This document shows, piece by piece, positions 1-64,000 of a stretch of DNA of 64,000 nucleotides. Position numbers and translations under genes: made by a program. This stretch comes from Tenericutes bacterium MO-XQ (GTDB lineage Bacteria > Bacillota_I > Bacilli_A > Acholeplasmatales > Acholeplasmataceae), in contig CP017948.1 in NCBI GenBank assembly GCA_002838185.1, positions 1,550,001 through 1,614,000 of the forward strand, in the 5' to 3' direction. The first letter of the stretch is position 1. Each line of letters starts with the position of its first letter. Below the pieces are notes generated by a model. It did not search any database and had not been told where the DNA came from. It saw only the letters and a program-made list of their open reading frames with translations.

Positions 1-1650
<1,650 letters not shown>

Positions 1651-1803
1651 CTTTTTTATTCTTTCATTTTCTTTACGACAGAATTTATCTACTTTTCAAA
1701 GATCAAACTTATTAAAACTTGAAAGATCTAATCTTTCAAAACTGAATATGATGAGTGTATTTTGGAAATTTTTATATACGTTTATGTATATGCCTTTCTC
1801 CTT
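1651..1803 (-). other. 16S-23S internal transcribed spacer, no tRNA
   Basis: About 150 bases of AT-rich spacer. I see no tRNA cloverleaf or CCA-type 3' end. It contains the distal arm (1725-1760) of a long 16S processing stem whose other arm lies upstream of 16S at 3367-3404. The lack of spacer tRNAs means this operon copy differs from the tRNA-Ile/Ala-containing spacers found in many Firmicutes. Confidence 0.85.
1725..1760 (-). other. 16S rRNA processing stem, 3' arm
   Basis: On the plus strand GATCTAATCTTTCAAAACTG followed by AATATGATGAGTGTAT. It is complementary over about 36 bases, with a 3-base bulge and very few mismatches, to the pre-16S leader at 3367-3404. Pairing of these arms would loop out 16S as in other bacteria, giving a double-stranded target for RNase III-type processing (established for rRNA operons; inferred here). 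Confidence 0.7.
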
Positions 1804-3328
<1,525 letters not shown>

Positions 3329-3366
3329 ATAGTTTGTTTGTTAATAGCTCTTATTTTTTTACTCTT

Positions 3367-3404
3367 GATACACTCATCATCATTCAGTTTTCAAAGATTA
3401 AATC
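3367..3404 (-). other. 16S rRNA processing stem, 5' arm in the leader
   Basis: Leader sequence upstream of 16S complementary to the spacer segment 1725-1760. On the plus strand it contains CACTCATCATCATTCAGTTT followed by TCAAAGATTAAATC. Together the arms make a stem of roughly 35 base pairs enclosing mature 16S. Confidence 0.7.
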
Positions 3405-3434
3405 ACACGCACACATACTTTGGCGTGCTTTAAT

Positions 3435-3463
3435 ATGATACCAAATCAAACCATGTTTGTCAA
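3435..3463 (-). promoter_or_regulatory. rRNA promoter P1 (proximal)
   Basis: Minus strand TTGACA at 3463-3458, 17-base spacer, TATCAT at 3440-3435. Consensus -35 with ideal spacing, about 110 bases upstream of 16S. No FIS/UP-type element can be asserted beyond the AT-rich upstream DNA. Confidence 0.85.
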
Positions 3464-3546
3464 CTAAAATTACAACTTTTTCAAGATTAATTTCAGATTC
3501 ATTTATAATCGGATTCGATAAGTGCCCTTTTTGGGCGACCTGTTAT

Positions 3547-3575
3547 ATTGTATCTTACTTTAAACCTAAAGTCAA
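3547..3575 (-). promoter_or_regulatory. rRNA promoter P2 (distal)
   Basis: Minus strand TTGACT at 3575-3570, 17-base spacer, TACAAT at 3552-3547. A second near-consensus sigma-A promoter 112 bases upstream of P1, so the operon has tandem promoters as in many bacteria. A small GCCC/GGGC hairpin (about 3523-3536) lies between them. Confidence 0.8.
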
Positions 3576-3632
3576 TACTTTTGACTATAAAAAAAACTTT
3601 TTTTGTAAATGTCTTTATAAGGCTCTAAAATG

Positions 3633-3662
3633 ACAAAAAAAGAACAGATTATTCTGTTCTTT
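3633..3662 (-). terminator. Terminator of the rseP transcript
   Basis: Perfect-arm hairpin AGAACAGATTATTCTGTTCT (3641-3660) followed on the minus strand by a T run (3640-3635). It closes the uppS-cdsA-dxr-rseP unit just before the rRNA promoters, insulating the rRNA operon. Confidence 0.85.
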
Positions 3663-3687
3663 TGTAAGGTTTTTTTATATTTACAAA

Positions 3688-5268
3688 TTATCCTCTAATT
3701 AATCTTAAGATATCATTATAGGTCACAAAGACGAACATAATTAATAATAGAAGAAACATTGCATTATTGATTGTGTTTTCAACTTTTCTAGGAAGTGGTT
3801 TTCTAGTGACTGCTTCAATCCCTAAAAAGACTAATCGTCCGCCATCAAGTGCAGGTATTGGTAGTAAATTTAATAAACCAATATTAATACTTAAAAATCC
3901 GGTAAATACAATAATAGATAATAACCCTTGACTTGCAGTACTACTGACTAAAGTATAAATACCAACAGGACCTGATAGATCTCCAATACCTAAATCTTCT
4001 TTAGGGCTGAATAATAATCCTAGAGTTGTAAATACTTCTGAAACATCTTGATAAAATCTTCTTGGTGCATATAATAAGGAATAGTTCCAATCAAATGATG
4101 ATGAAGGACTCACTCCTAATTGATATACAATCGGTTGACTTCCAAGTTTGGTTAAAGCATTTGCGCTAATCATGGAATAATATGCATTTTCAAGATTTCC
4201 ATCTCTTTCATAAACTACAACAAGATCGCCACGATCATATTGTCTAAAGACAGAAATAATATCATCCCAACTTTCGATGTCATGTGAAACATTATTAACA
4301 ATAATGCTTTCAATGATATCTCCTTCTAATAATCCGCCATCACTTCTTGCGCGACCATAACTTTGGCCAATGATCGGATCACGATAAATAGTGATTTCTT
4401 CAGTATCAGGATCTATATAAGTATTGGTAATACCCGCCATTTGAACAGCGACACTTACGTTAACATCAATTTCTACAAAAGATTGACCGTCTCTTTCATA
4501 CATAACATCAATCCATGATTGATCAAGATTTGACATGACTACTGATAAATCATTCCAATCTTCTATAGGCTCACCATTAATGGCTAATATTTTATCGCCA
4601 ATTTCTAATTGCGCATTATCTGCAGCATAACCTGGGACGATTTCAAATAATTCATTAGAATCTAAATTTGGTTTTTCTACGAAAAAGCCTACAATCAAAA
4701 ATAATAAGAATGCTAGAATAAAGTTCATCATTGGTCCTGCAAATATAACCATAAATCTTTGCCATAAAGTTTTACTTTCAAAACTTTTTTCAGCTGGTGT
4801 AATCCACATTTTGTTTTTTTGACTGATTTGATAAGTTGCATCTCTCAAAACTGAAAAATGGATAGTTTGTCCGTCAACATTTAAATCAATATATAATGGA
4901 TCAAAATCTTTACCATATAAATCAAATGCTTCAACAACACCTGTTACATCTGATTCAACTTGGTCAGTTAAAATAATTTGATAAACTTGGTCTTGCTCGT
5001 TTATTTTTAATCCTATGGTTTGTTCTTTTTTAATCAGTGCATCTGAAACACTTTCTCCAGCCATGGATACATATCCACCAATAGGAATACCTCTGACTGA
5101 ATATATGGTTTCGCCTTTACGCTTTTGATAAAGCGCAGGTCCCATACCAATAGAAAACTCATGACACAAAATACCTGCTTTTTTAGCGAAATAAAAATGT
5201 CCTGCTTCATGGATAAGGATAATGACCCCTAAGACAACGATGAATAATAAAATGTTTAATATAACCAT
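3688..5268 (-). CDS. rseP: RseP-type site-2 protease (RIP zinc metalloprotease)
   Basis: Intramembrane zinc protease of the S2P/M50B family, which cuts transmembrane anti-sigma factors and remnant signal peptides in the membrane. The zinc motif HEAGH is at residues 20-24 in the first membrane helix. PDZ-like sequence occupies roughly residues 200-360. The third zinc-ligand motif is in NLLPIPALDGG (about 467-477), followed by a final helix. At 526 residues it is longer than common family members (about 420-450) because of an extended region between the HEAGH helix and the PDZ part (about 70-165). Start ATG has SD AGAGGTAG. It is the last gene of uppS-cdsA-dxr-rseP, the usual Firmicutes order. 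Substrate here unknown. Confidence 0.93.
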   Translation of the reverse strand: MVILNILLFIVVLGVIILIHEAGHFYFAKKAGILCHEFSIGMGPALYQKRKGETIYSVRGIPIGGYVSMAGESVSDALIKKEQTIGLKINEQDQVYQIILTDQVESDVTGVVEAFDLYGKDFDPLYIDLNVDGQTIHFSVLRDATYQISQKNKMWITPAEKSFESKTLWQRFMVIFAGPMMNFILAFLLFLIVGFFVEKPNLDSNELFEIVPGYAADNAQLEIGDKILAINGEPIEDWNDLSVVMSNLDQSWIDVMYERDGQSFVEIDVNVSVAVQMAGITNTYIDPDTEEITIYRDPIIGQSYGRARSDGGLLEGDIIESIIVNNVSHDIESWDDIISVFRQYDRGDLVVVYERDGNLENAYYSMISANALTKLGSQPIVYQLGVSPSSSFDWNYSLLYAPRRFYQDVSEVFTTLGLLFSPKEDLGIGDLSGPVGIYTLVSSTASQGLLSIIVFTGFLSINIGLLNLLPIPALDGGRLVFLGIEAVTRKPLPRKVENTINNAMFLLLLIMFVFVTYNDILRLIRG

Positions 5269-5271
5269 AAA

Positions 5272-6408
5272 CTACCTCTTCTCATAAGCTTGATAAATCT
5301 CTTGTTGAATCTTTTGATCTATCTCTATAATTTGTTTAAGTGTAGGATTTTTGATTTGTTCTTGAATCTCTACATATTTAAATACAATATCCTCAATCTC
5401 TAAAAAAGAGATTTTTTTCTTTAAGAATAAATGAACTGCAGCTTCATTTGCTGCATTCATTACTGTTGGCATTATTCCACCTTGCTTACCGACTTCATAA
5501 GCCAACTTCAATAATGGAAATCTTTCATAATCCATTGGCTTAAATGATAAGTTTGAAAGTGTTAATGATTGGTCGAATACAGCTCTTTTTGGATAAAAAA
5601 GTGCATATGCAATTGGAATCCTCATATCTGAGACACTCATAGACGCTTTAATGGTTCCGTCTTTGAAATATGTGAGTCCATGGACAACACTTTCCTTGTG
5701 CAGCACAGTCTCAATTTGATCGTACGCTAAATAAAATAAATGGTGTGCTTCAATGACCTCTAATCCTTTGTTCATCATGGTTGCACTATCTATAGTTATT
5801 TTAGCACCCATCGACCAATTTGGATGTTTTAATGCTTGATTTAAATCAACATTTTCAAGGTCTTTTCTTGATAAATCTCTAAAAGATCCGCCGCTTGCGG
5901 TAATCACTATTTTTGAAATATCACTTTGACTTTCATGGTCTAGTGTTTGCCATAGTGCACTATGTTCACTATCGATTGGATAAAGTTTGACTTGATGTTT
6001 TTTAACATACGCATTGACGATGTCTCCAGCCATGACAAGTGTTTCTTTATTTGCAAGAGCAATATCTTTTTTAGTTTTGATTGCTTCTATTGTTGGATTG
6101 AGACCTGCTGATCCAGATAGTGCATTTACAACCACACCTTCTTTTTCATAGGTTACAACATCAATCAAACCTTGATCTCCCCAAGTGAATCTCACATTAG
6201 GAAATAGACCTTCATAATTTTTAAGTTGTTTTTCATAACGTAAAGAAACTATTTCAGGTTTAAAAGTATTTAATATATATTTATTTTTTTCATCATCTGA
6301 TCCAAGTGAACAGCCAATGAGTCTAAACTCATCTTTATGTTTTGATATGACATCAAGTGTTTGCATGCCTATGGATCCCGTTGAACCTAATAAATAAATA
6401 TGTTTCAT
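5272..6408 (-). CDS. dxr: 1-deoxy-D-xylulose 5-phosphate reductoisomerase
   Basis: Second enzyme of the non-mevalonate (MEP) isoprenoid pathway: converts DXP to MEP with NADPH in the cytoplasm. NADPH-binding GSTGSIG is at residues 8-14; metal and substrate motifs IDSEHSALWQ and GGSFRD, and the loop HPNWSMGAKITIDSATMMNK are all present. 378 residues, normal length. Its ATG overlaps the TGA of cdsA (ATGA), which implies translational coupling. Position between cdsA and rseP is classic for Firmicutes. Presence implies isoprenoids by the MEP route, supplying UppS next door. Confidence 0.96.
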   Translation of the reverse strand: MKHIYLLGSTGSIGMQTLDVISKHKDEFRLIGCSLGSDDEKNKYILNTFKPEIVSLRYEKQLKNYEGLFPNVRFTWGDQGLIDVVTYEKEGVVVNALSGSAGLNPTIEAIKTKKDIALANKETLVMAGDIVNAYVKKHQVKLYPIDSEHSALWQTLDHESQSDISKIVITASGGSFRDLSRKDLENVDLNQALKHPNWSMGAKITIDSATMMNKGLEVIEAHHLFYLAYDQIETVLHKESVVHGLTYFKDGTIKASMSVSDMRIPIAYALFYPKRAVFDQSLTLSNLSFKPMDYERFPLLKLAYEVGKQGGIMPTVMNAANEAAVHLFLKKKISFLEIEDIVFKYVEIQEQIKNPTLKQIIEIDQKIQQEIYQAYEKR

Positions 6409-7349
6409 AAAATCACTACCGTTGGATACAATCTATAAATTAATAAGAAAATCGCATTTAAGAATAGTGCTACAAATAGCACAGAATCAAAACGATCTAA
6501 AAGTCCACCATGACCCGGTAAGATATTTCCGAAATCTTTAATATGATATGTTCTTTTTAATCTTGAAGCTACCAAGTCACCAATTTGAGCAAAGATTGAA
6601 GCAATCATCGTGATTGGAACTAAGACTAAAGCTTGAACCCATAATGGTGTTCTTTCTCCTAATGATGAGAAATTATCTAGTAGTGTTAATTGTCCACCTG
6701 AATTCACAAGGTCACCTAAATATGTACCTGCTTGGAAGAAATATCCATAAAATAATGCGAATGAAGATGCGATGATGGTCGCAAACACAGTTCCTGCGAT
6801 TGCACCTTCCCATGATTTCTTAGGACTGATATGTGGCGCTAATTTATGTTTTCCATATTTCATACCAAAAAGATATGCGAATACATCAGTTGATGATGTG
6901 ATTAATAATAGATAAACGATAAATCTAACACCTAAAAATCTAAGGATTACAATGGAAGCGGCACCTAAACCAACATAATTAACGATGGTTAATGCTTTAC
7001 CAACATCTAAACCATTAAACTCTTTAAATAAAACTAAAAAACTAAAGAGAACCAATGTGATTAAAGGAATAGTAATGCTTAATAATCCATTAGCTTCTAA
7101 AGGATTATACTCTAAATTTCCTAAGACTCCACCAACACTAAAGAATGTTCCTAATGTTAAAAGGACAATGCCTATTTTTGGTAACCATTGAAATTTCTTT
7201 TCTGTTTCATACATACGAATCATTTCTGTAGATGAAATGATAACAAATAAAATCATAAAAACTTGAAATACTGCTAAAAAGATTTCAAAGCTAACGATTG
7301 GTATTAAAATAAGTGACAGGATAATGCCTGTTAATAATCTTTTTTTCAT
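6405..7349 (-). CDS. cdsA: Phosphatidate cytidylyltransferase
   Basis: Integral membrane enzyme that makes CDP-diacylglycerol from phosphatidic acid and CTP for phospholipid synthesis. The family signature near the C terminus is clear: SRLKRTYHIKDFGNILPGHG followed by GLLDRFDS. Several hydrophobic helices span the rest. 314 residues. Start ATG has SD GGAGG with short spacing and overlaps the end of uppS by 4 bases. Stop is TGA, one of the direct proofs that UGA is not read as Trp in this organism. Confidence 0.95.
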   Translation of the reverse strand: MKKRLLTGIILSLILIPIVSFEIFLAVFQVFMILFVIISSTEMIRMYETEKKFQWLPKIGIVLLTLGTFFSVGGVLGNLEYNPLEANGLLSITIPLITLVLFSFLVLFKEFNGLDVGKALTIVNYVGLGAASIVILRFLGVRFIVYLLLITSSTDVFAYLFGMKYGKHKLAPHISPKKSWEGAIAGTVFATIIASSFALFYGYFFQAGTYLGDLVNSGGQLTLLDNFSSLGERTPLWVQALVLVPITMIASIFAQIGDLVASRLKRTYHIKDFGNILPGHGGLLDRFDSVLFVALFLNAIFLLIYRLYPTVVIL

Positions 7350-8020
7350 TTCAAGCCTCCAAAGCGACGATTTCTATTTTGATATGATTTGATCGCTTTT
7401 TCTAATTGTTTTTTATTAAATGCTGGCCAGTGAACTTTTGTAAAATAAAATTCAGCATATGCAATTTGCCATAACAAGAAATTTGATATTCTCATTTCAC
7501 CACTGGTTCTAATGAGTAAATCTACTGGCTCTTTAACCATAAGTGCTTGTTCAAAAGTTTCTTTGGTCACTGGTTTATTGACTTTATTGATTGCTGTTAG
7601 TATTTCATCATAACTACCGTAATCAACACAAATATTTAATGTAAAGCCTTCATTTGCTTTTGTTTGTTTTTCAATGTCATCGATGACTTCTAGTAACTCT
7701 TTACTAAATCTGTCTCTTCTTCCAGAAAAAATAACTTTATAATCGATTTCACCAATTTTATGTTTATTTTCATGGTACATTTCAATAGGTTTTGTCATTA
7801 AATAATTGACTTCTTCTTCGGGTCTCTTCCAATTTTCTGTACTAAAAGCGTAAACAGATAATTTTCTAATCCCAAAATCTTTCGCGTGTTTTGCAACACT
7901 AAAAAGATTTCTTCCACCTATATAATGACCAAATGATCTTGATTGTCCTCTTTTTTTTGCCCATCTTCCATTACCATCTAAAATAATAGCGACATGCTGA
8001 GGTATATTTATCTTATTCAA
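7346..8020 (-). CDS. uppS: Undecaprenyl diphosphate synthase (cis-prenyltransferase)
   Basis: Condenses isopentenyl diphosphate onto farnesyl diphosphate to make long-chain cis-polyprenyl diphosphate, the lipid carrier for surface glycans. Motif ILDGNGRWAKKRG with the catalytic Asp is at about residue 15; RTSGEMRISNFLLWQ is the conserved C-terminal motif. 224 residues, slightly shorter than the usual 240-250. Start is TTG, chosen because SD AAGGTGAT lies at good spacing and the protein begins where relatives do. In an apparently wall-less cell the carrier may serve glycolipid or surface-glycan synthesis (inference). Confidence 0.93.
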   Translation of the reverse strand: MNKINIPQHVAIILDGNGRWAKKRGQSRSFGHYIGGRNLFSVAKHAKDFGIRKLSVYAFSTENWKRPEEEVNYLMTKPIEMYHENKHKIGEIDYKVIFSGRRDRFSKELLEVIDDIEKQTKANEGFTLNICVDYGSYDEILTAINKVNKPVTKETFEQALMVKEPVDLLIRTSGEMRISNFLLWQIAYAEFYFTKVHWPAFNKKQLEKAIKSYQNRNRRFGGLK

Positions 8021-8095
8021 TATCTATCACCTTTATTTATTATAACTCATTTATTTTATAAATGAAACATATTCATTATTTTCACACATTCAAAA

Positions 8096-8118
8096 ATAAA
8101 AAGGCATATAGCCTTTTA
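8096..8118 (-). terminator. Terminator after frr
   Basis: Hairpin AAAAGGC-TATAT-GCCTTTTT directly at the frr stop codon, followed on the minus strand by a T-rich tract. It separates rpsB-tsf-pyrH-frr from uppS onward. A TATAAT (about 8044, minus strand) with a weak -35 upstream of uppS gives the downstream unit its own possible promoter. Confidence 0.7.
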
Positions 8119-8673
8119 TATTTTCATAAGCTCATCAGTTTTGCTCTTTAACTCTTGATCAACTTTCTTGATGTACTTATCTGTTAATTCTTGTACATCT
8201 CCTAAGTATCCTTTTTCATCATCTTCAGGTAAACCTAATTTTTTCATATGGTCATTACCATCACGACGAATATTTCTAACGCTAATTCTTGCATGCTCTG
8301 CAAGTTTTTCAACTTCTTTAACAAGTTCACGTCTACGTTCTTCAGTTGGTTGAGGTAAGATTAATCTAATACCCATACCATCATTCATAGGATTGAGCCC
8401 TAAATCTGATGCATAAATTGCTGTTTCAATTTGTTTTAATGCTGATTTGTCATAAGGTTTAATGTATAATTGATTACCTTCAACAACTGAAACAGATGAG
8501 ATTTGTCTAACAGGACTTTGTGCACCATAGTAATCAATCATAATATGATCAAGTAATGCTGGATTTGCTCTACCTGTTCTCACTTGTGCAAAATCCTTCA
8601 CTAAGACGTGTAAAGATTTTTCCATATGATCTTCTAATTCCATTAAAATCATATCTGCTTGTTCATGATTCAT
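8116..8673 (-). CDS. frr: Ribosome recycling factor
   Basis: Splits the post-termination ribosome with EF-G. 185 residues, exactly family length, with the conserved VRTGRANPALLDHI and EERRRELVKEVEKLAE regions. SD GGGAGG precedes the ATG. It follows pyrH by 3 bases, in the conserved rpsB-tsf-pyrH-frr order. Confidence 0.96.
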   Translation of the reverse strand: MNHEQADMILMELEDHMEKSLHVLVKDFAQVRTGRANPALLDHIMIDYYGAQSPVRQISSVSVVEGNQLYIKPYDKSALKQIETAIYASDLGLNPMNDGMGIRLILPQPTEERRRELVKEVEKLAEHARISVRNIRRDGNDHMKKLGLPEDDEKGYLGDVQELTDKYIKKVDQELKSKTDELMKI

Positions 8674-8676
8674 GCT

Positions 8677-9393
8677 TTATTCCTCCCATTTAACTAATGT
8701 TCCGATAGATTCTTGCATAACAGCTTTTTTCATATTGCCGTGTTCATTCATGTTAAATACAAGTATATCGAGTTTATTTTCAGTGCATATAGATGCAGCG
8801 GTTTGATCCATAACTTCTAATTTTTGTTTTAACAATTCTCTTTGTGAAATTTGTTTAAACATTTGAGCATCGTCAAATTTTCTAGGGTCTTTATCATAGA
8901 CACCTTCAACACCATTTTTTGCCATTAATATGACATCCGCATTAACTTCAGCTGCACGGAGTGCTGCTGCAGTATCTGTTGAGAAAAATGGTGAGCCAGT
9001 ACCTCCAGAGAAAACCAATACTCTACCTTTTTCAAAATGTCTGATTGCTTTTCTTCTAATATAAGGTTCAGCTACAGCACTGACTGGTAAAACAGTCATC
9101 ACTCTTGTTGGTACATCTAATGATTCTAAGGCATCTTGCAATGCAAGACCATTCATGATTGTACCAAGCATGCCCATGTAATCTGCTTGTGCGCGGTCCA
9201 TGCCTAGTTCTTCACCAGTTTTACCACGCCACAGGTTACCAGCGCCTACAACAATGCCGACCTGTACACCCAACTTATAAATCTCTTTGATTTCTGTTGC
9301 GATTTTCTTAACAGTAATCGGATGTATGCCATAAGTTCCATCGCCTTTTAAAGCTTCTCCACTTAATTTCAGAATGACTCTTTGGTACATCAT
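8677..9393 (-). CDS. pyrH: UMP kinase
   Basis: Hexameric bacterial UMP kinase (amino acid kinase family) that phosphorylates UMP to UDP. N-terminal [11 protein letters not shown] phosphate-binding region, then [10 protein letters not shown] and the substrate loop [13 protein letters not shown] are visible. 238 residues, normal. Two adjacent Met codons at the start leave the exact start ambiguous by one residue. Third gene of the rpsB operon. Confidence 0.95.
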
Positions 9394-9411
9394 GCCACGC
9401 CCCTTTTTTAT

Positions 9412-10287
9412 TTATTTACGAACTTGTGCTGCTACTTCTGCTGCGAAATCTTCTTCTTTCTTTTCGATACCTTCGCCAACTTCTAATCTAATGAATGATA
9501 AAACTTCATTTTGGTTAGATTTTAAGTATTGACTCACTTTTTGATCTGTATCTTTAACAAATGGTTGATCTACTAAGCAAATATCTTGTAAGAATTTATT
9601 TAAACGGCCAACAACCATTTTTTCAACGATATTCGCTGGTTTGCCTTCTTGAAGTGCTTGTTGAGTTAATACATGTTTTTCATGTTCTAATGTTTCTTGA
9701 TCAACTTCATTGCGGTTTAAATATTTTGGATTTTGTGCAGCAATATGCATAGCGATATCTTTAGCAACTTCGTCGTCTTGCTTAGCTAATACCGCTAATA
9801 CTGCAATACGTCCACCCATGTGTTTGTAAGCCCCAAATGCTTGAGCGTCTTCTTTAACAACTCTAGATACACGGCGAAGAGAAATTTTTTCTCCGATTGT
9901 TGCTGTTGCATCAATTAACATTTGTTCTACAGTTACACCATTCGCTTCAACTTTTAAAGCTTCTTCAGTGTTTGTTGCATTTGAATTTAAAATTGTGTTT
10001 CCTACTTTATCTAATAAATCTAAGAATTGTTTGTTTTTAGCAACGAAATCTGTTTCTGAATTTAATTCAAAAATTACTGCTTCATTACCATTTACTTCGA
10101 TACTGCATAAACCTTCTGCAGCAATTCTTCCAGCTTTTTTAGCTGCTTGCGCCATTCCTTTTTCTCTTAAGAAATCTATAGCTTTTTCGATATCTCCATC
10201 ATTTTTTTCTAACGCTTTTTTGCAATCTAACATGCCTGCGCCAGTTCTTTCTCTTAATTCTTTTACCATTTGAGCTGTTATAACCAT
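9412..10287 (-). CDS. tsf: Elongation factor Ts
   Basis: Nucleotide exchange factor for EF-Tu. The N-terminal UBA-like domain with [15 protein letters not shown] and the core [10 protein letters not shown] motif are unmistakable. 291 residues. Strong SD AAGGAGG before the ATG. Lies behind rpsB but with a terminator-like hairpin between, so its level may be set lower than S2. Confidence 0.96.
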
Positions 10288-10343
10288 GATATGCCTCCTT
10301 GATTTTTCATATATATATTTTTATTGTTTTTTTGCTTTTTTTG

Positions 10344-10374
10344 TAAAAAATAAGGGGATAGAAATCCCCTTATC
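10344..10374 (-). terminator. Terminator-like hairpin between rpsB and tsf
   Basis: Minus strand ATAAGGGGATTTCTATCCCC followed by TTATTTTTT: a 9-base-pair stem and T run immediately after the rpsB stop codon. Because no separate promoter is obvious before tsf, partial read-through (attenuation) is the likely role. Confidence 0.8.
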
Positions 10375-10377
10375 GCA

Positions 10378-11358
10378 TTATTTTAGTACATCAATAAGTT
10401 CTGCTTTTTTAAGGGTTGAATAACCAGTAATGCCACGGTCTTTAGCTAAGGCACGAAGTTCAGCAACTGTCATTGATTCTAAGTCTTCTTGTGTTAAATC
10501 GTTATCTTCAACATCATCTTCTTCGACTTCTTCTTCGTCTTCTTCAACTTCTTTTACTTTAGGTTGAGGTTTTGGTTGAGGTTTAGCTTCACGTCTTGGT
10601 TTAGCTTCTTTTTGATCATTGTTATAATCTCTTCTTGAAGCTTCTTGAACTGTTTCTTCTTCGAATTTTTCAACAGCTCCACCTTGTGCTTCGATAACTG
10701 CATTTCCCATAACCCATGTAATTAACTTAACTGCACGAATTGCATCATCGTTTGCAGGGATAATGTAATCTACATCATCTGGATCACAGTTTGTATCAAC
10801 AATACCGAATACTTTGATACCTAATTTACGTGCTTCTAAAATTGCATTTCTTTCTTTTCTTGGATCAATAATGAAGATTGCTTCTGGAACTTTCTTCATA
10901 TCTTTGATACCGCCTAAGAATTTTTCTAACTTAGCACGTTCATTTTTAAGTTGTAAAACTTCTTTTTTAGGTAATTTTTCAAATACACCGTCTTCTTCCA
11001 TCTTATAAAGGTCGTGTAATCTCTTAATACGACGACGGATGGTTTTAAAGTTAGTAAGTGTTCCACCTAACCATCTTTGATCAACATAGAATTGACCAGT
11101 GCGAATTGCTTCTTCTTTTACTGATTCTTGAGCTTGTTTTTTTGTACCAATAAATAGTACTTTACCACCGTCAGCAACGATGTCGTATAACGCTTTATAC
11201 GCAATCTCAATCTCTTCAGCTGTTCTCTTTAAGTCAATGATATAAATACCATTTCTTGACGTAAAGATGTATGGTGCCATTTTAGGATTCCAGCGACGTG
11301 TCGCATGTCCAAAGTGTACGCCTGACTCTAATAATTGTTTCATTGAAACTACTGCCAT
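10378..11358 (-). CDS. rpsB: Ribosomal protein S2 with acidic linker and C-terminal SAP-like domain
   Basis: The first about 225 residues are a normal S2 ([30 protein letters not shown]). The protein then continues for about 100 residues: a charged, Lys/Pro/Gln- and Glu/Asp-rich linker, and a last 40-residue segment ([20 protein letters not shown], then [18 protein letters not shown]) that resembles SAP or Rho-N helical modules, which bind nucleic acid. I start at the internal ATG (MAVVSMKQ), 10 bases after SD GGAGG; the ATG three codons upstream has no usable spacing. A normal S2 is about 230-260 residues, so the tail is the odd feature. Confidence 0.95.
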
Positions 11359-11402
11359 AAAATTCATTCCTCCATTTGTTTTTTCCTCTGCATGACTTTT
11401 TA

Positions 11403-11440
11403 GACACCCACCTTTAATTTATTAAAGGCACTTGAGTGTT
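11403..11440 (-). promoter_or_regulatory. Structured rpsB leader element (possible S2 autoregulatory site)
   Basis: Minus strand leader folds as an outer stem (ACACTC with GGGTGT) around an inner perfect hairpin CCTTTAAT-AAA-ATTAAAGG. It lies between the promoter and the rpsB SD. Ribosomal protein leaders commonly bind the encoded protein; I infer this but did not match it to a named family. Confidence 0.5.
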
Positions 11441-11475
11441 TAACATCATACATGTGTATTTTAATAGCCTTATTA

Positions 11476-11504
11476 AATATATCATATTTATAGTGTTTTT
11501 TCAA
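11476..11504 (-). promoter_or_regulatory. Promoter of rpsB-tsf-pyrH-frr
   Basis: Minus strand TTGAAA (11504-11499), 17-base spacer, TATATT (11481-11476). About 120 bases upstream of the rpsB start, leaving room for the structured leader. Confidence 0.7.
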
Positions 11505-11520
11505 GTTATTGCTTTATTTT

Positions 11521-11970
11521 TTATTGTTTTTTGTCGCTACTTCCAAAACCACCGAGTCTAACCGTATGATTTGGGTCATCATCAATCGTTTGAAGATAAT
11601 TGATAAAGATACCTTGTGCAACTCTTTCTCCCTTAGATACGGTTACTTTTTTGGTTGAAAAGTTATATAAAGGAACCATAATATGCCCTTCGTTATTTTC
11701 ATTGTTATAATAGTCTGAATCGATAACTCCAACACTATTACTCATCATTAATCCTTTTTTGATACCTAATGATGATCTAGGGAAAATGAGTAATGCTTCA
11801 TTATCAGGAAGTAAAACTTTTAATCCAGTTGGAATCATTTTGATTTCTCCTGGTTGGATTTCTACATCTTCAATGCTTGCAAGATCATATCCTGCACTGT
11901 GTTTGGTTTGTCTTTGTGGGACTAATACTTCAACGTCTTGATATGCTTTAACAATTTCAAATTTTCTCAT
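11521..11970 (-). CDS. dut: dUTP diphosphatase
   Basis: Trimeric dUTPase: hydrolyses dUTP to dUMP, keeping uracil out of DNA and feeding dTMP synthesis. All five family motifs are in order: AGYDL, PRSSLG, GVIDSDYY, ERVAQG and the C-terminal P-loop-like GGFGSSD. 149 residues, normal. SD AAGGAG before ATG. It overlaps the NUDIX gene upstream by 14 bases. Functionally it fits with ung encoded nearby. Confidence 0.96.
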   Translation of the reverse strand: MRKFEIVKAYQDVEVLVPQRQTKHSAGYDLASIEDVEIQPGEIKMIPTGLKVLLPDNEALLIFPRSSLGIKKGLMMSNSVGVIDSDYYNNENNEGHIMVPLYNFSTKKVTVSKGERVAQGIFINYLQTIDDDPNHTVRLGGFGSSDKKQ

Positions 11971-12490
11971 GTATATTCTCCTTTATGTTTTTTAAGATTA
12001 TTTCTTCTCTTTTTAATACTGTCTTTAAACCATAAGCTTGATGCTTTTTATCATTCATCACATTTTGGTTATGGATGATACATGCATCAATATCGATAAA
12101 GACAGGTTTAATATCATCAAAAATTTCTCTTTTTTCTAGTTTCGTATATCCGATTTCTTCAACATCAACAAAATAATAATAAGATGTTTGTAAATATATT
12201 GATTCATTTGTAAAAAGACCATATTTAATTTCATTGATAAAACCCAAAGGTTCATTAATCTTTATCTGTGAAGCTCCAATTTCTTCTTTTAATTCTCTTT
12301 TTAAAGCTTTTTCTTCATTTTCATTTGCTTTAAGTCCACCACCAGGAAATGTATAATCATTAAATCTTTTTGAATATAACATGAGTACTTGGTTATCTTC
12401 ATTTAAAATGATTGCTCTAATGGTTTTTCTAAACTTCTGAGGTTTTTGTAAAATACCTTCTTCGATGATTATAGGTCCTAGTTCTCTCAT
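11957..12490 (-). CDS. NUDIX hydrolase
   Basis: Contains a perfect Nudix box (G-x5-E-x7-REUxEExGU) in the segment GGLKANENEEKALKRELKEE followed by IGA. These enzymes hydrolyse nucleoside diphosphates linked to another group; substrate cannot be told from sequence. 177 residues. Its ATG overlaps the TGA stop of xerC (ATGA), so the two are translationally coupled; dut follows. Neighbourhood with dut suggests nucleotide-pool cleaning (inference). Confidence 0.9.
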   Translation of the reverse strand: MRELGPIIIEEGILQKPQKFRKTIRAIILNEDNQVLMLYSKRFNDYTFPGGGLKANENEEKALKRELKEEIGASQIKINEPLGFINEIKYGLFTNESIYLQTSYYYFVDVEEIGYTKLEKREIFDDIKPVFIDIDACIIHNQNVMNDKKHQAYGLKTVLKREEIILKNIKENIHEKI

Positions 12491-13395
12491 TTTTTAATCA
12501 TCCTTGGGTGTGTGACTTTGTATTTTTCTTTGATAGTTTCACTTGATACATGTGTATATACTTGAGTTGATTTTAAATGTTCATGTCCTAATAGTTCTTG
12601 AACAACGCGAAGATCAGCACCATGATTTAAAAGGGTTGTTGCAAACGCATGTCTAAGCATATGGGGATGAATCTTAAATGTCTCACCCGATTTTTGTATG
12701 ATAGATTTTAATATGATTTGCAATCCTCTTACCGTCAAATGTCCACCTTTATAATTAATGAATACGTATAAAGTGTGTGTATCTTTTCCTTTTGATAACA
12801 AGATTGGACGGATATAAGTTAGATAGTGTTTTAGATCCTCAACTAACTTTTTATGAAGGGGTACGTAACGATCTTTAGATCCTTTGCCATGAATTAAGAT
12901 TTGTTCCTGATCAAGCATCAAATCTTTAATCGTCATATTGATAAGTTCAGATGCTCTTAATCCAGAGCTAAATAGTAAATCTAACATGACATAGTTTCTA
13001 AATCCTAAAGGTTGATATCTGTCAATAGATTTAAATATCATTTCCATTTCATCATCTTCAATGATTTTAGGCAATTTTTTAGGAATTTTGGGTGTTTCTA
13101 CATGCTCAAAAATATTGATATCTATGAGATGGTTCTTCATCAAATATCCATAAAAAGTTCTTAAAGCGGAAATCTTCCTAGAAATCGTTTTTGCTGTTAA
13201 ATCTAAACTATCTAGATGTGCGATAAAATGTCTTGCAAGACGTTCACGTGTAGCATCAATTAATGATTCTGCTAATTCTTCATTAGTGATAAACGCATGA
13301 AAATCAAGGATATCTCTTTGATACCCTTTGATGGTATGTTCTGAATAGTTTTTTTGTGTCTGCAAGTCATTTAAAAAATCATCTAAATAATCCAA
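12487..13395 (-). CDS. xerC: XerC/XerD-type tyrosine recombinase
   Basis: Site-specific recombinase that resolves chromosome dimers at dif. N-terminal SAM-like core-binding domain (about 1-85), then the catalytic domain with Arg in SGLRASEL, Lys in GKGSKDRYVPL, the HPHMLRHAFAT box, the LLGHEHLKSTQVYTH motif with His and Tyr nucleophile. 302 residues. Start TTG has SD AAGGAGG 7 bases upstream and overlaps trmFO. The trmFO-xerC pair is conserved in Firmicutes (codV locus), so I prefer XerC over XerD. Stop is TGA. Confidence 0.9.
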   Translation of the reverse strand: MDYLDDFLNDLQTQKNYSEHTIKGYQRDILDFHAFITNEELAESLIDATRERLARHFIAHLDSLDLTAKTISRKISALRTFYGYLMKNHLIDINIFEHVETPKIPKKLPKIIEDDEMEMIFKSIDRYQPLGFRNYVMLDLLFSSGLRASELINMTIKDLMLDQEQILIHGKGSKDRYVPLHKKLVEDLKHYLTYIRPILLSKGKDTHTLYVFINYKGGHLTVRGLQIILKSIIQKSGETFKIHPHMLRHAFATTLLNHGADLRVVQELLGHEHLKSTQVYTHVSSETIKEKYKVTHPRMIKK

Positions 13396-14681
13396 TCATT
13401 TTCCTCCTTAAAGGCTTTAAGTGCTTCTAAAGAACGATCTCTATATAGCATTTTTCTTTCTTTTTTCTTATGTTTATATCCAAGTTCAGGAAATAGTCCT
13501 AAATTAGCATTCATAGGCACAAACGATTTATTAGGCGTTGATATATAATACGCCATCGCACCCATCATGGTTTCTTTAGGAAGCGGAACTATCTTATCGT
13601 TTTTAATGAGTGACGCCATTTGAATTGCAGCATTAAGTCCAGATGCTGCTGATTCTACATAACCCTCAACTCCAGATATTTGTCCTGCAAAAAAGAGTTT
13701 TGGATATGCTTTAGATTGAAATGCTGGATTTAATATATTTGGACTTTCCAAATAAGTGTTCCTGTGCATCACACCATATCTAATAATCTTAGCATTTTCT
13801 AATCCAGGGATTAGGCTTATCACTTTCTTTTGTGCTGGCCAAGTTAAATGTGTTTGAAATCCAACAATGTTATACATTGATTTACTATAGTCATCTTGTC
13901 TAAGTTGAATCACAGCATATGGTTTATCCTTACCTTCAACTTCTAATCCAACAGGTTTTAAAGGTCCATATAATAGTGTTTGTTCGCCTCTAGAAGCCAT
14001 GACTTCAACAGGCATACACCCTTCAAATACATTATTTTCAAATCCTTTATGTTCGACTAAATCTGCAGTAGTTAAGGCTTGATAAAATCTTTCATACTCT
14101 GCTTTACTCATTGGACAATTTATATAAGCAGCTTCGCCTTTATCATATCTTGATTTTAAATAGCATGTATTCATATCAATCGAAGATGCATCGATAATCG
14201 GTGCAATCGCATCAAAAAAATGTAAATGACCTTGATGGACTAAACTTTTTATTTTGTCGAAAAGACTATCACTAGCAAGTGGTCCTGCTGCAACGATTGT
14301 ATACGCATCTACATCAATATCTTTAACTTCATCTCTAATGACTTCAATATATGGATGATTATTAATTTTGTCTTCTATATAACCGGAAAACATGTCACGA
14401 TCTACAGCCAAACTAGATCCTGCAGGTACTTGTGCGTAATAAGCCGCCTCAATCACTAACGAGTTGAAAGATTGCATTTCTCTTTTAAGTAAGCCAACAG
14501 CATTCAGTTCATCATTTGATCTTAATGAATTCGAACATACCAATTCTGCAAAATGTCCTGTCTGATGTGCAGGAGTCATTTTTTTTGGTCTCATTTCATA
14601 TAATTTTACTTTAATATTTTGATTGGCTAGAAAGTAAGCAGCTTCAACGCCTGCTAATCCAGCACCTACTATTTTTACCAT
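13383..14681 (-). CDS. trmFO: FAD/folate-dependent tRNA (uracil-54) C5-methyltransferase
   Basis: Makes m5U54 (ribothymidine) in tRNA using methylenetetrahydrofolate and FAD. The N-terminal FAD-binding VGAGLAGVEAAYF, the motif ELVCSNSLRSND, and a C-terminal GVEGYVESAASGLNAA are diagnostic. 432 residues. The start is the ATG at 14681, where homologues begin and where SD GGTGATGA fits; eight extra upstream codons are open but lack an SD. Its folate use links it to the THF-riboswitch-controlled transporter gene just upstream. Confidence 0.95.
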   Translation of the reverse strand: MVKIVGAGLAGVEAAYFLANQNIKVKLYEMRPKKMTPAHQTGHFAELVCSNSLRSNDELNAVGLLKREMQSFNSLVIEAAYYAQVPAGSSLAVDRDMFSGYIEDKINNHPYIEVIRDEVKDIDVDAYTIVAAGPLASDSLFDKIKSLVHQGHLHFFDAIAPIIDASSIDMNTCYLKSRYDKGEAAYINCPMSKAEYERFYQALTTADLVEHKGFENNVFEGCMPVEVMASRGEQTLLYGPLKPVGLEVEGKDKPYAVIQLRQDDYSKSMYNIVGFQTHLTWPAQKKVISLIPGLENAKIIRYGVMHRNTYLESPNILNPAFQSKAYPKLFFAGQISGVEGYVESAASGLNAAIQMASLIKNDKIVPLPKETMMGAMAYYISTPNKSFVPMNANLGLFPELGYKHKKKERKMLYRDRSLEALKAFKEENDWII

Positions 14682-14720
14682 TTCATCACCACTTCTATTA
14701 TACATGAAAACTACTTATAA

Positions 14721-14757
14721 ATAAAAAAATGAACAAGGTTTTTTAGCCTTGTTCATC
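14721..14757 (-). terminator. Terminator after folT
   Basis: Hairpin ATGAACAAGG-CTAAAAAA-CCTTGTTCAT on the minus strand, followed by seven T. Near-perfect 10-base-pair stem ending the transporter transcript before trmFO. Confidence 0.85.
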
Positions 14758-14761
14758 GTTT

Positions 14762-15301
14762 TTATGTTATTGTTTCCTTTGTTCTTTTAATCTGCATATC
14801 AATTAACACTGGATTAAGTTTTGTTTGGAGTGCATGTACCAATAAAGTGATAATTACAACATTAATTGGAATCATAGTTAACCTAACGGTTAAACTTGCT
14901 AGCGCTGTTTCTCTTGATAAAAATGTTAGTAAACCAATCGTATTTGCGATAGTGACTAAAATGTGTGTTAAAAATAAAACAAACACTAGTTTTATACGAT
15001 CATACTTTCTATACAAGAACAGTCCAGGTAAAAATCCCCACAACATCGCACCAAGTGCAAAAATGAATGCATATGCACCATTAGGAAAAGCGACAAATCC
15101 AACTAAATCAGAAACATACCCCATGATTAAACCATAGATGGGTCCTAAAACAATAGATCCATATATAATTGGAATCGCGTAAAACGGTACACCGAAATTA
15201 TTAAAACTTAAGATTTGCTTGAAGAAAATATCAATTACAATTGAGATTGCAACAAGCGATGATGCTAAAACTAACTTTTGTAATTCTCTACTTTTTTTCA
15301 T
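14762..15301 (-). CDS. folT: ECF transporter S component, folate type
   Basis: Small membrane substrate-binding subunit of an energy-coupling-factor vitamin transporter; the shared ECF ATPases and T subunit are not in this window. About six hydrophobic helices in 179 residues. Features of the family include an N-terminal charged start, then ...GVPFYAIPIIYGSIVLGP, GYVSDLVGFV and the glycine-rich ALGAMLWGFLPG. The folate specificity is assigned mainly because a tetrahydrofolate riboswitch precedes it. SD AAGGAGG is buried in the riboswitch hairpin (15309-15329). Confidence 0.85.
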   Translation of the reverse strand: MKKSRELQKLVLASSLVAISIVIDIFFKQILSFNNFGVPFYAIPIIYGSIVLGPIYGLIMGYVSDLVGFVAFPNGAYAFIFALGAMLWGFLPGLFLYRKYDRIKLVFVLFLTHILVTIANTIGLLTFLSRETALASLTVRLTMIPINVVIITLLVHALQTKLNPVLIDMQIKRTKETIT

Positions 15302-15308
15302 GAAAAAA

Positions 15309-15329
15309 GACCTCCTTATGCTAGAGGTC
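15309..15329 (-). promoter_or_regulatory. SD-sequestering / terminator hairpin of the THF riboswitch
   Basis: Minus strand GACCTC-TAGCATAAG-GAGGTC followed by TTTTTT and then the folT ATG. The 3' arm contains the AAGGAGG ribosome-binding site, so this single hairpin could block translation and also terminate transcription. It is the expression platform. Confidence 0.8.
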
Positions 15330-15342
15330 CACCATAATCACT

Positions 15343-15434
15343 TACAGCGGACGCATTAGAAAACCGCCACAAATGTGTTCGTTCTAATCCGACATTCCAT
15401 GATTAGACACTTAACGCTTTCTAATTACTCTGTA
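15343..15434 (-). promoter_or_regulatory. Tetrahydrofolate (THF) riboswitch aptamer
   Basis: Minus strand carries the core pieces of the folT THF aptamer in order: AGAGTA, GCGTTAAGTGT, GGAATGTC, and near the 3' end TAATGCGTCCGCTGTA. The ends pair (TACAG with CTGTA) to close the element. A paired TCTAATC/GATTAGA arm is visible inside. Known role: THF binding turns off folate transport or synthesis genes. A TATAAT at 15445-15440 is the likely -10 of the transcript. Confidence 0.88.
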
Positions 15435-15473
15435 TGTTCATTATACAACAATAAATGTGCTTTGTATATTGAT

Positions 15474-16124
15474 TTATTTTAAATGCCAATCAATTGGCTT
15501 TATACCTTGTTCTTCTAAAAATTGATTCGTTTTTGAAAATGGCTTTGATCCAAAAAATCCTCTAGATGCTGACAGTGGTGATGGATGTGCTGATGTAATC
15601 ACTTTATGTTTTGTTTGGTCAATATACTTCATAAAGCTTTTTGCATGATTTCCCCATAGAATAAAAACAACAGGATCTTTTTTTTCATTGACTTTTTTAA
15701 CAACTTCTAAAGTAAAAATTTCCCATCCTTTTTTTTGATGCGATAAAGGTTCGTGAATCCTAACTGTCAAACATGTGTTAAGTAGTAAAACACCTTGTTT
15801 TGCCCAATGAGTTAAGTTACCTGTTTTAGGATAAGTAACATTCAAATCAAAAACTAGTTCTTTATAAATGTTTTTTAAGCTTGGTGGAAAGTCGTTATTT
15901 TCCACACTAAAAGCCAACCCATGAGCTTGATTTAAGTTATGATATGGATCTTGTCCGATAATCACAACTTTTACATGTTCATAAGGTGTTAATTTAAAAC
16001 AAGATAACCTTTTATCTTTAGGTGGTAGGACTACATGATTCATATCTTCTTGTTTTACAAACGAAACTAAGTCTTTAAAATATGGTTTTTCTAATTCACT
16101 TTGAATTAAATCATCCCAAGTCAT
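15474..16124 (-). CDS. ung: Uracil-DNA glycosylase, family 1
   Basis: Removes uracil from DNA to start base excision repair. The water-activating motif GQDPYH, the NTCLTV(R)...SH region and HPSPLSASRGFFG are present. 216 residues from the ATG at 16124 (MTWDDLIQ). I chose this start because SD AAGGTGA sits 5 bases upstream and homologues begin here; a frame extends 9 codons further but without SD. It overlaps the signal-peptidase gene by 14 bases, so ung is the last gene of that transcript. Confidence 0.95.
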   Translation of the reverse strand: MTWDDLIQSELEKPYFKDLVSFVKQEDMNHVVLPPKDKRLSCFKLTPYEHVKVVIIGQDPYHNLNQAHGLAFSVENNDFPPSLKNIYKELVFDLNVTYPKTGNLTHWAKQGVLLLNTCLTVRIHEPLSHQKKGWEIFTLEVVKKVNEKKDPVVFILWGNHAKSFMKYIDQTKHKVITSAHPSPLSASRGFFGSKPFSKTNQFLEEQGIKPIDWHLK

Positions 16125-16716
16125 TATGTTCACCTTCATTTTTTGGTTCATCTTTTTTCTTCACTAGCTTAACGATAACAACGATGATAGTTATGTTAAC
16201 GATTAGTAGTCCAACCAGTACTGGATTTCTTAATCCAGAAACAATCGTTCCAATGATAGGAACTCTAAATACATATTCACCAATCACTTGATCGTAAGTG
16301 AGTTCAGTGATATTTCCATTTTCATCATAAATTGTATCTATACTATTATTATTATCACCTTGAGTGATATAAGCTCCAGTTTCATCATCAATTTCAATTA
16401 ATCTATGGACAATTCTTATTTTAATCCATACTTCTTGTCCTTGACTGTTTTGCCCTCTTGCATAATTATAAAAGGAAATGATATCATTTTCTTCAATATC
16501 TTCTTCATCTACATCTTTTAACATGATGATGTCACCTGGTTCAATGGTTGGAACCATAGATTCAGTTGCTCTTGATATTGTTGTGAGTTGAAAACCAAAG
16601 ACATCAATGACTTTTTCTGGTAAGAATAGACTAACAGAGACATATGCAAGTAAAAATAAAGTTATTAAATAAAATAAAACTGTTTTAATGGTTTGGGTTG
16701 TTTTTTTATTTTTCAT
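16111..16716 (-). CDS. SipW-like (ER-type) signal peptidase I, catalytic residues intact
   Basis: Membrane signal peptidase of family S26, ER/archaeal/SipW branch. Residues: N-terminal helix 11-32; catalytic Ser53 in RATESMVPTIEPGD; His104 in IRIVHRLIEID instead of the Lys of ordinary SPase I; Gly-Asp in TQGDNNNSID (120-127); C-terminal helix 164-186. 201 residues. In Bacillus, SipW processes TasA-type proteins. Here three proteins with SipW-cognate-like N termini are encoded just upstream, so it is the likely processing enzyme (inference). SD AAAGGA precedes ATG; the start overlaps the upstream paralogue by 11 bases. Confidence 0.85.
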   Translation of the reverse strand: MKNKKTTQTIKTVLFYLITLFLLAYVSVSLFLPEKVIDVFGFQLTTISRATESMVPTIEPGDIIMLKDVDEEDIEENDIISFYNYARGQNSQGQEVWIKIRIVHRLIEIDDETGAYITQGDNNNSIDTIYDENGNITELTYDQVIGEYVFRVPIIGTIVSGLRNPVLVGLLIVNITIIVVIVKLVKKKDEPKNEGEHNDLG

Positions 16717-17350
16717 TTTTTTGATCCTTTAATATTTTATCTTTATCTTTAAACATCACATAATGTAGAATATAAATAATTAATGCGTGTAAGATAATCA
16801 TTGTGATGTATCCTCTAGGTGTTGACGCAGTGTAATAAAATACACCAACTATATTCGCTTGATCTGTATATATCCCTTCAATCTCATCATAAGTATACCG
16901 ATTTCTAATGACATCATCAAAGGTTGCTTCTACTTCTTGGTCTGTTGTATCGTTATCTAAAACTTCAACTTCCCAGTAATAGCTATTACCATAAAGTCCA
17001 AAAACTAGAACGCGATCACCAGGACTTAAAGCTTCTTTATCTATTGTTTTTAGTCTAACAACTTCTCCAACTAAGTCTTCATCAATTTCTTGATCTTTGC
17101 TAATTGCAATCACATACCTATATCCGAAAACATCTTTTGTAAAATCTTTGGATATCATCGGTAAAGCCATAAACACTAAATGAAGCACTGCTAGGATAAC
17201 AATGCTTCCGAATATTATTTTTTTTAGTTTTTTGGGATTTATATGTTTTTTTTGATTTTCAACAACAATTGTTTGAGATTCATGATTTAAATATAATAAT
17301 AAATCTTCAGTTGATAATAATTCATTCAAGATTCCACATCCTAAATGCAC
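16706..17350 (-). CDS. Signal-peptidase-like membrane protein, catalytic residues lost
   Basis: 214 residues with one helix at about 45-66 and another near 180-198, and an external domain between them laid out like SPase I (LSPGDRVLVFGLYGN resembles the post-catalytic GD strand). I find no Ser-Met nucleophile motif and no His or GDNN motif, so it is probably not a peptidase. It sits between two related genes and overlaps both, which suggests a stable trio. Start is uncertain: the GTG at 17350 overlaps the previous stop; a TTG seven codons later has a better SD (AGGATG). It has an N-terminal cytoplasmic extension of about 40 residues. Confidence 0.6.
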   Translation of the reverse strand: MHLGCGILNELLSTEDLLLYLNHESQTIVVENQKKHINPKKLKKIIFGSIVILAVLHLVFMALPMISKDFTKDVFGYRYVIAISKDQEIDEDLVGEVVRLKTIDKEALSPGDRVLVFGLYGNSYYWEVEVLDNDTTDQEVEATFDDVIRNRYTYDEIEGIYTDQANIVGVFYYTASTPRGYITMIILHALIIYILHYVMFKDKDKILKDQKNEK

Positions 17351-17916
17351 TAACCTTCATTGCTTACCTCTTTTTTGTCTTCATCTTTTTGTCCATGTTT
17401 CACAATGATGACTATGCCTGTTATAATTAATCCGTTTATGACAATAACACCAATACCAAATGGACTTTTGATGAACTCAATAATGCTTCCTAAAACAGGG
17501 ATTCTAAAAGCATAGCCGCCAACAATACGATCAGATAGAATAACTCCAAAGGGAACAGTTGCACCTTCAGCAATAACAGATACTCTGTAAGTATCAGTAT
17601 CAACTTCAGTGATACTATCAACATAATAAGTGACCATTTCTGTATCACCATCATAGTTAATATCTGCTTCAAAGGTGATTAAATCTCCTTCTTCTAATTT
17701 ACTTGCATTAACTTTGTTAATAAATACAAGGTCATTAGGTTTAATCGTTGGTTCCATCGTGTCATATTTTGCGATATATGTTTTTACTTGAAAAACATTT
17801 ATGGTTTGTTTAGGTATAAAAGCTTCCATCAAAATGAATAAAACTATTAATCCTAACAATACAAACATTGACCAAAAAGCTACATCTTTTATAATAGATT
17901 TTGTTTTATGATTCAT
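17350..17916 (-). CDS. Signal-peptidase-like membrane protein, Ser replaced by Thr
   Basis: 188 residues, same fold plan as the SipW-like protein: N-terminal helix 13-33, then KYDTMEPTIKPND at 50-62, and a C-terminal helix 152-174. The catalytic Ser53 of the paralogue is Thr53 here. The His and GDNN regions read VTYYVDSITEV and AEGATVPFG, so the dyad is gone. Likely an inactive paralogue with a structural, substrate-guiding or regulatory role (inference). First gene of the trio; a TATAAT at 17961-17956 (minus strand) is its likely -10 box. Confidence 0.65.
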   Translation of the reverse strand: MNHKTKSIIKDVAFWSMFVLLGLIVLFILMEAFIPKQTINVFQVKTYIAKYDTMEPTIKPNDLVFINKVNASKLEEGDLITFEADINYDGDTEMVTYYVDSITEVDTDTYRVSVIAEGATVPFGVILSDRIVGGYAFRIPVLGSIIEFIKSPFGIGVIVINGLIITGIVIIVKHGQKDEDKKEVSNEG

Positions 17917-17955
17917 ATATGACCCATCCCTATATTCATAGTAATTATTGATGTC

Positions 17956-17961
17956 ATTATA
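17956..17961 (-). promoter_or_regulatory. -10 box for the signal-peptidase trio
   Basis: Minus strand TATAAT about 40 bases upstream of the first gene and just after the terminator of the secreted-protein operon. No good -35 at 16-18 bases, so the promoter call is tentative. It would make the peptidases a separate transcript from the riboswitch-controlled genes. Confidence 0.45.
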
Positions 17962-17988
17962 TCATATTTTTTAAAGTTTTTATGATAA

Positions 17989-18019
17989 AGCCAGCATTTT
18001 TTGTGTTCATGCTGGCTTT
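17989..18019 (-). terminator. Terminator after the CBM-repeat gene
   Basis: Ten-base-pair stem AAGCCAGCAT / ATGCTGGCTT. The T tract is strong on the plus strand and weak on the minus strand, so minus-strand termination here may be leaky and could let transcription continue into the peptidase trio. Confidence 0.6.
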
Positions 18020-18024
18020 TTTTA

Positions 18025-19326
18025 TTAATTTTCGTATAAACTCCATGAACTTGGGGTTATATCCGGCGCTTCGTTAAGTGTTTGCTGTGAAGCTTGATAA
18101 ACTGCATCATTATAGAATACCACATCGCCTGATTGATATACATTATAGTTGTACCAATCATACCCAGTTAACCTATTCCAAGCATTTTGAATTGTTCCTG
18201 GAGCACCTTGATTTGCATTTGTTTCATTGACAACGACATATACTTCGCTATTATAAACTACGTATTCACCAAGAGTATATGTATTTAATGCATTATAGTA
18301 AATGGTTGCCATACCATTCCAACTATTTTGAGTTGTTCCTGGAATATCAGATGAATTAGCACTATTAGCTAGTTCATAAACATTACCTTGATACATCACT
18401 AAATCACCATTTGCATAAGTGTTATATTGTTGCCATTGTTGAGTATTTATGGCTTGCCATACACCTTTAGATGCTGCAGAGCCTGGAACAATATTTCTCT
18501 TTCCACCTGTTATTTTTTGTAATGCATCATAGAATATACCATTATACAATGTGTATTCAGTATTGTTAGGCACTGAACCATTGAATGTTGGTACAGTTAG
18601 TACTGTCCAAGCACCATTGGTTCCTGGTGTTGATCCTGTTGCCCAACCACCATTATTTGTAATATAATATGATCCATTGTATAAAACAATGTCTCCATTA
18701 GCATATACAAAGTTTGGTGAATAAGTTAAATCACCTTTGACTTGCCAGTCATTTTGCGATCCTGGTTCTGATGTTGTGTAATAGCCCTTATAAACCCAAA
18801 TTGTACCATCATAGTAAACGATATCGTTTAACTGTGAAGGTTGTCCAGTTACCCAACTTAGAGTATCAGTGTTTTGGTTTTCCCAAGGTCCATTGATACC
18901 TGTTGTTTCTGGATTTTGATTTGTGTTTTGCCATTTAGCCACATAAATATTTTCATTATATAAAATAACATCACCTGTATAATAAGAGATTTCTGGATAC
19001 CAGTTTAAATCATTATATACAGTCCAGTTATTTTGAATGGATGGCTCATTATCTAATGTGTATGAACCATTATATTCCCAAATTTGTCCATTAAACCAAA
19101 TTATATCTCCAGTTGTATATGCTGTTTGTGAGTCATAGTAAGAGATACCATCAGGTGAGTATGGACCAAATGTCCAAGTACCTACATTAACATTAGATGA
19201 TGAACTATCTTGAGCATTAGATATTGAGCTTGCCCAAAAAGTAAATGTGTCATTTGTAGTTAGTGACAACATGAAAAGCATTACAAGTAGTAATGTTGAT
19301 ATAATAGATTTATGACATTTTTTCAT
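18025..19326 (-). CDS. Secreted protein with eight CBM5/12-like repeats and a SipW-type N terminus
   Basis: 433 residues. N-terminal hydrophobic segment (8-24) followed by TFTFWASSISNAQDSSSSNV, which resembles SipW-cognate signal regions. The rest is eight tandem repeats of about 44-47 residues (start near 60, 107, 155, 199, 246, 297, 341, 388). The consensus is Y..GD.V.YNG..Y.......P....W, like chitin- and cellulose-binding modules of family 5/12 (ChtBD3). No catalytic domain is visible. Likely a surface polysaccharide-binding adhesin or matrix protein (inference). Excellent SD AAGGAGGTGAT. Last gene of the c-di-GMP-controlled operon. Confidence 0.7.
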   Translation of the reverse strand: MKKCHKSIISTLLLVMLFMLSLTTNDTFTFWASSISNAQDSSSSNVNVGTWTFGPYSPDGISYYDSQTAYTTGDIIWFNGQIWEYNGSYTLDNEPSIQNNWTVYNDLNWYPEISYYTGDVILYNENIYVAKWQNTNQNPETTGINGPWENQNTDTLSWVTGQPSQLNDIVYYDGTIWVYKGYYTTSEPGSQNDWQVKGDLTYSPNFVYANGDIVLYNGSYYITNNGGWATGSTPGTNGAWTVLTVPTFNGSVPNNTEYTLYNGIFYDALQKITGGKRNIVPGSAASKGVWQAINTQQWQQYNTYANGDLVMYQGNVYELANSANSSDIPGTTQNSWNGMATIYYNALNTYTLGEYVVYNSEVYVVVNETNANQGAPGTIQNAWNRLTGYDWYNYNVYQSGDVVFYNDAVYQASQQTLNEAPDITPSSWSLYEN

Positions 19327-19356
19327 GGTATCACCTCCTTGGTTTTAGGTATAAAA

Positions 19357-19375
19357 GCGACTCAAAAAGAGCCGC
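19357..19375 (-). terminator. Terminator-like hairpin inside the secreted-protein operon
   Basis: Minus strand GCGGCTC-TTTTT-GAGTCGC followed by TTTTAT, between the 177-residue secreted protein and the CBM-repeat gene. With no promoter visible after it, it probably sets a higher level for the upstream genes. Confidence 0.6.
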
Positions 19376-19410
19376 ATCTTAAATTAAACTATATTATCTC
19401 GTTCAATTAA

Positions 19411-19944
19411 TTATGGAGTAACAGTAATTGTTACATCAAAAGTAATAGGTTGACCTGCAACTGCATTATAAGTAGCTTGATCTGCTGGTTCTGTTAAAGT
19501 AACTGTTACAGTAACTGTAGCTGTTGCACCATTTAACTCAACTTCAGTAGCTCCACCAACAAGAGTGTTAACTAAACCTGCATTAGTTGTTGAACCATTA
19601 ATTTGGATATTATCTACAACAACACCAATACTTCCTAAGTCACCATCAAATGAATCATTGCTTACTGTGTCGTTCCAATCAACAACAAAACTAAATACTA
19701 CAACTTCAACTGCAGTACCTTCAACACTATCATCTGCTCTACCTGCTGGTACTAATACACCTGTATCTTGTGACGCACCTAATGTTACTTCAGTAGTAAC
19801 AGCTTCACCAGTACCAATTGTAACTGTATTTGATTCAACAGCATCATCACCTGATAATGATCCTGCCCAAAATGCAAATGTAAATCCACTAACTGCAACT
19901 GCTAAAATAACTAATAAACCAATAACTAATTTTCTTTGTTTCAT
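19411..19944 (-). CDS. Small secreted SipW-cognate (TasA/CalY-like) protein
   Basis: 177 residues. Signal segment LVIGLLVILAVAVSGFTFAF followed by WAGSLSGDDAVESNTVTIGT, matching the pattern of SipW-dependent secreted proteins (hydrophobic helix, aromatic pair, a short Ser/Asp/Asn-rich stretch, then a Gly-containing strand). The mature part is Thr/Val-rich beta sequence ending ITFDVTITVTP with no charged tail, and few Lys or Arg. Such composition suits a beta-fibre subunit. SD AAAGGAG. Middle gene of the riboswitch-controlled operon. Homology to TasA is by signal region and composition only. Confidence 0.68.
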   Translation of the reverse strand: MKQRKLVIGLLVILAVAVSGFTFAFWAGSLSGDDAVESNTVTIGTGEAVTTEVTLGASQDTGVLVPAGRADDSVEGTAVEVVVFSFVVDWNDTVSNDSFDGDLGSIGVVVDNIQINGSTTNAGLVNTLVGGATEVELNGATATVTVTVTLTEPADQATYNAVAGQPITFDVTITVTP

Positions 19945-19991
19945 AATAAATTTCTCCTTTAATTTTAAAATTATTTTTTAATTTTTATTTT

Positions 19992-20567
19992 TTATTCACT
20001 AACTTCTTCTTTCGGTTCTACACTAAAACTTAACGTGAAACTTAAATCCTGACCCTTTATGGCTTCAAACGCAGCAACCGAATCTTCCACATTTGCATCC
20101 TCAGGATCATCTACTTCGCTTTCATCAAGAGGTTCAATAAGTTTTACCACTACAACGACTTCGACTGCTGAATTAAATAATTCATTAATATGCAAGTCTT
20201 GAGTGCCGTTAATCGTAATTTCAACTAAATGAGCGTAATCGCTAGAACCACCAATCAATATACTAGAAGCTTCCACAATCAAATTCACACTTTTTACTAA
20301 TTCTTTATCAACTGATATTGAATAAGTAAAACTTGCTTCTTCATATTGACCGATGAAGAATGCTTTTCCTTCAGGCACTAGCCGTCCAGTAAATTCATCT
20401 CCGACTTCAACAATTTGAAGATTTGCTTGTTCGCCTCCAAACTCAATGATGACATTGGAGTTTGTATTGACATCATTCCAATAAGCGACCGCGGCAGTTG
20501 ATGTAAATGCTAATGCGATGACTAATAGTATGATGATCAAAATCTGAACATGTCTTCCTCTTAGCAC
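19992..20567 (-). CDS. Secreted SipW-cognate (TasA/CalY-like) protein, first gene after the c-di-GMP riboswitch
   Basis: 191 residues. N-terminal helix (8-30) followed by AVAYWNDVNTNSNVIIEFGG, again the SipW-substrate pattern. Beta-rich mature part with the strand-like ...EVVVVVKLIEPLDES, and LSFTLSFSVEPKEE at the end. It resembles the 177-residue neighbour in its last 60 residues (V.V.L.EP......AF.A..GQ...F...), so the two are probably paralogues. GTG start with SD GGAGG 8 bases upstream. Likely exported and anchored or assembled outside the membrane. Confidence 0.68.
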   Translation of the reverse strand: MLRGRHVQILIIILLVIALAFTSTAAVAYWNDVNTNSNVIIEFGGEQANLQIVEVGDEFTGRLVPEGKAFFIGQYEEASFTYSISVDKELVKSVNLIVEASSILIGGSSDYAHLVEITINGTQDLHINELFNSAVEVVVVVKLIEPLDESEVDDPEDANVEDSVAAFEAIKGQDLSFTLSFSVEPKEEVSE

Positions 20568-20592
20568 ATAAACTACCTCCCGATTCTAGGCT

Positions 20593-20623
20593 ATTAAAAA
20601 AGCCAACGTTTGTGCCGTTGACT
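20593..20623 (-). terminator. Riboswitch-linked intrinsic terminator
   Basis: Minus strand AGTCAACG-GCACAAA-CGTTGGCT followed by TTTTTT. Eight-base-pair stem placed between the c-di-GMP aptamer and the first gene. Expected to be the ligand-controlled expression platform. Confidence 0.8.
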
Positions 20624-20684
20624 ATCTTTTCTAGATGTTAAATATAAAAGGACCTAGATAATCAGCACGTCATAACTATTTAAA

Positions 20685-20775
20685 GTTTAAATGACAACTG
20701 GCTACCATTTCAGGCCCTATAGCTTTGCGTCCTTAAGTTTCCCTAAGTTTGCCTTTTACATTGATTGTTTGAACT
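20685..20775 (-). promoter_or_regulatory. Cyclic-di-GMP-I (GEMM) riboswitch aptamer
   Basis: Minus strand contains the class-I hallmarks in the right order: GGCAAAC, a GNRA-type-capped stem (CTTAGGGAAACTTAAG), GGACGCAAAGC, a GGGCCT segment, and GGTAGCC. The flanks can pair imperfectly to form P1. Known role: binds the second messenger c-di-GMP and switches genes for motility, adhesion or matrix. Followed by a terminator at 20593-20623. No GGDEF or EAL gene occurs in this window. Confidence 0.9.
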
Positions 20776-20799
20776 ACGTTCGTAACGTAATTCCTTTTA

Positions 20800-20827
20800 A
20801 TTATATATTATTTTTTTAAAATGTCAA
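20800..20827 (-). promoter_or_regulatory. Promoter of the riboswitch-controlled operon
   Basis: Minus strand TTGACA (20827-20822), 16-base spacer, TATAAT (20805-20800). Both hexamers are perfect consensus, so control must come mostly after initiation, by the riboswitch. Confidence 0.85.
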
Positions 20828-20888
20828 ACTAAAATGCATATTTTTGCTAAAAAAAATGATTTTTTTAACTTTTTTACACATTTTTTAC

Positions 20889-20926
20889 ACAAAAAAGAAA
20901 AAAGTGACCTTTTTACGATCACTTTT
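20889..20926 (-). terminator. Terminator after gap
   Basis: Minus strand AAAAGTGATCGTAAAAAGGT followed by CACTTTTTTC: stem AAAAGTGA/TCACTTTT with T tract. It closes the gap transcript just upstream of the secreted-protein operon promoter. Confidence 0.8.
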
Positions 20927-20944
20927 ATGGTTTTTTAAATGAAA

Positions 20945-21958
20945 TTATTTAATTAAACTTGCTAATTTAGAAACAGTTCTTACTAATTGAGCAGTATAAC
21001 TCATTTCATTGTCATACCATGCCATAACTTTAACTAATTGTCTGTCATCATAGTTTACAATTTGAGTTGTATGTGCATCATACATAGAACCATATCTTGT
21101 ACCAATAACATCACTTGATACGATTGGATCAGTTACATATGCTAGAGTTTCGTTTGCAGCAGCTTTAAATGCAGCATCGATTTCTTCTAGAGTTGTGTGT
21201 TTTTTAACTTCTACTGTTAAGTCAACAATTGATCCTGTAACAGTTGGAACACGTAATGCTGTACCATCTAATTTACCTTTTAATTGTGGTAATACTAAAC
21301 CGATTGCTTTTGCAGCACCAGTTGATGATGGAATGATACTTTCTGCAGCAGCACGTCCACGTCTTGACATAAATCCTTTTTTATGTGGTTGATCTTGTAA
21401 AGATTGGTCAGCGGTATAAGCATGAACAGTTGTCATGAATCCACCAACAACACCAAAATTATCATCTAAAACTTTAGCGATTGGAGCTAAACAGTTAGTT
21501 GTACATGAAGCACCACTAATGACATCTTCAGATCCATCAAGAACATCATCATTTACGTTATAAACGATTGTCTTAACATCGCTACCAGCTGGAGCTGAGA
21601 TAACAACTTTTTTAGCACCTGCTTCTAAATGCCATGAAGCTTTTTCTTTACTTGCGAAGAATCCAGTACATTCTAATACTACATCAACGCCATACGCTTT
21701 CCATGGTAATTCTTTAGGGTCTTTAATTGCATGAATTGTAATTTTTTTACCATCTACAACTAGTTTGTCACCTTCAGTTGAAATTGAATCTACTTTGAAG
21801 TTTCTTTGTGCTGTGTCATACTTTAATAAGTAAGCTAATGTTTCTGCATCTGTTAAGTCATTGATTGCTACAACATCAAATTTAGGATCATCTGCCATAA
21901 GTCTATACGCAAGACGTCCAATACGGCCAAAACCGTTAATTGCTACTTTAATAGCCAT
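20945..21958 (-). CDS. gapA: Glyceraldehyde-3-phosphate dehydrogenase
   Basis: NAD-dependent glycolytic enzyme making 1,3-bisphosphoglycerate. N-terminal NGFGRIGR Rossmann motif, catalytic Cys in [10 protein letters not shown], and the C-terminal WYDNE motif are present. 337 residues. SD GGAGG. Monocistronic: terminator downstream, promoter upstream with TTGATA (22029-22024), 16-base spacer, TAAAAT (22007-22002), and a cre-like site at 22054-22068. Its partners pgk and tpiA lie at 39-42 kb. Confidence 0.97.
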
Positions 21959-22001
21959 AATTTAATATTCCTCCTATTGAATAGTTTTATTCTACGGTTT
22001 T

Positions 22002-22029
22002 ATTTTACCAAATTAATTGATAATATCAA
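22002..22029 (-). promoter_or_regulatory. gap promoter
   Basis: Minus strand TTGATA, 16-base spacer, TAAAAT, about 45 bases upstream of the gapA start codon. Confidence 0.55.
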
Positions 22030-22053
22030 ATATAATGGATATATCTTCTACAA

Positions 22054-22068
22054 TGTAAACGTTTTTGC
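22054..22068. promoter_or_regulatory. cre-like site between gap and the CYTH gene
   Basis: TGTAAACGTTTTTGC shares the TGNAAACGTTTTN core with three other sites in the window and with the catabolite-responsive element consensus. It lies about 25 bases upstream of the gap -35 box and just before the CYTH-gene -10. A CcpA homologue is encoded at 30027-31028. Confidence 0.5.
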
Positions 22069-22091
22069 TTTAAAAAAAATATGCGTTTTGG

Positions 22092-22097
22092 TATAAT
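22092..22097 (+). promoter_or_regulatory. -10 box of the CYTH gene
   Basis: TATAAT 46 bases upstream of the start codon; the upstream -35 region is not convincing. Confidence 0.5.
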
Positions 22098-22142
22098 GTA
22101 AATGCATATTGTTGATATGTATTCTTTATGAAGGAGATTGTC

Positions 22143-22694
22143 ATGATAAAAAATATTGAAATTGAGTTTAAATCAGCAGTAACTGAAGAGAAATATTTGG
22201 AACTCTTAAAGAAATTCGATTTAGAAAATAATATCTTTAAACAGATCAATTATTATTTTGATACTGACGATTATAAATTTAATCAAAAACAAATCGTTTT
22301 GCGCATTAGACAAAAAGGCGATTCAAGATTTAAAGTTACCTTAAAATCTCAAAGCGATGAAGGTGCATATGAAAATCATGTTTTTTTACAAAAAGATCAA
22401 GCACTAGACATGATTGAAAATGGATTTAACACTGGCGATTTCTTCGAAGACATGGATGACTTTGTAACATACAAAGTAAATCTTGAGAATTTTAGAGTAT
22501 CTACACCTTATGAAGGCGGTACATTGTTCTTAGATCGTTGTGATTATTGCAATGTTACAGATTATGAAATAGAGTATGAAGCTTCTCATTATGATGAAGG
22601 AAAAAAGATATTTGAAAATTTCTTAAAATCGCATAATATTGAGATTAAACCCACAAAACGTAAAAGTGAACGTGCATTTATATGTAAAAGATAG
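22143..22694 (+). CDS. CYTH-domain triphosphate-binding protein
   Basis: Single CYTH (adenylate cyclase class IV/thiamine triphosphatase) domain, 183 residues. The N-terminal signature ExExK appears as IEIEFKS; further conserved charged strands include RIRQKGDSRFKVTLK and the C-terminal KPTKRKSERA. Family members bind an inorganic or organic triphosphate with metal ions in a beta tunnel; the most likely activity is a triphosphatase, but substrate is unknown. Start is the ATG at 22143: the AAGGAGA SD lies inside the longer open frame that starts at 22128, so that earlier ATG is not used. Confidence 0.8.
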   Translation: MIKNIEIEFKSAVTEEKYLELLKKFDLENNIFKQINYYFDTDDYKFNQKQIVLRIRQKGDSRFKVTLKSQSDEGAYENHVFLQKDQALDMIENGFNTGDFFEDMDDFVTYKVNLENFRVSTPYEGGTLFLDRCDYCNVTDYEIEYEASHYDEGKKIFENFLKSHNIEIKPTKRKSERAFICKR

Positions 22695-22714
22695 CAATTT
22701 TGCTATCTTTTTTT
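22687..22714 (+). terminator. Terminator of the CYTH gene
   Basis: AAGATAGCAATTTTGCTATC followed by seven T; the perfect stem GATAGCAA/TTGCTATC overlaps the stop codon. Confidence 0.85.
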
Positions 22715-22722
22715 ATGTAATA

Positions 22723-22751
22723 TTGACAAAACGGCCTAATAAAACTATAAT
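22723..22751 (+). promoter_or_regulatory. Promoter of the 136-residue membrane protein
   Basis: TTGACA (22723-22728), 17-base spacer, TATAAT (22746-22751). Perfect consensus, suggesting strong constitutive expression. Confidence 0.85.
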
Positions 22752-22784
22752 AAAAGATAAAGTTACTGTCGATGGAGGATATAA

Positions 22785-23195
22785 ATGAAGGAAAGAAATT
22801 TATTGTATTTCATAACTGCACTTGTTGCAAGTATTTTATTACTTGTTTCTATACTCGCAAGAACACAAGATTGGTATAACCTAAATAATTACGGGGAACT
22901 CGCTGTGCCGACAATTCATTATTTAGTCATTCCAGTCATTTTGTTTTGGTTAGCTTGGTATTTTGAAGATAAAGGTGTTTTATTATCTGCTGCTGTGATT
23001 TTGGCAATCATCTTTGGATTACATCTAGATCACTCTGGTCTGCTCAATAATAATCCTTATATTATTTCAAGATATGCACCTGCTGTTAAAACCGCGTATG
23101 TCTTAAGTTTAGTATTATCTTTAGCTTCTGTCGTATTAGCTTTCTTCACTTATTTACAAAAGGATATTATGAAGTTAATTAAAAAAGAGAAATAA
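22785..23195 (+). CDS. Small four-helix membrane protein, function unknown
   Basis: 136 residues with four hydrophobic segments (about 7-24, 42-60, 66-82, 101-123) and a Lys-rich C terminus (DIMKLIKKEK). I do not recognise a family. SD GGAGG before ATG and a perfect-consensus promoter make it a real and probably well expressed gene. It is monocistronic, with a terminator (about 23190-23218, AATCCC/GGGATT plus T run) following. The 48-residue hydrophilic loop that many small transporters have is absent. Confidence 0.6.
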   Translation: MKERNLLYFITALVASILLLVSILARTQDWYNLNNYGELAVPTIHYLVIPVILFWLAWYFEDKGVLLSAAVILAIIFGLHLDHSGLLNNNPYIISRYAPAVKTAYVLSLVLSLASVVLAFFTYLQKDIMKLIKKEK

Positions 23196-23218
23196 TCCCT
23201 TTATGGGATTTTTTTTTG
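23190..23218 (+). terminator. Terminator of the 136-residue membrane protein
   Basis: AATCCC-TTTAT-GGGATT followed by an eight-base T run. Confidence 0.75.
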
Positions 23219-23230
23219 CACTTTAATAAA

Positions 23231-23257
23231 GAAAAAAAGTCGCTGGTGCGACTTATT
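23231..23257 (-). terminator. Terminator after spx
   Basis: Minus strand AAGTCGC-ACCA-GCGACTT followed by TTTTT. Seven-base-pair stem. Confidence 0.8.
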
Positions 23258-23275
23258 CTTTTAATCATTCATATC

Positions 23276-23737
23276 TTATCGATTTGTGCGTTCTTGTTTG
23301 ATTTCATCAAAATAGCGTCTAAGCGCACTTTGATAGTCACAATGTTCACCTTGTGGACAGTTCGTACACATAATTAATTCTCTAAGTCTCTTAGGAATAA
23401 ATACGCGTATTTCCTCATCATTGTAACCAACTTGAAGCTTGTCCCCATCAATGATGATAGGTCTTTTAAGGACACTAGGATTATCTAGGATAAATTCCTT
23501 TAATTCACTAATTCTCATATCCTCAATGTCTAAATCTTGCTCCTTGAAGACTTTTGATCTTGTGGAGATAATGTCATCAAACCCATTTTCTGCATTTTCT
23601 AACATCAAGTCAATATCTTCTTCTGTAATACGTTGGTTAAATAAATTTTTTTCCTCATAAGGTACCTTATGATCATCAAGCCACTTCTTCGCTTTCCGAC
23701 ATGACGAACAACTAGGTGTTGTATATATTGTAATCAT
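23276..23737 (-). CDS. spx: Spx-family regulator with an added C-terminal cysteine cluster
   Basis: ArsC/Spx family. Spx binds the RNA polymerase alpha C-terminal domain and senses disulphide stress through a CxxC pair. Here C10 and C13 form the CSSC motif, and the conserved SVLKRPIIIDGDKLQVGYND region is at 88-107. Normal Spx ends near residue 131; this one has 153 residues with an extra tail holding Cys124, Cys127 and Cys133 (CTNCPQGEHC), which could bind zinc or act as a second redox sensor (inference). SD GGAGG. It diverges from pepF across a cre-like site. An ArsC-type reductase is less likely because the CSSC and RPI context fits Spx. Confidence 0.85.
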   Translation of the reverse strand: MITIYTTPSCSSCRKAKKWLDDHKVPYEEKNLFNQRITEEDIDLMLENAENGFDDIISTRSKVFKEQDLDIEDMRISELKEFILDNPSVLKRPIIIDGDKLQVGYNDEEIRVFIPKRLRELIMCTNCPQGEHCDYQSALRRYFDEIKQERTNR

Positions 23738-23799
23738 TGTCTTCCTCCCTTTGGAGCATAGGTATTATCCTATAGCACTATTTGTAGTCTTGCTATATA

Positions 23800-23828
23800 A
23801 TTATATACTTATTTAGAATTATTTTCAA
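23800..23828 (-). promoter_or_regulatory. spx promoter
   Basis: Minus strand TTGAAA (23828-23823), 17-base spacer, TATAAT (23805-23800). The cre-like site lies just upstream of the -35. Confidence 0.75.
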
Positions 23829-23832
23829 CTTG

Positions 23833-23846
23833 TGAAAACGTTTTTC
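23833..23846. promoter_or_regulatory. cre-like site between spx and pepF
   Basis: TGAAAACGTTTTTC. Near-palindrome matching the catabolite-responsive element half-sites; 5 bases upstream of the spx -35 and about 40 bases upstream of the pepF -35. Confidence 0.55.
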
Positions 23847-23882
23847 TGTTGGTTTTACATCTTTTCCCATAGACTCTTAAGG

Positions 23883-23911
23883 TTGGTTTTTTTATATTTA
23901 TAAGTTATAAT
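23883..23911 (+). promoter_or_regulatory. pepF promoter
   Basis: TTGGTT (23883-23888), 17-base spacer, TATAAT (23906-23911). Confidence 0.55.
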
Positions 23912-23943
23912 TAAGGAAATACTATCAAGAAAGAGGGCTCATT

Positions 23944-25707
23944 ATGTCAAAATGGGATTTATCATTATTTTATCCAAGTCTTGAGGCTTGGGATGAAGGC
24001 TTAAAAGAAATGCCTGAATATACCAACAAACTCGCTAGTTTTAAAGGTAAACTAGGTAATTTTGATGATTTCTTAGCATTTTACAAAACTGAAGAAGAAG
24101 CAACTCATCTTTTATATCGTTTATACGGTTATATTCACTTAAACAGTGATTTAAATTTAAAAGATACAGAAAAATCTTCGAAAAATCAACAACTGATGTT
24201 GATGTTATCTGAATTAGGTCAAAAAACATCATATGTTTCACCAGAATTGATTGCGATTGGTGAAGAAAAGATTATGAGTTTTATAGAGAAAGATGATTTC
24301 TTAAAAACTTATAAGTTTCCAATGGAAAAACTATTTTTCCAACAAAAACATGTATTATCCGATGATCAAGAGTCAATCATGGCAAACTTTGGTCCAATCA
24401 GATCCATTTCATCATCTTTATATCAAGGTTTAGCGATTGTCGATGCAGTGGATCAAGAAGTTGAATTTAAGGATGGTTCAAAGAAAAAGATTACTTCTTC
24501 TAACTATCGTTCAATTCTTACACAAACCAAAGATGCTGAAGATCGTCAAAAAGTCTTTGAAGCTGCATTTAAACGGTATAAAGATAATAAAACAGCGTTT
24601 GCAGCAACTTATAACTTAGTCTTACAACAACTTGCTGCTAACTATAAATCAAGAGGATATAATTCTGCTTTAGAAGCTGCTTTATTTAGAAATAATATTC
24701 CAGTAGAAGTTTATAAAAACTTAATGGATGCTGCATATGAAAATACAGATGGTATTAAACGTTACTTAAACTTAAGAAAGAAACATTTAAAACTAGAAAA
24801 ACACCGCACATATGATCGTTTCTTAGATTTAGTTACAGATGATACTAAATATACATATGAAGAATCAAGAAATATTTTCTTTGAATCTATCAGTCATTTA
24901 GATCCTGTATTTGTTGAAAGACAAAAAGAAGCTGTTAAAGATGGATTTGTCGATGCTTTCCCTGGTGATGGTAAACGTACAGGGGCTTATTCTTCTGGTT
25001 TTTATGGATTCCATCCATATATATTATTAAATCATGATGATACACTTGATGCTTTATTTACATTAGCTCATGAAGCTGGACATTCTGCACATACATTATT
25101 TTCTAATGAACATCAACCAATGGCAACATCCGATTATACAATTTTTGTGGCTGAAATCGCATCAACATTTAATGAACATAACTTATTAGATTATTTAGTA
25201 GGTAAATCAACAACCAAAGAACAAAAAATTGCATTACTACAAAAAGCAATTGATGGTATTATGGCTACATTCTTTAGACAAACATTGTTTGCAACTTATG
25301 AATATAAAGCAAACGAACTTGTTGAAAAAGGCATGCCAATTACTGAACAATCATTATCTAAGATTATGATTGATCTATACAAACACTTCTATGATATTGA
25401 TATTACAGAAGAAAATGGTAAAGAATACGTTTGGGCTTATATTCCACATTTATTCCATACACCATTTTATGTATACCAATATGCAACAAGCTATAGTGCA
25501 TCACTTAAGATTTATGCAGATGTGAAAGCGAATAAAGCTGGAGCTATGGAAAAATATTTAGGTCTTCTTAAATCAGGTGGTAGTGATTATCCAGTAAACC
25601 AAGCAAAAAAAGCTGGAGCTGATTTAACAAATAAAGAAACTTTCATGGCTGTGATTAAACGTTTCAATGAACTTGTCACAGAACTTGAAAAAACACTTGA
25701 AGCATAA
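23944..25707 (+). CDS. pepF: Oligoendopeptidase F
   Basis: Cytoplasmic zinc metallopeptidase of family M3 that degrades oligopeptides. The zinc motif HEAGH in FTLAHEAGHSAHTLFSNEHQ and the downstream Glu of VAEIASTFNEH are intact. 587 residues, normal length. SD GAGGG... (AAGAGGGC) before the ATG. Monocistronic. Peptides imported by the Opp system at 53.5-62.9 kb are the likely substrates. The trpS T-box promoter begins inside its last codons. Confidence 0.95.
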   Translation: MSKWDLSLFYPSLEAWDEGLKEMPEYTNKLASFKGKLGNFDDFLAFYKTEEEATHLLYRLYGYIHLNSDLNLKDTEKSSKNQQLMLMLSELGQKTSYVSPELIAIGEEKIMSFIEKDDFLKTYKFPMEKLFFQQKHVLSDDQESIMANFGPIRSISSSLYQGLAIVDAVDQEVEFKDGSKKKITSSNYRSILTQTKDAEDRQKVFEAAFKRYKDNKTAFAATYNLVLQQLAANYKSRGYNSALEAALFRNNIPVEVYKNLMDAAYENTDGIKRYLNLRKKHLKLEKHRTYDRFLDLVTDDTKYTYEESRNIFFESISHLDPVFVERQKEAVKDGFVDAFPGDGKRTGAYSSGFYGFHPYILLNHDDTLDALFTLAHEAGHSAHTLFSNEHQPMATSDYTIFVAEIASTFNEHNLLDYLVGKSTTKEQKIALLQKAIDGIMATFFRQTLFATYEYKANELVEKGMPITEQSLSKIMIDLYKHFYDIDITEENGKEYVWAYIPHLFHTPFYVYQYATSYSASLKIYADVKANKAGAMEKYLGLLKSGGSDYPVNQAKKAGADLTNKETFMAVIKRFNELVTELEKTLEA

Positions 25708-25726
25708 ATTAAAAAAGTGTTATAAT
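25697..25726 (+). promoter_or_regulatory. Promoter of the trpS T-box leader
   Basis: TTGAAG (25697-25702), 18-base spacer, TATAAT (25721-25726); overlaps the pepF stop codon. Confidence 0.65.
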
Positions 25727-25729
25727 AAA

Positions 25730-25936
25730 GGTGCAATGATAAGGAACAAGTAATTTTATGGATGTGTTTATAGAGAGTTGGGATGCTGGAAACCAATAAC
25801 ACTAAATAAGATGAATGGACCCTTGGAGCAAACAAGTATCATCGGCTTTAACGATGTTGAGGGCTAGATTTTAATCTAGAACTAAGGTGGCACCGCGTTT
25901 ATAAAGACGTCCTTAGATGATAAGGACGTCTATTTT
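25730..25936 (+). promoter_or_regulatory. T-box riboswitch (tRNA-Trp) of trpS
   Basis: Has an AGTA/GAA specifier-loop pair with the codon TGG (25816-25818, in GATGAATGGACC), stem I pieces (AGAGAGTTGGGATGCTGG), the T-box AAGGTGGCACCGCG (25884-25897), and a ten-base-pair terminator GACGTCCTTA-GATGA-TAAGGACGTC (25906-25930) with T run. Uncharged tRNA-Trp binds both specifier and T-box and prevents termination, so trpS is induced by Trp starvation (family knowledge). Confidence 0.95.
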
Positions 25937-25957
25937 TTATTTTTGGAGGTATTAAAT

Positions 25958-26956
25958 ATGAAAAGATTAGTCTCAGGTATTAAACCCACAGGATCACTGA
26001 CATTAGGAAATTATATTGGAGCGCTTAGACAGTTTGTTAAACTGCAAGACGAATTAGAAGATACAGAATTCTTCATTTTTATTGCGGATCTTCATGCAAT
26101 TACAACCCCACAAGAAAAACAAGCATTAAAGAAAAGTATAAAAAGCATTGCTGCTTTATACATTGCTTGTGGTCTTGATCCAAATAAAGTCAATTTATTT
26201 GTTCAATCAGAAGTTGTTGAGCATGCTGTTTTAGGATATATCATGGAATCAACAGCTTATGTTGGTGAAATGGAAAGAATGACTCAATATAAAGATAAAA
26301 AACAAAAACAAACAGAAGGCATTAGAACATCACTGCTTACTTATCCAGCACTCATGGCTGCAGATATCTTGCTTTATGATGCTGATATTGTCCCTATTGG
26401 TGATGATCAAAAACAACATCTTGAATTAACACGTAATCTTGCACAAAGATTTAATAACTTATATGGTGATACGTTTGTAGTACCTGAAGGATTTTTCCCA
26501 AAAACAGGTGCCCGTATTAAATCTTTAACTGAACCAGATAAAAAGATGGATAAATCTGCAGAAAATCAAAAAGCGTATATCTTACTTTTAGACGATTTAA
26601 ATCAAGTGAAAAACAAGATTAGATCTGCAGTAACAGATAGTGATACAGCTATTAAATATGATTTAAAAAATAAAGCTGGTGTATCTAGTTTACTTCAAAT
26701 CTATGCTTCTTTAACAGATTTATCTATAAAAGACATTGAACTAAAATATAAAGATTCAAACTATAAAGAGTTCAAAGAAGATTTAGCAAAAATAGTTGCA
26801 GATACTTTAAAACCGATTCAAGAAAAATATCAAGAAATCATTAACAGTCCTTATTTAGATGAGGTTTTAGATCAAGGTAGACAAAGAGCATCTGAAATTG
26901 CTAGAAAGAAAATGTTTAAAGTTTATAAGCGTATCGGTTTAGGCCGAGTTAAATAA
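25958..26956 (+). CDS. trpS: Tryptophanyl-tRNA synthetase
   Basis: Class I aminoacyl-tRNA synthetase, charges tRNA-Trp. HIGH-like TGSLTLGNYIGALR, the KMSKS-equivalent KKMDKSAEN, and the signature GDDQKQHLELTRNLA are present. 332 residues. Start is ATG 25958, 8 bases after SD GGAGG; the frame extends five codons further upstream through the leader but starts there are unlikely. Controlled by the T-box in front. Confidence 0.96.
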   Translation: MKRLVSGIKPTGSLTLGNYIGALRQFVKLQDELEDTEFFIFIADLHAITTPQEKQALKKSIKSIAALYIACGLDPNKVNLFVQSEVVEHAVLGYIMESTAYVGEMERMTQYKDKKQKQTEGIRTSLLTYPALMAADILLYDADIVPIGDDQKQHLELTRNLAQRFNNLYGDTFVVPEGFFPKTGARIKSLTEPDKKMDKSAENQKAYILLLDDLNQVKNKIRSAVTDSDTAIKYDLKNKAGVSSLLQIYASLTDLSIKDIELKYKDSNYKEFKEDLAKIVADTLKPIQEKYQEIINSPYLDEVLDQGRQRASEIARKKMFKVYKRIGLGRVK

Positions 26957-26960
26957 TAAA

Positions 26961-26991
26961 AATAACGGTGCAAATAATTGCATCGTTATTT
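26961..26991 (+). terminator. Bidirectional terminator between trpS and the lipid kinase
   Basis: AATAACGGTGCAA-ATAA-TTGCATCGTTATT with T runs on both sides. It can serve trpS on the plus strand and the diacylglycerol-kinase gene on the minus strand. Confidence 0.8.
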
Positions 26992-26992
26992 T

Positions 26993-27832
26993 TTATATTC
27001 TAGCTTCAAATGTTTTAATAGGATACATGACATCTCCATCAATTTGAAGATATGTATAATTTTCAAAGGTGATACTTACATGTTCAACTCTCTTGATGGA
27101 AACATATCTTCTAAAGATGACATGCCAACCAAGATAGATCGTTGGGAAAATGAAAATTAAAAGCCATTTAGGTATTTTTTTAACCATGACTACATATAAA
27201 CTTCTTTCATTTCTACTCGCTTTAGGGGCAATTTTCATCCCACCACCAAAATATGGTGCATGCATGACACTTACAAACCACATTTTATTTTCTGTGATAG
27301 ACTTGCCATCATAAGTGACGGTTGCTTTAATAGGTTTAAATTTTGCAAATCCCTCAAATGCGTGTCTAAAATAGTTTAGCTTGTTCTTCTTATATTTAGA
27401 GTGATTGACCAAATATCCGATAAAACCATCAAGACCAGCACCAGCACCATTTAAAAAATATTGGTTTTGATTTTCGTATGTCACAGTCGGCAAGTCTTTT
27501 AAGTAAGGTTTGATTAATACAACTTTTTCTTTTGTTTTTAAACTTCTGATAAAGTCATTACCTGTACCTGCTTGATACATGTATAAAGGATTTGGATAGT
27601 CTAACTCATAAATTTTATTTGCTAGTCTATTTAATGTCCCATCACCACCCACTAATATTAAACGATCATGAGGATCAAGCGTTTTTAAAAAAGCTTGGAC
27701 ATCAGTGATATCAAGTAGGTTTTGTGTTTTAACCTCGTTCCCTTTACCTTCTAAGTGATCAACAATGCTTTTAATGAATTTTTCTTTTCTGCCATTTCTT
27801 GATAAAGGATTAAACAATAATATATCCATCAT
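26993..27832 (-). CDS. Diacylglycerol/lipid kinase (DgkB/YegS family)
   Basis: Soluble lipid kinase of the DAGK catalytic family; phosphorylates diacylglycerol or a similar lipid and recycles it to phosphatidate. The nucleotide-binding loop GGDGTLNRLANKIYE and the AGTGNDFIRS motif are present. 279 residues. It lies 6 bases after tyrS and is probably cotranscribed. Phosphatidate made here feeds CdsA (inference). Substrate could be a glycolipid in this membrane-rich group. Confidence 0.85.
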   Translation of the reverse strand: MMDILLFNPLSRNGRKEKFIKSIVDHLEGKGNEVKTQNLLDITDVQAFLKTLDPHDRLILVGGDGTLNRLANKIYELDYPNPLYMYQAGTGNDFIRSLKTKEKVVLIKPYLKDLPTVTYENQNQYFLNGAGAGLDGFIGYLVNHSKYKKNKLNYFRHAFEGFAKFKPIKATVTYDGKSITENKMWFVSVMHAPYFGGGMKIAPKASRNERSLYVVMVKKIPKWLLIFIFPTIYLGWHVIFRRYVSIKRVEHVSITFENYTYLQIDGDVMYPIKTFEARI

Positions 27833-27838
27833 AATCTC

Positions 27839-29083
27839 CTAGTTTAAGATCACAAGTGCGTATTTTTTCTTTCCTCTTCTCATCATGACATAACGATTGT
27901 GATATGTTTGTTCTTGCTTTAAAGTATATGTTAAATCATCAATTTTATCACCATTAATGCTTACAGCATTGCTTGTGATAAATTGTCTTGCTTCTCGTTT
28001 TGAAGATGCTAATTTGGTTTCAACCAGTGCATCTACTAACTCTGTTCCACTTGATAGATGTGCTACATCAAGTGTTTTTTCAATCATTTTAAACTCATTT
28101 TCATTTAAGTCTTCAAAATCTCCACTAAATAATGCGTTTGTGACTCTTAATGCTTCATTTAATGCATTTTTACCATGAACAAGTTCAGTAACTTCTTCTG
28201 CAAGTTTCTTTTGAGCTTCTCTTAGCTCTGGAGCTTTATTTAATTTTTCTTCTAAAACTTCAATATCTTCTTTAGATAATAACGTTAATGTTTTTAAGTA
28301 ATTCATCACATCTTGATCAGATGCATTTACGAAATATTGATATATTTCATATGGGCTTGTTAGATCTTTGTCTAGCCATAATGCACCAGATTCACTTTTC
28401 CCAAATTTTGATCCGTCAGCTTTTAGTAATAATGGTGAACTTAAACCAACAGCTTTTGATTCTTCACCCTCTAATTTTCTAATAAGTTCTAACCCTGTAG
28501 TGATATTTCCCCATTGATCAGACCCACCAAACTGGATTTTACAATCATGTGTTCTATATAAATGAAGAAAGTCGATTGCTTGAATCAGCATATAAGAAAA
28601 TTCGGTATAAGAAATACCAACATCTAATCTTTTTTGAACTGTATCTTTGGCAAGCATATAATTAATAGAAAAATGCTTACCATAGTCTCTTAAAAAAGAA
28701 ATCATATCGATATTTTTAATCCAATCATAGTTATTCACAAAAATAGCTTTTTCTGAATCTAAAAAAAGACTTAATTGATTTTTAATTTTATCTGCATTTT
28801 TAAGTGATTCTTCTAATGTTAATAGTTTTCTTTCACTGGTTTGTCTTGGATCTCCAATTAGACCTGTTGCCCCACCGATTAAGACAATTGGTGTATGTCC
28901 ATATTTTTCCAGTAACAACATTCTAACAATTTGAACCAAATGACCTACTGTAAGTGATTCTCCAGTTGGATCAAAACCACAATAAAACTTAACACTTTCT
29001 TCATTTAATAAGCGTTTAGCTTCTTCTTCGTTACTGACGTCTTTAATCAGTCCACGCCATTTTAAATCATCATATAGATTCAT
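27839..29083 (-). CDS. tyrS: Tyrosyl-tRNA synthetase
   Basis: Class I aminoacyl-tRNA synthetase with a C-terminal S4 RNA-binding domain. HIGH-like [17 protein letters not shown]-like [10 protein letters not shown], the tyrosine-site [13 protein letters not shown], and a C-terminal [20 protein letters not shown] are visible. 414 residues. Start ATG 29083 has SD AAGGAG; an upstream extension through the IS right end is open but not coding. Its T-box leader lies at 29832-30015, beyond an IS200-type insertion. Confidence 0.96.
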
Positions 29084-29104
29084 AATTCCACTCCTTGTTT
29101 TATA

Positions 29105-29114
29105 AATAAAAATC
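29105..29114. repeat. 10-base direct repeat flanking the IS, right copy
   Basis: AATAAAAATC, repeated exactly at 29830-29839. Each copy abuts a GC-rich hairpin, so it may be a shared T-run of two terminators, not a true target duplication. Confidence 0.5.
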
Positions 29115-29132
29115 CGCGTCTTCAAGGCGCGG
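29105..29132 (-). terminator. Right-end hairpin of the IS with terminator character
   Basis: Minus strand CCGCGCCTTGAAGACGCGG followed by ATTTTTATTTAT. This is the last structure before tyrS (start 29083), and no promoter is visible between them. It may terminate transcripts coming from the T-box or the IS. Confidence 0.65.
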
Positions 29133-29213
29133 TTTTTCTCATCGCCTTCAAGGCTCATTACTGGCGACCCCCATTTGAGGGTCTTTTTATTTGCCCAATT
29201 GCCTTTGTCACCC

Positions 29214-29681
29214 TTACTTACCCGTAAACGGGTCCTTATACTCTTTTAGACTTCTCTTGTCTTTAACTTGGTCTTCTAATTCTTGATTCCGGATGTAGTT
29301 TTCGACTGTTTTTTTGTTTAGACCTACGGTCGAAACATAGTACCCTTCTGACCAGAAGTGCCTAGATCCATAGTTATATTTTAAGTTTGCATGCTCGTCA
29401 AATATGATCAAGCTACTTTTACCTTTCAAATATCCCATGAATGAACTTACTGCTAGTTTTGGTGGTATCTTGACGAGCATATGTATATGATCACTCATGG
29501 CATGTGCTTCGACTATCTCTACGCCTTTGTATTCACAAAGTCGCCTCAAATATCTGCCTATATCACTTCTTAGCTTACCATATATTGCTTTTCGTCGATA
29601 TTTCGGACAAAATACAATGTGATATTGGCAGTTCCATTTTGTGTGTGATAAACTACTAGTGTCATCGTTTCTCTTTGACAT
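29214..29681 (-). CDS. tnpA: IS200/IS605 family transposase TnpA (Y1 HUH)
   Basis: Single-strand DNA transposase. The HUH motif is in [15 protein letters not shown], and the nucleophile Tyr in [15 protein letters not shown]-terminal [19 protein letters not shown] and [11 protein letters not shown] are family hallmarks. 155 residues from the ATG at 29681, normal for IS200 (about 150). The frame is intact, so transposase may be functional. The SD AAGGAGG lies in one arm of a long inverted repeat (29689-29704), which may mask it. Confidence 0.92.
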
Positions 29682-29688
29682 CGGTGAT

Positions 29689-29756
29689 AGAATCCTCCTT
29701 GGTTTGATTGGTGTAAGGCAATTGGTTATGTCCATTATACCAACCAAGAGGATTCT
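29689..29756 (-). promoter_or_regulatory. tnpA promoter and SD-masking inverted repeat
   Basis: Arms AGAATCCTCCTTGGTT (29689-29704) and AACCAAGAGGATTCT (29742-29756) are complementary with one bulge; the minus-strand transcript would hide the tnpA SD in this stem. Between the arms, minus strand TTGGTATAAT is an extended -10 (ATTATA at 29734-29739). A transcript starting there would lack the 5' arm, while read-through from outside would form the stem and be silenced, as known for IS200. Confidence 0.75.
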
Positions 29757-29808
29757 TTTTGTTTATCGCTTCCGCTTTTCTGGTCTCACCCGCATAGCAG
29801 GTGGTTTT

Positions 29809-29829
29809 ATGTTACTCTTCGAGCAACAT
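29809..29829 (-). repeat. Left-end palindrome of the IS
   Basis: ATGTTACTC-TTC-GAGCAACAT, an imperfect palindrome next to the T-box terminator. Typical structure recognised by Y1 transposases. Confidence 0.7.
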
Positions 29830-29831
29830 AA

Positions 29832-30015
29832 TAAAAATCGCCCTTAGAACACTCTAAGGACGAATATATTTCGCGGTACCACCTTAGTTCTAGGTTACCC
29901 TAGCACTCAAAATCATAGTTGATCTCCATAAGTGTAATTCAAGTTTTATTTTCTCCTCATGTTCCACCATCATGAAGTCTCTACTTTAGGTTTTTAAAAC
30001 TCTACTATTTTTATT
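29832..30015 (-). promoter_or_regulatory. T-box riboswitch of tyrS, displaced from tyrS by the IS
   Basis: Minus strand: AGTAGAGTTTT pairs with AAAACTTGAATTAC to form the specifier stem; the codon TAC (29936-29934) after GAAT and before A is Tyr. The T-box CTAAGGTGGTACCGCG is at 29887-29872. The terminator CGTCCTTAGA-GTGT-TCTAAGGGCG with ATTTTTAT lies at 29862-29832. The other reading, TTA (Leu), is less likely because the base after a specifier is normally a purine and the next native gene is tyrS. Confidence 0.88.
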
Positions 30016-30026
30016 TCATCGATCGA

Positions 30027-31028
30027 TTAAATTTTTCTTGTTGACTCACGATTAACGATATAATGCGGTAATATAATTCTAATATTATCAACATCTTTAG
30101 AGTTCATTAATTTTGTGAGTAGTCTCATTGAGACAGCACCTATATCATACACTGGAACATCGATAGATGTCAAGTTAGGTCTTGATAAAAGTGCATACTT
30201 AGTATTTTGGAATCCAGCAACAGCTAAATCTTCAGGAACTTCTTTACCATGATCTCTTGCGATATTCATAAAGCTTACAGCAATTGAGTCTCTTACACCA
30301 ATGGCTGCATCGATTCTTTTATCGCTAAAGAATGTTGTAAAGTGTTGGCGGTTAATGTGTGTATCACCACTTGTTCTAAAGATTTTTGGTTCAAGACCTG
30401 CTTCAACCATTGCTTTTTGATAACCAGCTTCTTTTTTATCATTGACTGAATAACGACGTGCAGTACTTAGTAGATAAATATCTTTACGATTATCATCAAT
30501 CATCATCTTTGTAATTTCATAACCAGCTTTTTCATAATCAATGGATACCATAGGTACTGTTGCGTCATCCGTAACAACATTTGCTAAAACAAATGGAATT
30601 TGATTATCTACAAAAACTCTTCTGACTTCATCAATACTTTTTTCGCTCAGTTCGTCATTTAAATATAGAACTCCATCTAATTGTTCAGCCACAATATCTT
30701 GTAAGATATCATTAACATCCATATCTTCGCGAATTGAAAAAAGCTTAACTGAATATTTATAGTTTTGTGCGATATCACCGATACCACCTAACATTTCAGC
30801 AACTGAAGCTCTAGTGACATCTGAAATAACGATACCAACCGTTGTTGTTTTTCTACTTGCTAGACCTCTAGCAATTACATTTGGTCTATACCCTAATTCC
30901 TTGATGACTTTTAAGACACGTTGTCTTGTTTCTTCTTTTACCTTTTCAGGGTTATTTAGTACTCTTGATACTGTAGCTAAAGATACACCAGCAGCACCAG
31001 CAACATCATAAATGGTTGCATTACCCAT
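30027..31028 (-). CDS. ccpA: Catabolite control protein A (LacI/GalR family)
   Basis: DNA-binding regulator of carbon metabolism. HTH region TIYDVAGAAGVSLATVSRVL at residues 5-24, hinge ELGYRPNVIARGLASRKT, and a C-terminal YDIGAVSMRLLTKLMN that closely matches Bacillus CcpA. 333 residues. ATG at 31028 has SD GAGGTGA; a GTG three codons earlier is the SD itself. Gram-positive CcpA acts with Ser-phosphorylated HPr at cre sites, and HPr with the regulatory Ser is encoded at 40387-40632. A purely sugar-specific LacI-type regulator is possible but less likely. Confidence 0.88.
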   Translation of the reverse strand: MGNATIYDVAGAAGVSLATVSRVLNNPEKVKEETRQRVLKVIKELGYRPNVIARGLASRKTTTVGIVISDVTRASVAEMLGGIGDIAQNYKYSVKLFSIREDMDVNDILQDIVAEQLDGVLYLNDELSEKSIDEVRRVFVDNQIPFVLANVVTDDATVPMVSIDYEKAGYEITKMMIDDNRKDIYLLSTARRYSVNDKKEAGYQKAMVEAGLEPKIFRTSGDTHINRQHFTTFFSDKRIDAAIGVRDSIAVSFMNIARDHGKEVPEDLAVAGFQNTKYALLSRPNLTSIDVPVYDIGAVSMRLLTKLMNSKDVDNIRIILPHYIVNRESTRKI

Positions 31029-31063
31029 CAATATCACCTCTTTAAATCTTATTTTATAGTGAT

Positions 31064-31092
31064 ATTATATCATGTGGTGTAAAGGCTTTCAA
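31064..31092 (-). promoter_or_regulatory. ccpA promoter
   Basis: Minus strand TTGAAA (31092-31087), 17-base spacer, TATAAT (31069-31064). Confidence 0.8.
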
Positions 31093-31123
31093 GCATTTTA
31101 TGAAAATATTTTCATTCGCTTAC

Positions 31124-31154
31124 AAAAAAAAATAAAGAGGCGATCGCCTCTTTA
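31124..31154 (-). terminator. Terminator after rplS
   Basis: Perfect palindrome TAAAGAGGCG-ATCG-type centre CGCCTCTTTA (31133-31154) followed on the minus strand by a nine-base T run. Confidence 0.9.
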
Positions 31155-31160
31155 TAAAAC

Positions 31161-31517
31161 TTATCGTTTTTCTTTAATTCTAGATGCCTTAGCTGATAAC
31201 GTGCGAATATAGAATAATCTAGCACGTCTTACCTTACCTCTACGTGGTACCTCGATATGATCAATCGCAGGTGAATGTAGTGGGAAAGTACGCTCAACAC
31301 CAATACCGTAAGAAACTTTTCTTACTGTAAATGTTTCAGAAACTCCACCGCCTTGTCTTTTAATAACAAGACCTTCGAATAACTGAATACGTTCACGGTT
31401 ACCTTCTTTAATCTTAACGAATACTTTAACAGTATCCCCAGCACTAAATTCAGGTACTTCTTTGATGTAAGCATTTGTAATTGAAGCAATTAATGCTTGC
31501 CCTTTTAATCTAGCCAT
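31161..31517 (-). CDS. rplS: Ribosomal protein L19
   Basis: Large-subunit protein at the 30S-50S interface. Core motifs [34 protein letters not shown] and [18 protein letters not shown] are diagnostic. 118 residues. It has its own promoter and leader although it follows the rpsP-trmD genes, and its own terminator. Confidence 0.97.
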
Positions 31518-31539
31518 GTTCGTCTCACTCTCTTTCTTC

Positions 31540-31572
31540 CAATGTTCTTGTTATCCAAACAGCGGACCATTG
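31540..31572 (-). promoter_or_regulatory. rplS leader hairpin (probable L19 leader)
   Basis: Minus strand CAATGGTCCGCTGTTTGGAT then AACAAGAACATTG: outer stem CAATG/CATTG, inner GTCC/GGAT. The position and sequence resemble the L19 ribosomal-protein leader of Firmicutes. Autoregulation by L19 is inferred. Confidence 0.65.
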
Positions 31573-31590
31573 TGCATTTTCGGCTTTTTT

Positions 31591-31619
31591 ATTATATCAA
31601 AGTTCAATTGAACTTGCAA
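31591..31619 (-). promoter_or_regulatory. rplS promoter
   Basis: Minus strand TTGCAA (31619-31614), 17-base spacer, TATAAT (31596-31591). Confidence 0.75.
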
Positions 31620-31628
31620 CCTTTTTCA

Positions 31629-32354
31629 CTATTTTTCGTTTTCAGATTTGATTTCTTCTAAAATCATTTTTTCTTGATCTGTTAGTTTGATTTTTTTAAT
31701 TAAATCTGGACGTTTGTGATAAGTTCTTTTAATACTTTCTTTTTGACGCCAATCTTCGATGTTTTTATGATGTCCTGACCTTAAAATTTCTGGAACATGA
31801 TATCCCTTATAACTTTCAGGTTTTGTGTATTGTGGATATTTTAACCATCCGTTTTGAAGACTATCTTCCATAAAAGATGCTTCTTGAATGACACCAGGGA
31901 TAAGTCTAATGACCGCATCACTTAAAATCATTGCTGGTATTTCACCACCAGTTAATACATAATCACCAATCGATATTTCTTCATCAATAAACGCTTCTAT
32001 TCTTGCGTCTATACCTTCATAATGTCCACAAATCAAAATCAAATGTTTAAATGATGCTAACTTTGTTGCCTTTTTTTGATGAAATACTTTTCCTTGTGGG
32101 GAGAGCATAATCACATAACTATCATCAGTTTTTAACTTGTTAATGACATCATAAAATGGTGGAAACTGCATAAGCATACCGACTCCACCACCATAAGGTG
32201 TATCATCAATTTTGTTATGCTTTTGATGGGAATAATCTCTTAATTGATGTAAATGAATTTCAACTAAGTCTTGTTCAATCGCGCGTTTGATAATTGATGT
32301 TTCTAAAAAAGTTTGGAAAAACTCAGGGAAAATTGTTATGATATCAATTTTCAT
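31629..32354 (-). CDS. trmD: tRNA (guanine-37-N1)-methyltransferase
   Basis: Makes m1G37 next to the anticodon to prevent frameshifting, with SAM in a trefoil-knot (SPOUT) fold. Conserved YGGGVGMLMQ, ICGHYEGIDARI, and SIGDYVLTGGE are visible. 241 residues. It overlaps rimM by 4 bases (ATGA), in the standard rpsP-khpA-rimM-trmD order. Confidence 0.97.
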   Translation of the reverse strand: MKIDIITIFPEFFQTFLETSIIKRAIEQDLVEIHLHQLRDYSHQKHNKIDDTPYGGGVGMLMQFPPFYDVINKLKTDDSYVIMLSPQGKVFHQKKATKLASFKHLILICGHYEGIDARIEAFIDEEISIGDYVLTGGEIPAMILSDAVIRLIPGVIQEASFMEDSLQNGWLKYPQYTKPESYKGYHVPEILRSGHHKNIEDWRQKESIKRTYHKRPDLIKKIKLTDQEKMILEEIKSENEK

Positions 32355-32839
32355 AATAATCCCTCAATTGGTTTAATGATAATTTTTTGATCATCAATAT
32401 CTCCAATAAACTCTTTGATAAAAGGGATGAGTACTTTTTTTCCATCTAACTTTTCTACTTCTAGTAAATGTCCTTGTGGTACTTCGATTAAACTAGTTGC
32501 TTTTCCGACAACACTTTGATCCTCCAAAACAACATCTTTACCAATAACTTCTTCGTAATGATAGTCATCATCTTCCAATTGATCATCGATGTCTTCATCT
32601 GAATAAACAAACAGTCCTTTAAAAGGAAGAACATCATTGATATTATCATAACCTTTGAATTTAACAATGTACATACCTTTATGGACTCTAACTTGCTCAA
32701 TTTCAAAGACTTTTTTTTGATCTTTATTTAAGGTGTATATCTCATGCCCAACTAAAAAGCGGTCAAAATCACTTAAATTGTAGATTTTAACCTCGCCTTT
32801 AATGCCATGTGTATTTGTAATCTTTCCTATTTGATACAT
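32351..32839 (-). CDS. rimM: 16S rRNA processing protein RimM
   Basis: Assembly factor that binds S19 and helps mature the 30S head. N-terminal IGKITNTHGIKGEVKIY and a C-terminal PRC-barrel with GHLLEVEKLDGKKVLIPF. 162 residues. SD present (AAGGAAG). Part of the rpsP operon. Confidence 0.93.
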   Translation of the reverse strand: MYQIGKITNTHGIKGEVKIYNLSDFDRFLVGHEIYTLNKDQKKVFEIEQVRVHKGMYIVKFKGYDNINDVLPFKGLFVYSDEDIDDQLEDDDYHYEEVIGKDVVLEDQSVVGKATSLIEVPQGHLLEVEKLDGKKVLIPFIKEFIGDIDDQKIIIKPIEGLL

Positions 32840-32851
32840 GGATAATCTTCC

Positions 32852-33100
32852 TTAAAACGCATCAATATCAATGTGTACACGTTTATTTTCTTTTGACGCT
32901 CCAGCGTAAACGATGGTGCGCATAGCACTCGCAATTTTACCGCCTTTACCAATGACACGGCCTAAATCAGCCTCATTCACTAAAAGTTGAATGGTAATGG
33001 TATTATCATCGGTTGATAATATTTTTACTAAAACATCATCAGGGTACACGACTAATGGCACTATCATATTTTTGATAAGCTTTTCAAAATCTACCGCCAT
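32852..33100 (-). CDS. khpA: KhpA, KH-domain RNA-binding protein
   Basis: Small 82-residue single KH domain with the GxxG loop in GRVIGKGGKIASAMR. Firmicutes KhpA (YlqC) binds many RNAs as a dimer or with KhpB. Lies between rpsP and rimM as usual; SD GGGGG... (AGGGGGGT) before the ATG. No ffh/ylxM genes precede rpsP here, unlike Bacillus. Confidence 0.92.
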   Translation of the reverse strand: MAVDFEKLIKNMIVPLVVYPDDVLVKILSTDDNTITIQLLVNEADLGRVIGKGGKIASAMRTIVYAGASKENKRVHIDIDAF

Positions 33101-33118
33101 ACTTCATACCCCCCTAAT

Positions 33119-33361
33119 TTATTTATCTAAAACGTTGTACTTCTTAAATAAACTTCTAACAGTATCCGTAGGTAATGCACCATTATTCATCCATTTTTGT
33201 ACTTTTTCTTGATCAACAGAAACTTTTCCAATAAGTGGATCATATGTTCCAATGATTTCTAGGAATTTACCGTCTCTTGGTTTACTTGATTCGCTTGCTA
33301 CAACTCTATAAAATGGTCTCTTATTTGAACCAAAACGTTGTAATCTTAATCTAACTGCCAT
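33119..33361 (-). CDS. rpsP: Ribosomal protein S16
   Basis: 30S assembly protein. VRLRLQRFGSNKRPFYRVV is the family signature, and IGTYDPL follows. 80 residues. First gene of its operon with its own consensus promoter just upstream. Confidence 0.97.
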   Translation of the reverse strand: MAVRLRLQRFGSNKRPFYRVVASESSKPRDGKFLEIIGTYDPLIGKVSVDQEKVQKWMNNGALPTDTVRSLFKKYNVLDK

Positions 33362-33397
33362 GTGTTTTCACTCTCTTTCTTTTGATTATACATATCT

Positions 33398-33425
33398 ATT
33401 ATAACGATTTTTTTATATCTGTCAA
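33398..33425 (-). promoter_or_regulatory. rpsP promoter
   Basis: Minus strand TTGACA (33425-33420), 16-base spacer, TATAAT (33403-33398). Confidence 0.8.
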
Positions 33426-33442
33426 GTATTTTTCCTTAACAC

Positions 33443-33670
33443 TTAAAAATTTAATTCGTCGTTATAAGTTTGTGAAGGTCCAAAGTGTTTTAATCCCTTC
33501 ACATTTTTCATTTGTTTTTGAATCATTTGTTCATTTGATTTGTCAAAATAAACAACAGCATAGTTTTGCTTTTCAGAGATATATGTTATATCCACTGGCA
33601 AATTTTTAAGCTTGTTTAAGACGTGTTTCCCATGATAGATGGCAACATATGAAATTCTGTTAGTGTACAT
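33443..33670 (-). CDS. ylbG: YlbG-family protein (DUF2129)
   Basis: 75 residues, small alpha-beta protein: YVAIYHGKHVLNKLKNL, ISEKQNYAVVYFDKS and a C-terminal VKGLKHFGPS match the YlbG pattern (R..VY......L...G.V.Y.SKK..YVVLY...). Function of the family is not known. It overlaps ylbF by 11 bases, as the ylbF-ylbG pair does in Bacillus. Confidence 0.75.
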   Translation of the reverse strand: MYTNRISYVAIYHGKHVLNKLKNLPVDITYISEKQNYAVVYFDKSNEQMIQKQMKNVKGLKHFGPSQTYNDELNF

Positions 33671-34052
33671 GGCAACTGCCTCCTTTTTTAATCATTCCAA
33701 ATTTGTTTGGAGCTGGCACGTGATCTGAAACAGTCTTAGATAACTCATTTAAAAACTCATTGAGTTCTGTTTCAAATGCTAACTCTAGTGATAAATATTT
33801 TTTTACTTCTGGTTGTTCATATAAGTTTTTCTTAGATTCACTTAATCGTTTGATAGCATCTTTATAGTCTGGATGATATTTTCCACCTTCATCCATAATT
33901 TTTTGATAATATATTTTAGCTTCTTCAAAAGCTTTGATTTCATTTGGATAAAGATGATCAATATTTTGGTTTAATATTTTGATTTCTTTGAGTTTTGAAT
34001 CTTTTAATATTTCTTCAAGCACGTCATATGCTTTGATGATGATTTCAGTCAA
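33660..34052 (-). CDS. ylbF: YlbF/YmcA family protein
   Basis: Helical 130-residue protein. In Bacillus, YlbF with YmcA and YaaT (RicFAT) forms a complex that works with RNase Y in mRNA processing and affects competence (ComK), sporulation and biofilm. Signature region: AYDVLEEILKDSKLKE and ...AKIYYQKIMDEGGKYHPDY. The C terminus GGSCHVH has one Cys plus two His near the end, which may relate to the iron-sulphur ligand known for the Ric complex (inference). It lies in the window with a ComK-family gene at 42474. Gene order ylbF-ylbG supports the call. Confidence 0.78.
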   Translation of the reverse strand: MTEIIIKAYDVLEEILKDSKLKEIKILNQNIDHLYPNEIKAFEEAKIYYQKIMDEGGKYHPDYKDAIKRLSESKKNLYEQPEVKKYLSLELAFETELNEFLNELSKTVSDHVPAPNKFGMIKKGGSCHVH

Positions 34053-34734
34053 CTAAATCCCTTCTTTCTATTTTTTGACAATCACCAAGTTTTAAATCAC
34101 CTAGTGATAGCTTCCCTATTTTTATTCTCTTTAAGTATAACACTTTATACCCAACAGATGAAAACATGCGTTTGACTTGATGAAACTTACCTTCATCTAT
34201 TGTAATATAGACGATATGTTCATTTGTTTTTATCTCTAGTGCTTTCGCAACATAAGGATTTTGTTTACCATCAAGGATGGTCACACCTGATAAAAGTTCT
34301 GCTTCATGGTAAAAAGGTTGATCCAGGTGTGCTTCATATACTTTTGGTAAATGATAATTCGGATGTGTGATTTCATGTAAAAACTTACCATCAGTGGTTA
34401 AAATAAGTAAACCTTCAGTATCAACATCAAGTCTACCAGCAATTGAAAAATCAAAACGTTGGTAAGGTTCTTTGATCAAATCAGTTACACAAGGAAACAT
34501 TTCATCCTTATTTGCCGAAACATATCCTTTTGGTTTATTCAACATCAGATGAATAGGGAACTCATAATATATATAGGTTTTATCAATATATACTTTTTCA
34601 AGGTTTGGATCAAAACTATGGTTTTGTGCCAATATACGCTTATCATCAATCATGAATTCATGTTTTTCTAAAAATGATTTTGCTTGTTTTCTAGTGCAAA
34701 ATTTCATTGAACTTAAAAATTTATCTACGCGCAT
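34045..34734 (-). CDS. RsuA/RluB-family pseudouridine synthase
   Basis: rRNA pseudouridine synthase with N-terminal S4 domain (MRVDKFLSSMKFCTRKQAKS) and catalytic Asp in the motif GRLDVDTEGLLILTTDG. 230 residues. Likely the 16S Psi516 enzyme RsuA, though RluB/E are possible. Start ATG 34734 with SD AGGAGG 4 bases upstream; a longer open frame has no SD and would begin inside the def promoter. Divergent from def. Confidence 0.88.
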   Translation of the reverse strand: MRVDKFLSSMKFCTRKQAKSFLEKHEFMIDDKRILAQNHSFDPNLEKVYIDKTYIYYEFPIHLMLNKPKGYVSANKDEMFPCVTDLIKEPYQRFDFSIAGRLDVDTEGLLILTTDGKFLHEITHPNYHLPKVYEAHLDQPFYHEAELLSGVTILDGKQNPYVAKALEIKTNEHIVYITIDEGKFHQVKRMFSSVGYKVLYLKRIKIGKLSLGDLKLGDCQKIERRDLVD

Positions 34735-34752
34735 AGTTCCTCCTAAATGTGT

Positions 34753-34758
34753 TATAAT
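34753..34758 (+). promoter_or_regulatory. -10 box of def
   Basis: TATAAT, 20 bases upstream of the def start codon; the -35 region overlaps the divergent rsuA SD. Confidence 0.5.
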
Positions 34759-34777
34759 AAATTTGAGGTGTATATAT

Positions 34778-35365
34778 ATGATATTAATGAAAAACATCAT
34801 TCGTGAAGGCCATAAGACACTTGAAACAGTTGCTAAAGAAGTGAAAGTTCCTTTATCGAATGCAGATAAAAAATTGTTAAAAGATTTATTACAATATGTT
34901 AAGAATTCTCAAAATGAAGATATGGTTGAAAAATACGGACTTCGACCTGCAGTAGGTATCGCTGCTCCACAAGTCAATGTATCTAAACGCATGTTTGCAT
35001 GTCATGTTCAAGATTTTGATGGTACGCTTTACTCTTACGCTTTAGTAAATCCTGTCTTGACACATAAGAGCAAAGAACTCATTTATTTACCTGGTGGTGA
35101 AGGTTGTTTAAGTGTTGATCGTGAAACAGAAGGTATCACACCAAGATATAAATCTGTTACCTTTGAAGCACTTCACTACGATATTAAATCTGATCAATTA
35201 ATTCCTGTGAAATTGGAATTAGAAGGTTATATTGGTATCGTCTTCCAACATGAGTTTGATCACATCAATGGTATATTATATACAACAAAACTATTTGATG
35301 AACTACCACATGCAAAACCTGCATTTGAATTTCACCTTGATCAAAATATTGAAACAGTAGAATAA
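34778..35365 (+). CDS. def: Peptide deformylase
   Basis: Removes the formyl group from nascent N-terminal Met; metal enzyme. Three motifs intact: motif 1 VGIAAPQVN, motif 2 EGCLSV (metal Cys), motif 3 QHEFDHINGIL (HExxH). 195 residues, type 2 (Gram-positive, with insert). Start ATG at 34778 has SD GAGGTG; an in-frame extension to 34652 runs antisense to rsuA and is not used. Confidence 0.95.
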   Translation: MILMKNIIREGHKTLETVAKEVKVPLSNADKKLLKDLLQYVKNSQNEDMVEKYGLRPAVGIAAPQVNVSKRMFACHVQDFDGTLYSYALVNPVLTHKSKELIYLPGGEGCLSVDRETEGITPRYKSVTFEALHYDIKSDQLIPVKLELEGYIGIVFQHEFDHINGILYTTKLFDELPHAKPAFEFHLDQNIETVE

Positions 35366-36274
35366 TTATTTTTTAAAAACGATATTTACAACTTTTATCT
35401 GATTACTCAAAATGTCATCATAGGTGACATTTTTTGTTTCTTCATTTGGAAATATGCGACGAGAAAGATCATCAATTTGTTGTTTTTCTTGTTTTTTCTT
35501 ATTTGAGAAGATCTTCTTGAAAAATCCTTCTTTTTTTACTGATGGTTCAAATATTTCATGATAAAACTCATTATCCATCATCAGTAAACCAGAGAATTTA
35601 TCTCTAATTAACTTTTTAAATAGATTGATGATGTCTGCTTTCCCATATCCAATAAGTTTTGGTTTCATTTTAAAATCTGCATCATGACACATGAAAGCTG
35701 ATATTTTCTTTTTTAAGATTCGATATGATGTTGTTGTAGATTCGTGGGTCATCATGAAATAAACTGGATCAAATAAGACAGATAAATTATTGTTTTTCAT
35801 CTTTTTAATGATGTATGCATAAGTATTTGCTTTATATGCATCATCAGGCACGATGATTAATTTTTTACTATGCTTAGCAGCATGAATGATCCATGGTTCT
35901 AATCTTAATTTAATGTTTTCGAACTCTTCAATAACATCATTAAATTTAGGCAATCTAATAAAAAGCTGGTTAACTTTAAGTTTATCAGCGAGCTTCACAA
36001 TAAACTTAAACTCATCAAATGCAGTTGTTGCTTTTTGATCATTATTAATGTCATAAGCTTTGATTAATGTATCTATTGCTGCAATTTTAATTTTATTATT
36101 TTTAGTTTGTTCTAAAATATCTTTAATGCCTTTGTCATTGATTTCGATCAAAGGCTTATGATCATAGTAGCGAAGACAAATCGTATCTATTTGATGTCTT
36201 TTTACCAAATCAATTTGTTCTTCTAAATTTAGTTTACCTTTGTGATCAAAAAATCCTGTAATAGTACTTTTCAC
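35366..36274 (-). CDS. Xylose-isomerase-like TIM-barrel protein, probable sugar phosphate isomerase/epimerase
   Basis: 302 residues. The first about 235 residues look like the AP-endonuclease-2/xylose-isomerase-like barrel: strands ending in TICLRYYD, IAAIDTL, QLFIRLPKF, LIIVPDD, SVLFDPVYF, SAFMCHDAD and LLMMDNEF in order. A charged helical region (KKEGFFKKIFSNKKKQEKQQ) follows, unusual in the family, and a short C-terminal tail. Substrate unknown. GTG start at 36274 has SD GGAGGG and overlaps the TGA of the SpoU gene as GTGA. Confidence 0.6.
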   Translation of the reverse strand: MKSTITGFFDHKGKLNLEEQIDLVKRHQIDTICLRYYDHKPLIEINDKGIKDILEQTKNNKIKIAAIDTLIKAYDINNDQKATTAFDEFKFIVKLADKLKVNQLFIRLPKFNDVIEEFENIKLRLEPWIIHAAKHSKKLIIVPDDAYKANTYAYIIKKMKNNNLSVLFDPVYFMMTHESTTTSYRILKKKISAFMCHDADFKMKPKLIGYGKADIINLFKKLIRDKFSGLLMMDNEFYHEIFEPSVKKEGFFKKIFSNKKKQEKQQIDDLSRRIFPNEETKNVTYDDILSNQIKVVNIVFKK

Positions 36275-36975
36275 TTGTTGTCCCTCCACTCATACATGAG
36301 AATGCCACCGGCAACACTCACATTTAAACTCTCAACATGATCTGTTTTTATAGTAACATAATCATCACATAATGCTTTAACTTCTGCTTGTAAACCATGT
36401 CCTTCATTACCCATGACTAAAACAACCTTTTGATCATAATTTGGTTGTCCTTTCTCATGTGCGTCAGCTCCAACAATTTGATAGCCTTTAGCTTTTAATT
36501 CAGGCAATTTAAAAACTAAGTTAGTTCTTTCGATATAGCAATCAAATATAGCTCCTTTAGAAGCTCTAATCACCTTTTCATTATATAAGTCAGCTGATTT
36601 CTGACTTAAAATAATATGTCTAAAACCAAATGCTGATGCACTTCTAATTAAAGCACCGACATTATCAGGATCTTGAACATCATCTAGTGCAAGTATTTTT
36701 TTGGATTCAATCACAGTATTCTTTTTCTTACAAACACCGATTTGGTCGATGTAAGTTTCTGTTTGTTGGAGTTCATCCATCAACTCTTTAGAAATCAAAG
36801 TGCCATCTAAATCTGGATTTGATGTTAATATCTCAATGAGTTGATCGGTTTGTTTTGCTTTATCAATTAAGTGTTTTCCATAAACTAAAAACATATCATG
36901 GAAATCACGATATTTTTTGACTTTAAGTTTTTTCCATATCTTAAATTGTTTATTTTGTTTAGAAACAATCATCAA
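36271..36975 (-). CDS. SpoU/TrmH-family RNA 2'-O-methyltransferase
   Basis: SAM-dependent methylase with the three SPOUT motifs: LDDVQDPDNVGALIRSA, LVMGNEGHGL and VESLNVSVAGGILMYE. N-terminal substrate-binding domain about 1-75. 234 residues. It could be RlmB-like or a tRNA methylase; target not predictable. It overlaps thiI by 4 bases and the TIM-barrel gene by 4 bases. Confidence 0.9.
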   Translation of the reverse strand: MMIVSKQNKQFKIWKKLKVKKYRDFHDMFLVYGKHLIDKAKQTDQLIEILTSNPDLDGTLISKELMDELQQTETYIDQIGVCKKKNTVIESKKILALDDVQDPDNVGALIRSASAFGFRHIILSQKSADLYNEKVIRASKGAIFDCYIERTNLVFKLPELKAKGYQIVGADAHEKGQPNYDQKVVLVMGNEGHGLQAEVKALCDDYVTIKTDHVESLNVSVAGGILMYEWRDNK

Positions 36976-38231
36976 TTTGAATCACCCTTTGTTTTTATAT
37001 AGTTTTGGTATGCTTCTTTGACGCTAAATCCGTGTAATGTTAAATCAGTATCCGTTTGTGAACTGATATCTAATGACATGACTTCAGAAATTGCTTTTTC
37101 GATCAATGGTTCATAATCAAATGTTTGTTCGTATTTTTTTGCATATATTTCCCAAGGTTTTGTTACTGGGTTTCTTGGAACATAAATGCTACAACAATCA
37201 TTAAAAGGTTTAATCGATATTTTGTATGTGTCAATCATTTTTGAAATATCTATAATTTCTTGTTTATCATAGGTGATGACTGGTCTTAATATAGGTAGTT
37301 TTGTTACTGCTTCAACAACTCCCATACTATATAAAGTTTGCGAAGCTACTTGACCAACAGATTCTCCATTTAATAGAGCTAAAATTTTGCTTTTTTGAGC
37401 AAATCTTTCAGCCATACGATACATCATTCTTCTCATCACAGTGATGATATATGGGTCAAATACATTTTTTAAGATTTCTTGGTGCATCTCACCAAAAGGT
37501 ATAATGTGGAGTTTTATATGTCCATCTTGGGTGTAATTCGATAACACTTTTGCCAAATCAATCACTTTTTGTGTGGATTCAAGCGGTGTTAAGGGCGTTG
37601 ATTCAAAATGAATGAGTTCTACTTCAATCCCTTGTTTCATTGCTAGATAACTTGCAACTGGTGAATCGATGCCACCACTCATCATCATAAGTCCTTTACC
37701 ACCTGTGCCATAAGGAAAACCACCCATCCCTTTAATACTTGATAAATAAATGTATGTATGATCTTTTCTGATTTCTACATTTAAAATCTCTTCTGGATGT
37801 CTTACATCAACAACTAGCTTTTTATCGACTTTAGATAGGATCATTGGTGCAATCTTTCTGCTCATCTCTAGTGATGTTAATGGAAATGATTTATCAGCCC
37901 TTTTTGTTTCAACTTTAAAGGTCTTATATGGTCTATCAATCTCTTGTTTTAAAAGATCAATAGAAACCGCAACAATCTCATCAATATCATGAGATGCTAA
38001 ATAAACAATACTAAACGAAAAAATACCAGGAATTTGCTTTAATCTACTTACCAGTTCTTTTTCATCTTCTAATATGTAATCTATATATATCCGATCATGT
38101 TCAAACTTAAATGATACTTCTAAATCGCTTAATTTATTTTGAACATGTACTCTAACTCTTTTGATAAAGAAATTAATGTTTTTACCTTTTAACATTAAAT
38201 CCCCAAATCTAATTAATATTTTTCTTTTCAA
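36972..38231 (-). CDS. thiI: tRNA 4-thiouridine synthase ThiI, without rhodanese domain
   Basis: Forms s4U8 in tRNA using a persulphide from a cysteine desulphurase. Domain order: ferredoxin-like N-term, THUMP (about 60-165), PP-loop ATPase with SGGIDSPVASYLAMKQG. No rhodanese domain, as in Firmicutes, but the Cys pair in FNDCCSIYVP is kept. I start at TTG 38231, 5 bases after SD GGTGA, where relatives begin (KILIRFGDLMLKGKN); an ATG four codons earlier has no SD. 420 residues. Sulphur donor could be SufS at 48.2 kb (inference). Confidence 0.93.
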   Translation of the reverse strand: MKRKILIRFGDLMLKGKNINFFIKRVRVHVQNKLSDLEVSFKFEHDRIYIDYILEDEKELVSRLKQIPGIFSFSIVYLASHDIDEIVAVSIDLLKQEIDRPYKTFKVETKRADKSFPLTSLEMSRKIAPMILSKVDKKLVVDVRHPEEILNVEIRKDHTYIYLSSIKGMGGFPYGTGGKGLMMMSGGIDSPVASYLAMKQGIEVELIHFESTPLTPLESTQKVIDLAKVLSNYTQDGHIKLHIIPFGEMHQEILKNVFDPYIITVMRRMMYRMAERFAQKSKILALLNGESVGQVASQTLYSMGVVEAVTKLPILRPVITYDKQEIIDISKMIDTYKISIKPFNDCCSIYVPRNPVTKPWEIYAKKYEQTFDYEPLIEKAISEVMSLDISSQTDTDLTLHGFSVKEAYQNYIKTKGDSN

Positions 38232-38287
38232 TGTTATCACCATATATTATTTTAACATATATGTTATAATATGTAAGGTGATTAGTT

Positions 38288-38737
38288 ATGAAAATAATAG
38301 ATTATATTGAACAAGCAAAAGCTTTATTAGAAACACAACCAAATCAAATTGCACTTTTATCAAATGCATCAGCGTTTATCAACGATACCGTTGACAATCT
38401 TAACTGGGCTGGTTTTTACTTATATGATGGAGATGTCTTAACTGTTGGTCCTTTTCAAGGACATGTCGCATGTTCAACCATCCCACTTGGGCAAGGTGTT
38501 TGTGGCGAAGCTGCAGAAAAGAAAATGACGATGATTGTTGATGATGTCTTAGCACACAAAAATCATATTGCATGCGATTCAAATTCCAGATCAGAGATTG
38601 TTGTTCCAATCATTATCAATGACAAACTTTTTGGTGTTTTAGACGTTGATAGTCCCGTTTTTTCAAGATTCGATGATGAATTAAAAAACTTCTTTGAAGC
38701 ATTTGTAGATTTACTAACAAAATTGATTGACTTTTAA
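38288..38737 (+). CDS. msrC: Free methionine-(R)-sulfoxide reductase (GAF domain)
   Basis: Reduces free Met-R-sulphoxide. Single GAF domain with NWAGFYLYD, VGPFQGHVAC, QGVCGEAA and HIACDSNSRSEIVVP. The three redox cysteines are C62, C72 and C96, with the same spacing (10 and 24) as in E. coli fRMsr (84, 94, 118). 149 residues. Divergent from thiI. The rpsD promoter starts in its last codons. Confidence 0.93.
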   Translation: MKIIDYIEQAKALLETQPNQIALLSNASAFINDTVDNLNWAGFYLYDGDVLTVGPFQGHVACSTIPLGQGVCGEAAEKKMTMIVDDVLAHKNHIACDSNSRSEIVVPIIINDKLFGVLDVDSPVFSRFDDELKNFFEAFVDLLTKLIDF

Positions 38738-38755
38738 CCTTTAGTAAGGTAAAAT
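38727..38755 (+). promoter_or_regulatory. rpsD promoter
   Basis: TTGACT (38727-38732), 17-base spacer, TAAAAT (38750-38755). Overlaps the stop of msrC. Confidence 0.7.
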
Positions 38756-38919
38756 AAATAGCGTCGGTAAAAAGCAGGCAACTTTTTATCATAAGTGAGA
38801 TCCCTACCTTTAGGAGCCCTTAGTAGCCATTCTGCTTTATGGTGAACAGAACATCGGGATACCTTGTGATTTAAGAAATTGCAATTTTTACCACCAAAAA
38901 AATATAGGAGGTAAAAATT
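38756..38919 (+). promoter_or_regulatory. Long rpsD leader, probable S4 autoregulatory structure
   Basis: About 160 bases of untranslated leader. GGTAAAAAG (38766-38774) can pair with CTTTTTATC (38782-38790) or with TTTTTACC (38885-38892) next to the SD AGGAGG. Two mutually exclusive folds would open or close the ribosome-binding site. S4 binding to its own leader is established in Bacillus; the assignment here is by position and structure. Confidence 0.65.
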
Positions 38920-39519
38920 ATGTCACGTTTCACTGGATCAACATGGAAAATTTCACGTCGTTTAGGTTATTCAATTTCTGAAACAGGAAAAGAATTAAAA
39001 AAACGTCCTTATGCACCTGGTCAACATGGTCAACGTCGTTCTAAATTAAGCGGATACGGTCTTCAACTTCAAGAAAAACAAAAAGTTAGATTTACTTATG
39101 GCGTATCTGAAAAACAATTTAGAAGAATCTTCGATGATGCTGCTAAAATCAGAGGTATTCATGGTGAAAATTTCTTACGTTTATTGGAAGCACGTTTAGA
39201 TAACGTTGTCTACCGTTTAGGTTTAGCTAGAACTAGAGCTCAAGCTCGTCAATTAGTAAACCATGGACACATCTTAGTTGATGGTAAAAAAGTAGATATT
39301 CCATCTTATCGTTTAGTTCCAGGTCAACAAATCAAGTTAAGAGAAAATTCTAAAGACTTAAAAGTTGTTAAAGAAGCTTTAGAAGCTCAATACAGAACTG
39401 TTGATTTTGTTACATACGACCAAGAAACAAATGTTGGTGTATTCGCGCGTTATCCTGAAAGAAATGAAATTCTTCAAGAAGTTAACGAACAATTAATCGT
39501 CGAATTCTACAACAGATAA
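38920..39519 (+). CDS. rpsD: Ribosomal protein S4
   Basis: Primary 16S-binding protein of the 30S subunit. [17 protein letters not shown] at the N-terminus, C-terminal S4 domain with [20 protein letters not shown]. 199 residues. SD AGGAGG. Monocistronic with promoter, structured leader and terminator. Confidence 0.97.
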
Positions 39520-39536
39520 TAAACACTATCAAACAG

Positions 39537-39564
39537 AAAGCAACCCATTCAGGTTGCTTTTTTT
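39537..39564 (+). terminator. Terminator after rpsD
   Basis: AAAGCAACC-CATTCA-GGTTGCTTT followed by a T run. Confidence 0.9.
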
Positions 39565-39579
39565 GTGCATTAAGTTAAA

Positions 39580-39605
39580 CAAAAAAATCCACAATTGTGG
39601 ATTTA
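39580..39605 (-). terminator. Terminator after tpiA
   Basis: Palindrome AAATCCACAATTGTGGATTT with a T run on the minus strand. Confidence 0.8.
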
Positions 39606-39620
39606 TGTTGTATGTTTTTG

Positions 39621-40382
39621 TTATTTATTTAATGCTGCATTGACTAGCGTTAAAAATGAATCTGGATCTAGTGATGCTCCACCGACAAGTGCACCATCAA
39701 TATCTGATTGTGCAAGTAGTTCATCCACATTATTTGGTTTTACTGAGCCACCATAAAGAATTCTAATTTGTTCTGCAACAGTTGTTCCATAAAGCTCAAC
39801 TAAAACATCTCTAATTGCTTTAATGGTTTCATTTGCCTGTTCTGGTGTAGCAGTTTTACCAGTTCCAATTGCCCAAATCGGTTCGTAAGCAATCACTGTT
39901 TCTAACGCTTCTTTTTCAGTAACATTTTGATAAGCTTTTACAACTTGATCTTTGACAAATGTATTTGTAGTGCCATTTTCTCTAATTTCTAAAGATTCAC
40001 CAACACAAACGATTGGTGTAATTTCATGACGCACAGCTTGAATGAGTTTTTTATTTACTGATTCATCTGTTTCATTATAATATTCTCTTCTTTCACTATG
40101 TCCGATGACTACATATTCAACACCATAAGACTTAAGCATGCCTGCACTGATTTCTCCAGTATAAGCACCTTCATCAAGTTCATGCATATTTTGTGCGCCA
40201 ATTCTTAAATCTTCTCCCTCGCGTTTTACTAAGTCTCTTAAGAAGATTGCAGGTGCACAAATAACAGATTCTACTTTTTCTTTTTCAGGAACCTTAACGT
40301 TTACAGCATAGATGAATGCTAATGCATCATCTTTTGTCTTAAACATTTTCCAGTTTCCTGCGATCATTGGAATTCTATTCAT
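39621..40382 (-). CDS. tpiA: Triosephosphate isomerase
   Basis: Glycolytic interconversion of DHAP and GAP. N-terminal AGNWKMF, catalytic His in IGHSERR, catalytic Glu in AYEPIWAIGTG, and YGGSV at the phosphate loop are present. 253 residues. Last gene of pgk-xre-hpr-tpiA, 4 bases after hpr. Confidence 0.97.
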   Translation of the reverse strand: MNRIPMIAGNWKMFKTKDDALAFIYAVNVKVPEKEKVESVICAPAIFLRDLVKREGEDLRIGAQNMHELDEGAYTGEISAGMLKSYGVEYVVIGHSERREYYNETDESVNKKLIQAVRHEITPIVCVGESLEIRENGTTNTFVKDQVVKAYQNVTEKEALETVIAYEPIWAIGTGKTATPEQANETIKAIRDVLVELYGTTVAEQIRILYGGSVKPNNVDELLAQSDIDGALVGGASLDPDSFLTLVNAALNK

Positions 40383-40386
40383 AGAA

Positions 40387-40632
40387 TTATCCTAAAATTG
40401 AAGAAACATCTTTGATTGCTTCTTCAGCTCTTGATCCTCTCGCTACAATTCTTACGTTTTCACCATAAGGTACTGCTAAACTCATAAGTGCGAGGATTGA
40501 CTTTAAGTCAACAATTTTGTCTTGATAATGTAATTCAATTTCAACAGCGTATTTTGATGCTGTTTGTACAACTTTTGCAGCTAAACTAGCGTGTAATCCA
40601 GTTGTACTTTTAATCATAATTTCTTTTTCCAT
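40387..40632 (-). CDS. ptsH: HPr-like phosphocarrier protein with altered active-site flank
   Basis: 81 residues with the HPr fold: VDLKSILALMSLAV holds regulatory Ser45 (Ser46 in Bacillus), and TGLHASLAAK holds His14 (His15). The canonical HARPA reads HASLA, so Arg17 and Pro18 are Ser and Leu. Arg17 is important both for phosphotransfer from EI and for binding CcpA in model systems. It may act mainly as a regulator, like Crh, rather than in sugar uptake (inference). ATG at 40632 with SD AAGGAGA; the frame extends further but overlaps the xre gene. No EI, EII or HprK genes here. Confidence 0.82.
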   Translation of the reverse strand: MEKEIMIKSTTGLHASLAAKVVQTASKYAVEIELHYQDKIVDLKSILALMSLAVPYGENVRIVARGSRAEEAIKDVSSILG

Positions 40633-40648
40633 AGTTATATCTCTCCTT

Positions 40649-41191
40649 TTAAAACATTGGTGGTGTTGAAATCCAAAGCACCTTTGCATGTTGGTTACTA
40701 GGATTCATCAAATAATGTTCTTTATTTGCTAAATAATAAAATGTTTCACCTTTTCTAATCACATATCTCTTCTTGTTTAAGATCAGAGTGACTTGTCCTT
40801 CTAGAACATAGCCGAATTCTTCACCAGCATGTGGATCATCAATTTCAGATTGTCCACCTGGTTCAATGTCAATGATGATAGGTTCCATTTCATATTTTAA
40901 TGCGTTTGGTACTATCCAGCTAATCATGTGTTTGAGTGCATGATTTTCTTTTTCATAAAAATCTTCTTTTTTGAAGACCACCGTTTGTTCTTCTTCTTTA
41001 CTAAAGAATTCGTGAACATCAGTTCCTAACACCTCTAAAATCGAAAATAAGGTTTGCATCGATGGAGATGTTAAATTGTTTTCTAGTTGAGATATATATC
41101 CTTTAGTTAGTTCTAAACGGTTTGCTAGCTCTTCTTGGGTTAAGTTGTTGCCTAACCTAAGTGCTCTTATTTTTTTCCCAATATTTACCAT
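40649..41191 (-). CDS. XRE-family regulator with C-terminal cupin domain
   Basis: 180 residues. N-terminal lambda-repressor-type HTH (IRALRLGNNLTQEELANRLE then LTKGYISQLE), and a C-terminal cupin (DPHAGEEFGYVLEGQVTLIL; GETFYYLANKEHYLMN), as in PuuR-type sensors of small ligands. Placed between pgk and hpr, 3 bases from pgk, so it is probably cotranscribed with glycolytic genes and may control them (inference). Ligand unknown. Confidence 0.85.
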   Translation of the reverse strand: MVNIGKKIRALRLGNNLTQEELANRLELTKGYISQLENNLTSPSMQTLFSILEVLGTDVHEFFSKEEEQTVVFKKEDFYEKENHALKHMISWIVPNALKYEMEPIIIDIEPGGQSEIDDPHAGEEFGYVLEGQVTLILNKKRYVIRKGETFYYLANKEHYLMNPSNQHAKVLWISTPPMF

Positions 41192-41194
41192 ATG

Positions 41195-42391
41195 TTACTT
41201 GTTATCAACACATTCAATACCAGGTAGTAATTTTCCTTCTAAGTATTCTAATGATGCACCGCCACCTGTTGAAATGTGTGTGAATCCATCTTCTAATCCA
41301 AATTGAATCACTGCAGCTGCTGAGTCACCACCACCAATAATCGTTGTTGCTTGATCTTTGATTTCAACTAAAGATTGAGCAATGTGGCGTGTACCATCTG
41401 CAAATCTTGGGAACTCAAATACTCCTAGTGGACCATTCCATACGACTGTTTTTGCATCTTTGATGATTGAATCAAACTTTTCAGCAGTTCTAGGTCCGAT
41501 ATCCATACCCATTTCATCTGCTGGAATTTGATCAACAGTTCTGACATTTTTTTCAGTTTCAGGATCAAATCCTTTTCCTGTAACAATATCATCACCTAGA
41601 CAAATTTTGCCTTTTGATAATTCTAATAATTCTTTAGCTAAGTCTACTTTATAAGCTTCTAATAAAGAAGTACCAATTTCATATCCCATCGCTTTAAAGA
41701 ATGTATATGCCATACCGCCACCAATTAAAACACGGTCTGCAACTTTAAGTAAATTTTTGATTACTTCAATTTTATCTGAAACTTTCGCTCCACCTAAGAT
41801 TGCTACAAAAGGTCTTTCTGGGTTTTCTAAAGCTCCACCGATAAAATTAATTTCTTTTTCTAATAAAAATCCTGCAACAGTTTCTTTGATATTAGATGCA
41901 ACTCCAACATTTGAAGCATGCTCGCGATGAGCAGTTCCAAATGCATCATTGACGAATACATCGCCAAGTGAAGCCCAATATTTACCTAACTCAGGATCAT
42001 TCTTACTTTCTTTTTTACCATCTAAATCTTCGAAGCGTGTATTTTCAAACATTAAGATTTCCCCATTGTTTAATGCTGATACAGCCTCTTCTAATTTTTT
42101 ACCTCTTGTTTCAGGAATAAATTTAACTTCTTGGTTTAATAATTCGCTAAGTCTTTTTGCTACAACGCTTAAGCTATTTTTTTCTAAATCTTTAGCTTCT
42201 TTGATTCTGCCTAGATGTGAAAATAATATTGCTCTACCACCTTGTTCTAAAATATATTTAATCGTAGGTAGCGCTTGGACAATACGATTTTCATCACTGA
42301 TTTCTCCGTCTTTTAATGGAACGTTAAAATCAACTCTTACTAAAACTTTCTTGCCTTTTAATTCAACATCTCTTACAGTCTTTTTAGCCAT
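41195..42391 (-). CDS. pgk: Phosphoglycerate kinase
   Basis: Makes ATP and 3-phosphoglycerate. N-terminal [37 protein letters not shown], and a C-terminal [13 protein letters not shown] glycine-rich ATP site are present. 398 residues. SD AAGGAGGA. A TATAAT about 50 bases upstream (minus strand) is the probable -10. First gene of the pgk-xre-hpr-tpiA group. Confidence 0.97.
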
Positions 42392-42473
42392 ATGATTTCC
42401 TCCTTAAATGGTTTTTTGTTCTTGTTATAAGCCGTTATTATTATAACACTATTTGTATACATTTTCTATAAGA

Positions 42474-42884
42474 TTAGCTATGAAAATGTTTTACTTTATA
42501 GGATTTAATCATATCTAACCTTCTTATTTGCTTTAACCATGCTTTTTCAGTCATTTTTATATGGATTTGTGATTCATCATGGAAAATCATCAATATCATG
42601 TCATTTTCTACGATAAAACGCTTAATTTCAGCATAATTAATCCATATAACATCCATTTGTTTAATAGATTTTGTTGGAATAAACTGCAAGTGATCAGCAA
42701 TATATACTGGAATCTTATATTTGTAGTCAAAAACCTTCCTACAAGCTGTTAAATATCCTTCTAGTGTAAAGAGATAGCTTATACACAAAAGTTTAATATA
42801 ACTTATACTACTAGCCTTATGTGTATACTTAGTTTTTTCTTGATAAATATCACACCCATACTTACTGTTAACTATATAATTCAT
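42474..42884 (-). CDS. ComK-family competence regulator homologue
   Basis: 136 residues. The middle matches the ComK pattern: CISYLFTLEGYLTACRKVF, YKIPVYIADHLQFIPTKSIK and the hallmark WINYAEIKRFI. ComK is the master activator of DNA uptake genes in Bacillus; short homologues are known in Firmicutes. It is shorter than Bacillus ComK (192). No com genes occur in this window. The ylbF gene, whose homologue affects ComK in Bacillus, is at 33.7 kb. It lies alone between pgk and the ABC ATPase. Family call is by eye; function is inferred. Confidence 0.65.
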   Translation of the reverse strand: MNYIVNSKYGCDIYQEKTKYTHKASSISYIKLLCISYLFTLEGYLTACRKVFDYKYKIPVYIADHLQFIPTKSIKQMDVIWINYAEIKRFIVENDMILMIFHDESQIHIKMTEKAWLKQIRRLDMIKSYKVKHFHS

Positions 42885-42896
42885 CGTTTTTTCCTC

Positions 42897-42924
42897 AAAA
42901 AAAAAGCCTTTCGGCTTTTTATAG
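42897..42924 (-). terminator. Terminator after the msmK-type gene
   Basis: Palindromic AAAAAGCC-TTTC/GAAA-GGCTTTTT with T runs on both strands; can serve the minus-strand ABC ATPase gene. Confidence 0.8.
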
Positions 42925-44034
42925 TTAGTCTTTTAATTTCAATACTTGCTCTGTTTCAGGGTTGAAGAAATGTGATTTGTTCATATCAAGTGCTAATTTG
43001 ATTTCATCACCAATAGCGATGTTTGCTCTTGCATTTACAACTGCACAAATATTTGAATCATTAACTTGTGTATAAATATTAGTTTCAGATCCTAATAACT
43101 CTGCAACATCAACTTTTAATTTAAGAACTGCACCTGGGTATGTATCCATAACAACTTTTTCATCATGAATATCTTCTGGTCTAATACCTAAGACGATTTC
43201 TTTGTCTACTAAACCATTTGATTTAATGATTTCCATCTTATCTTCAGGTACTTGAACTTTGTGGTCACCAGCAGTAAATACGCCTTTTTTATCAACTTTG
43301 CCAAAGATAAAGTTCATTGGAGGTGTACCGATGAATCCAGCAACGAACATATTTTCTGGATTATCATAAATATCTTTTGGAGCACCAACTTGCATGATAT
43401 AACCATCTTTCATAACAACAATTCTTGAAGCCATTGTCATCGCTTCAATTTGGTCATGGGTTACATAAATTGTAGTTGTTTCAATCTTATTGTGAAGTTT
43501 AATTAACTCACCGCGCATTTGTACACGTAATTTAGCATCTAAGTTTGATAATGGTTCATCCATTAAGAATACTTTCGCATTACGTACGATTGCTCTACCT
43601 AAGGCAACACGTTGTCTTTGCCCACCTGATAAAGCTTTAGGTTTACGTTTTAAGTATGGAGTAAGACCTAAAATATCAGCAGCTTCATTAACTTTTTCAT
43701 TGATTACATCTTTTGGCATTTTTCTAAGTTTTAAACCAAAAGCCATGTTATCATAAACAGTCATATGTGGGTATAAAGCGTATGATTGGAATACCATTGC
43801 GATATTTCTATCTTTAGGTGCTTTATCATTGACTAATTCATCATCAATGTATAATTCTCCTGAAGTAATTTCTTCTAGACCTGCAATCATTCTTAAAGTT
43901 GTTGATTTCCCACAACCTGAAGGTCCTACGAATACAATAAATTCTTTGTCTCTAATTTGTAAATTAAAGTCGAAAACAGCTTGTACGCCATTTGGATAAA
44001 CTTTGTTAATATCTTTTAATTTTAAAGTAGCCAT
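42925..44034 (-). CDS. msmK: Sugar ABC transporter ATPase (MsmK/UgpC/MalK type)
   Basis: Shared multi-sugar ATPase of CUT1 transporters. Walker A GPSGCGKST, signature LSGGQRQRVALGRAI, Walker B VFLMDEPLSNLDAKLR, H-loop VTHDQIEAM, and a C-terminal TOBE/OB regulatory domain (about 235-369). 369 residues. No permease or binding-protein genes adjoin, so it probably energises several systems encoded elsewhere, as MsmK and MsmX do. Start ATG with AAAGGAAA-like SD. Confidence 0.92.
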   Translation of the reverse strand: MATLKLKDINKVYPNGVQAVFDFNLQIRDKEFIVFVGPSGCGKSTTLRMIAGLEEITSGELYIDDELVNDKAPKDRNIAMVFQSYALYPHMTVYDNMAFGLKLRKMPKDVINEKVNEAADILGLTPYLKRKPKALSGGQRQRVALGRAIVRNAKVFLMDEPLSNLDAKLRVQMRGELIKLHNKIETTTIYVTHDQIEAMTMASRIVVMKDGYIMQVGAPKDIYDNPENMFVAGFIGTPPMNFIFGKVDKKGVFTAGDHKVQVPEDKMEIIKSNGLVDKEIVLGIRPEDIHDEKVVMDTYPGAVLKLKVDVAELLGSETNIYTQVNDSNICAVVNARANIAIGDEIKLALDMNKSHFFNPETEQVLKLKD

Positions 44035-44096
44035 CTTTTTTTCCTTTCAAATTTCGTTATCGTAATTTCATTATAACAATAGTTAACCTAAAAAAA

Positions 44097-44120
44097 AATG
44101 TGCACGATGCACACATTTTA
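44097..44120 (-). terminator. Terminator after the PucR-type gene
   Basis: Minus strand AAAATGTG-TGCATCGTG-CACATTTTTTTTT: six-base-pair stem plus T run at the stop codon. Confidence 0.7.
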
Positions 44121-44699
44121 TTTTGTAAGTAATAAATGGTATATGATAAACCCATCCATAAATTTTCTGACATCAAATCCTGTACTTTGAAAAAATTTAT
44201 CTAGTCTTTGAGTCAGTGTATTTCGATGAACATAAAGTGCTTTAGCAGCTAATCCTACATTTTGTCCATGTTCTAAAAATGTCTTAATGGTCTCAATCAT
44301 CATCTGATCAAAACTAAACTTTTTAAAAACATAATCTTTAAAGCTGTGATCAAACATTTTGACAAAATGCAACATAATAATGCGATCATTTAAGTAATTA
44401 TAAGCATTAAAATTGATTTGAGCTATTTTTTCTTTGATGAATAAAGATTGCTCTTTTAAATCTTCTTTTGACATATATTGATGAGATTCATAAAGTCTAA
44501 AATCTACAAGTGTATCTTGTGAGAGATTTATAATAATATCTTTTAAAGAAAGATCGATTGTATGATTAAAATATATCCATATCTGATGATCATTTACATC
44601 GATATCTTTAATATCTATAAATTCCGAAAAAAGCGATACAATCATCGGCTCATATTGCTCTATTCTTGATTTACTTTCGATAATGATATATTTAAGCAT
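44118..44699 (-). CDS. PucR/CdaR-type HTH regulator
   Basis: 193 residues. The C-terminal HTH is the PucR type: FLEHGQNVGLAAKALYVHRN followed by TLTQRLDKFFQSTGFD. The first about 130 residues are a helical/sensor part with no recognised domain. Such regulators activate purine, sugar-acid or amino-acid use genes. Adjoining msmK-type gene downstream suggests control of sugar uptake (inference). Confidence 0.8.
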   Translation of the reverse strand: MLKYIIIESKSRIEQYEPMIVSLFSEFIDIKDIDVNDHQIWIYFNHTIDLSLKDIIINLSQDTLVDFRLYESHQYMSKEDLKEQSLFIKEKIAQINFNAYNYLNDRIIMLHFVKMFDHSFKDYVFKKFSFDQMMIETIKTFLEHGQNVGLAAKALYVHRNTLTQRLDKFFQSTGFDVRKFMDGFIIYHLLLTK

Positions 44700-44710
44700 G
44701 AAACCACCTT

Positions 44711-45448
44711 TTAAATTGGAAGTAAGTCACTCACAAATGTATATATTGTTTGATAATCGATTAAAAGAATATATGCATCTCCATATAAATACTGAATACC
44801 AATTAGTTCTAATTGTAAATTAAACACAGGACTTCCATTAGCATTCATGGAACTAATCATTTCTACATATGATTGGTCATTTTGATTTAAATAATATCCT
44901 AATCTGTGTATATTTTGTGATGGATGATCATTAGAAATCATTAATACCATTTCATTGGTTAATGGTAAATAGTCTGCAAGTTTAGCTTTTGGATAATAAA
45001 CACCAGTTCTTTCAACACGAATGATCCCTAAACTATAACTTGAGTCTGCTGCATAAATTTCACCTTCATATTCAGTGCCATAAGCATCATGAACATAGTA
45101 ATTAATATACTGACTATTTAGATCGATCATTTCAAATGTTGTTAGTAGGTATAAATAGTTTTGATCAAAATATATTAGTGTTGCTGTACCATATTTTCTA
45201 TCAGTTACACTATTAAAACGGTTAAAGGTTTCTTTTTCTAACATAAATACAGATAAAGTTGTTTGATTGGTTGCATCATTCATAATATCTTTAAAATCAT
45301 CAAAACTAACAACATCGTGCATGATGTATGCATTGTACTGATCGGATAATAAACGATACTCATTAGTATCTTCTTCAATGACAATCATGCCACAACTTTG
45401 TAAAAAAAGCACCATTGCTAAAACTAAAATCATATATATTTTTTTCAT
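44711..45448 (-). CDS. Lipoprotein, trypsin-like fold with lost catalytic residues
   Basis: 245 residues with a lipoprotein signal (LVLAMVLFLQSCGM; lipid Cys19). The body aligns with the upstream serine protease, but catalytic His in TNYHVI reads TTFEMI, and Asp in NYDLALL reads SYSLGII; only the GSP near the Ser site (MNANGSPV) remains. So a pseudoprotease on the outer membrane face. It overlaps the active paralogue by 4 bases and may bind or regulate it (inference). Confidence 0.75.
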   Translation of the reverse strand: MKKIYMILVLAMVLFLQSCGMIVIEEDTNEYRLLSDQYNAYIMHDVVSFDDFKDIMNDATNQTTLSVFMLEKETFNRFNSVTDRKYGTATLIYFDQNYLYLLTTFEMIDLNSQYINYYVHDAYGTEYEGEIYAADSSYSLGIIRVERTGVYYPKAKLADYLPLTNEMVLMISNDHPSQNIHRLGYYLNQNDQSYVEMISSMNANGSPVFNLQLELIGIQYLYGDAYILLIDYQTIYTFVSDLLPI

Positions 45449-46242
45449 GAGGAAGTCACCACCTCTTCATAGCTAAACTCATAAAGTTCAAAAAATTCAA
45501 AAATCTTTTCTGTTGGAACAGCAAATGCAAATGTTGATGTATCATTATTGCTCAAGAAGTTTCCAGCAAAAATGACACCTACAACTTCATATGCATCATT
45601 TATAACTGCGCTACCACTACTTCCGGTTTTAACTGGTGCATCAACGATAAGTACTTCAAAATTGATGGTTGATGTTCCATTAGAATCTACATCAATTTCA
45701 TCCACATCAATAAGTTCACCCATGGTAATACCATTGATTTGTCCATTTGGATATCCAACGACAAATACAGGGTCTCTAAAATTGAGTGAGTCATTATCAA
45801 AAGTTAATACATCTAATTTATCATCTTGTTTAAAAAATGATAACAAAGCGAGATCATAATTAGGATCGGATGCAATCAGTTGTGCTGAATGTTTCCGACC
45901 AAAATTATCTGTAATTGTTAATACAACTTGAAAATCATTTGAATTAATCACATGATAATTTGTTAATACATAGTACTTTGTTTCATCTTCATAAAAGATA
46001 AAACCCGAACCGATAGAACTTGATTGATTTACAATCACCGATTTTGTAACTTTAACAATTGAGTCAGCAACCTCAAATGATAAATCATTATATAAGTCAA
46101 TATAATTTTGATATATATCATTTCTAGCATTAACATCTTGTTGATACTGCATTAAAAGATCATCATATGTCATTTGTCTGACACATGAAGATAGTCCTAA
46201 ACTGATTAAAATAAGTAAAACGACAACATATAATTTCTTCAT
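45445..46242 (-). CDS. Trypsin-like serine protease lipoprotein (S1C/DegP-like, no PDZ)
   Basis: 265 residues from ATG 46242, which has SD AAGGTGAT. Lipobox LGLSSC (lipid Cys20). Triad visible: His in LTNYHVIN, Asp in PNYDLALLSF, Ser in KTGSSGSAVIN. A coiled N-terminal segment (about 24-60) comes before the protease domain. There is no PDZ domain, unlike HtrA. Lipid-anchored on the outside, probably for protein quality control or processing of surface proteins. Paired with the inactive copy downstream. Confidence 0.87.
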   Translation of the reverse strand: MKKLYVVVLLILISLGLSSCVRQMTYDDLLMQYQQDVNARNDIYQNYIDLYNDLSFEVADSIVKVTKSVIVNQSSSIGSGFIFYEDETKYYVLTNYHVINSNDFQVVLTITDNFGRKHSAQLIASDPNYDLALLSFFKQDDKLDVLTFDNDSLNFRDPVFVVGYPNGQINGITMGELIDVDEIDVDSNGTSTINFEVLIVDAPVKTGSSGSAVINDAYEVVGVIFAGNFLSNNDTSTFAFAVPTEKIFEFFELYEFSYEEVVTSS

Positions 46243-46282
46243 GATTATCACCTTATGTATATTTTACGCTAAAAAGAGTACA

Positions 46283-46314
46283 AAAAAAAGGTATTTATGT
46301 TAAACAAATACCTC
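46283..46314 (-). terminator. Terminator after the suf operon
   Basis: AGGTATTT-GTTTAACAT-AAATACCT on the minus strand followed by TTTTTTTT (46288-46281). Confidence 0.85.
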
Positions 46315-46325
46315 TTTTATCATTT

Positions 46326-47738
46326 TTATCCGATTGAACCTTCCATCTCAAGTTTAATGAGTTGATTTAATTCGATTGCATACTCCATAGGAAGTTCTTT
46401 TGCAAAAGGCTCAATAAAGCCCATAACAATCATTTCTGTTGCTTGTTCTTCTGTTAAACCACGACTCATTAAATAAAATAATTGTTCTTCACTGATTTTT
46501 GAGACTGTAGCTTCATGTTCTAGGAAAACATCGCTGTTTTTTACAACATTTGTTGGAATGGTATCACTAAATGAATAATCATCTAAAATGATTGTGTCAC
46601 ACTCAACATGTGCTTTAGCCCCTTTTGCTTTCTTACCAAAATCAACCTTACCACGATAGTTAACTGATCCACCACCACGGCTAATAGATTTAGATATGAT
46701 CGTTGATGTTGTGTTTGGCGCTACATGGATCATCTTAGCTCCAGCATCTTGGATTTGACCTTCTCCAGCAAACGCAATCGAAATTGTTGTTCCTTTTGCT
46801 CTTTCACCTAAAAGTACACAAGATGGATATTTCATATTAACACTTGAACCGATGTTACCATCTATCCATTCCATATGACCATTTTCATAGACAAATGAAC
46901 GTTTTGTAACTAAGTTAATCACGTTGTTACTCCAGTTTTGAATGGTTGTATAACGGCACGTTGCATCTTTATGAACAACGATTTCTACGATAGCTGCATG
47001 AAGTGAATCTTTAGAATAAGTTGGTGCTGTACAACCTTCAACATAGTTAACGTATGCACCTTCTTCGACAATAATTAAAGTTCTTTCGAATTGACCCATT
47101 TGCTCAGAGTTAATTCTAAAGTATGATTGAAGTGGTTTAGGTACTTTTACACCTTTAGGTACATAGATAAATGAACCACCACTCCAAACTGCACTATTGA
47201 GTGCTGCATATTTATTGTCACTATATGGAATCACAGTTCCAAAATATTTTTTAACAAGTTCTGGATGTTCTCTTAAAGCTGTATCAGTATCCACATAAAT
47301 AACACCCAAATCTTCTAATTCTTTCATTGTATTGTGGTATACAACTTCACTTTCAAACTGTGTCGATACACCAGCTAAATAATTTCTTTCTGCTTCTGGA
47401 ATTCCAAGTTTTTCAAAAGTATCTTTAATTTCTTTTGGTACTTCATCCCAGCTTGTTTCTGCTCTTTCGCTTGCGCGTAAGAAATATGTGATTTCATCAA
47501 ATTTGATGAAAGATAAATCTGGTCCCCAAGATGGATTTTCTAATTCTAAAAACTTCTTATAGCTTTTAAGACGGAAATCTAACATCCATTGTGGTTCATT
47601 CTTATATTTAGAAATAGCTCTAATAATGTCTTCATTAAGACCTTTACCAGTGTTGATAAGTGCTTTACTTTCGGTTTTAAATCCAAACTTATAATCACCA
47701 ACAATGGCATCTATTTTCTTTTTATTGTCGTCCATCAT
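46326..47738 (-). CDS. sufB: Fe-S assembly scaffold SufB
   Basis: Scaffold subunit of SufBCD, on which Fe-S clusters form. 470 residues, normal. Conserved [35 protein letters not shown] and [15 protein letters not shown] are visible. Last gene of sufC-D-S-U-B. It overlaps sufU by 4 bases. Confidence 0.96.
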
Positions 47739-48178
47739 TTTGCTTCATCCTCCTTTATTTTTAATAATCCTTGCTCAGCTGCTTTCCATGCTAATGTTGC
47801 ACATTTTATTCTTGCAGGAAATTGAGAGACACCTTGATATACTATTGCATCTCCCTTAAGAATATCTGGATTATATGGATATCCTTTAATCAGCTCGTAA
47901 AATTCACGAATAATTTGTGTAGCATCATCGATGTCTTTGTTTAATAACGTTTCACTCATCACACTTGCGCTAGAACAACAAATAGAGCATCCTGTCCCTT
48001 GGTGTTTAATATCTGTGATCTGATGATCTTCAACTTTGAGTTGAACAGTCATTTCATCACCACAACTAGGGTTATTTAAATGTATAGTCATATATGATGG
48101 ATCTGCAATAAATCCTTTATGTCTTGGATTTTTATAATGATCCATGATGACTTGTCTATAAAGTTGTTCTATATTCAT
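47735..48178 (-). CDS. sufU: SufU zinc-dependent sulphurtransferase
   Basis: Takes sulphur from SufS through a zinc site and passes it to SufBCD in Firmicutes. IscU-like fold with zinc ligands in [20 protein letters not shown] and RIKCATLAW. 147 residues. Position between sufS and sufB is standard for Firmicutes. SD AGGAGG. Confidence 0.95.
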
Positions 48179-48187
48179 CTTGTCCTC

Positions 48188-49393
48188 CTAAAATGATAAG
48201 AAAAAATCTTTTGCTGCTTTAATGCTTGAAACTAAAACATCACAATCATTAAAGTCATTGTATATATGAAATGATACTCTAAGTGTTGAGTTAACACCTA
48301 AGAATCTAGAGACTAATTGTGCACAATGATGCCCCGCTCTGACACTGACTTGATATTGATCTAACATTGTAGCAATATCATGTGGATGTATATCTTCAAT
48401 ATTAAAAGTTATGGTTGATATATCCGCATGTTTATTATAAATAGTTATACCTTCAATATCTTCTAATTTTTTTATTGTGTAGTCTCTAAGTGCTATTGTA
48501 TGTTCATGGATATTGTCATATCCAATTTTTTGAATATAATCGACTGCTGCAGAAAGTCCAATTGCACCACTAATAATTGGTGTTCCTGCTTCAAATCTTA
48601 AAGGTGCATCTTTCCATGTTGCATGATCTTTAAAGACTTGATCCGCCATTTCTCCACCGTATTCAACTGGTTCTAACATGTTTAATAAATGGTTTTTACC
48701 AAATAAGACGCCTATACCAGATGGGCCAAACATCTTATGACCTGAAAAAGCCATAAAATCAACGTTTAAAGCCTTTACATCAACTGCCATATGTGGAACT
48801 GCTTGTGCAGCATCTAAAACGACTATGGCCCCTTTAGCGTGTGCTAAACGTGTGATTTCTTCGATTGGTGTTTGATAACCCATGACATTGGATACATAAG
48901 TTAAGGCAACGACTTTCGTATGGTCATTTAAAACCTTTTTAAATGCCTCAACAGTAATTCTACCTTCTTTACTTAGAGGTACATAAGTTAACGATGCACT
49001 GGTTTTCTTTGCTGTCATCATCCATGGAAGTATAGATGAGTGATGTTCTAATTCAGATGTGATGATTTCATCACCTTCTTTTAGAATGTCACGATAAGCA
49101 TAAGCGACCATATTAAGTGCAGATGTTGTTCCTCTTGTAAAGATAATTTCATCTTCGTTTGCTCCAATAAATTTGGCAACATTTGTTCTTGATGCTTCAT
49201 ATAATCTAGTAGCCTCATAGGCTAAGTCATATGCACCACGATGAACATTAACTCCTAGATACTGATAATATCTATCTACATGATCAATCACTGATTTAAC
49301 CTTGAGTGATGATGCTGCAGAATCTAGGTAAGTTAATTTAGGTTCTTTGCTGTATATAGGAAAATCTTGTCTTATTTTTTTTACATCTATCAT
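48188..49393 (-). CDS. sufS: Cysteine desulphurase SufS
   Basis: PLP enzyme releasing sulphur from cysteine. The PLP Lys is in MAFSGHKMFGPSGIGVLFGK and the active Cys in VRAGHHCAQLV. 401 residues. Overlaps sufD by 4 bases. May also supply ThiI (inference). Confidence 0.96.
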   Translation of the reverse strand: MIDVKKIRQDFPIYSKEPKLTYLDSAASSLKVKSVIDHVDRYYQYLGVNVHRGAYDLAYEATRLYEASRTNVAKFIGANEDEIIFTRGTTSALNMVAYAYRDILKEGDEIITSELEHHSSILPWMMTAKKTSASLTYVPLSKEGRITVEAFKKVLNDHTKVVALTYVSNVMGYQTPIEEITRLAHAKGAIVVLDAAQAVPHMAVDVKALNVDFMAFSGHKMFGPSGIGVLFGKNHLLNMLEPVEYGGEMADQVFKDHATWKDAPLRFEAGTPIISGAIGLSAAVDYIQKIGYDNIHEHTIALRDYTIKKLEDIEGITIYNKHADISTITFNIEDIHPHDIATMLDQYQVSVRAGHHCAQLVSRFLGVNSTLRVSFHIYNDFNDCDVLVSSIKAAKDFFLSF

Positions 49394-50265
49394 ATTCTTG
49401 AGTTTACGAGATTTACAAATCTTTCTCTTAATGGTTCATCATCGATTTCATCAATCACTGGTTTTAAGAATCCATTAATAATAAGTTTCTCAGCTTCAGC
49501 TCTGTTTAATCCTCTACTTTGTAAATAATAAAGTTGTTCTTCTTCAATTCTACCAATCGTTGCGCCATGTCCAGCTTTAACGTCGTATTCATCAATAAGA
49601 AGAATAGGATTCACTTCTACAACAGCTTTATCTGATGTGATAATACCTTTTAAGGTTTGGAAAGCATTTGCATTCTTCATACCTTTCTCAATTTTTTCAA
49701 CACCGTTTAATAGGATTCTACCTGATTTATTGGCGATACCAATATTTGTCATATCTCCAAAAGTATTTGGAGCTTTATGAACGATTAATACATCTATATT
49801 TTGTTTATGTTCATCTGATGAAACAGCAACAGCTCTCATGTTGACTTCCGCACCTTCTCCAATTAAATCGACGTGCATTTTCGCTTCAATGATGTTGCTA
49901 ACAAAACCACCAAGTAAATCAAGTTTCGCATCTCTATGTGCTGTAAAATAGTGGTCAAGTAAAGCTTTATTGCTTTTTAATTCACTCACTAGTAAATATT
50001 TTACTTGACTATTATCTTTTGCAATCAAGTTTAATTTATATGTGTTTTCATTTAAATCTTCGCTTGCAATTTCTAATATAATTTTAATACTTGTATTTTC
50101 AGATACAACAATCGTTAAATCTTCATTGTTATCATCTTCAATTGTTATTTTAATAGGATCTGGGTAATGGTTATTTTTAGGAATGATTAATTTTTGATTT
50201 TCAAAAACAAACCCTGTTGGAATGTTTGATGTTATTTCATGATTCTTAATAACAATTGATTCCAT
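49390..50265 (-). CDS. sufD: Fe-S assembly protein SufD (short)
   Basis: Partner of SufB in the scaffold. 291 residues against 420-440 in Bacillus, so the N-terminal half is reduced. The C-terminal beta-helix signature is intact: DEYDVKAGHGATIGRIEEEQ and LYYLQSRGLNRAEAEKLI. Overlap of 1 base with sufC shows tight coupling. Confidence 0.93.
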   Translation of the reverse strand: MESIVIKNHEITSNIPTGFVFENQKLIIPKNNHYPDPIKITIEDDNNEDLTIVVSENTSIKIILEIASEDLNENTYKLNLIAKDNSQVKYLLVSELKSNKALLDHYFTAHRDAKLDLLGGFVSNIIEAKMHVDLIGEGAEVNMRAVAVSSDEHKQNIDVLIVHKAPNTFGDMTNIGIANKSGRILLNGVEKIEKGMKNANAFQTLKGIITSDKAVVEVNPILLIDEYDVKAGHGATIGRIEEEQLYYLQSRGLNRAEAEKLIINGFLKPVIDEIDDEPLRERFVNLVNSRI

Positions 50266-51032
50266 TATGCTTCCTCTACTTCAAATTCTATACCTAATTC
50301 ATCCTTGATCCATTCGTAACCATTTTTATCAATTTTTTCGATTAATTCTTTTCCACCACTCATCACGATTTTACCATCAATCATAATGTGTACGTTTGTA
50401 GGTGTGATATGATCTAGTATACGTTGGTAGTGAGTAATTAGAATACAGCCAAACTCGTCGTTAACCATACCACTTACATTTTCACCAACAATTTTTAAAG
50501 CATCCACATCTAGTCCTGAATCAATTTCATCAAGAATTGCAAACTTAGGTTTTAATACTTTGAGTTGAAGAATTTCATTTCTCTTTCTTTCACCACCACT
50601 AAAACCTTCGTTTAAATAACGATGTGCTAAATCAGGTCTCATTTTAAGTTCTTCAACCATTTTTTCATATTTGATCGCAAAGTCAAATAATCCAACTTCT
50701 TGACCTGAAGTTGCTTTTAGTGCTTGACGCATAAAATCACTATTTGTAACGCCTGGAACTTCTGCAGGATATTGCATTGCTAAAAATAAGCCTGCACGAG
50801 CTCTTTCGTCAACTTCCATTTCTAAAATATTTTCTCCATCTAAAAATGCTTCACCAGCTGTAATTTCATATTTTGGATGTCCCATGAGTGCACTTGCAAG
50901 TGTTGATTTACCGGTTCCATTAGGACCCATAATCGCATGAACTTCACCTGAGTTTACCATGAGATCTACACCTTTTAGTATTTGTTTACCTTCGATTTCA
51001 ACATGAAGGTTTTTTATTTCTAATTTTGCCAT
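50265..51032 (-). CDS. sufC: Fe-S assembly ATPase SufC
   Basis: ABC-type ATPase of SufBCD. Walker A GPNGTGKS, signature FSGGERKRNE, Walker B AILDEIDSGLD. 255 residues. First gene of the operon, SD AGGAGG. A cre-like site sits about 90 bases upstream. Confidence 0.97.
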   Translation of the reverse strand: MAKLEIKNLHVEIEGKQILKGVDLMVNSGEVHAIMGPNGTGKSTLASALMGHPKYEITAGEAFLDGENILEMEVDERARAGLFLAMQYPAEVPGVTNSDFMRQALKATSGQEVGLFDFAIKYEKMVEELKMRPDLAHRYLNEGFSGGERKRNEILQLKVLKPKFAILDEIDSGLDVDALKIVGENVSGMVNDEFGCILITHYQRILDHITPTNVHIMIDGKIVMSGGKELIEKIDKNGYEWIKDELGIEFEVEEA

Positions 51033-51117
51033 AATTTCCTCCTTAATTTACCATTACTATTATAAACTATTTATATAAATATATCTAATTATATGCTAAT
51101 ATTATCCACTGAAAATA

Positions 51118-51131
51118 GGGAAACGTTTTCA
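51118..51131. promoter_or_regulatory. cre-like site upstream of sufC
   Basis: GGGAAACGTTTTCA (minus strand TGAAAACGTTTCCC). Same core as sites before opp, spx/pepF and gap. It lies between sufC and the divergent candidate small RNA promoter. Confidence 0.5.
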
Positions 51132-51155
51132 ATGAAAATTTTATGTAAATTTACA

Positions 51156-51185
51156 TTGACTTTCAATTTTTTATGTTATTATATA
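51156..51185 (+). promoter_or_regulatory. Promoter of the candidate small RNA
   Basis: TTGACT (51156-51161) then a TATA-rich -10 region (TATATA at 51180-51185, 18-base spacer; TATTAT at shorter spacing). Confidence 0.6.
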
Positions 51186-51189
51186 AGTG

Positions 51190-51350
51190 TAGTTGTTGAC
51201 CTTTTATACATCGACATACTGCAATTAATGTATTTTTCTCCCAAAATACAGCGCTAACCTCGCGCTTGATAGTATTTGGACTGCCATCCACAGATATTAT
51301 CAAAAAAGGTTACTCCCTTAAAAAATGGACTTCGTATGAAGTCCTTTTTA
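51190..51350 (+). ncRNA. Candidate structured small RNA (about 160 nt), 6S-like possibility
   Basis: Non-coding stretch with its own promoter and a clean terminator (GGACTTC-GTAT-GAAGTCC, 51327-51344, T run). Pairings seen: 5' TGACCTTTT with 3' AAAAGGTTA closing the RNA; ATACT with AGTAT inside; hairpins TGTATTTT/AAAATACA and AGCGC/GCGCT. A long-range stem with an open middle is 6S RNA-like, but I recognise no family motif. It could instead be a leader for the membrane protein at 51454 about 100 bases on. Confidence 0.5.
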
Positions 51351-51378
51351 ATTATATAATTGATATAAAACGTGGACA

Positions 51379-51406
51379 TTTTGATATCTTCATGATATCA
51401 TAAAAT
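51379..51406. repeat. Inverted repeat upstream of the 312-residue membrane protein
   Basis: TTTTGATATC-TTCAT-GATATCATAAAA: arms GATATC at 51383-51388 and 51394-51399 with 5-base gap. Looks like an operator for a dimeric regulator or a weak structure. No regulator gene adjoins. Confidence 0.35.
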
Positions 51407-51453
51407 ATAAATAAAGCAAAATAATTTCAATACAAAAAAGAAAGGTGCTCATT

Positions 51454-52392
51454 ATGCTTGATAAAAAACTAAACAAACTGTCCTTACTAACTATTTTAGT
51501 AGGCACCATATTACTTTTTGATATCGGTACAATTATCTCAAATATATATATTTCTCCGATTCTAGAAGGTTATGGTTTACCAGACATTTTCATCTATTTA
51601 AAAACTGTTATATTCTTTGTGATTTTTGTGATTTTAATGCTATGGCAAAATAACAAGAGTTTTAATTTAACCAAAACAACAGTAAGAATACTAATCTTTC
51701 TTGGATTCTTTACGATTGTTGCATATTTCTTCAGTTTATTCATGTACAAGTATGTCTTAATATTTGATACCGCAGAAATTATCAGAAATAATATTTTATA
51801 TGGAAATCCAAACTTAGTCTTCGATTTCTCAGCTCAAAACTATAAGACATTATCTTATGTAACAACGATATTTGGTGGATTTAACTCTGAAGCAATTTTG
51901 TTTGCTGAAGCATTAGTGTTTGAGATTTTCTTATTTAAATCAAAAACATACGAAGTCAAAGAAGAGAAAAAACATGAATATGATTTATTCTTATTTGATC
52001 CAACCATTTCGATTTTATTTATCGTGTTAGCAATCGTATCCTTTGTTTCAATCAATATTTTCACATTCAGATATGATGAGCTCGCATCGCTTGAAATGGG
52101 CATATCAATTTTAGGATTTATGATTGTTGCTTCTGGTATTTCGCCATCTGCTCAACTCATTAAAGGTAGAGGTGAACCCGTTACAAAATCATTTTTCAGA
52201 GGTAATTATAACTTATTATTTGTTCTACTTATCTTAAGTACGATCATATTTGCAGGATTATTTAGTATTAATGTTGTGTTCATATCTTTAAATCGTAGTA
52301 GTTACAGATTAGTCACTTCATTAATTGCCTTAATTATTAGCATCGTGCTAGCTGTTAAAGTCTATATTAAATTACGTTTAGATAACAAATAA
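51454..52392 (+). CDS. Polytopic membrane protein, function unknown
   Basis: 312 residues with about eight hydrophobic helices (segments near 10-32, 44-62, 77-100, 140-165, 185-205, 220-240, 255-275, 285-305). An interior hydrophilic loop (about 165-180) has KTYEVKEEKKHEYD. I do not recognise a family; helix layout does not suggest a specific transporter. Start ATG 51454 has SD AAAGGTG; a GTG 9 bases earlier lies within the SD. Followed by a bidirectional terminator. Monocistronic. Confidence 0.6.
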   Translation: MLDKKLNKLSLLTILVGTILLFDIGTIISNIYISPILEGYGLPDIFIYLKTVIFFVIFVILMLWQNNKSFNLTKTTVRILIFLGFFTIVAYFFSLFMYKYVLIFDTAEIIRNNILYGNPNLVFDFSAQNYKTLSYVTTIFGGFNSEAILFAEALVFEIFLFKSKTYEVKEEKKHEYDLFLFDPTISILFIVLAIVSFVSINIFTFRYDELASLEMGISILGFMIVASGISPSAQLIKGRGEPVTKSFFRGNYNLLFVLLILSTIIFAGLFSINVVFISLNRSSYRLVTSLIALIISIVLAVKVYIKLRLDNK

Positions 52393-52398
52393 AAGAAG

Positions 52399-52428
52399 AA
52401 AAAGTGCTCAATATTGAGCACTTTTTTA
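52399..52428. terminator. Bidirectional terminator
   Basis: Perfect palindrome AAAGTGCTCAATATTGAGCA CTTT with T runs both ways; ends the 51454 gene (plus) and the 52426 gene (minus). Confidence 0.85.
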
Positions 52429-53157
52429 TAGTATTTTTTTAATTTCATCAAGATGATATTTATAATACAAACTTGGGCTGTATGTGTCTGAATAGAGCAT
52501 AACAGCTTTTTTTTGTGTTTGAAATAGACCAACATTTAAAGTTGATATAATCAGTCTTTTTGTTCTAATGAAAATGACTTCTTTGATTTCATCTCTCGTT
52601 TTATCATCGAGTTCTTTAATCTCTTTGATTTGAGTGATGATTAACCTGTTAATCTTCTTCTTTTCCTTAAATATTTCATCTCTTAATTTGTTTATCTCTT
52701 TATCAACTCGATCTAAATAAAACTCTGCATTACGATTTTTTATAAGAACCATTACAGTTAACATGTAATTTCTAAAAATCTGTTTGATTGGATCTTTGTC
52801 TAATTTGTAATAAATGGTATAAGTTTCATTATCTTGATACCGTTCATAATCATTTTTTCTAAATATAGCTTGTACATCAGGAAAACTTTGCATATGATGA
52901 ATCGCTAAAGGTTCTCCTTGACTTGTTCTTATTTTAATCAAATATGACATATGTGTAATTTGATCTAGTTTATTCTTAAATAGTCCTGTTATAATGATCA
53001 TTGCAACTAAGACTAAAAGTAATATACCATAAGCTATATCTATATTTGTGATAAACACAAATGAGACGACTACACCAATGATTAATCCTATCAAAACAGC
53101 GATATAGATTAAAAATAAATTTAAGAACTGCTGGTTAATTCTATCGACATCATTCAT
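52426..53157 (-). CDS. Membrane-anchored protein with cytoplasmic domain, unknown
   Basis: 243 residues. Two N-terminal helices (about 12-36 and 41-58), then a hydrophilic alpha-beta domain (TYTIYYKLDKDPIKQIFRNY) with a coiled-coil stretch (DKEINKLRDEIFKEKKKINR) and a C-terminal basic part. No family recognised. It overlaps the DUF3899-like gene by 4 bases (ATGA), so the two are probably coexpressed and may interact. Confidence 0.55.
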   Translation of the reverse strand: MNDVDRINQQFLNLFLIYIAVLIGLIIGVVVSFVFITNIDIAYGILLLVLVAMIIITGLFKNKLDQITHMSYLIKIRTSQGEPLAIHHMQSFPDVQAIFRKNDYERYQDNETYTIYYKLDKDPIKQIFRNYMLTVMVLIKNRNAEFYLDRVDKEINKLRDEIFKEKKKINRLIITQIKEIKELDDKTRDEIKEVIFIRTKRLIISTLNVGLFQTQKKAVMLYSDTYSPSLYYKYHLDEIKKIL

Positions 53158-53519
53158 GATAGTACAATCACAGTAAGTACAATACTAATGATAATCAGTA
53201 TCCCAGAGGCAATAAATGCCTCTAAGAATATACTGGTTTTTATTTTTGTACTTCTTTCTTTTTTATAATCGTTAAATTTTGGATACGTATTTCTAAATGT
53301 TGTTGATAGTAAGGTTCTAAATGCAAAATTAAAGCCATCAAAGACTCTATATGACTGAGACATAGCGATGATTGTTGGTAAGAAGGTAATAATACCTATA
53401 ACAAAAGATGCATTCGCGATGTTTGTCAATGTAAAGTTTGTGCCATAGATCCAAAGGTGTAACAAAAACGCTACTAAGCATAAAATGAGAAACAACAAAA
53501 TAAATCGAATAGGTTTCAT
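53154..53519 (-). CDS. Small membrane protein, DUF3899-like
   Basis: 121 residues: N-terminal helix 5-24, second 35-55, then a loop with FDGFNFAFRTLLSTTFRNTY, and a C-terminal helix 98-119. Layout resembles DUF3899 (YxF[A/R] region between two helices), but call is by eye. Starts at ATG overlapping the oppF stop, so it is at the tail of the opp operon. Confidence 0.5.
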   Translation of the reverse strand: MKPIRFILLFLILCLVAFLLHLWIYGTNFTLTNIANASFVIGIITFLPTIIAMSQSYRVFDGFNFAFRTLLSTTFRNTYPKFNDYKKERSTKIKTSIFLEAFIASGILIIISIVLTVIVLS

Positions 53520-54988
53520 TATGCTTTCGTTTGTGCCTTATATCTATTGAATTCTTCTGTGTTACATAACACAAAGTGATCTGGCTCAATTTCTCTTAAT
53601 GTAGGTGCTTCTTTAGAATAATCATGGGCTTTGCCTGGATTATATCTTTCAGTTTTACCTCTTTGTTGTTCATAAAGTGGATCTGGTTGTGGAATTGAAG
53701 CCATGAGTGATAATGTATATGGGTGTAGTGGGTTATTAAAGATCTTTTCTTTGTCCCCAATTTCTACAATTTTACCAAAATACATAACTGCTAAGCGATC
53801 ACTAAAGTACTTAACAACAGATAAGTCATGCGCAATAAACATGATGGTAATACCTTTTTCTTCTCTAAGTTCGTTAAGAAGGTTTATTACTTGTGCACGA
53901 ATCGATACGTCTAAAGCTGAAATAGGTTCATCAGCAATAATAAACGATGGTTCAACAACAAGAGCACGGGCAATACCAATACGTTGACGTTGTCCACCAC
54001 TAAACTCATGTGGATAACGGCTTGCATGTTCTGGGACAAGACCTACAGTTTTTAAAGCTTCTTTGACTCTTTCGTCAATTTCTTTCTCATTTTTAACGCC
54101 ATTAATTCTTAATCCTTCTGCAATAATTTCTTTAACTGTCATTCTTGGATTAAGTGATGCAATTGGATCTTGGAAAATCATTTGCATCTTTCTCATTAAT
54201 AATTTATTTCTATGAACAAGACTGTATTCAAGTTTTTTAAGATCTTGTTTACGTCTTAGATCATTTAATTTTAATTCTTTTTGAGTATTTTTGAATTCAT
54301 TAACTAATTCTTGATGTTTTTCTTTTGCTTCTTGATATGCATCTTTATTGTCTTTTGAAAGTTTTGCTAAACTTGCTTCTGATGCTTTAACTTTACTTTC
54401 AAGTTGACTAACTTCTTCAGTTAACTCTTTTGCATATTGATCATATCTGTCATTAATTTCTTGATACTCAGGATAAGTCTTAACATTCTTCTTAATTTCT
54501 GCTGCGTCATCTGCGATCATGTTTTCGAATTTACGATCATTTTTAGCTTGACGATAAACATCTAAAGATGCATTTTTTTCTTTTTGGAACTGCGCATTAA
54601 TTTCATTAAGTTTTTCAGTATATAACTCTTTATTAATGACTTGATTATTTAAACTTTTTTGAAGTTTTTCAAGTTCAATAGCTTTTGTATCTTTTGCTCT
54701 TCTAATGTTTGCTTGATGTAACTCTTTAGCAGCTTTAACATCACTAATGATTCTTGTACCGTGGAAATGAACTTCTCCACCTGATGAACCATAAAGTTTA
54801 ATGATTGTTCTACCTGTTGTCGTTTTCCCACATCCAGATTCACCAACTAATGAGAATACTTCACCTTTATAAATAGTAAATGAAACATCGTCAACAGCTT
54901 TATTAAGCATTTTATTACGGCCAGAACCAACCTTGAAATATTGTTTCAATCCCTCGACTCTTAGGATTTCTTCTCTTTTTTCACTCAA
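53519..54988 (-). CDS. oppF: Oligopeptide ABC transporter ATPase OppF, with long coiled-coil insert
   Basis: 489 residues; usual OppF is about 310-330. Walker A GESGCGKT at 49-56, then an insert of about 180 residues (83-262) of charged heptad-like helix before the Q-loop MIFQDP (270-275). Signature SGGQRQR at 330-336, Walker B IIADEP after it, H-loop IAHDLS. C-terminal peptide-transporter extension with NNPLHPYTLSL. The insert likely sticks out as a helical hairpin from the nucleotide domain. Overlaps oppD by 4 bases. Confidence 0.93.
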   Translation of the reverse strand: MSEKREEILRVEGLKQYFKVGSGRNKMLNKAVDDVSFTIYKGEVFSLVGESGCGKTTTGRTIIKLYGSSGGEVHFHGTRIISDVKAAKELHQANIRRAKDTKAIELEKLQKSLNNQVINKELYTEKLNEINAQFQKEKNASLDVYRQAKNDRKFENMIADDAAEIKKNVKTYPEYQEINDRYDQYAKELTEEVSQLESKVKASEASLAKLSKDNKDAYQEAKEKHQELVNEFKNTQKELKLNDLRRKQDLKKLEYSLVHRNKLLMRKMQMIFQDPIASLNPRMTVKEIIAEGLRINGVKNEKEIDERVKEALKTVGLVPEHASRYPHEFSGGQRQRIGIARALVVEPSFIIADEPISALDVSIRAQVINLLNELREEKGITIMFIAHDLSVVKYFSDRLAVMYFGKIVEIGDKEKIFNNPLHPYTLSLMASIPQPDPLYEQQRGKTERYNPGKAHDYSKEAPTLREIEPDHFVLCNTEEFNRYKAQTKA

Positions 54989-56526
54989 TTTTCTTCACCT
55001 GCCGTTTTCTTATTTGCTTTTTCTCTATCTTTAGCATCTGCCATGTATTTGACAATACGATCTTTGATGATTTTTGGCATTTCTATCTTAGGTGCATCTT
55101 CATGTAAAAGCCAAGTTGCTGCATAATGAGTGTCAGATACTTTAAAGAATGGTGGTTGCTCTTCAAAATCAATTTTGAGTGCAAATTTATTACGATCAGC
55201 AAATGCATCTCCCTTTGGAGGGAACAACATATCTGGAGGTGTTCCAGGAATTGATAATAATCTTTCTTTTGTATCTAAGTCAGGTACACTTGATAATAAC
55301 GCCCATGTATATGGATGTTTTGGATCATAGAATATGTCACTTGCAGTACCATATTCAACAATTTTACCAGCATACATAACAGCAACTCTATCAGCCATAT
55401 TCGCAACAACACCAAGGTCATGCGTAATAAAGATAACTGATAAATCACGTTCTTTTTTGATTTTCTTGATAAGATCTAGAATCTGTTGTTGAATCGTTAC
55501 GTCAAGCGCAGTTGTTGGCTCATCACAAATTAATAGTTCTGGACCAGCAGTAAGTGCAATTGCGATAACGATACGTTGTCTCATCCCTCCTGAAAATTGG
55601 AAAGGATATTGTGTGAAACGTTTTTCAGGTTCAGGAATACCAACTTCACGCATAATCGTAATTGCTTTTTCATATGCTTCTTTTTTAGTAACCTTGAACT
55701 TTCTCTTATACATTTCACTATGGTTTCTTAAAGCTTCTTTTGCTTCTTGATATGCCGTTTTAGCAGCATCATAAGAAGGATTTGAAGCGTCAAGTCCACT
55801 CAAATGAGCTTTTTTATCTAAAACATCTTGTTTAAATTTAGCATAAGATTCTTTTTCTTCAGCTTTAATTTCTTCAACTTCTTTTTTAATTTGAAGTTTA
55901 GCTTCTTTTTTAGCTTCAAGATACTTAGCTTTTAATTCAGGAAGACCTTCTTTTAGCTTGGCGATCTTGTTATGTGTGTTTGTTTTAATCGTTTGAATCT
56001 TTTCTTTCTTTTCTTCTTTAGATAAATCCTCATCACGATTAACTTCGAAAATTCTAACTTCTTTATCTTTCTTTAAAAGTCTTATTTTTGTCTCTTGATT
56101 TAAGTAATCATGGAACTCGTTATGATATAAATCTCTAAAACGGTTTTTGATTCTATCGCCACCAACGAGCATCGCTTCAGTAATTTGCTTACCAACTCTC
56201 ATCGTAGGATTTAAGCTTGATAGTGGATCTTGGAAAATCATACCAACTTTATTCCCTCTGATTTTGTGGAAGTTTTCTTCTGAAAGTTTTGCTAAATCTT
56301 GGTTACGATATAAAATTTCACCTTCATCGATGTTTCCATTATTCGCTAAAATACCCATGATTGCACGGTTGGTTACTGATTTACCTGAACCAGATTCACC
56401 AACGATTGCTAAAGTTTCACCTTTATATAAATCAAATGAGATATCTCTAACTGCTCTAACCAATCCGTTAGGCGTCTTAAAAGATATGGCTAAGTTATTA
56501 ACCTCTAATATTTTTTCTCTTCTCAT
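54985..56526 (-). CDS. oppD: Oligopeptide ABC transporter ATPase OppD, with long coiled-coil insert
   Basis: 513 residues; usual OppD is about 330-350. Walker A GESGSGKS at 43-50, Q-loop MIFQDPLSS at about 97-105, then an insert of about 155 residues (124-280), Lys/Glu-rich, before the signature FSGGMRQR (311-318). Walker B LLICDEP, H-loop ITHDLG, C-terminal PHPYTWALL-type motif (KHPYTWALLSSVP). The insert is at a different place from that in OppF, so the two arose separately. One-base overlap with oppC. Confidence 0.93.
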   Translation of the reverse strand: MRREKILEVNNLAISFKTPNGLVRAVRDISFDLYKGETLAIVGESGSGKSVTNRAIMGILANNGNIDEGEILYRNQDLAKLSEENFHKIRGNKVGMIFQDPLSSLNPTMRVGKQITEAMLVGGDRIKNRFRDLYHNEFHDYLNQETKIRLLKKDKEVRIFEVNRDEDLSKEEKKEKIQTIKTNTHNKIAKLKEGLPELKAKYLEAKKEAKLQIKKEVEEIKAEEKESYAKFKQDVLDKKAHLSGLDASNPSYDAAKTAYQEAKEALRNHSEMYKRKFKVTKKEAYEKAITIMREVGIPEPEKRFTQYPFQFSGGMRQRIVIAIALTAGPELLICDEPTTALDVTIQQQILDLIKKIKKERDLSVIFITHDLGVVANMADRVAVMYAGKIVEYGTASDIFYDPKHPYTWALLSSVPDLDTKERLLSIPGTPPDMLFPPKGDAFADRNKFALKIDFEEQPPFFKVSDTHYAATWLLHEDAPKIEMPKIIKDRIVKYMADAKDREKANKKTAGEEN

Positions 56527-58469
56527 TATTCACTACCTCTCAATTGTGGATTTAGTGCGTCACGAAGTGCGTTACCAAACATATTAAATGTGATCATTAG
56601 GATTGCAACGATCAATGTTGGATAAATAACTAACCACGTATTACCTGAAAGAATTTGTTCTTGACCATCTTTTAGGATAACCCCAATTGATGTACCAGTT
56701 AATTCGATTGGTCCAATGGTTAATTTTTGACCATTACCAATACCGAATCCTAAGTATGACAAGTTAACTTCCAAGAAAATAACAGATGGAATACTTAAAA
56801 TTACACGTGTAACAATTGTACCTAAAGCATTAGGTAAGATATGTTTAAAGATGATACGTCCATCAGTTGCACCAAGTGTTCTCGCTGCAAGGACATATTC
56901 TCTACCTTTATATCTGTAGAACTGGAATCTGGTGACCTTGGCGGCGCCTATCCAGCCATCATAAATCATAAAGATAAGCAAGGCGATAAAGCCTGGTCCG
57001 ATGAGTACGGTAATAATACCAATCATGGTAATTTGCGGGAAACTTCCCCAAATATCCAAGAATCTTTCCATAAGCATATCGACTTGACCACCATAATAAG
57101 CACTTGTAGCACCCCAAATAACACCTAATACGATGTTAATTGCTGCAGCTAAGAATCCTAATAATAGTGATGTTCTAAGACCTAACCAAATAAGTGTAAA
57201 TAAGTCTTTACCGAAAACATCAGTACCAAAAATAAAGTATGGCGGTGTTTCAAACTCTAATGCGTATTGTCCGTCAAGCATGACGAAATAGTTTGTATTT
57301 GTCTTACCAGTACCTGGAACAACAACAGTTTCAATACCTGTCACCGAACTAATAGGGAATCCATCTGCAAAAGTCCATTGATTTGGTTGATCACTATATT
57401 CAGCAGTTTCTAACATACCAGGATTATCTTCTAATATTCTTAAATACTCAGATTCACCAATAATAGCAGCACGATCTCTAAGTAATGCTGCATATGAGTC
57501 ATATTGGAATGACGCTCTTTGCATCGTTGCATTTTTTCTTAAATATCTACCATTTTCAACATTTGAATCAATGGTAAAGATTGGAGCCATAGCAAGTAGA
57601 TAACCTGATGATTCATCAATTAATTCGCCATTAAATAAGAACTTAATAGAATTAAATGATACATACTCAGTACCACCATCACTTTCACTATCTAATAGAT
57701 GTCTAAAAACAAAATAACCATTAGAAGTTTCAGTTAATGTATCCATAGGATTAATTGTTGTCACACCAGCTGAGTCAATTGTAGCAATTTCAGTTAATTC
57801 ACTATATGAATCAAATTCGCCACCATTGAGCTCTGTAGCATAATAAACAACTATCGTACCAGTTGTTGAAAAATCATTAATATCGATTTCAATAGTCATT
57901 CCGTTTGTTACAACAAAAGGAAGGTATTCAATAATATCTGTCAGAGGATCATCATCTGTAGCATTTCCTAAAGAAAATGCATATGACAACATCTCATCAT
58001 TAACATATAAATCATTCGTACCACCAATAAATTTAGGACTCTTGTCGCTACCAACAATAATATCATTAGTTAATGTTTCAATAATGATGTAATCGATAAA
58101 AAATCTATCTGTTGGATATCCTAAACCTGTCTCAGGATCAATTGTATCGTAGTCAATCGGTTGATTTAAATATTGTTGCACACCATCAAAAACACCTAAT
58201 TTTTCAATTAAAGGTAATCTTGGTGGTAATGTTTTAAGTTCCGAGTTCGTTTGATTGTAATAACGATCAGGTGTCAATATTGGAACAAAAATAGACAAAA
58301 GGATAAAGATTGCTAGAATAATGGTTGCAATCACGTTATACTTATTCTTTGTAAATCTTAGCATTGCATCTTGAAAATAACTCAATTGTTTTGTCTTGAG
58401 TTCTTTATCAAGTAATCTTTCGTCTTCTTGGACTAATTGAAAATAATCTTTAGTGTATTCTTTAGCCAT
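56526..58469 (-). CDS. oppC: Oligopeptide ABC permease OppC with large external insertion
   Basis: 647 residues; usual OppC is about 300. First helix at 38-62, then about 340 residues outside (about 65-405) in place of a short loop, then the normal permease core with about five helices. The EAA-type loop appears as EYVLAARTLGATDGRIIFKH. The external part is beta-rich with many Thr, Ser and Asp (EIDINDFSTTGTIVVYYATE). It may form a docking face for the very large OppA (inference). Confidence 0.92.
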   Translation of the reverse strand: MAKEYTKDYFQLVQEDERLLDKELKTKQLSYFQDAMLRFTKNKYNVIATIILAIFILLSIFVPILTPDRYYNQTNSELKTLPPRLPLIEKLGVFDGVQQYLNQPIDYDTIDPETGLGYPTDRFFIDYIIIETLTNDIIVGSDKSPKFIGGTNDLYVNDEMLSYAFSLGNATDDDPLTDIIEYLPFVVTNGMTIEIDINDFSTTGTIVVYYATELNGGEFDSYSELTEIATIDSAGVTTINPMDTLTETSNGYFVFRHLLDSESDGGTEYVSFNSIKFLFNGELIDESSGYLLAMAPIFTIDSNVENGRYLRKNATMQRASFQYDSYAALLRDRAAIIGESEYLRILEDNPGMLETAEYSDQPNQWTFADGFPISSVTGIETVVVPGTGKTNTNYFVMLDGQYALEFETPPYFIFGTDVFGKDLFTLIWLGLRTSLLLGFLAAAINIVLGVIWGATSAYYGGQVDMLMERFLDIWGSFPQITMIGIITVLIGPGFIALLIFMIYDGWIGAAKVTRFQFYRYKGREYVLAARTLGATDGRIIFKHILPNALGTIVTRVILSIPSVIFLEVNLSYLGFGIGNGQKLTIGPIELTGTSIGVILKDGQEQILSGNTWLVIYPTLIVAILMITFNMFGNALRDALNPQLRGSE

Positions 58470-59569
58470 TATTTCTTAGCCCCCATTCTGATTTGTGGAT
58501 CAATGATGCCATAAGTTAAGTCAACGATTAATACAGTTGTTAAACCGATGATTCCATAGAAAGCACTTGATGCCATGATAACATTATAATCATAGTTACC
58601 TGAAGCTAGCGCTTGTAGGGTTACACGACCAACTCCTGGAATACCATAAACTCTTTCTAGAATGAATGAACCGCCTAGTAAAGCAGCAAACGAACTAATG
58701 ATAATTGGTACCATTGGTACTAAAGAGTTTCTAATCGCATGTCTTAAGACAGCTTGTGTATGACTTAAACCTTTTGTTTTTGCAAGTAAAACGAACTCCG
58801 ATGTTAAAACCTCAGAAAGTTCAGCACGAAGTAAACGTGTTAGACCAGCAATCGCAGGTAGCCCACCAGCAATGACAGGAATCACGAAACCTTCAGCAAT
58901 TTCCCAGAAGCCTTGTAAAGCAATAAGTGGGAATCTCGATGGCAATAAACCACCTGTCTGATAACTTAATAATATAATAAGCAGTAAACTGAATACTAAA
59001 GATGGCACGGATAAAAATAGCATAACTACAATTTGCATAATGTTATCTACAATCGTATCCTTTTTTAGTGCTGCAATGATACCAAATGTAAAACCAAATG
59101 GTAGATAAAAAATTAACGTTGCTAGGTTTAAATAGAACGTTATTGGCATTCTTTCAGCAATAATTTTAAATGCGGGATAATTTACTCTAACTTTTGTTGA
59201 TGTACCCCAATCCCATTCTCCAACGACATTATTCAACCAGCTCAGATATTGTTGAGGTATCGGAACTCGATAGAATATCTTTAAAACATTACTATCATTT
59301 ACAGGTTCAACTGTAAAGACTGTTTCATTGATTTCTGGGTTTGTAGATCTAATTCTGTTGAACTCAGCTACTTCATCTTGATCGTTCTTATCATAATATT
59401 CAACAGTATAGTATCCGTCAGAGACTTGTTTTTCTAACCATGTGTCTTTTTCTTCATTTTTAGTCGGTGGATATTCAGGGGCTAGCTTCAACAACACAAA
59501 GGTAATTGTTAGTGTTGTGAAGAGGATTACGAATATCCAAAGGACTCTTTGAATAATGTATTTTGTCAT
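58469..59569 (-). CDS. oppB: Oligopeptide ABC permease OppB with external insertion
   Basis: 366 residues; usual about 305-315. First helix 6-28, an extra external region of about 95 residues (30-125, with WLEKQVSDGYYTVEYYDKND), then helices and the conserved SEVLTSEFVLLAKTKGLSHT and ALLGGSFILERVYGIPGVG. Start ATG with AGAGATG-like SD. Separated from oppA by about 200 bases and a hairpin. Confidence 0.92.
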   Translation of the reverse strand: MTKYIIQRVLWIFVILFTTLTITFVLLKLAPEYPPTKNEEKDTWLEKQVSDGYYTVEYYDKNDQDEVAEFNRIRSTNPEINETVFTVEPVNDSNVLKIFYRVPIPQQYLSWLNNVVGEWDWGTSTKVRVNYPAFKIIAERMPITFYLNLATLIFYLPFGFTFGIIAALKKDTIVDNIMQIVVMLFLSVPSLVFSLLLIILLSYQTGGLLPSRFPLIALQGFWEIAEGFVIPVIAGGLPAIAGLTRLLRAELSEVLTSEFVLLAKTKGLSHTQAVLRHAIRNSLVPMVPIIISSFAALLGGSFILERVYGIPGVGRVTLQALASGNYDYNVIMASSAFYGIIGLTTVLIVDLTYGIIDPQIRMGAKK

Positions 59570-59696
59570 TTCATCTCTTCCTTACTTTTTTTTATAATTA
59601 TATCATAATTCATGTGTTATTACACCATATTTATTACTGAAAATAGAATAAATATAATAATGATAGCACATAAATTAGATATTAAAAGCGTAATAA

Positions 59697-59732
59697 GGGG
59701 GGCCATATATAAAGTATAGATTATGGCTCCCC
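59697..59732 (-). terminator. Stem-loop between oppA and oppB
   Basis: Minus strand GGGGAGCCATA-loop-TATGGCCCCCC, about 11 base pairs with one mismatch, followed by TTATTACGC. Strong and GC-rich. Likely a partial terminator or 3' stabiliser making oppA more abundant than the permease and ATPase, as usual for binding proteins. Confidence 0.7.
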
Positions 59733-59771
59733 TATTATACTTATTTAATTTTGTAAAATTAACTTACTTTT

Positions 59772-62700
59772 TTAGTAATACCATTTAACACCAATATAGC
59801 GACCATCGAAGTTGTAAACTCCAAAGCCTTCATTCCAAACTCCACCTTCACCATCATTAATTTGTACGGCATAGAATTCAGCATAAGCTACAGGAACTTC
59901 AATGTCTGCTGCGATAGCAGCGATATTATCTAAATCAGTACCTTCCATGATTACATGTACAGCAATTTCAGCGTCAGTAAGTGGACCAACAGCTTCAATC
60001 AACTGATATGAACCTAAAGCAACTTGGATTGCATCAAATGCACTTGCAGAATACTCATATTCAGCATATAGTGTATAGAAATCACCTAGTTTAGCGATAA
60101 CAACAACAACACCTGATCCGTCTGCTTCTTGAACATCTTTAGCATATAATGCATCAGCACCTACTTCAGCAGCTTCTTCAGCTAATGTCATACCAACGAG
60201 ATTTACATGAATTAATAAATCATCAGTTGTAGTAGTTGTAGTAGTTTCATAATCTGCTAATATAGCAGCTTCACTATTTTGAACATTAACTGTGTAACGG
60301 TCGTATAGTTTATATTTTCCATCTTCTTCAGATACTAAGAATAAGATTTGAACGCCTTCATCAGTTGTGATTAGACGAGCAACTAATGAATCTACACCCA
60401 TTTCTGCAGCTTTAGAAGCTAATGATTGACCTAAATCAAATTCAGCAACAGCAGCACCATCAACGTTTGTATCAATAACAACTTCTTCAACAGCTAAGAT
60501 AGCTTCGATTAATTCATTAGCACTTGTCCATGAAGATTGACCTAATTCAACACCATCTTTAACAAAAGTTTCTTCAACTAATGCTGTAATTAATGCGTTA
60601 TAGCCCCATCTTTCATATACTAATTCACCATCTAAGTTTTCGTAAGCAACTGGAATAAGTGGAGTTGTAGTATCAATACCCCAGTTAAGAGTAAATCCAC
60701 CACGGTTATCATCACTAAATACGTCTAAGAAACTTGGAGCATCTAATAATGAACCACTAATACCACCAATACCTAAGTCAGTAGCACCAGTCATCATATA
60801 GTCATAATAGTTGTTAGGGAATGCAACGTCTTGAACATTAATAACGATCTTAACGAAGTTTTCATCATCAACTAATAATTCTTCATATTGTTCTTTAATG
60901 TTTGCGATCATAGCTTGTGCATTTGTATTACCGCTTGAAGCGTAAGTTAATAATAATTCTACTTCTTCATAGTTACTTGCAGAACCTGCAGTATAGTAAC
61001 CGTCAGCAATACCCATAGCAACAGCTTCTTTGAATAATTCTAATGCAACATCTGGGAAGTAACCATAAGAGCTACCACCAAAATCAGTAACAATCTTAGC
61101 ACCAGCTTCACCACCACGTACTGATAAACCTGATTCACCATCTAAGAAGTATGTAGAAGCGAATAATGTAAACGCTGGTAAGTAAGTACCTACAACGTTA
61201 ACTGCAGCTTCATAACGGTCGAAACCATACATTAAAGCTTGTCTCATTTCAGTATACATCAAGATTGGTTCTGGTACATAAGTTTCATCAATTACGTTAC
61301 CAGGAGTGTTAGCAATATATTCATCTCTAGCATCTGTAGTACCAAATGCATTGATTTGTAATCTCCAAGTTGTAGCTTGTGGAGCTACCTTAACTCTTGG
61401 GTCATTTGCATAATTGTCAAGTTCTGATGAAGGTAATGATGCACTTTCTAAACGACCAGCGATGAATTCTTGGAATACTTGGTTAGAGTCATCGATAAAA
61501 GTAAATTGTTGACCAGTAAAATGATACATATCAGTATCTGGATGTAAAGTATTTTTCTTGAACACTAATAATTGTCCTGGAGTCCATGTTTCAAGGTAGT
61601 AAACACCACTTGAAGCAACATCTGCTGGACCTGCACCATAAGTACCACCATCATCTGGATCACCTAGTGCTTCGAATAATTGTTGGTTGATTGGAGTTAA
61701 AACGCCACCAGCAAATCCGTACAATACGTCAAATGCAGCTTTGTCTGATTCATATTCTAGTTCAATAGTATAATCATCAAGTAACTTAATACCAACTTCG
61801 TCCCATGTAGCATCACCAGTTAAATATTCAGCAGCATTCTTAATACCTTGAGATACAAAGTCGCCACCACCAGTTCTAGCTCTGAACCAGTCATTATCAA
61901 GTGCATACTTCCAAGTCCATAGATAGTCATTAGCGTCTAAAGTAGTATAATCACCACTTAAAGCTGTTAAGTTTGTATCTGGATGGAATTTCCATTCAAG
62001 ATCATCTCTTAATGTGATTGTCCATTTTCTAGCATAAGTCTTACCATTGATTTCTTCACCATTAACAGGTTGTGGTAATGATTCAGCTAATTCTGGAAGA
62101 ATTTCATAACCAGTTTTTGTTGAATCAAAGAAGAAATTGTATAATCCACCTTTGAATAAATCAACAAAATCTGAAGTTGCTGAGTCATCAGCGTTCCATG
62201 GATTTAATGATGTTGGGTCAGTGCTATAAGCAGCTCTCCAAGTGTATTCTCCAGCATTACCATAAGTTGATCCATACATTAATACGTTTGAATCATCTTC
62301 GCTAAATTGTGAGAATCCTGTACCAAATCCTAAAACACCATTATAAGTTGGGCTGAATAATTGTGTTCTTTCAGAATACATAACTCTGTTAGCACCTGTA
62401 TATAGTGGTACCCCAGCGTATACGTTTTCTAATAGATAACGTTCAGCTGCTGCGAATAAAATATCTTTTTGTTCCGCAGGTAATTTAGATAAATCAACTC
62501 CACCTAAATATTGTGCAAGTGGGTAATCCTCTAAAGCACGATCACTAACTGTTACACTTCTAGTTGCAGTAGCGACGTTACCAGCGCTATCTTCAACTTC
62601 GTAAACCACAGTGTAGTTACCTACTTCTTCATTGTTAACGTTATTTGTTTTAACAACGATATCAGCAGTTAAATCTCCGTCTTCTTCGTCTGTAGCGCTA

Positions 62701-62870
62701 ACTCCAGCAAGTGGGTCAAATTCATCGAATAATACGATTGCTACAGCGCTAGTTCCTGAGAATGTTGGTTTAGCATCAACAACTTCAGGTTCGTCTTCAC
62801 CACATGCAACTACAGTGAGTGCAGTAAGTAAAAGAATAAATACAACAAGCAATTTTTTTGGAAATTTCAT
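59772..62870 (-). CDS. oppA: Oligopeptide-binding lipoprotein OppA, very large, multi-domain
   Basis: 1032 residues; typical OppA is about 540-600. Lipobox LTVVAC (lipid Cys23). Residues 30-110 form an Ig-like DUF5011-type domain (VSATDEEDGDLTADIVVKTN; GNYTVVYEVEDSAGNVATAT). About 111-790 is an SBP family-5 body (SLNPWNADDS; KWTITLRDDLEWKFHPDT; LRQ-type helices). The C terminus has three related modules of about 60 residues at 803-861, 882-940 and 965-1032, with LA..AAE.G.D.L.A and KYKLYDRY-type ends. Role of modules unknown. SD GGAGAG. Promoter and cre-like site upstream. Confidence 0.92.
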   Translation of the reverse strand: MKFPKKLLVVFILLLTALTVVACGEDEPEVVDAKPTFSGTSAVAIVLFDEFDPLAGVSATDEEDGDLTADIVVKTNNVNNEEVGNYTVVYEVEDSAGNVATATRSVTVSDRALEDYPLAQYLGGVDLSKLPAEQKDILFAAAERYLLENVYAGVPLYTGANRVMYSERTQLFSPTYNGVLGFGTGFSQFSEDDSNVLMYGSTYGNAGEYTWRAAYSTDPTSLNPWNADDSATSDFVDLFKGGLYNFFFDSTKTGYEILPELAESLPQPVNGEEINGKTYARKWTITLRDDLEWKFHPDTNLTALSGDYTTLDANDYLWTWKYALDNDWFRARTGGGDFVSQGIKNAAEYLTGDATWDEVGIKLLDDYTIELEYESDKAAFDVLYGFAGGVLTPINQQLFEALGDPDDGGTYGAGPADVASSGVYYLETWTPGQLLVFKKNTLHPDTDMYHFTGQQFTFIDDSNQVFQEFIAGRLESASLPSSELDNYANDPRVKVAPQATTWRLQINAFGTTDARDEYIANTPGNVIDETYVPEPILMYTEMRQALMYGFDRYEAAVNVVGTYLPAFTLFASTYFLDGESGLSVRGGEAGAKIVTDFGGSSYGYFPDVALELFKEAVAMGIADGYYTAGSASNYEEVELLLTYASSGNTNAQAMIANIKEQYEELLVDDENFVKIVINVQDVAFPNNYYDYMMTGATDLGIGGISGSLLDAPSFLDVFSDDNRGGFTLNWGIDTTTPLIPVAYENLDGELVYERWGYNALITALVEETFVKDGVELGQSSWTSANELIEAILAVEEVVIDTNVDGAAVAEFDLGQSLASKAAEMGVDSLVARLITTDEGVQILFLVSEEDGKYKLYDRYTVNVQNSEAAILADYETTTTTTTDDLLIHVNLVGMTLAEEAAEVGADALYAKDVQEADGSGVVVVIAKLGDFYTLYAEYEYSASAFDAIQVALGSYQLIEAVGPLTDAEIAVHVIMEGTDLDNIAAIAADIEVPVAYAEFYAVQINDGEGGVWNEGFGVYNFDGRYIGVKWYY

Positions 62871-62908
62871 TTTCTCTCTCCTTTTCTTTTGAAAATTGAT
62901 TATGTTTA

Positions 62909-62937
62909 ATTATACCAAAAAATATTTAAAAGTACAA
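62909..62937 (-). promoter_or_regulatory. opp promoter
   Basis: Minus strand TTGTAC (62937-62932), 17-base spacer, TATAAT (62914-62909), about 40 bases before the oppA start. Confidence 0.75.
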
Positions 62938-62956
62938 TATCAAGCGAAAAAACTAC

Positions 62957-62972
62957 TTGAAAACGTTTTCTG
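62957..62972. promoter_or_regulatory. cre-like site upstream of opp
   Basis: TTGAAAACGTTTTCTG, with a perfect 12-base palindrome GAAAACGTTTTC at 62959-62970. It is the best of the four sites. It lies 20 bases upstream of the -35, where CcpA can activate in other Firmicutes. Confidence 0.6.
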
Positions 62973-63023
62973 GTGCATATAATTCAAACACTTTCTAAAT
63001 TATTTCATGTTTTTTTTACAATT

Positions 63024-64000
63024 TTATGCAACTTCAGCTAATATATCTAATATTTTTTGAGCATTATATAAATCTGGAGTAAATAAATCATAATCAGGTT
63101 CGATACCAAACTCGTTATGATGATATACATATGGATCTTCATCAGTTCCTGAGCCTGTACGATATGCACTCACATTATTCGAACTCATTGTAAATGCTGT
63201 ACCATTTGGTAATAATATTGGAGTGATTGACGAAGCACCACCACCAGATTGAACACCAATAACAGGACCCAAATTATTCTCTTTAAATATAGTCGCTAAT
63301 GAGTTCGCTGCACTAAATGTAACTCTTGATGTTAATAATGACCATTTTAAATTGGGATAAGTAGGTACACCATTAATAACAACATAGTTACTAGAAGTTC
63401 CACCTGTATCATTATCAATACCAGAGACTCTAAATGGTTGATCAGTAACAAATCCAACGATTCTATATAATGCTCCTACATTTCCACCAGTATTATATGT
63501 TAGATCGATAGTAACGCTTTCTAAAACATTAGTTTCAGCTAATACTTGTTCCATCGTATATTCCATATAGATTGCACTATCTGCATCAATCAAATATTGT
63601 ACATCCATAGGTACTGGCCAAGATGCTGCATAACTTACTGGAAGATCATCTGCAACTCCAATGTATAATAAATCATATCCTGCATCATATCCTAATAAAA
63701 CCATGTAATCTACATTATCTACAGTCTTTTTGTAATATCCGCCTGCTTTACTTGGATAGCTTGTCGGTTCTTGAACTAATTCATAGCCAAAATCAACTAA
63801 AGCTTGCTTATATGTTTCTACATAAGACAATTCAGAACCTTTAATCAATAGTTCCAATAAGGCTGTATCTTGTGATGAACTATTATAATAATAAAATTTA
63901 CTACCAGATGTTACTGGAGGTAATATTGTACTACCATCGTCTACATCAAAAATATCAGCAACTGCACTAGGATCATGAAGAAGTGTTTCTTCAATATCTG
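63024..64000 (-). CDS. C-terminal part of a secreted S41-type (Ctp-like) peptidase homologue, cut by the window end
   Basis: The frame stays open without a stop to the right edge, so the start is outside; at least 325 residues. A TTG at 63857 in this frame is not a real start. S41-like core: VTIDLTYNTGGNVGALYRIV (the DxRxNxGG region, here Asn-Thr-Gly-Gly), LTSRVTFSAANSLATIFKEN (the expected Ser region), and GPVIGVQSGGGASSI. The Lys of the Ser-Lys dyad is not obvious (KENN only). Aromatic, Thr- and Tyr-rich composition suggests export. Upstream of opp by about 150 bases. Confidence 0.65.
   Translation of the reverse strand, partial: DIEETLLHDPSAVADIFDVDDGSTILPPVTSGSKFYYYNSSSQDTALLELLIKGSELSYVETYKQALVDFGYELVQEPTSYPSKAGGYYKKTVDNVDYMVLLGYDAGYDLLYIGVADDLPVSYAASWPVPMDVQYLIDADSAIYMEYTMEQVLAETNVLESVTIDLTYNTGGNVGALYRIVGFVTDQPFRVSGIDNDTGGTSSNYVVINGVPTYPNLKWSLLTSRVTFSAANSLATIFKENNLGPVIGVQSGGGASSITPILLPNGTAFTMSSNNVSAYRTGSGTDEDPYVYHHNEFGIEPDYDLFTPDLYNAQKILDILAEVA

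Follow-up and report, generated by a model that had tools for sequence, protein, structure and literature searches.

Here, we propose that an operon of secreted adhesive surface proteins in a wall-less acholeplasma is switched on by a class I cyclic-di-GMP (c-di-GMP-I) riboswitch that controls transcription termination, a reading to which we give a probability of roughly 70%. The locus lies within the 64-kb stretch of DNA that was analysed as a whole (the window), and its features are collected in Table 1. The aptamer, promoter, terminator, gene order, loss of catalytic residues and conservation can be read directly from the nucleotides.

Table 1. Elements of the riboswitch-controlled locus, in window coordinates and in the order of transcription.
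Feature	Position	Strand	Basis
Promoter, sigma-70 type, TTGACA-16-TATAAT	20800..20827	-	12/12 consensus match
c-di-GMP-I (GEMM-I) riboswitch aptamer	20690..20763	-	RF01051 covariance match, 65.1 bits
Switching strand S (UAUGACGUGCUGAUUAUCUA)	20655..20674	-	computed pairings and covariation by swap test
Expression-platform intrinsic terminator (AGUCAACG...CGUUGGCU-UUUUUU)	20596..20626	-	hairpin and U-run
Ribosome-binding site GGGAGG of ORF1	20576..20581	-	by eye, located by script
ORF1, 191 aa, GTG start, predicted exported, SipW-type N terminus (STAAVAYWND)	19992..20567	-	family-conserved
ORF2, 177 aa, short and predicted to be exported (FTFAFWAGS), candidate major subunit, beta-rich by prediction	19411..19944	-
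Hairpin and U-run, partial terminator (attenuator) in the ORF2-ORF3 gap	19353..19375	-
ORF3, 433 aa, predicted exported protein (FTFWASS), several CBM5/12 carbohydrate-binding repeats	18025..19326	-
Extended -10 promoter-like site (TGATATAATG), conserved, upstream of the S26 genes	17955..17964	-
ORF4, 188 aa, membrane protein of the S26 family, probably inactive (Thr for Ser, Tyr for His)	17350..17916	-
ORF5, 214 aa, membrane protein of the S26 family lacking both Ser and His	16706..17350	-
ORF6, 201 aa, SipW-type signal peptidase I, Ser-His-Asp intact	16111..16716	-

An earlier note, made from the letters alone, had described a class I c-di-GMP aptamer with a perfect-consensus promoter and an intrinsic terminator. 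All three were recovered and its coordinates were correct; in the scan of the 64 kb with Rfam RF01051, the aptamer reached 65.1 bits (E-value 1.7e-10), far above the gathering score of 35 bits. Neither a sub-threshold aptamer nor a genome devoid of GGDEF proteins, two outcomes that the earlier note had named as refuting, was thus observed. The ligand is presumably c-di-GMP. The window aptamer carries a G at the position equivalent to the ligand contact G20 of Vc2 (AAAAG-GC in the covariance alignment), a residue that favours c-di-GMP over cGAMP, and RF01051 outscores the variant families of the same clan. GEMM-I specificity can change through this very position, and an A is found there in the related loci of zrk7 (L074) and L086. 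Nevertheless, with the G in the window aptamer, the preference for RF01051 and a genome encoding 20 GGDEF and 5 EAL matches, a different cyclic dinucleotide, for instance 3',3'-cGAMP, is very improbable as its ligand.

The switching strand S has two alternative computed partners, namely the 3' strand of the aptamer (A, 20706-20690) and the 5' arm of the terminator (T, 20626-20612). The intrinsic terminator with its U-run was placed at 20623-20601, and the regulatory element ends near 20596. Across 16 related leaders, the mean pairing energies were -12.3 kcal/mol for S:T and -13.9 kcal/mol for A:S, compared with -6.0 kcal/mol for A:T. Both S:T and A:S paired better than dinucleotide shuffles (mean Z of -2.6 and -2.3; 13 leaders). 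Furthermore, S:T pairing was stronger within its own leader than after swaps between leaders (1/5000 permutations), and by this swap test S:T covaries between genera. The leader analysis predicts an ON switch. Without c-di-GMP, S would pair with A, the terminator would form and transcription would stop, while in the presence of c-di-GMP the aptamer would close, the freed S would pair with T, and RNA polymerase would continue into ORF1-ORF3.

The direction of the switch can also be read the other way, with c-di-GMP promoting termination and the surface proteins belonging to the low c-di-GMP state. The class I switches of Clostridioides difficile mostly act as OFF switches (PMC6200980), and in one of them, Cd1, the aptamer and the terminator are able to coexist (PMC9262584). 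Equilibrium folding of the window leader likewise retains the terminator, whose probability falls from 0.97 to 0.87 upon locking of the aptamer. However, the A:T pairing, on which a Cd1-type OFF switch would rely for its antiterminator, is the weakest of the three, and S:T covaries between genera. Moreover, in none of the 16 leaders did aptamer locking increase the probability of the terminator by over 0.01; it clearly lowered it in seven (in six to below 0.15, and in L070 from 0.97 to 0.63) and left the others nearly unchanged. OFF logic of the Cd1 type is therefore disfavoured, and we consider this direction distinctly unlikely. Since the equilibrium shift is small in the window leader and in the leaders left nearly unchanged, a kinetic effect must be assumed for the ON switch that we favour.

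The N termini of ORF1, ORF2 and ORF3 each show a hydrophobic stretch followed by AYW, AFW and TFW, respectively, like those of SipW substrates. This motif occurs in 0/66 other window ORFs of at least 100 aa, in agreement with the earlier description of three proteins with SipW-cognate-like N termini, and all three are predicted to be exported with SipW-type signal peptides. With motif and synteny both present, the SipW-cognate model TIGR04088 gave a weak match for ORF1 (14.2 bits versus a cut-off of 19), and ORF2 and ORF3 were unlisted. The proposed TasA likeness found no support: the TasA/camelysin family PF12389 matched none of the window proteins and reached at best 11.7 bits in the genome (cut-off 22.5), and a PDB sequence and profile search with ORF1 and ORF2 gave no match. 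A TasA identity of these two proteins is thus unsupported by Pfam, by the PDB profile search and by the genome-wide PF12389 search. The AlphaFold model of ORF2 was too poor (pLDDT 42.5) and Foldseek uninformative, and no claim is built on it.

ORF3 matched PF02839 (CBM5/12) with 62.2 bits against a cut-off of 26.2, in five stretches. The hairpin between ORF2 and ORF3 is kept in 8/8 related loci that retain ORF3. Because this partial terminator follows ORF2, ORF2 is probably the main subunit, and ORF3 would bring CBM5/12 modules for polysaccharide binding. A similar arrangement is known from the sipW-bsaABCRSD operon of Clostridium perfringens, which produces a SipW-dependent extracellular polymer and in which downstream expression is lowered by a terminator that follows the gene of the main subunit (PMC7395162). 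The C. perfringens operon differs in its two-component and temperature control, its walled host and the single SipW described. What the present operon produces is likely an adhesive surface layer that bears CBM5/12 repeats and is induced by c-di-GMP; by analogy, it may form a polymer, matrix or fibre.

The CBM5/12 repeats of ORF3, which recur in second-operon proteins of relatives, would also suit free or membrane-bound carbohydrate-binding proteins that serve chitin or cellulose feeding and are induced once cells have settled on particles, with no matrix involved. This seems unlikely, as no catalytic glycosidase family was matched by the operon proteins scanned, the Pfam search found no CBM in the small ORF1 and ORF2, and the conserved attenuator after ORF2 is what would be expected of a major subunit. 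In addition, the targets of the switch have the SipW-type signal in common, whereas many of them gave no CBM match.

Downstream of the putative surface-layer proteins, the locus encodes three S26-type proteins, which had been taken for three SipW-like peptidases. The family assignment stands, but ORF6 alone keeps the complete Ser-His-Asp set. With TIGR02228, ORF6 scored 57.3 bits (cut-off 51.85) and ORF4 35.1 bits, below the cut-off, while ORF5 gave no match. A grouping that included ORF5 among its seeds is circular for this protein; its assignment to S26 therefore comes from a profile from which its own group was excluded. The Bacillus SipW equivalog model NF046067 yielded 40.6 and 37.9 bits, short of its cut-off of 190. 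Ser and His are missing from ORF5 at every related locus, which marks this protein as catalytically inactive in all of them; in ORF4 both are missing in the genus of the window and in zrk7, and ORF4 is probably inactive as well. The AlphaFold model of ORF5 was moderate (67.8) and Foldseek uninformative; again, no claim is built on it. The peptidase genes are preceded by a conserved extended -10 site of their own; control by the switch therefore probably centres on the exported proteins, and its extension to the whole block, as first suggested, is not supported. A separate housekeeping signal peptidase I is encoded in the genome, and ORF6 would be a dedicated peptidase that probably cleaves the SipW-type signal peptides of ORF1-ORF3. 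ORF4 and ORF5 may hold or hand over substrates, by analogy with SipA of streptococcal pilus operons, a signal-peptidase-like protein without catalytic residues that is essential for pilus polymerisation (PMC4049620). ORF5 resembles SipA in its S26 homology, its lost catalytic residues and its being encoded with surface proteins, at all related loci. However, SipA is of the Ser-Lys type and serves a sortase-based pilus, whereas the acholeplasma has no sortase and its S26 proteins are of the SipW-like Ser-His type.

The biofilm fibre systems tapA-sipW-tasA of B. subtilis and sipW-tasA with calY of B. cereus (PMC13082335, PMC10269814) likewise combine a dedicated SipW-type peptidase with small exported beta-rich proteins (here predicted) and share the aromatic residue just past the expected cleavage site. 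In contrast, they are under SinR control in walled cells, no S26 pseudo-enzymes such as ORF4 and ORF5 have been described for them, and ORF1 and ORF2 have no detectable homology to Bacillus TasA. The wall-less state of the present host is deduced from gene content, as a profile search found no PF00905 PBP transpeptidase in the genome. The genetic code, which the earlier note had also invoked, gives no evidence of a mycoplasma, because UGA is a normal stop codon (TGA ends 12/55 long ORFs). The presence of the GGDEF and EAL genes and the absence of PBP transpeptidases and sortase are direct readings of the genome.

The same genome contains four more aptamers above the cut-off, a triple tandem (G000:C1 791674-791989) and a single one, each site preceding an operon for SipW-type exported proteins. 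A weak sixth RF01051 match, located upstream of a carboxynorspermidine-type and aspartate gene cluster, reached 32.4 bits and was rejected as below threshold. Two GGDEF-EAL genes lie directly upstream of an aptamer-less copy of one SipW-type operon, and the second operon of two relatives ends with a PAS-GGDEF gene. The aptamer was found in 46/88 genomes of the family, all 46 with GGDEF matches, and in 86/150 genomes of the order sample. SipW-type proteins are encoded within three genes downstream of 52 of the 58 aptamer clusters examined in the family, by a motif defined after examples had been seen and with many loci related to one another, and they also follow 8 of the 10 loci listed first in the order-level search. 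One aptamer entry, L058 at 7849, was left out of the counts because its coordinate came from another contig. The window locus would thus be one branch of an order-wide c-di-GMP regulon of SipW-type surface systems, which the earlier note had missed.

Elsewhere, switches of the same aptamer class also control surface proteins through transcription: those of C. difficile lie upstream of adhesins and flagella, and in B. thuringiensis one precedes cap (PMC6200980, PMC4933901). Those targets are different and the C. difficile switches mostly OFF, whereas here the targets are of the SipW type and the four-strand logic predicts ON. Bc3-5 of B. thuringiensis is a triple-tandem class I switch (PMC4759541) with three aptamers in series like those of the present genome; it precedes csp genes, while tandem arrays of two to four aptamers stand before SipW-type operons throughout the acholeplasma family.

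No published description of this system was found in the literature. Acholeplasma laidlawii was noted in 2008 to have genes for diguanylate cyclase and phosphodiesterase (PMC2408644), and in 2024 it was called strange that no other mollicute was known to use c-di-GMP (PMC11535214); our literature search found no described target. As a tentative extension, Acholeplasmatales may build a sortase-independent adhesive layer of SipW-type proteins, with assembly drawing on a conserved signal-peptidase paralogue that is catalytically dead, joined by an AAA_5/DUF2357 pair in the larger operons, under single to quadruple-tandem ON riboswitches, and this layer could be the main c-di-GMP output in Mollicutes. 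Predicted c-di-GMP targets are now available in dozens of species and offer a first concrete, testable answer to the role of c-di-GMP in wall-less cells. They suggest that cells lacking a wall have a matrix or adhesion system under regulation, and that an inactive signal peptidase has been conserved next to an active one.

The class I c-di-GMP aptamer with promoter and terminator that the earlier note had proposed was borne out, the aptamer by a match to the Rfam c-di-GMP-I (GEMM-I) family, RF01051. The locus is bounded by gap (GAPDH) and ung, between which promoter, aptamer and terminator are followed by six ORFs, the last overlapping ung. The order gap, switch, exported-protein genes, three S26 (signal peptidase) family genes and ung is the same in other genera. 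ORF1, ORF2 and ORF3 (191, 177 and 433 aa) carry the SipW-cognate-like N termini previously ascribed to them, a hydrophobic stretch followed by AYW, AFW or TFW, which would mark them as SipW substrates, and ORF3 contains CBM5/12 in five stretches (62.2 bits). By this motif, defined post hoc from examples already inspected, none of the 66 other window ORFs has a SipW-type N terminus. The window also holds a THF riboswitch downstream of ung, followed by an ECF-transporter-like gene, and a T-box leader whose next gene looks like tryptophanyl-tRNA synthetase.

Coordinates of features in the window and in other loci (L) of the same genome (contig G000:C1) or of relatives
Feature	Position	Strand	Bits
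Sigma-70 promoter, perfect	20827-20800	minus	
c-di-GMP-I aptamer	20763-20690	minus	65.1
Intrinsic terminator	20623-20596	minus	
U-run hairpin, ORF2/ORF3	19375-19353		
Extended -10 site, ORF4	17964-17955		
THF riboswitch	15343-15434	minus	73.8
ECF-transporter-like gene	15301-14762		
T-box leader	25727-25917	plus	113.7
AAA_5 and DUF2357 pair	L015:10617-14033		
Aptamer-less operon	L091:5223-16576 (G000:C1 773222-784575)		
GEMM-I-like element	L016:6924-7012 (G000:C1 1864923-1865011)		32.4
GGDEF gene pair	G000:C1 1634043 and 1732973		
A-bearing aptamer	L074 about 11024-11098	minus	
A-bearing aptamer	L086:1035-1109		
Aptamer before ung	L089:1270-1345		
Quadruple aptamers	L055:926-1377		
Protein with SbsC_C match	L056:5408-9340		

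For 16 leaders of type A (loci like that of the window), mean pairing energies were -13.9 kcal/mol between the aptamer 3' strand and the spacer strand (A:S), -12.3 kcal/mol between the spacer strand and the terminator 5' arm (S:T), and -6.0 kcal/mol for A:T, the antiterminator pairing used by the C. difficile class I OFF switch Cd1. Where a first gene can be recognised (13 leaders), A:S and S:T always overlap in the same S strand, and both pairings beat dinucleotide shuffles (mean Z of -2.6 and -2.3). S and T read GAUUAUC and GAUAGUC in the genus of the window and CUACGCUUGAC and GUCAACGUAG in another genus, the sequence having changed with complementarity kept. Exchange of partners between groups weakened S:T from -11.2 to -7.8, and 1 of 5000 permutations was as strong. 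The divergence between genera is compensatory change, which implies an ON logic. Without ligand, A:S would pair and the terminator would form; with ligand, A would be held in the aptamer and S:T would pair, allowing expression. Equilibrium folding supports ON in sign, and since the terminator probability in the window moves little (0.97 to 0.87), this direction is what we infer rather than assert. Homologous aptamers can work in either direction, as Cd1 and pilM illustrate (PMC9262584).

A U-run hairpin of differing sequence separates ORF2 from ORF3 in all eight related loci keeping ORF3, and a hairpin follows ORF2 in L070 too, a locus that lacks ORF3. This suggests that ORF2 output would exceed that of ORF3. 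In C. perfringens, a terminator behind the main subunit gene bsaA has this role (PMC7395162). Furthermore, an extended -10 site, TGATATAAT, precedes ORF4 in most loci (L070 is without it), suggesting that expression of the peptidase block does not depend entirely on the switch.

The three SipW-like peptidases proposed earlier are indeed all membrane proteins of the S26 family, but when 64 S26 proteins of these loci were aligned, only ORF6 kept the SipW-type Ser, His and Asp. In strain zrk7 and throughout the window's genus (five species), ORF4 has Thr for Ser and Tyr for His; ORF5 lacks Ser and His at the aligned positions in every related type A locus. A profile built without ORF5's own group confirmed its S26 membership (E 3e-12 among 454 proteins). 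Only one of the three, ORF6, is intact. Since a conventional signal peptidase I for housekeeping is also encoded in the genome (97.7 bits), the SipW-type peptidase is probably dedicated. SipA, an inactive signal-peptidase relative that Streptococcus pyogenes requires to polymerise its pili (PMC4049620), serves as a working model for ORF4 and ORF5.

The genome contains six RF01051 matches, five of them above the cut-off: that of the window, a tandem of three, and a single aptamer lying 8.5 kb downstream of this tandem. The latter four precede operon L015, which encodes SipW-type proteins with FAWIS, FAWFT, YAWF and YAYF, a giant surface protein and two SipW-like peptidases, both intact. It also carries genes for an AAA_5 ATPase and a DUF2357 protein, a McrB/McrC-like pair that lies inside the exported-protein operon in those loci of this larger type (type B) that were read through. 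An aptamer-less second copy of the large operon (L091) lies just upstream, directly behind two GGDEF-EAL genes. The sixth match, the sub-threshold element in L016, precedes a cluster for carboxynorspermidine-type dehydrogenase and decarboxylase, aspartate kinase and semialdehyde dehydrogenase; it is possibly a diverged or altered-ligand switch. Two GGDEF genes of identical score and length may be the product of a recent duplication or of a repeat in the assembly. Reported contamination of 6.92% qualifies single-copy statements on this genome; the window sits in a contig of 2.07 Mb, and the order of its genes is found again in related genomes. Neither a PF00905 transpeptidase nor a sortase was found in the genome, and UGA is a stop codon. 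The nearest named loci belong to Acholeplasmataceae MAGs and Mycoplasmatota strain zrk7.

The survey of related genomes that the earlier note had called for gave GGDEF matches in 59 of 88 family genomes, including all 46 that carry the aptamer. The small-genome genus g11, probably phytoplasma-like to judge from size, lacks the aptamer in every member, and GGDEF is nearly absent there too. At the order level, 86 of 150 sampled genomes have the aptamer. By the post hoc motif, a SipW-type protein lies within the next three genes in 52 of 58 clusters, each made up of one to four aptamers, and after the aptamer in 8 of the 10 loci first listed by the order-level search; the loci in both counts share common ancestry. 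In two relatives (L066 and L067), the last genes of the second operon encode a CBM-repeat protein and a PAS-GGDEF protein, an arrangement that suggests feedback. Aptamers of strain zrk7 and its genus (L074 and L086) have A, not G, at the position governing ligand selectivity (Vc2 G20) and may respond to cGAMP or to both ligands. In L089, from another genus, the aptamer still precedes ung with the exported-protein and S26 genes gone, and would be a relic or have a new target. Four tandem aptamers stand ahead of one operon in L055; the longest natural array that we found described is triple (PMC4759541). Solitary SipW-type proteins with GLUG repeats appear to be under aptamer control in L056 and L088, as does one with an S-layer-protein-like SbsC_C match in L056.

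The individual parts are all of known kind, namely GEMM-I before adhesins, SipW-type secretion and inactive signal peptidases, and some of these aptamers may already be in Rfam. Among the 5.39 million papers searched, subscription literature and preprints apart, none joins c-di-GMP, riboswitch and Acholeplasma; the six that join SipW, riboswitch and c-di-GMP appear to concern Bacillus, Anoxybacillus or C. perfringens. A 2008 count by Galperin put the GGDEF/EAL proteins of A. laidlawii at 14 (PMC2408644), and a 2024 remark names this species as the sole mollicute known to use c-di-GMP (PMC11535214). GGDEF matches are found here in 59 of the 88 genomes of the family.
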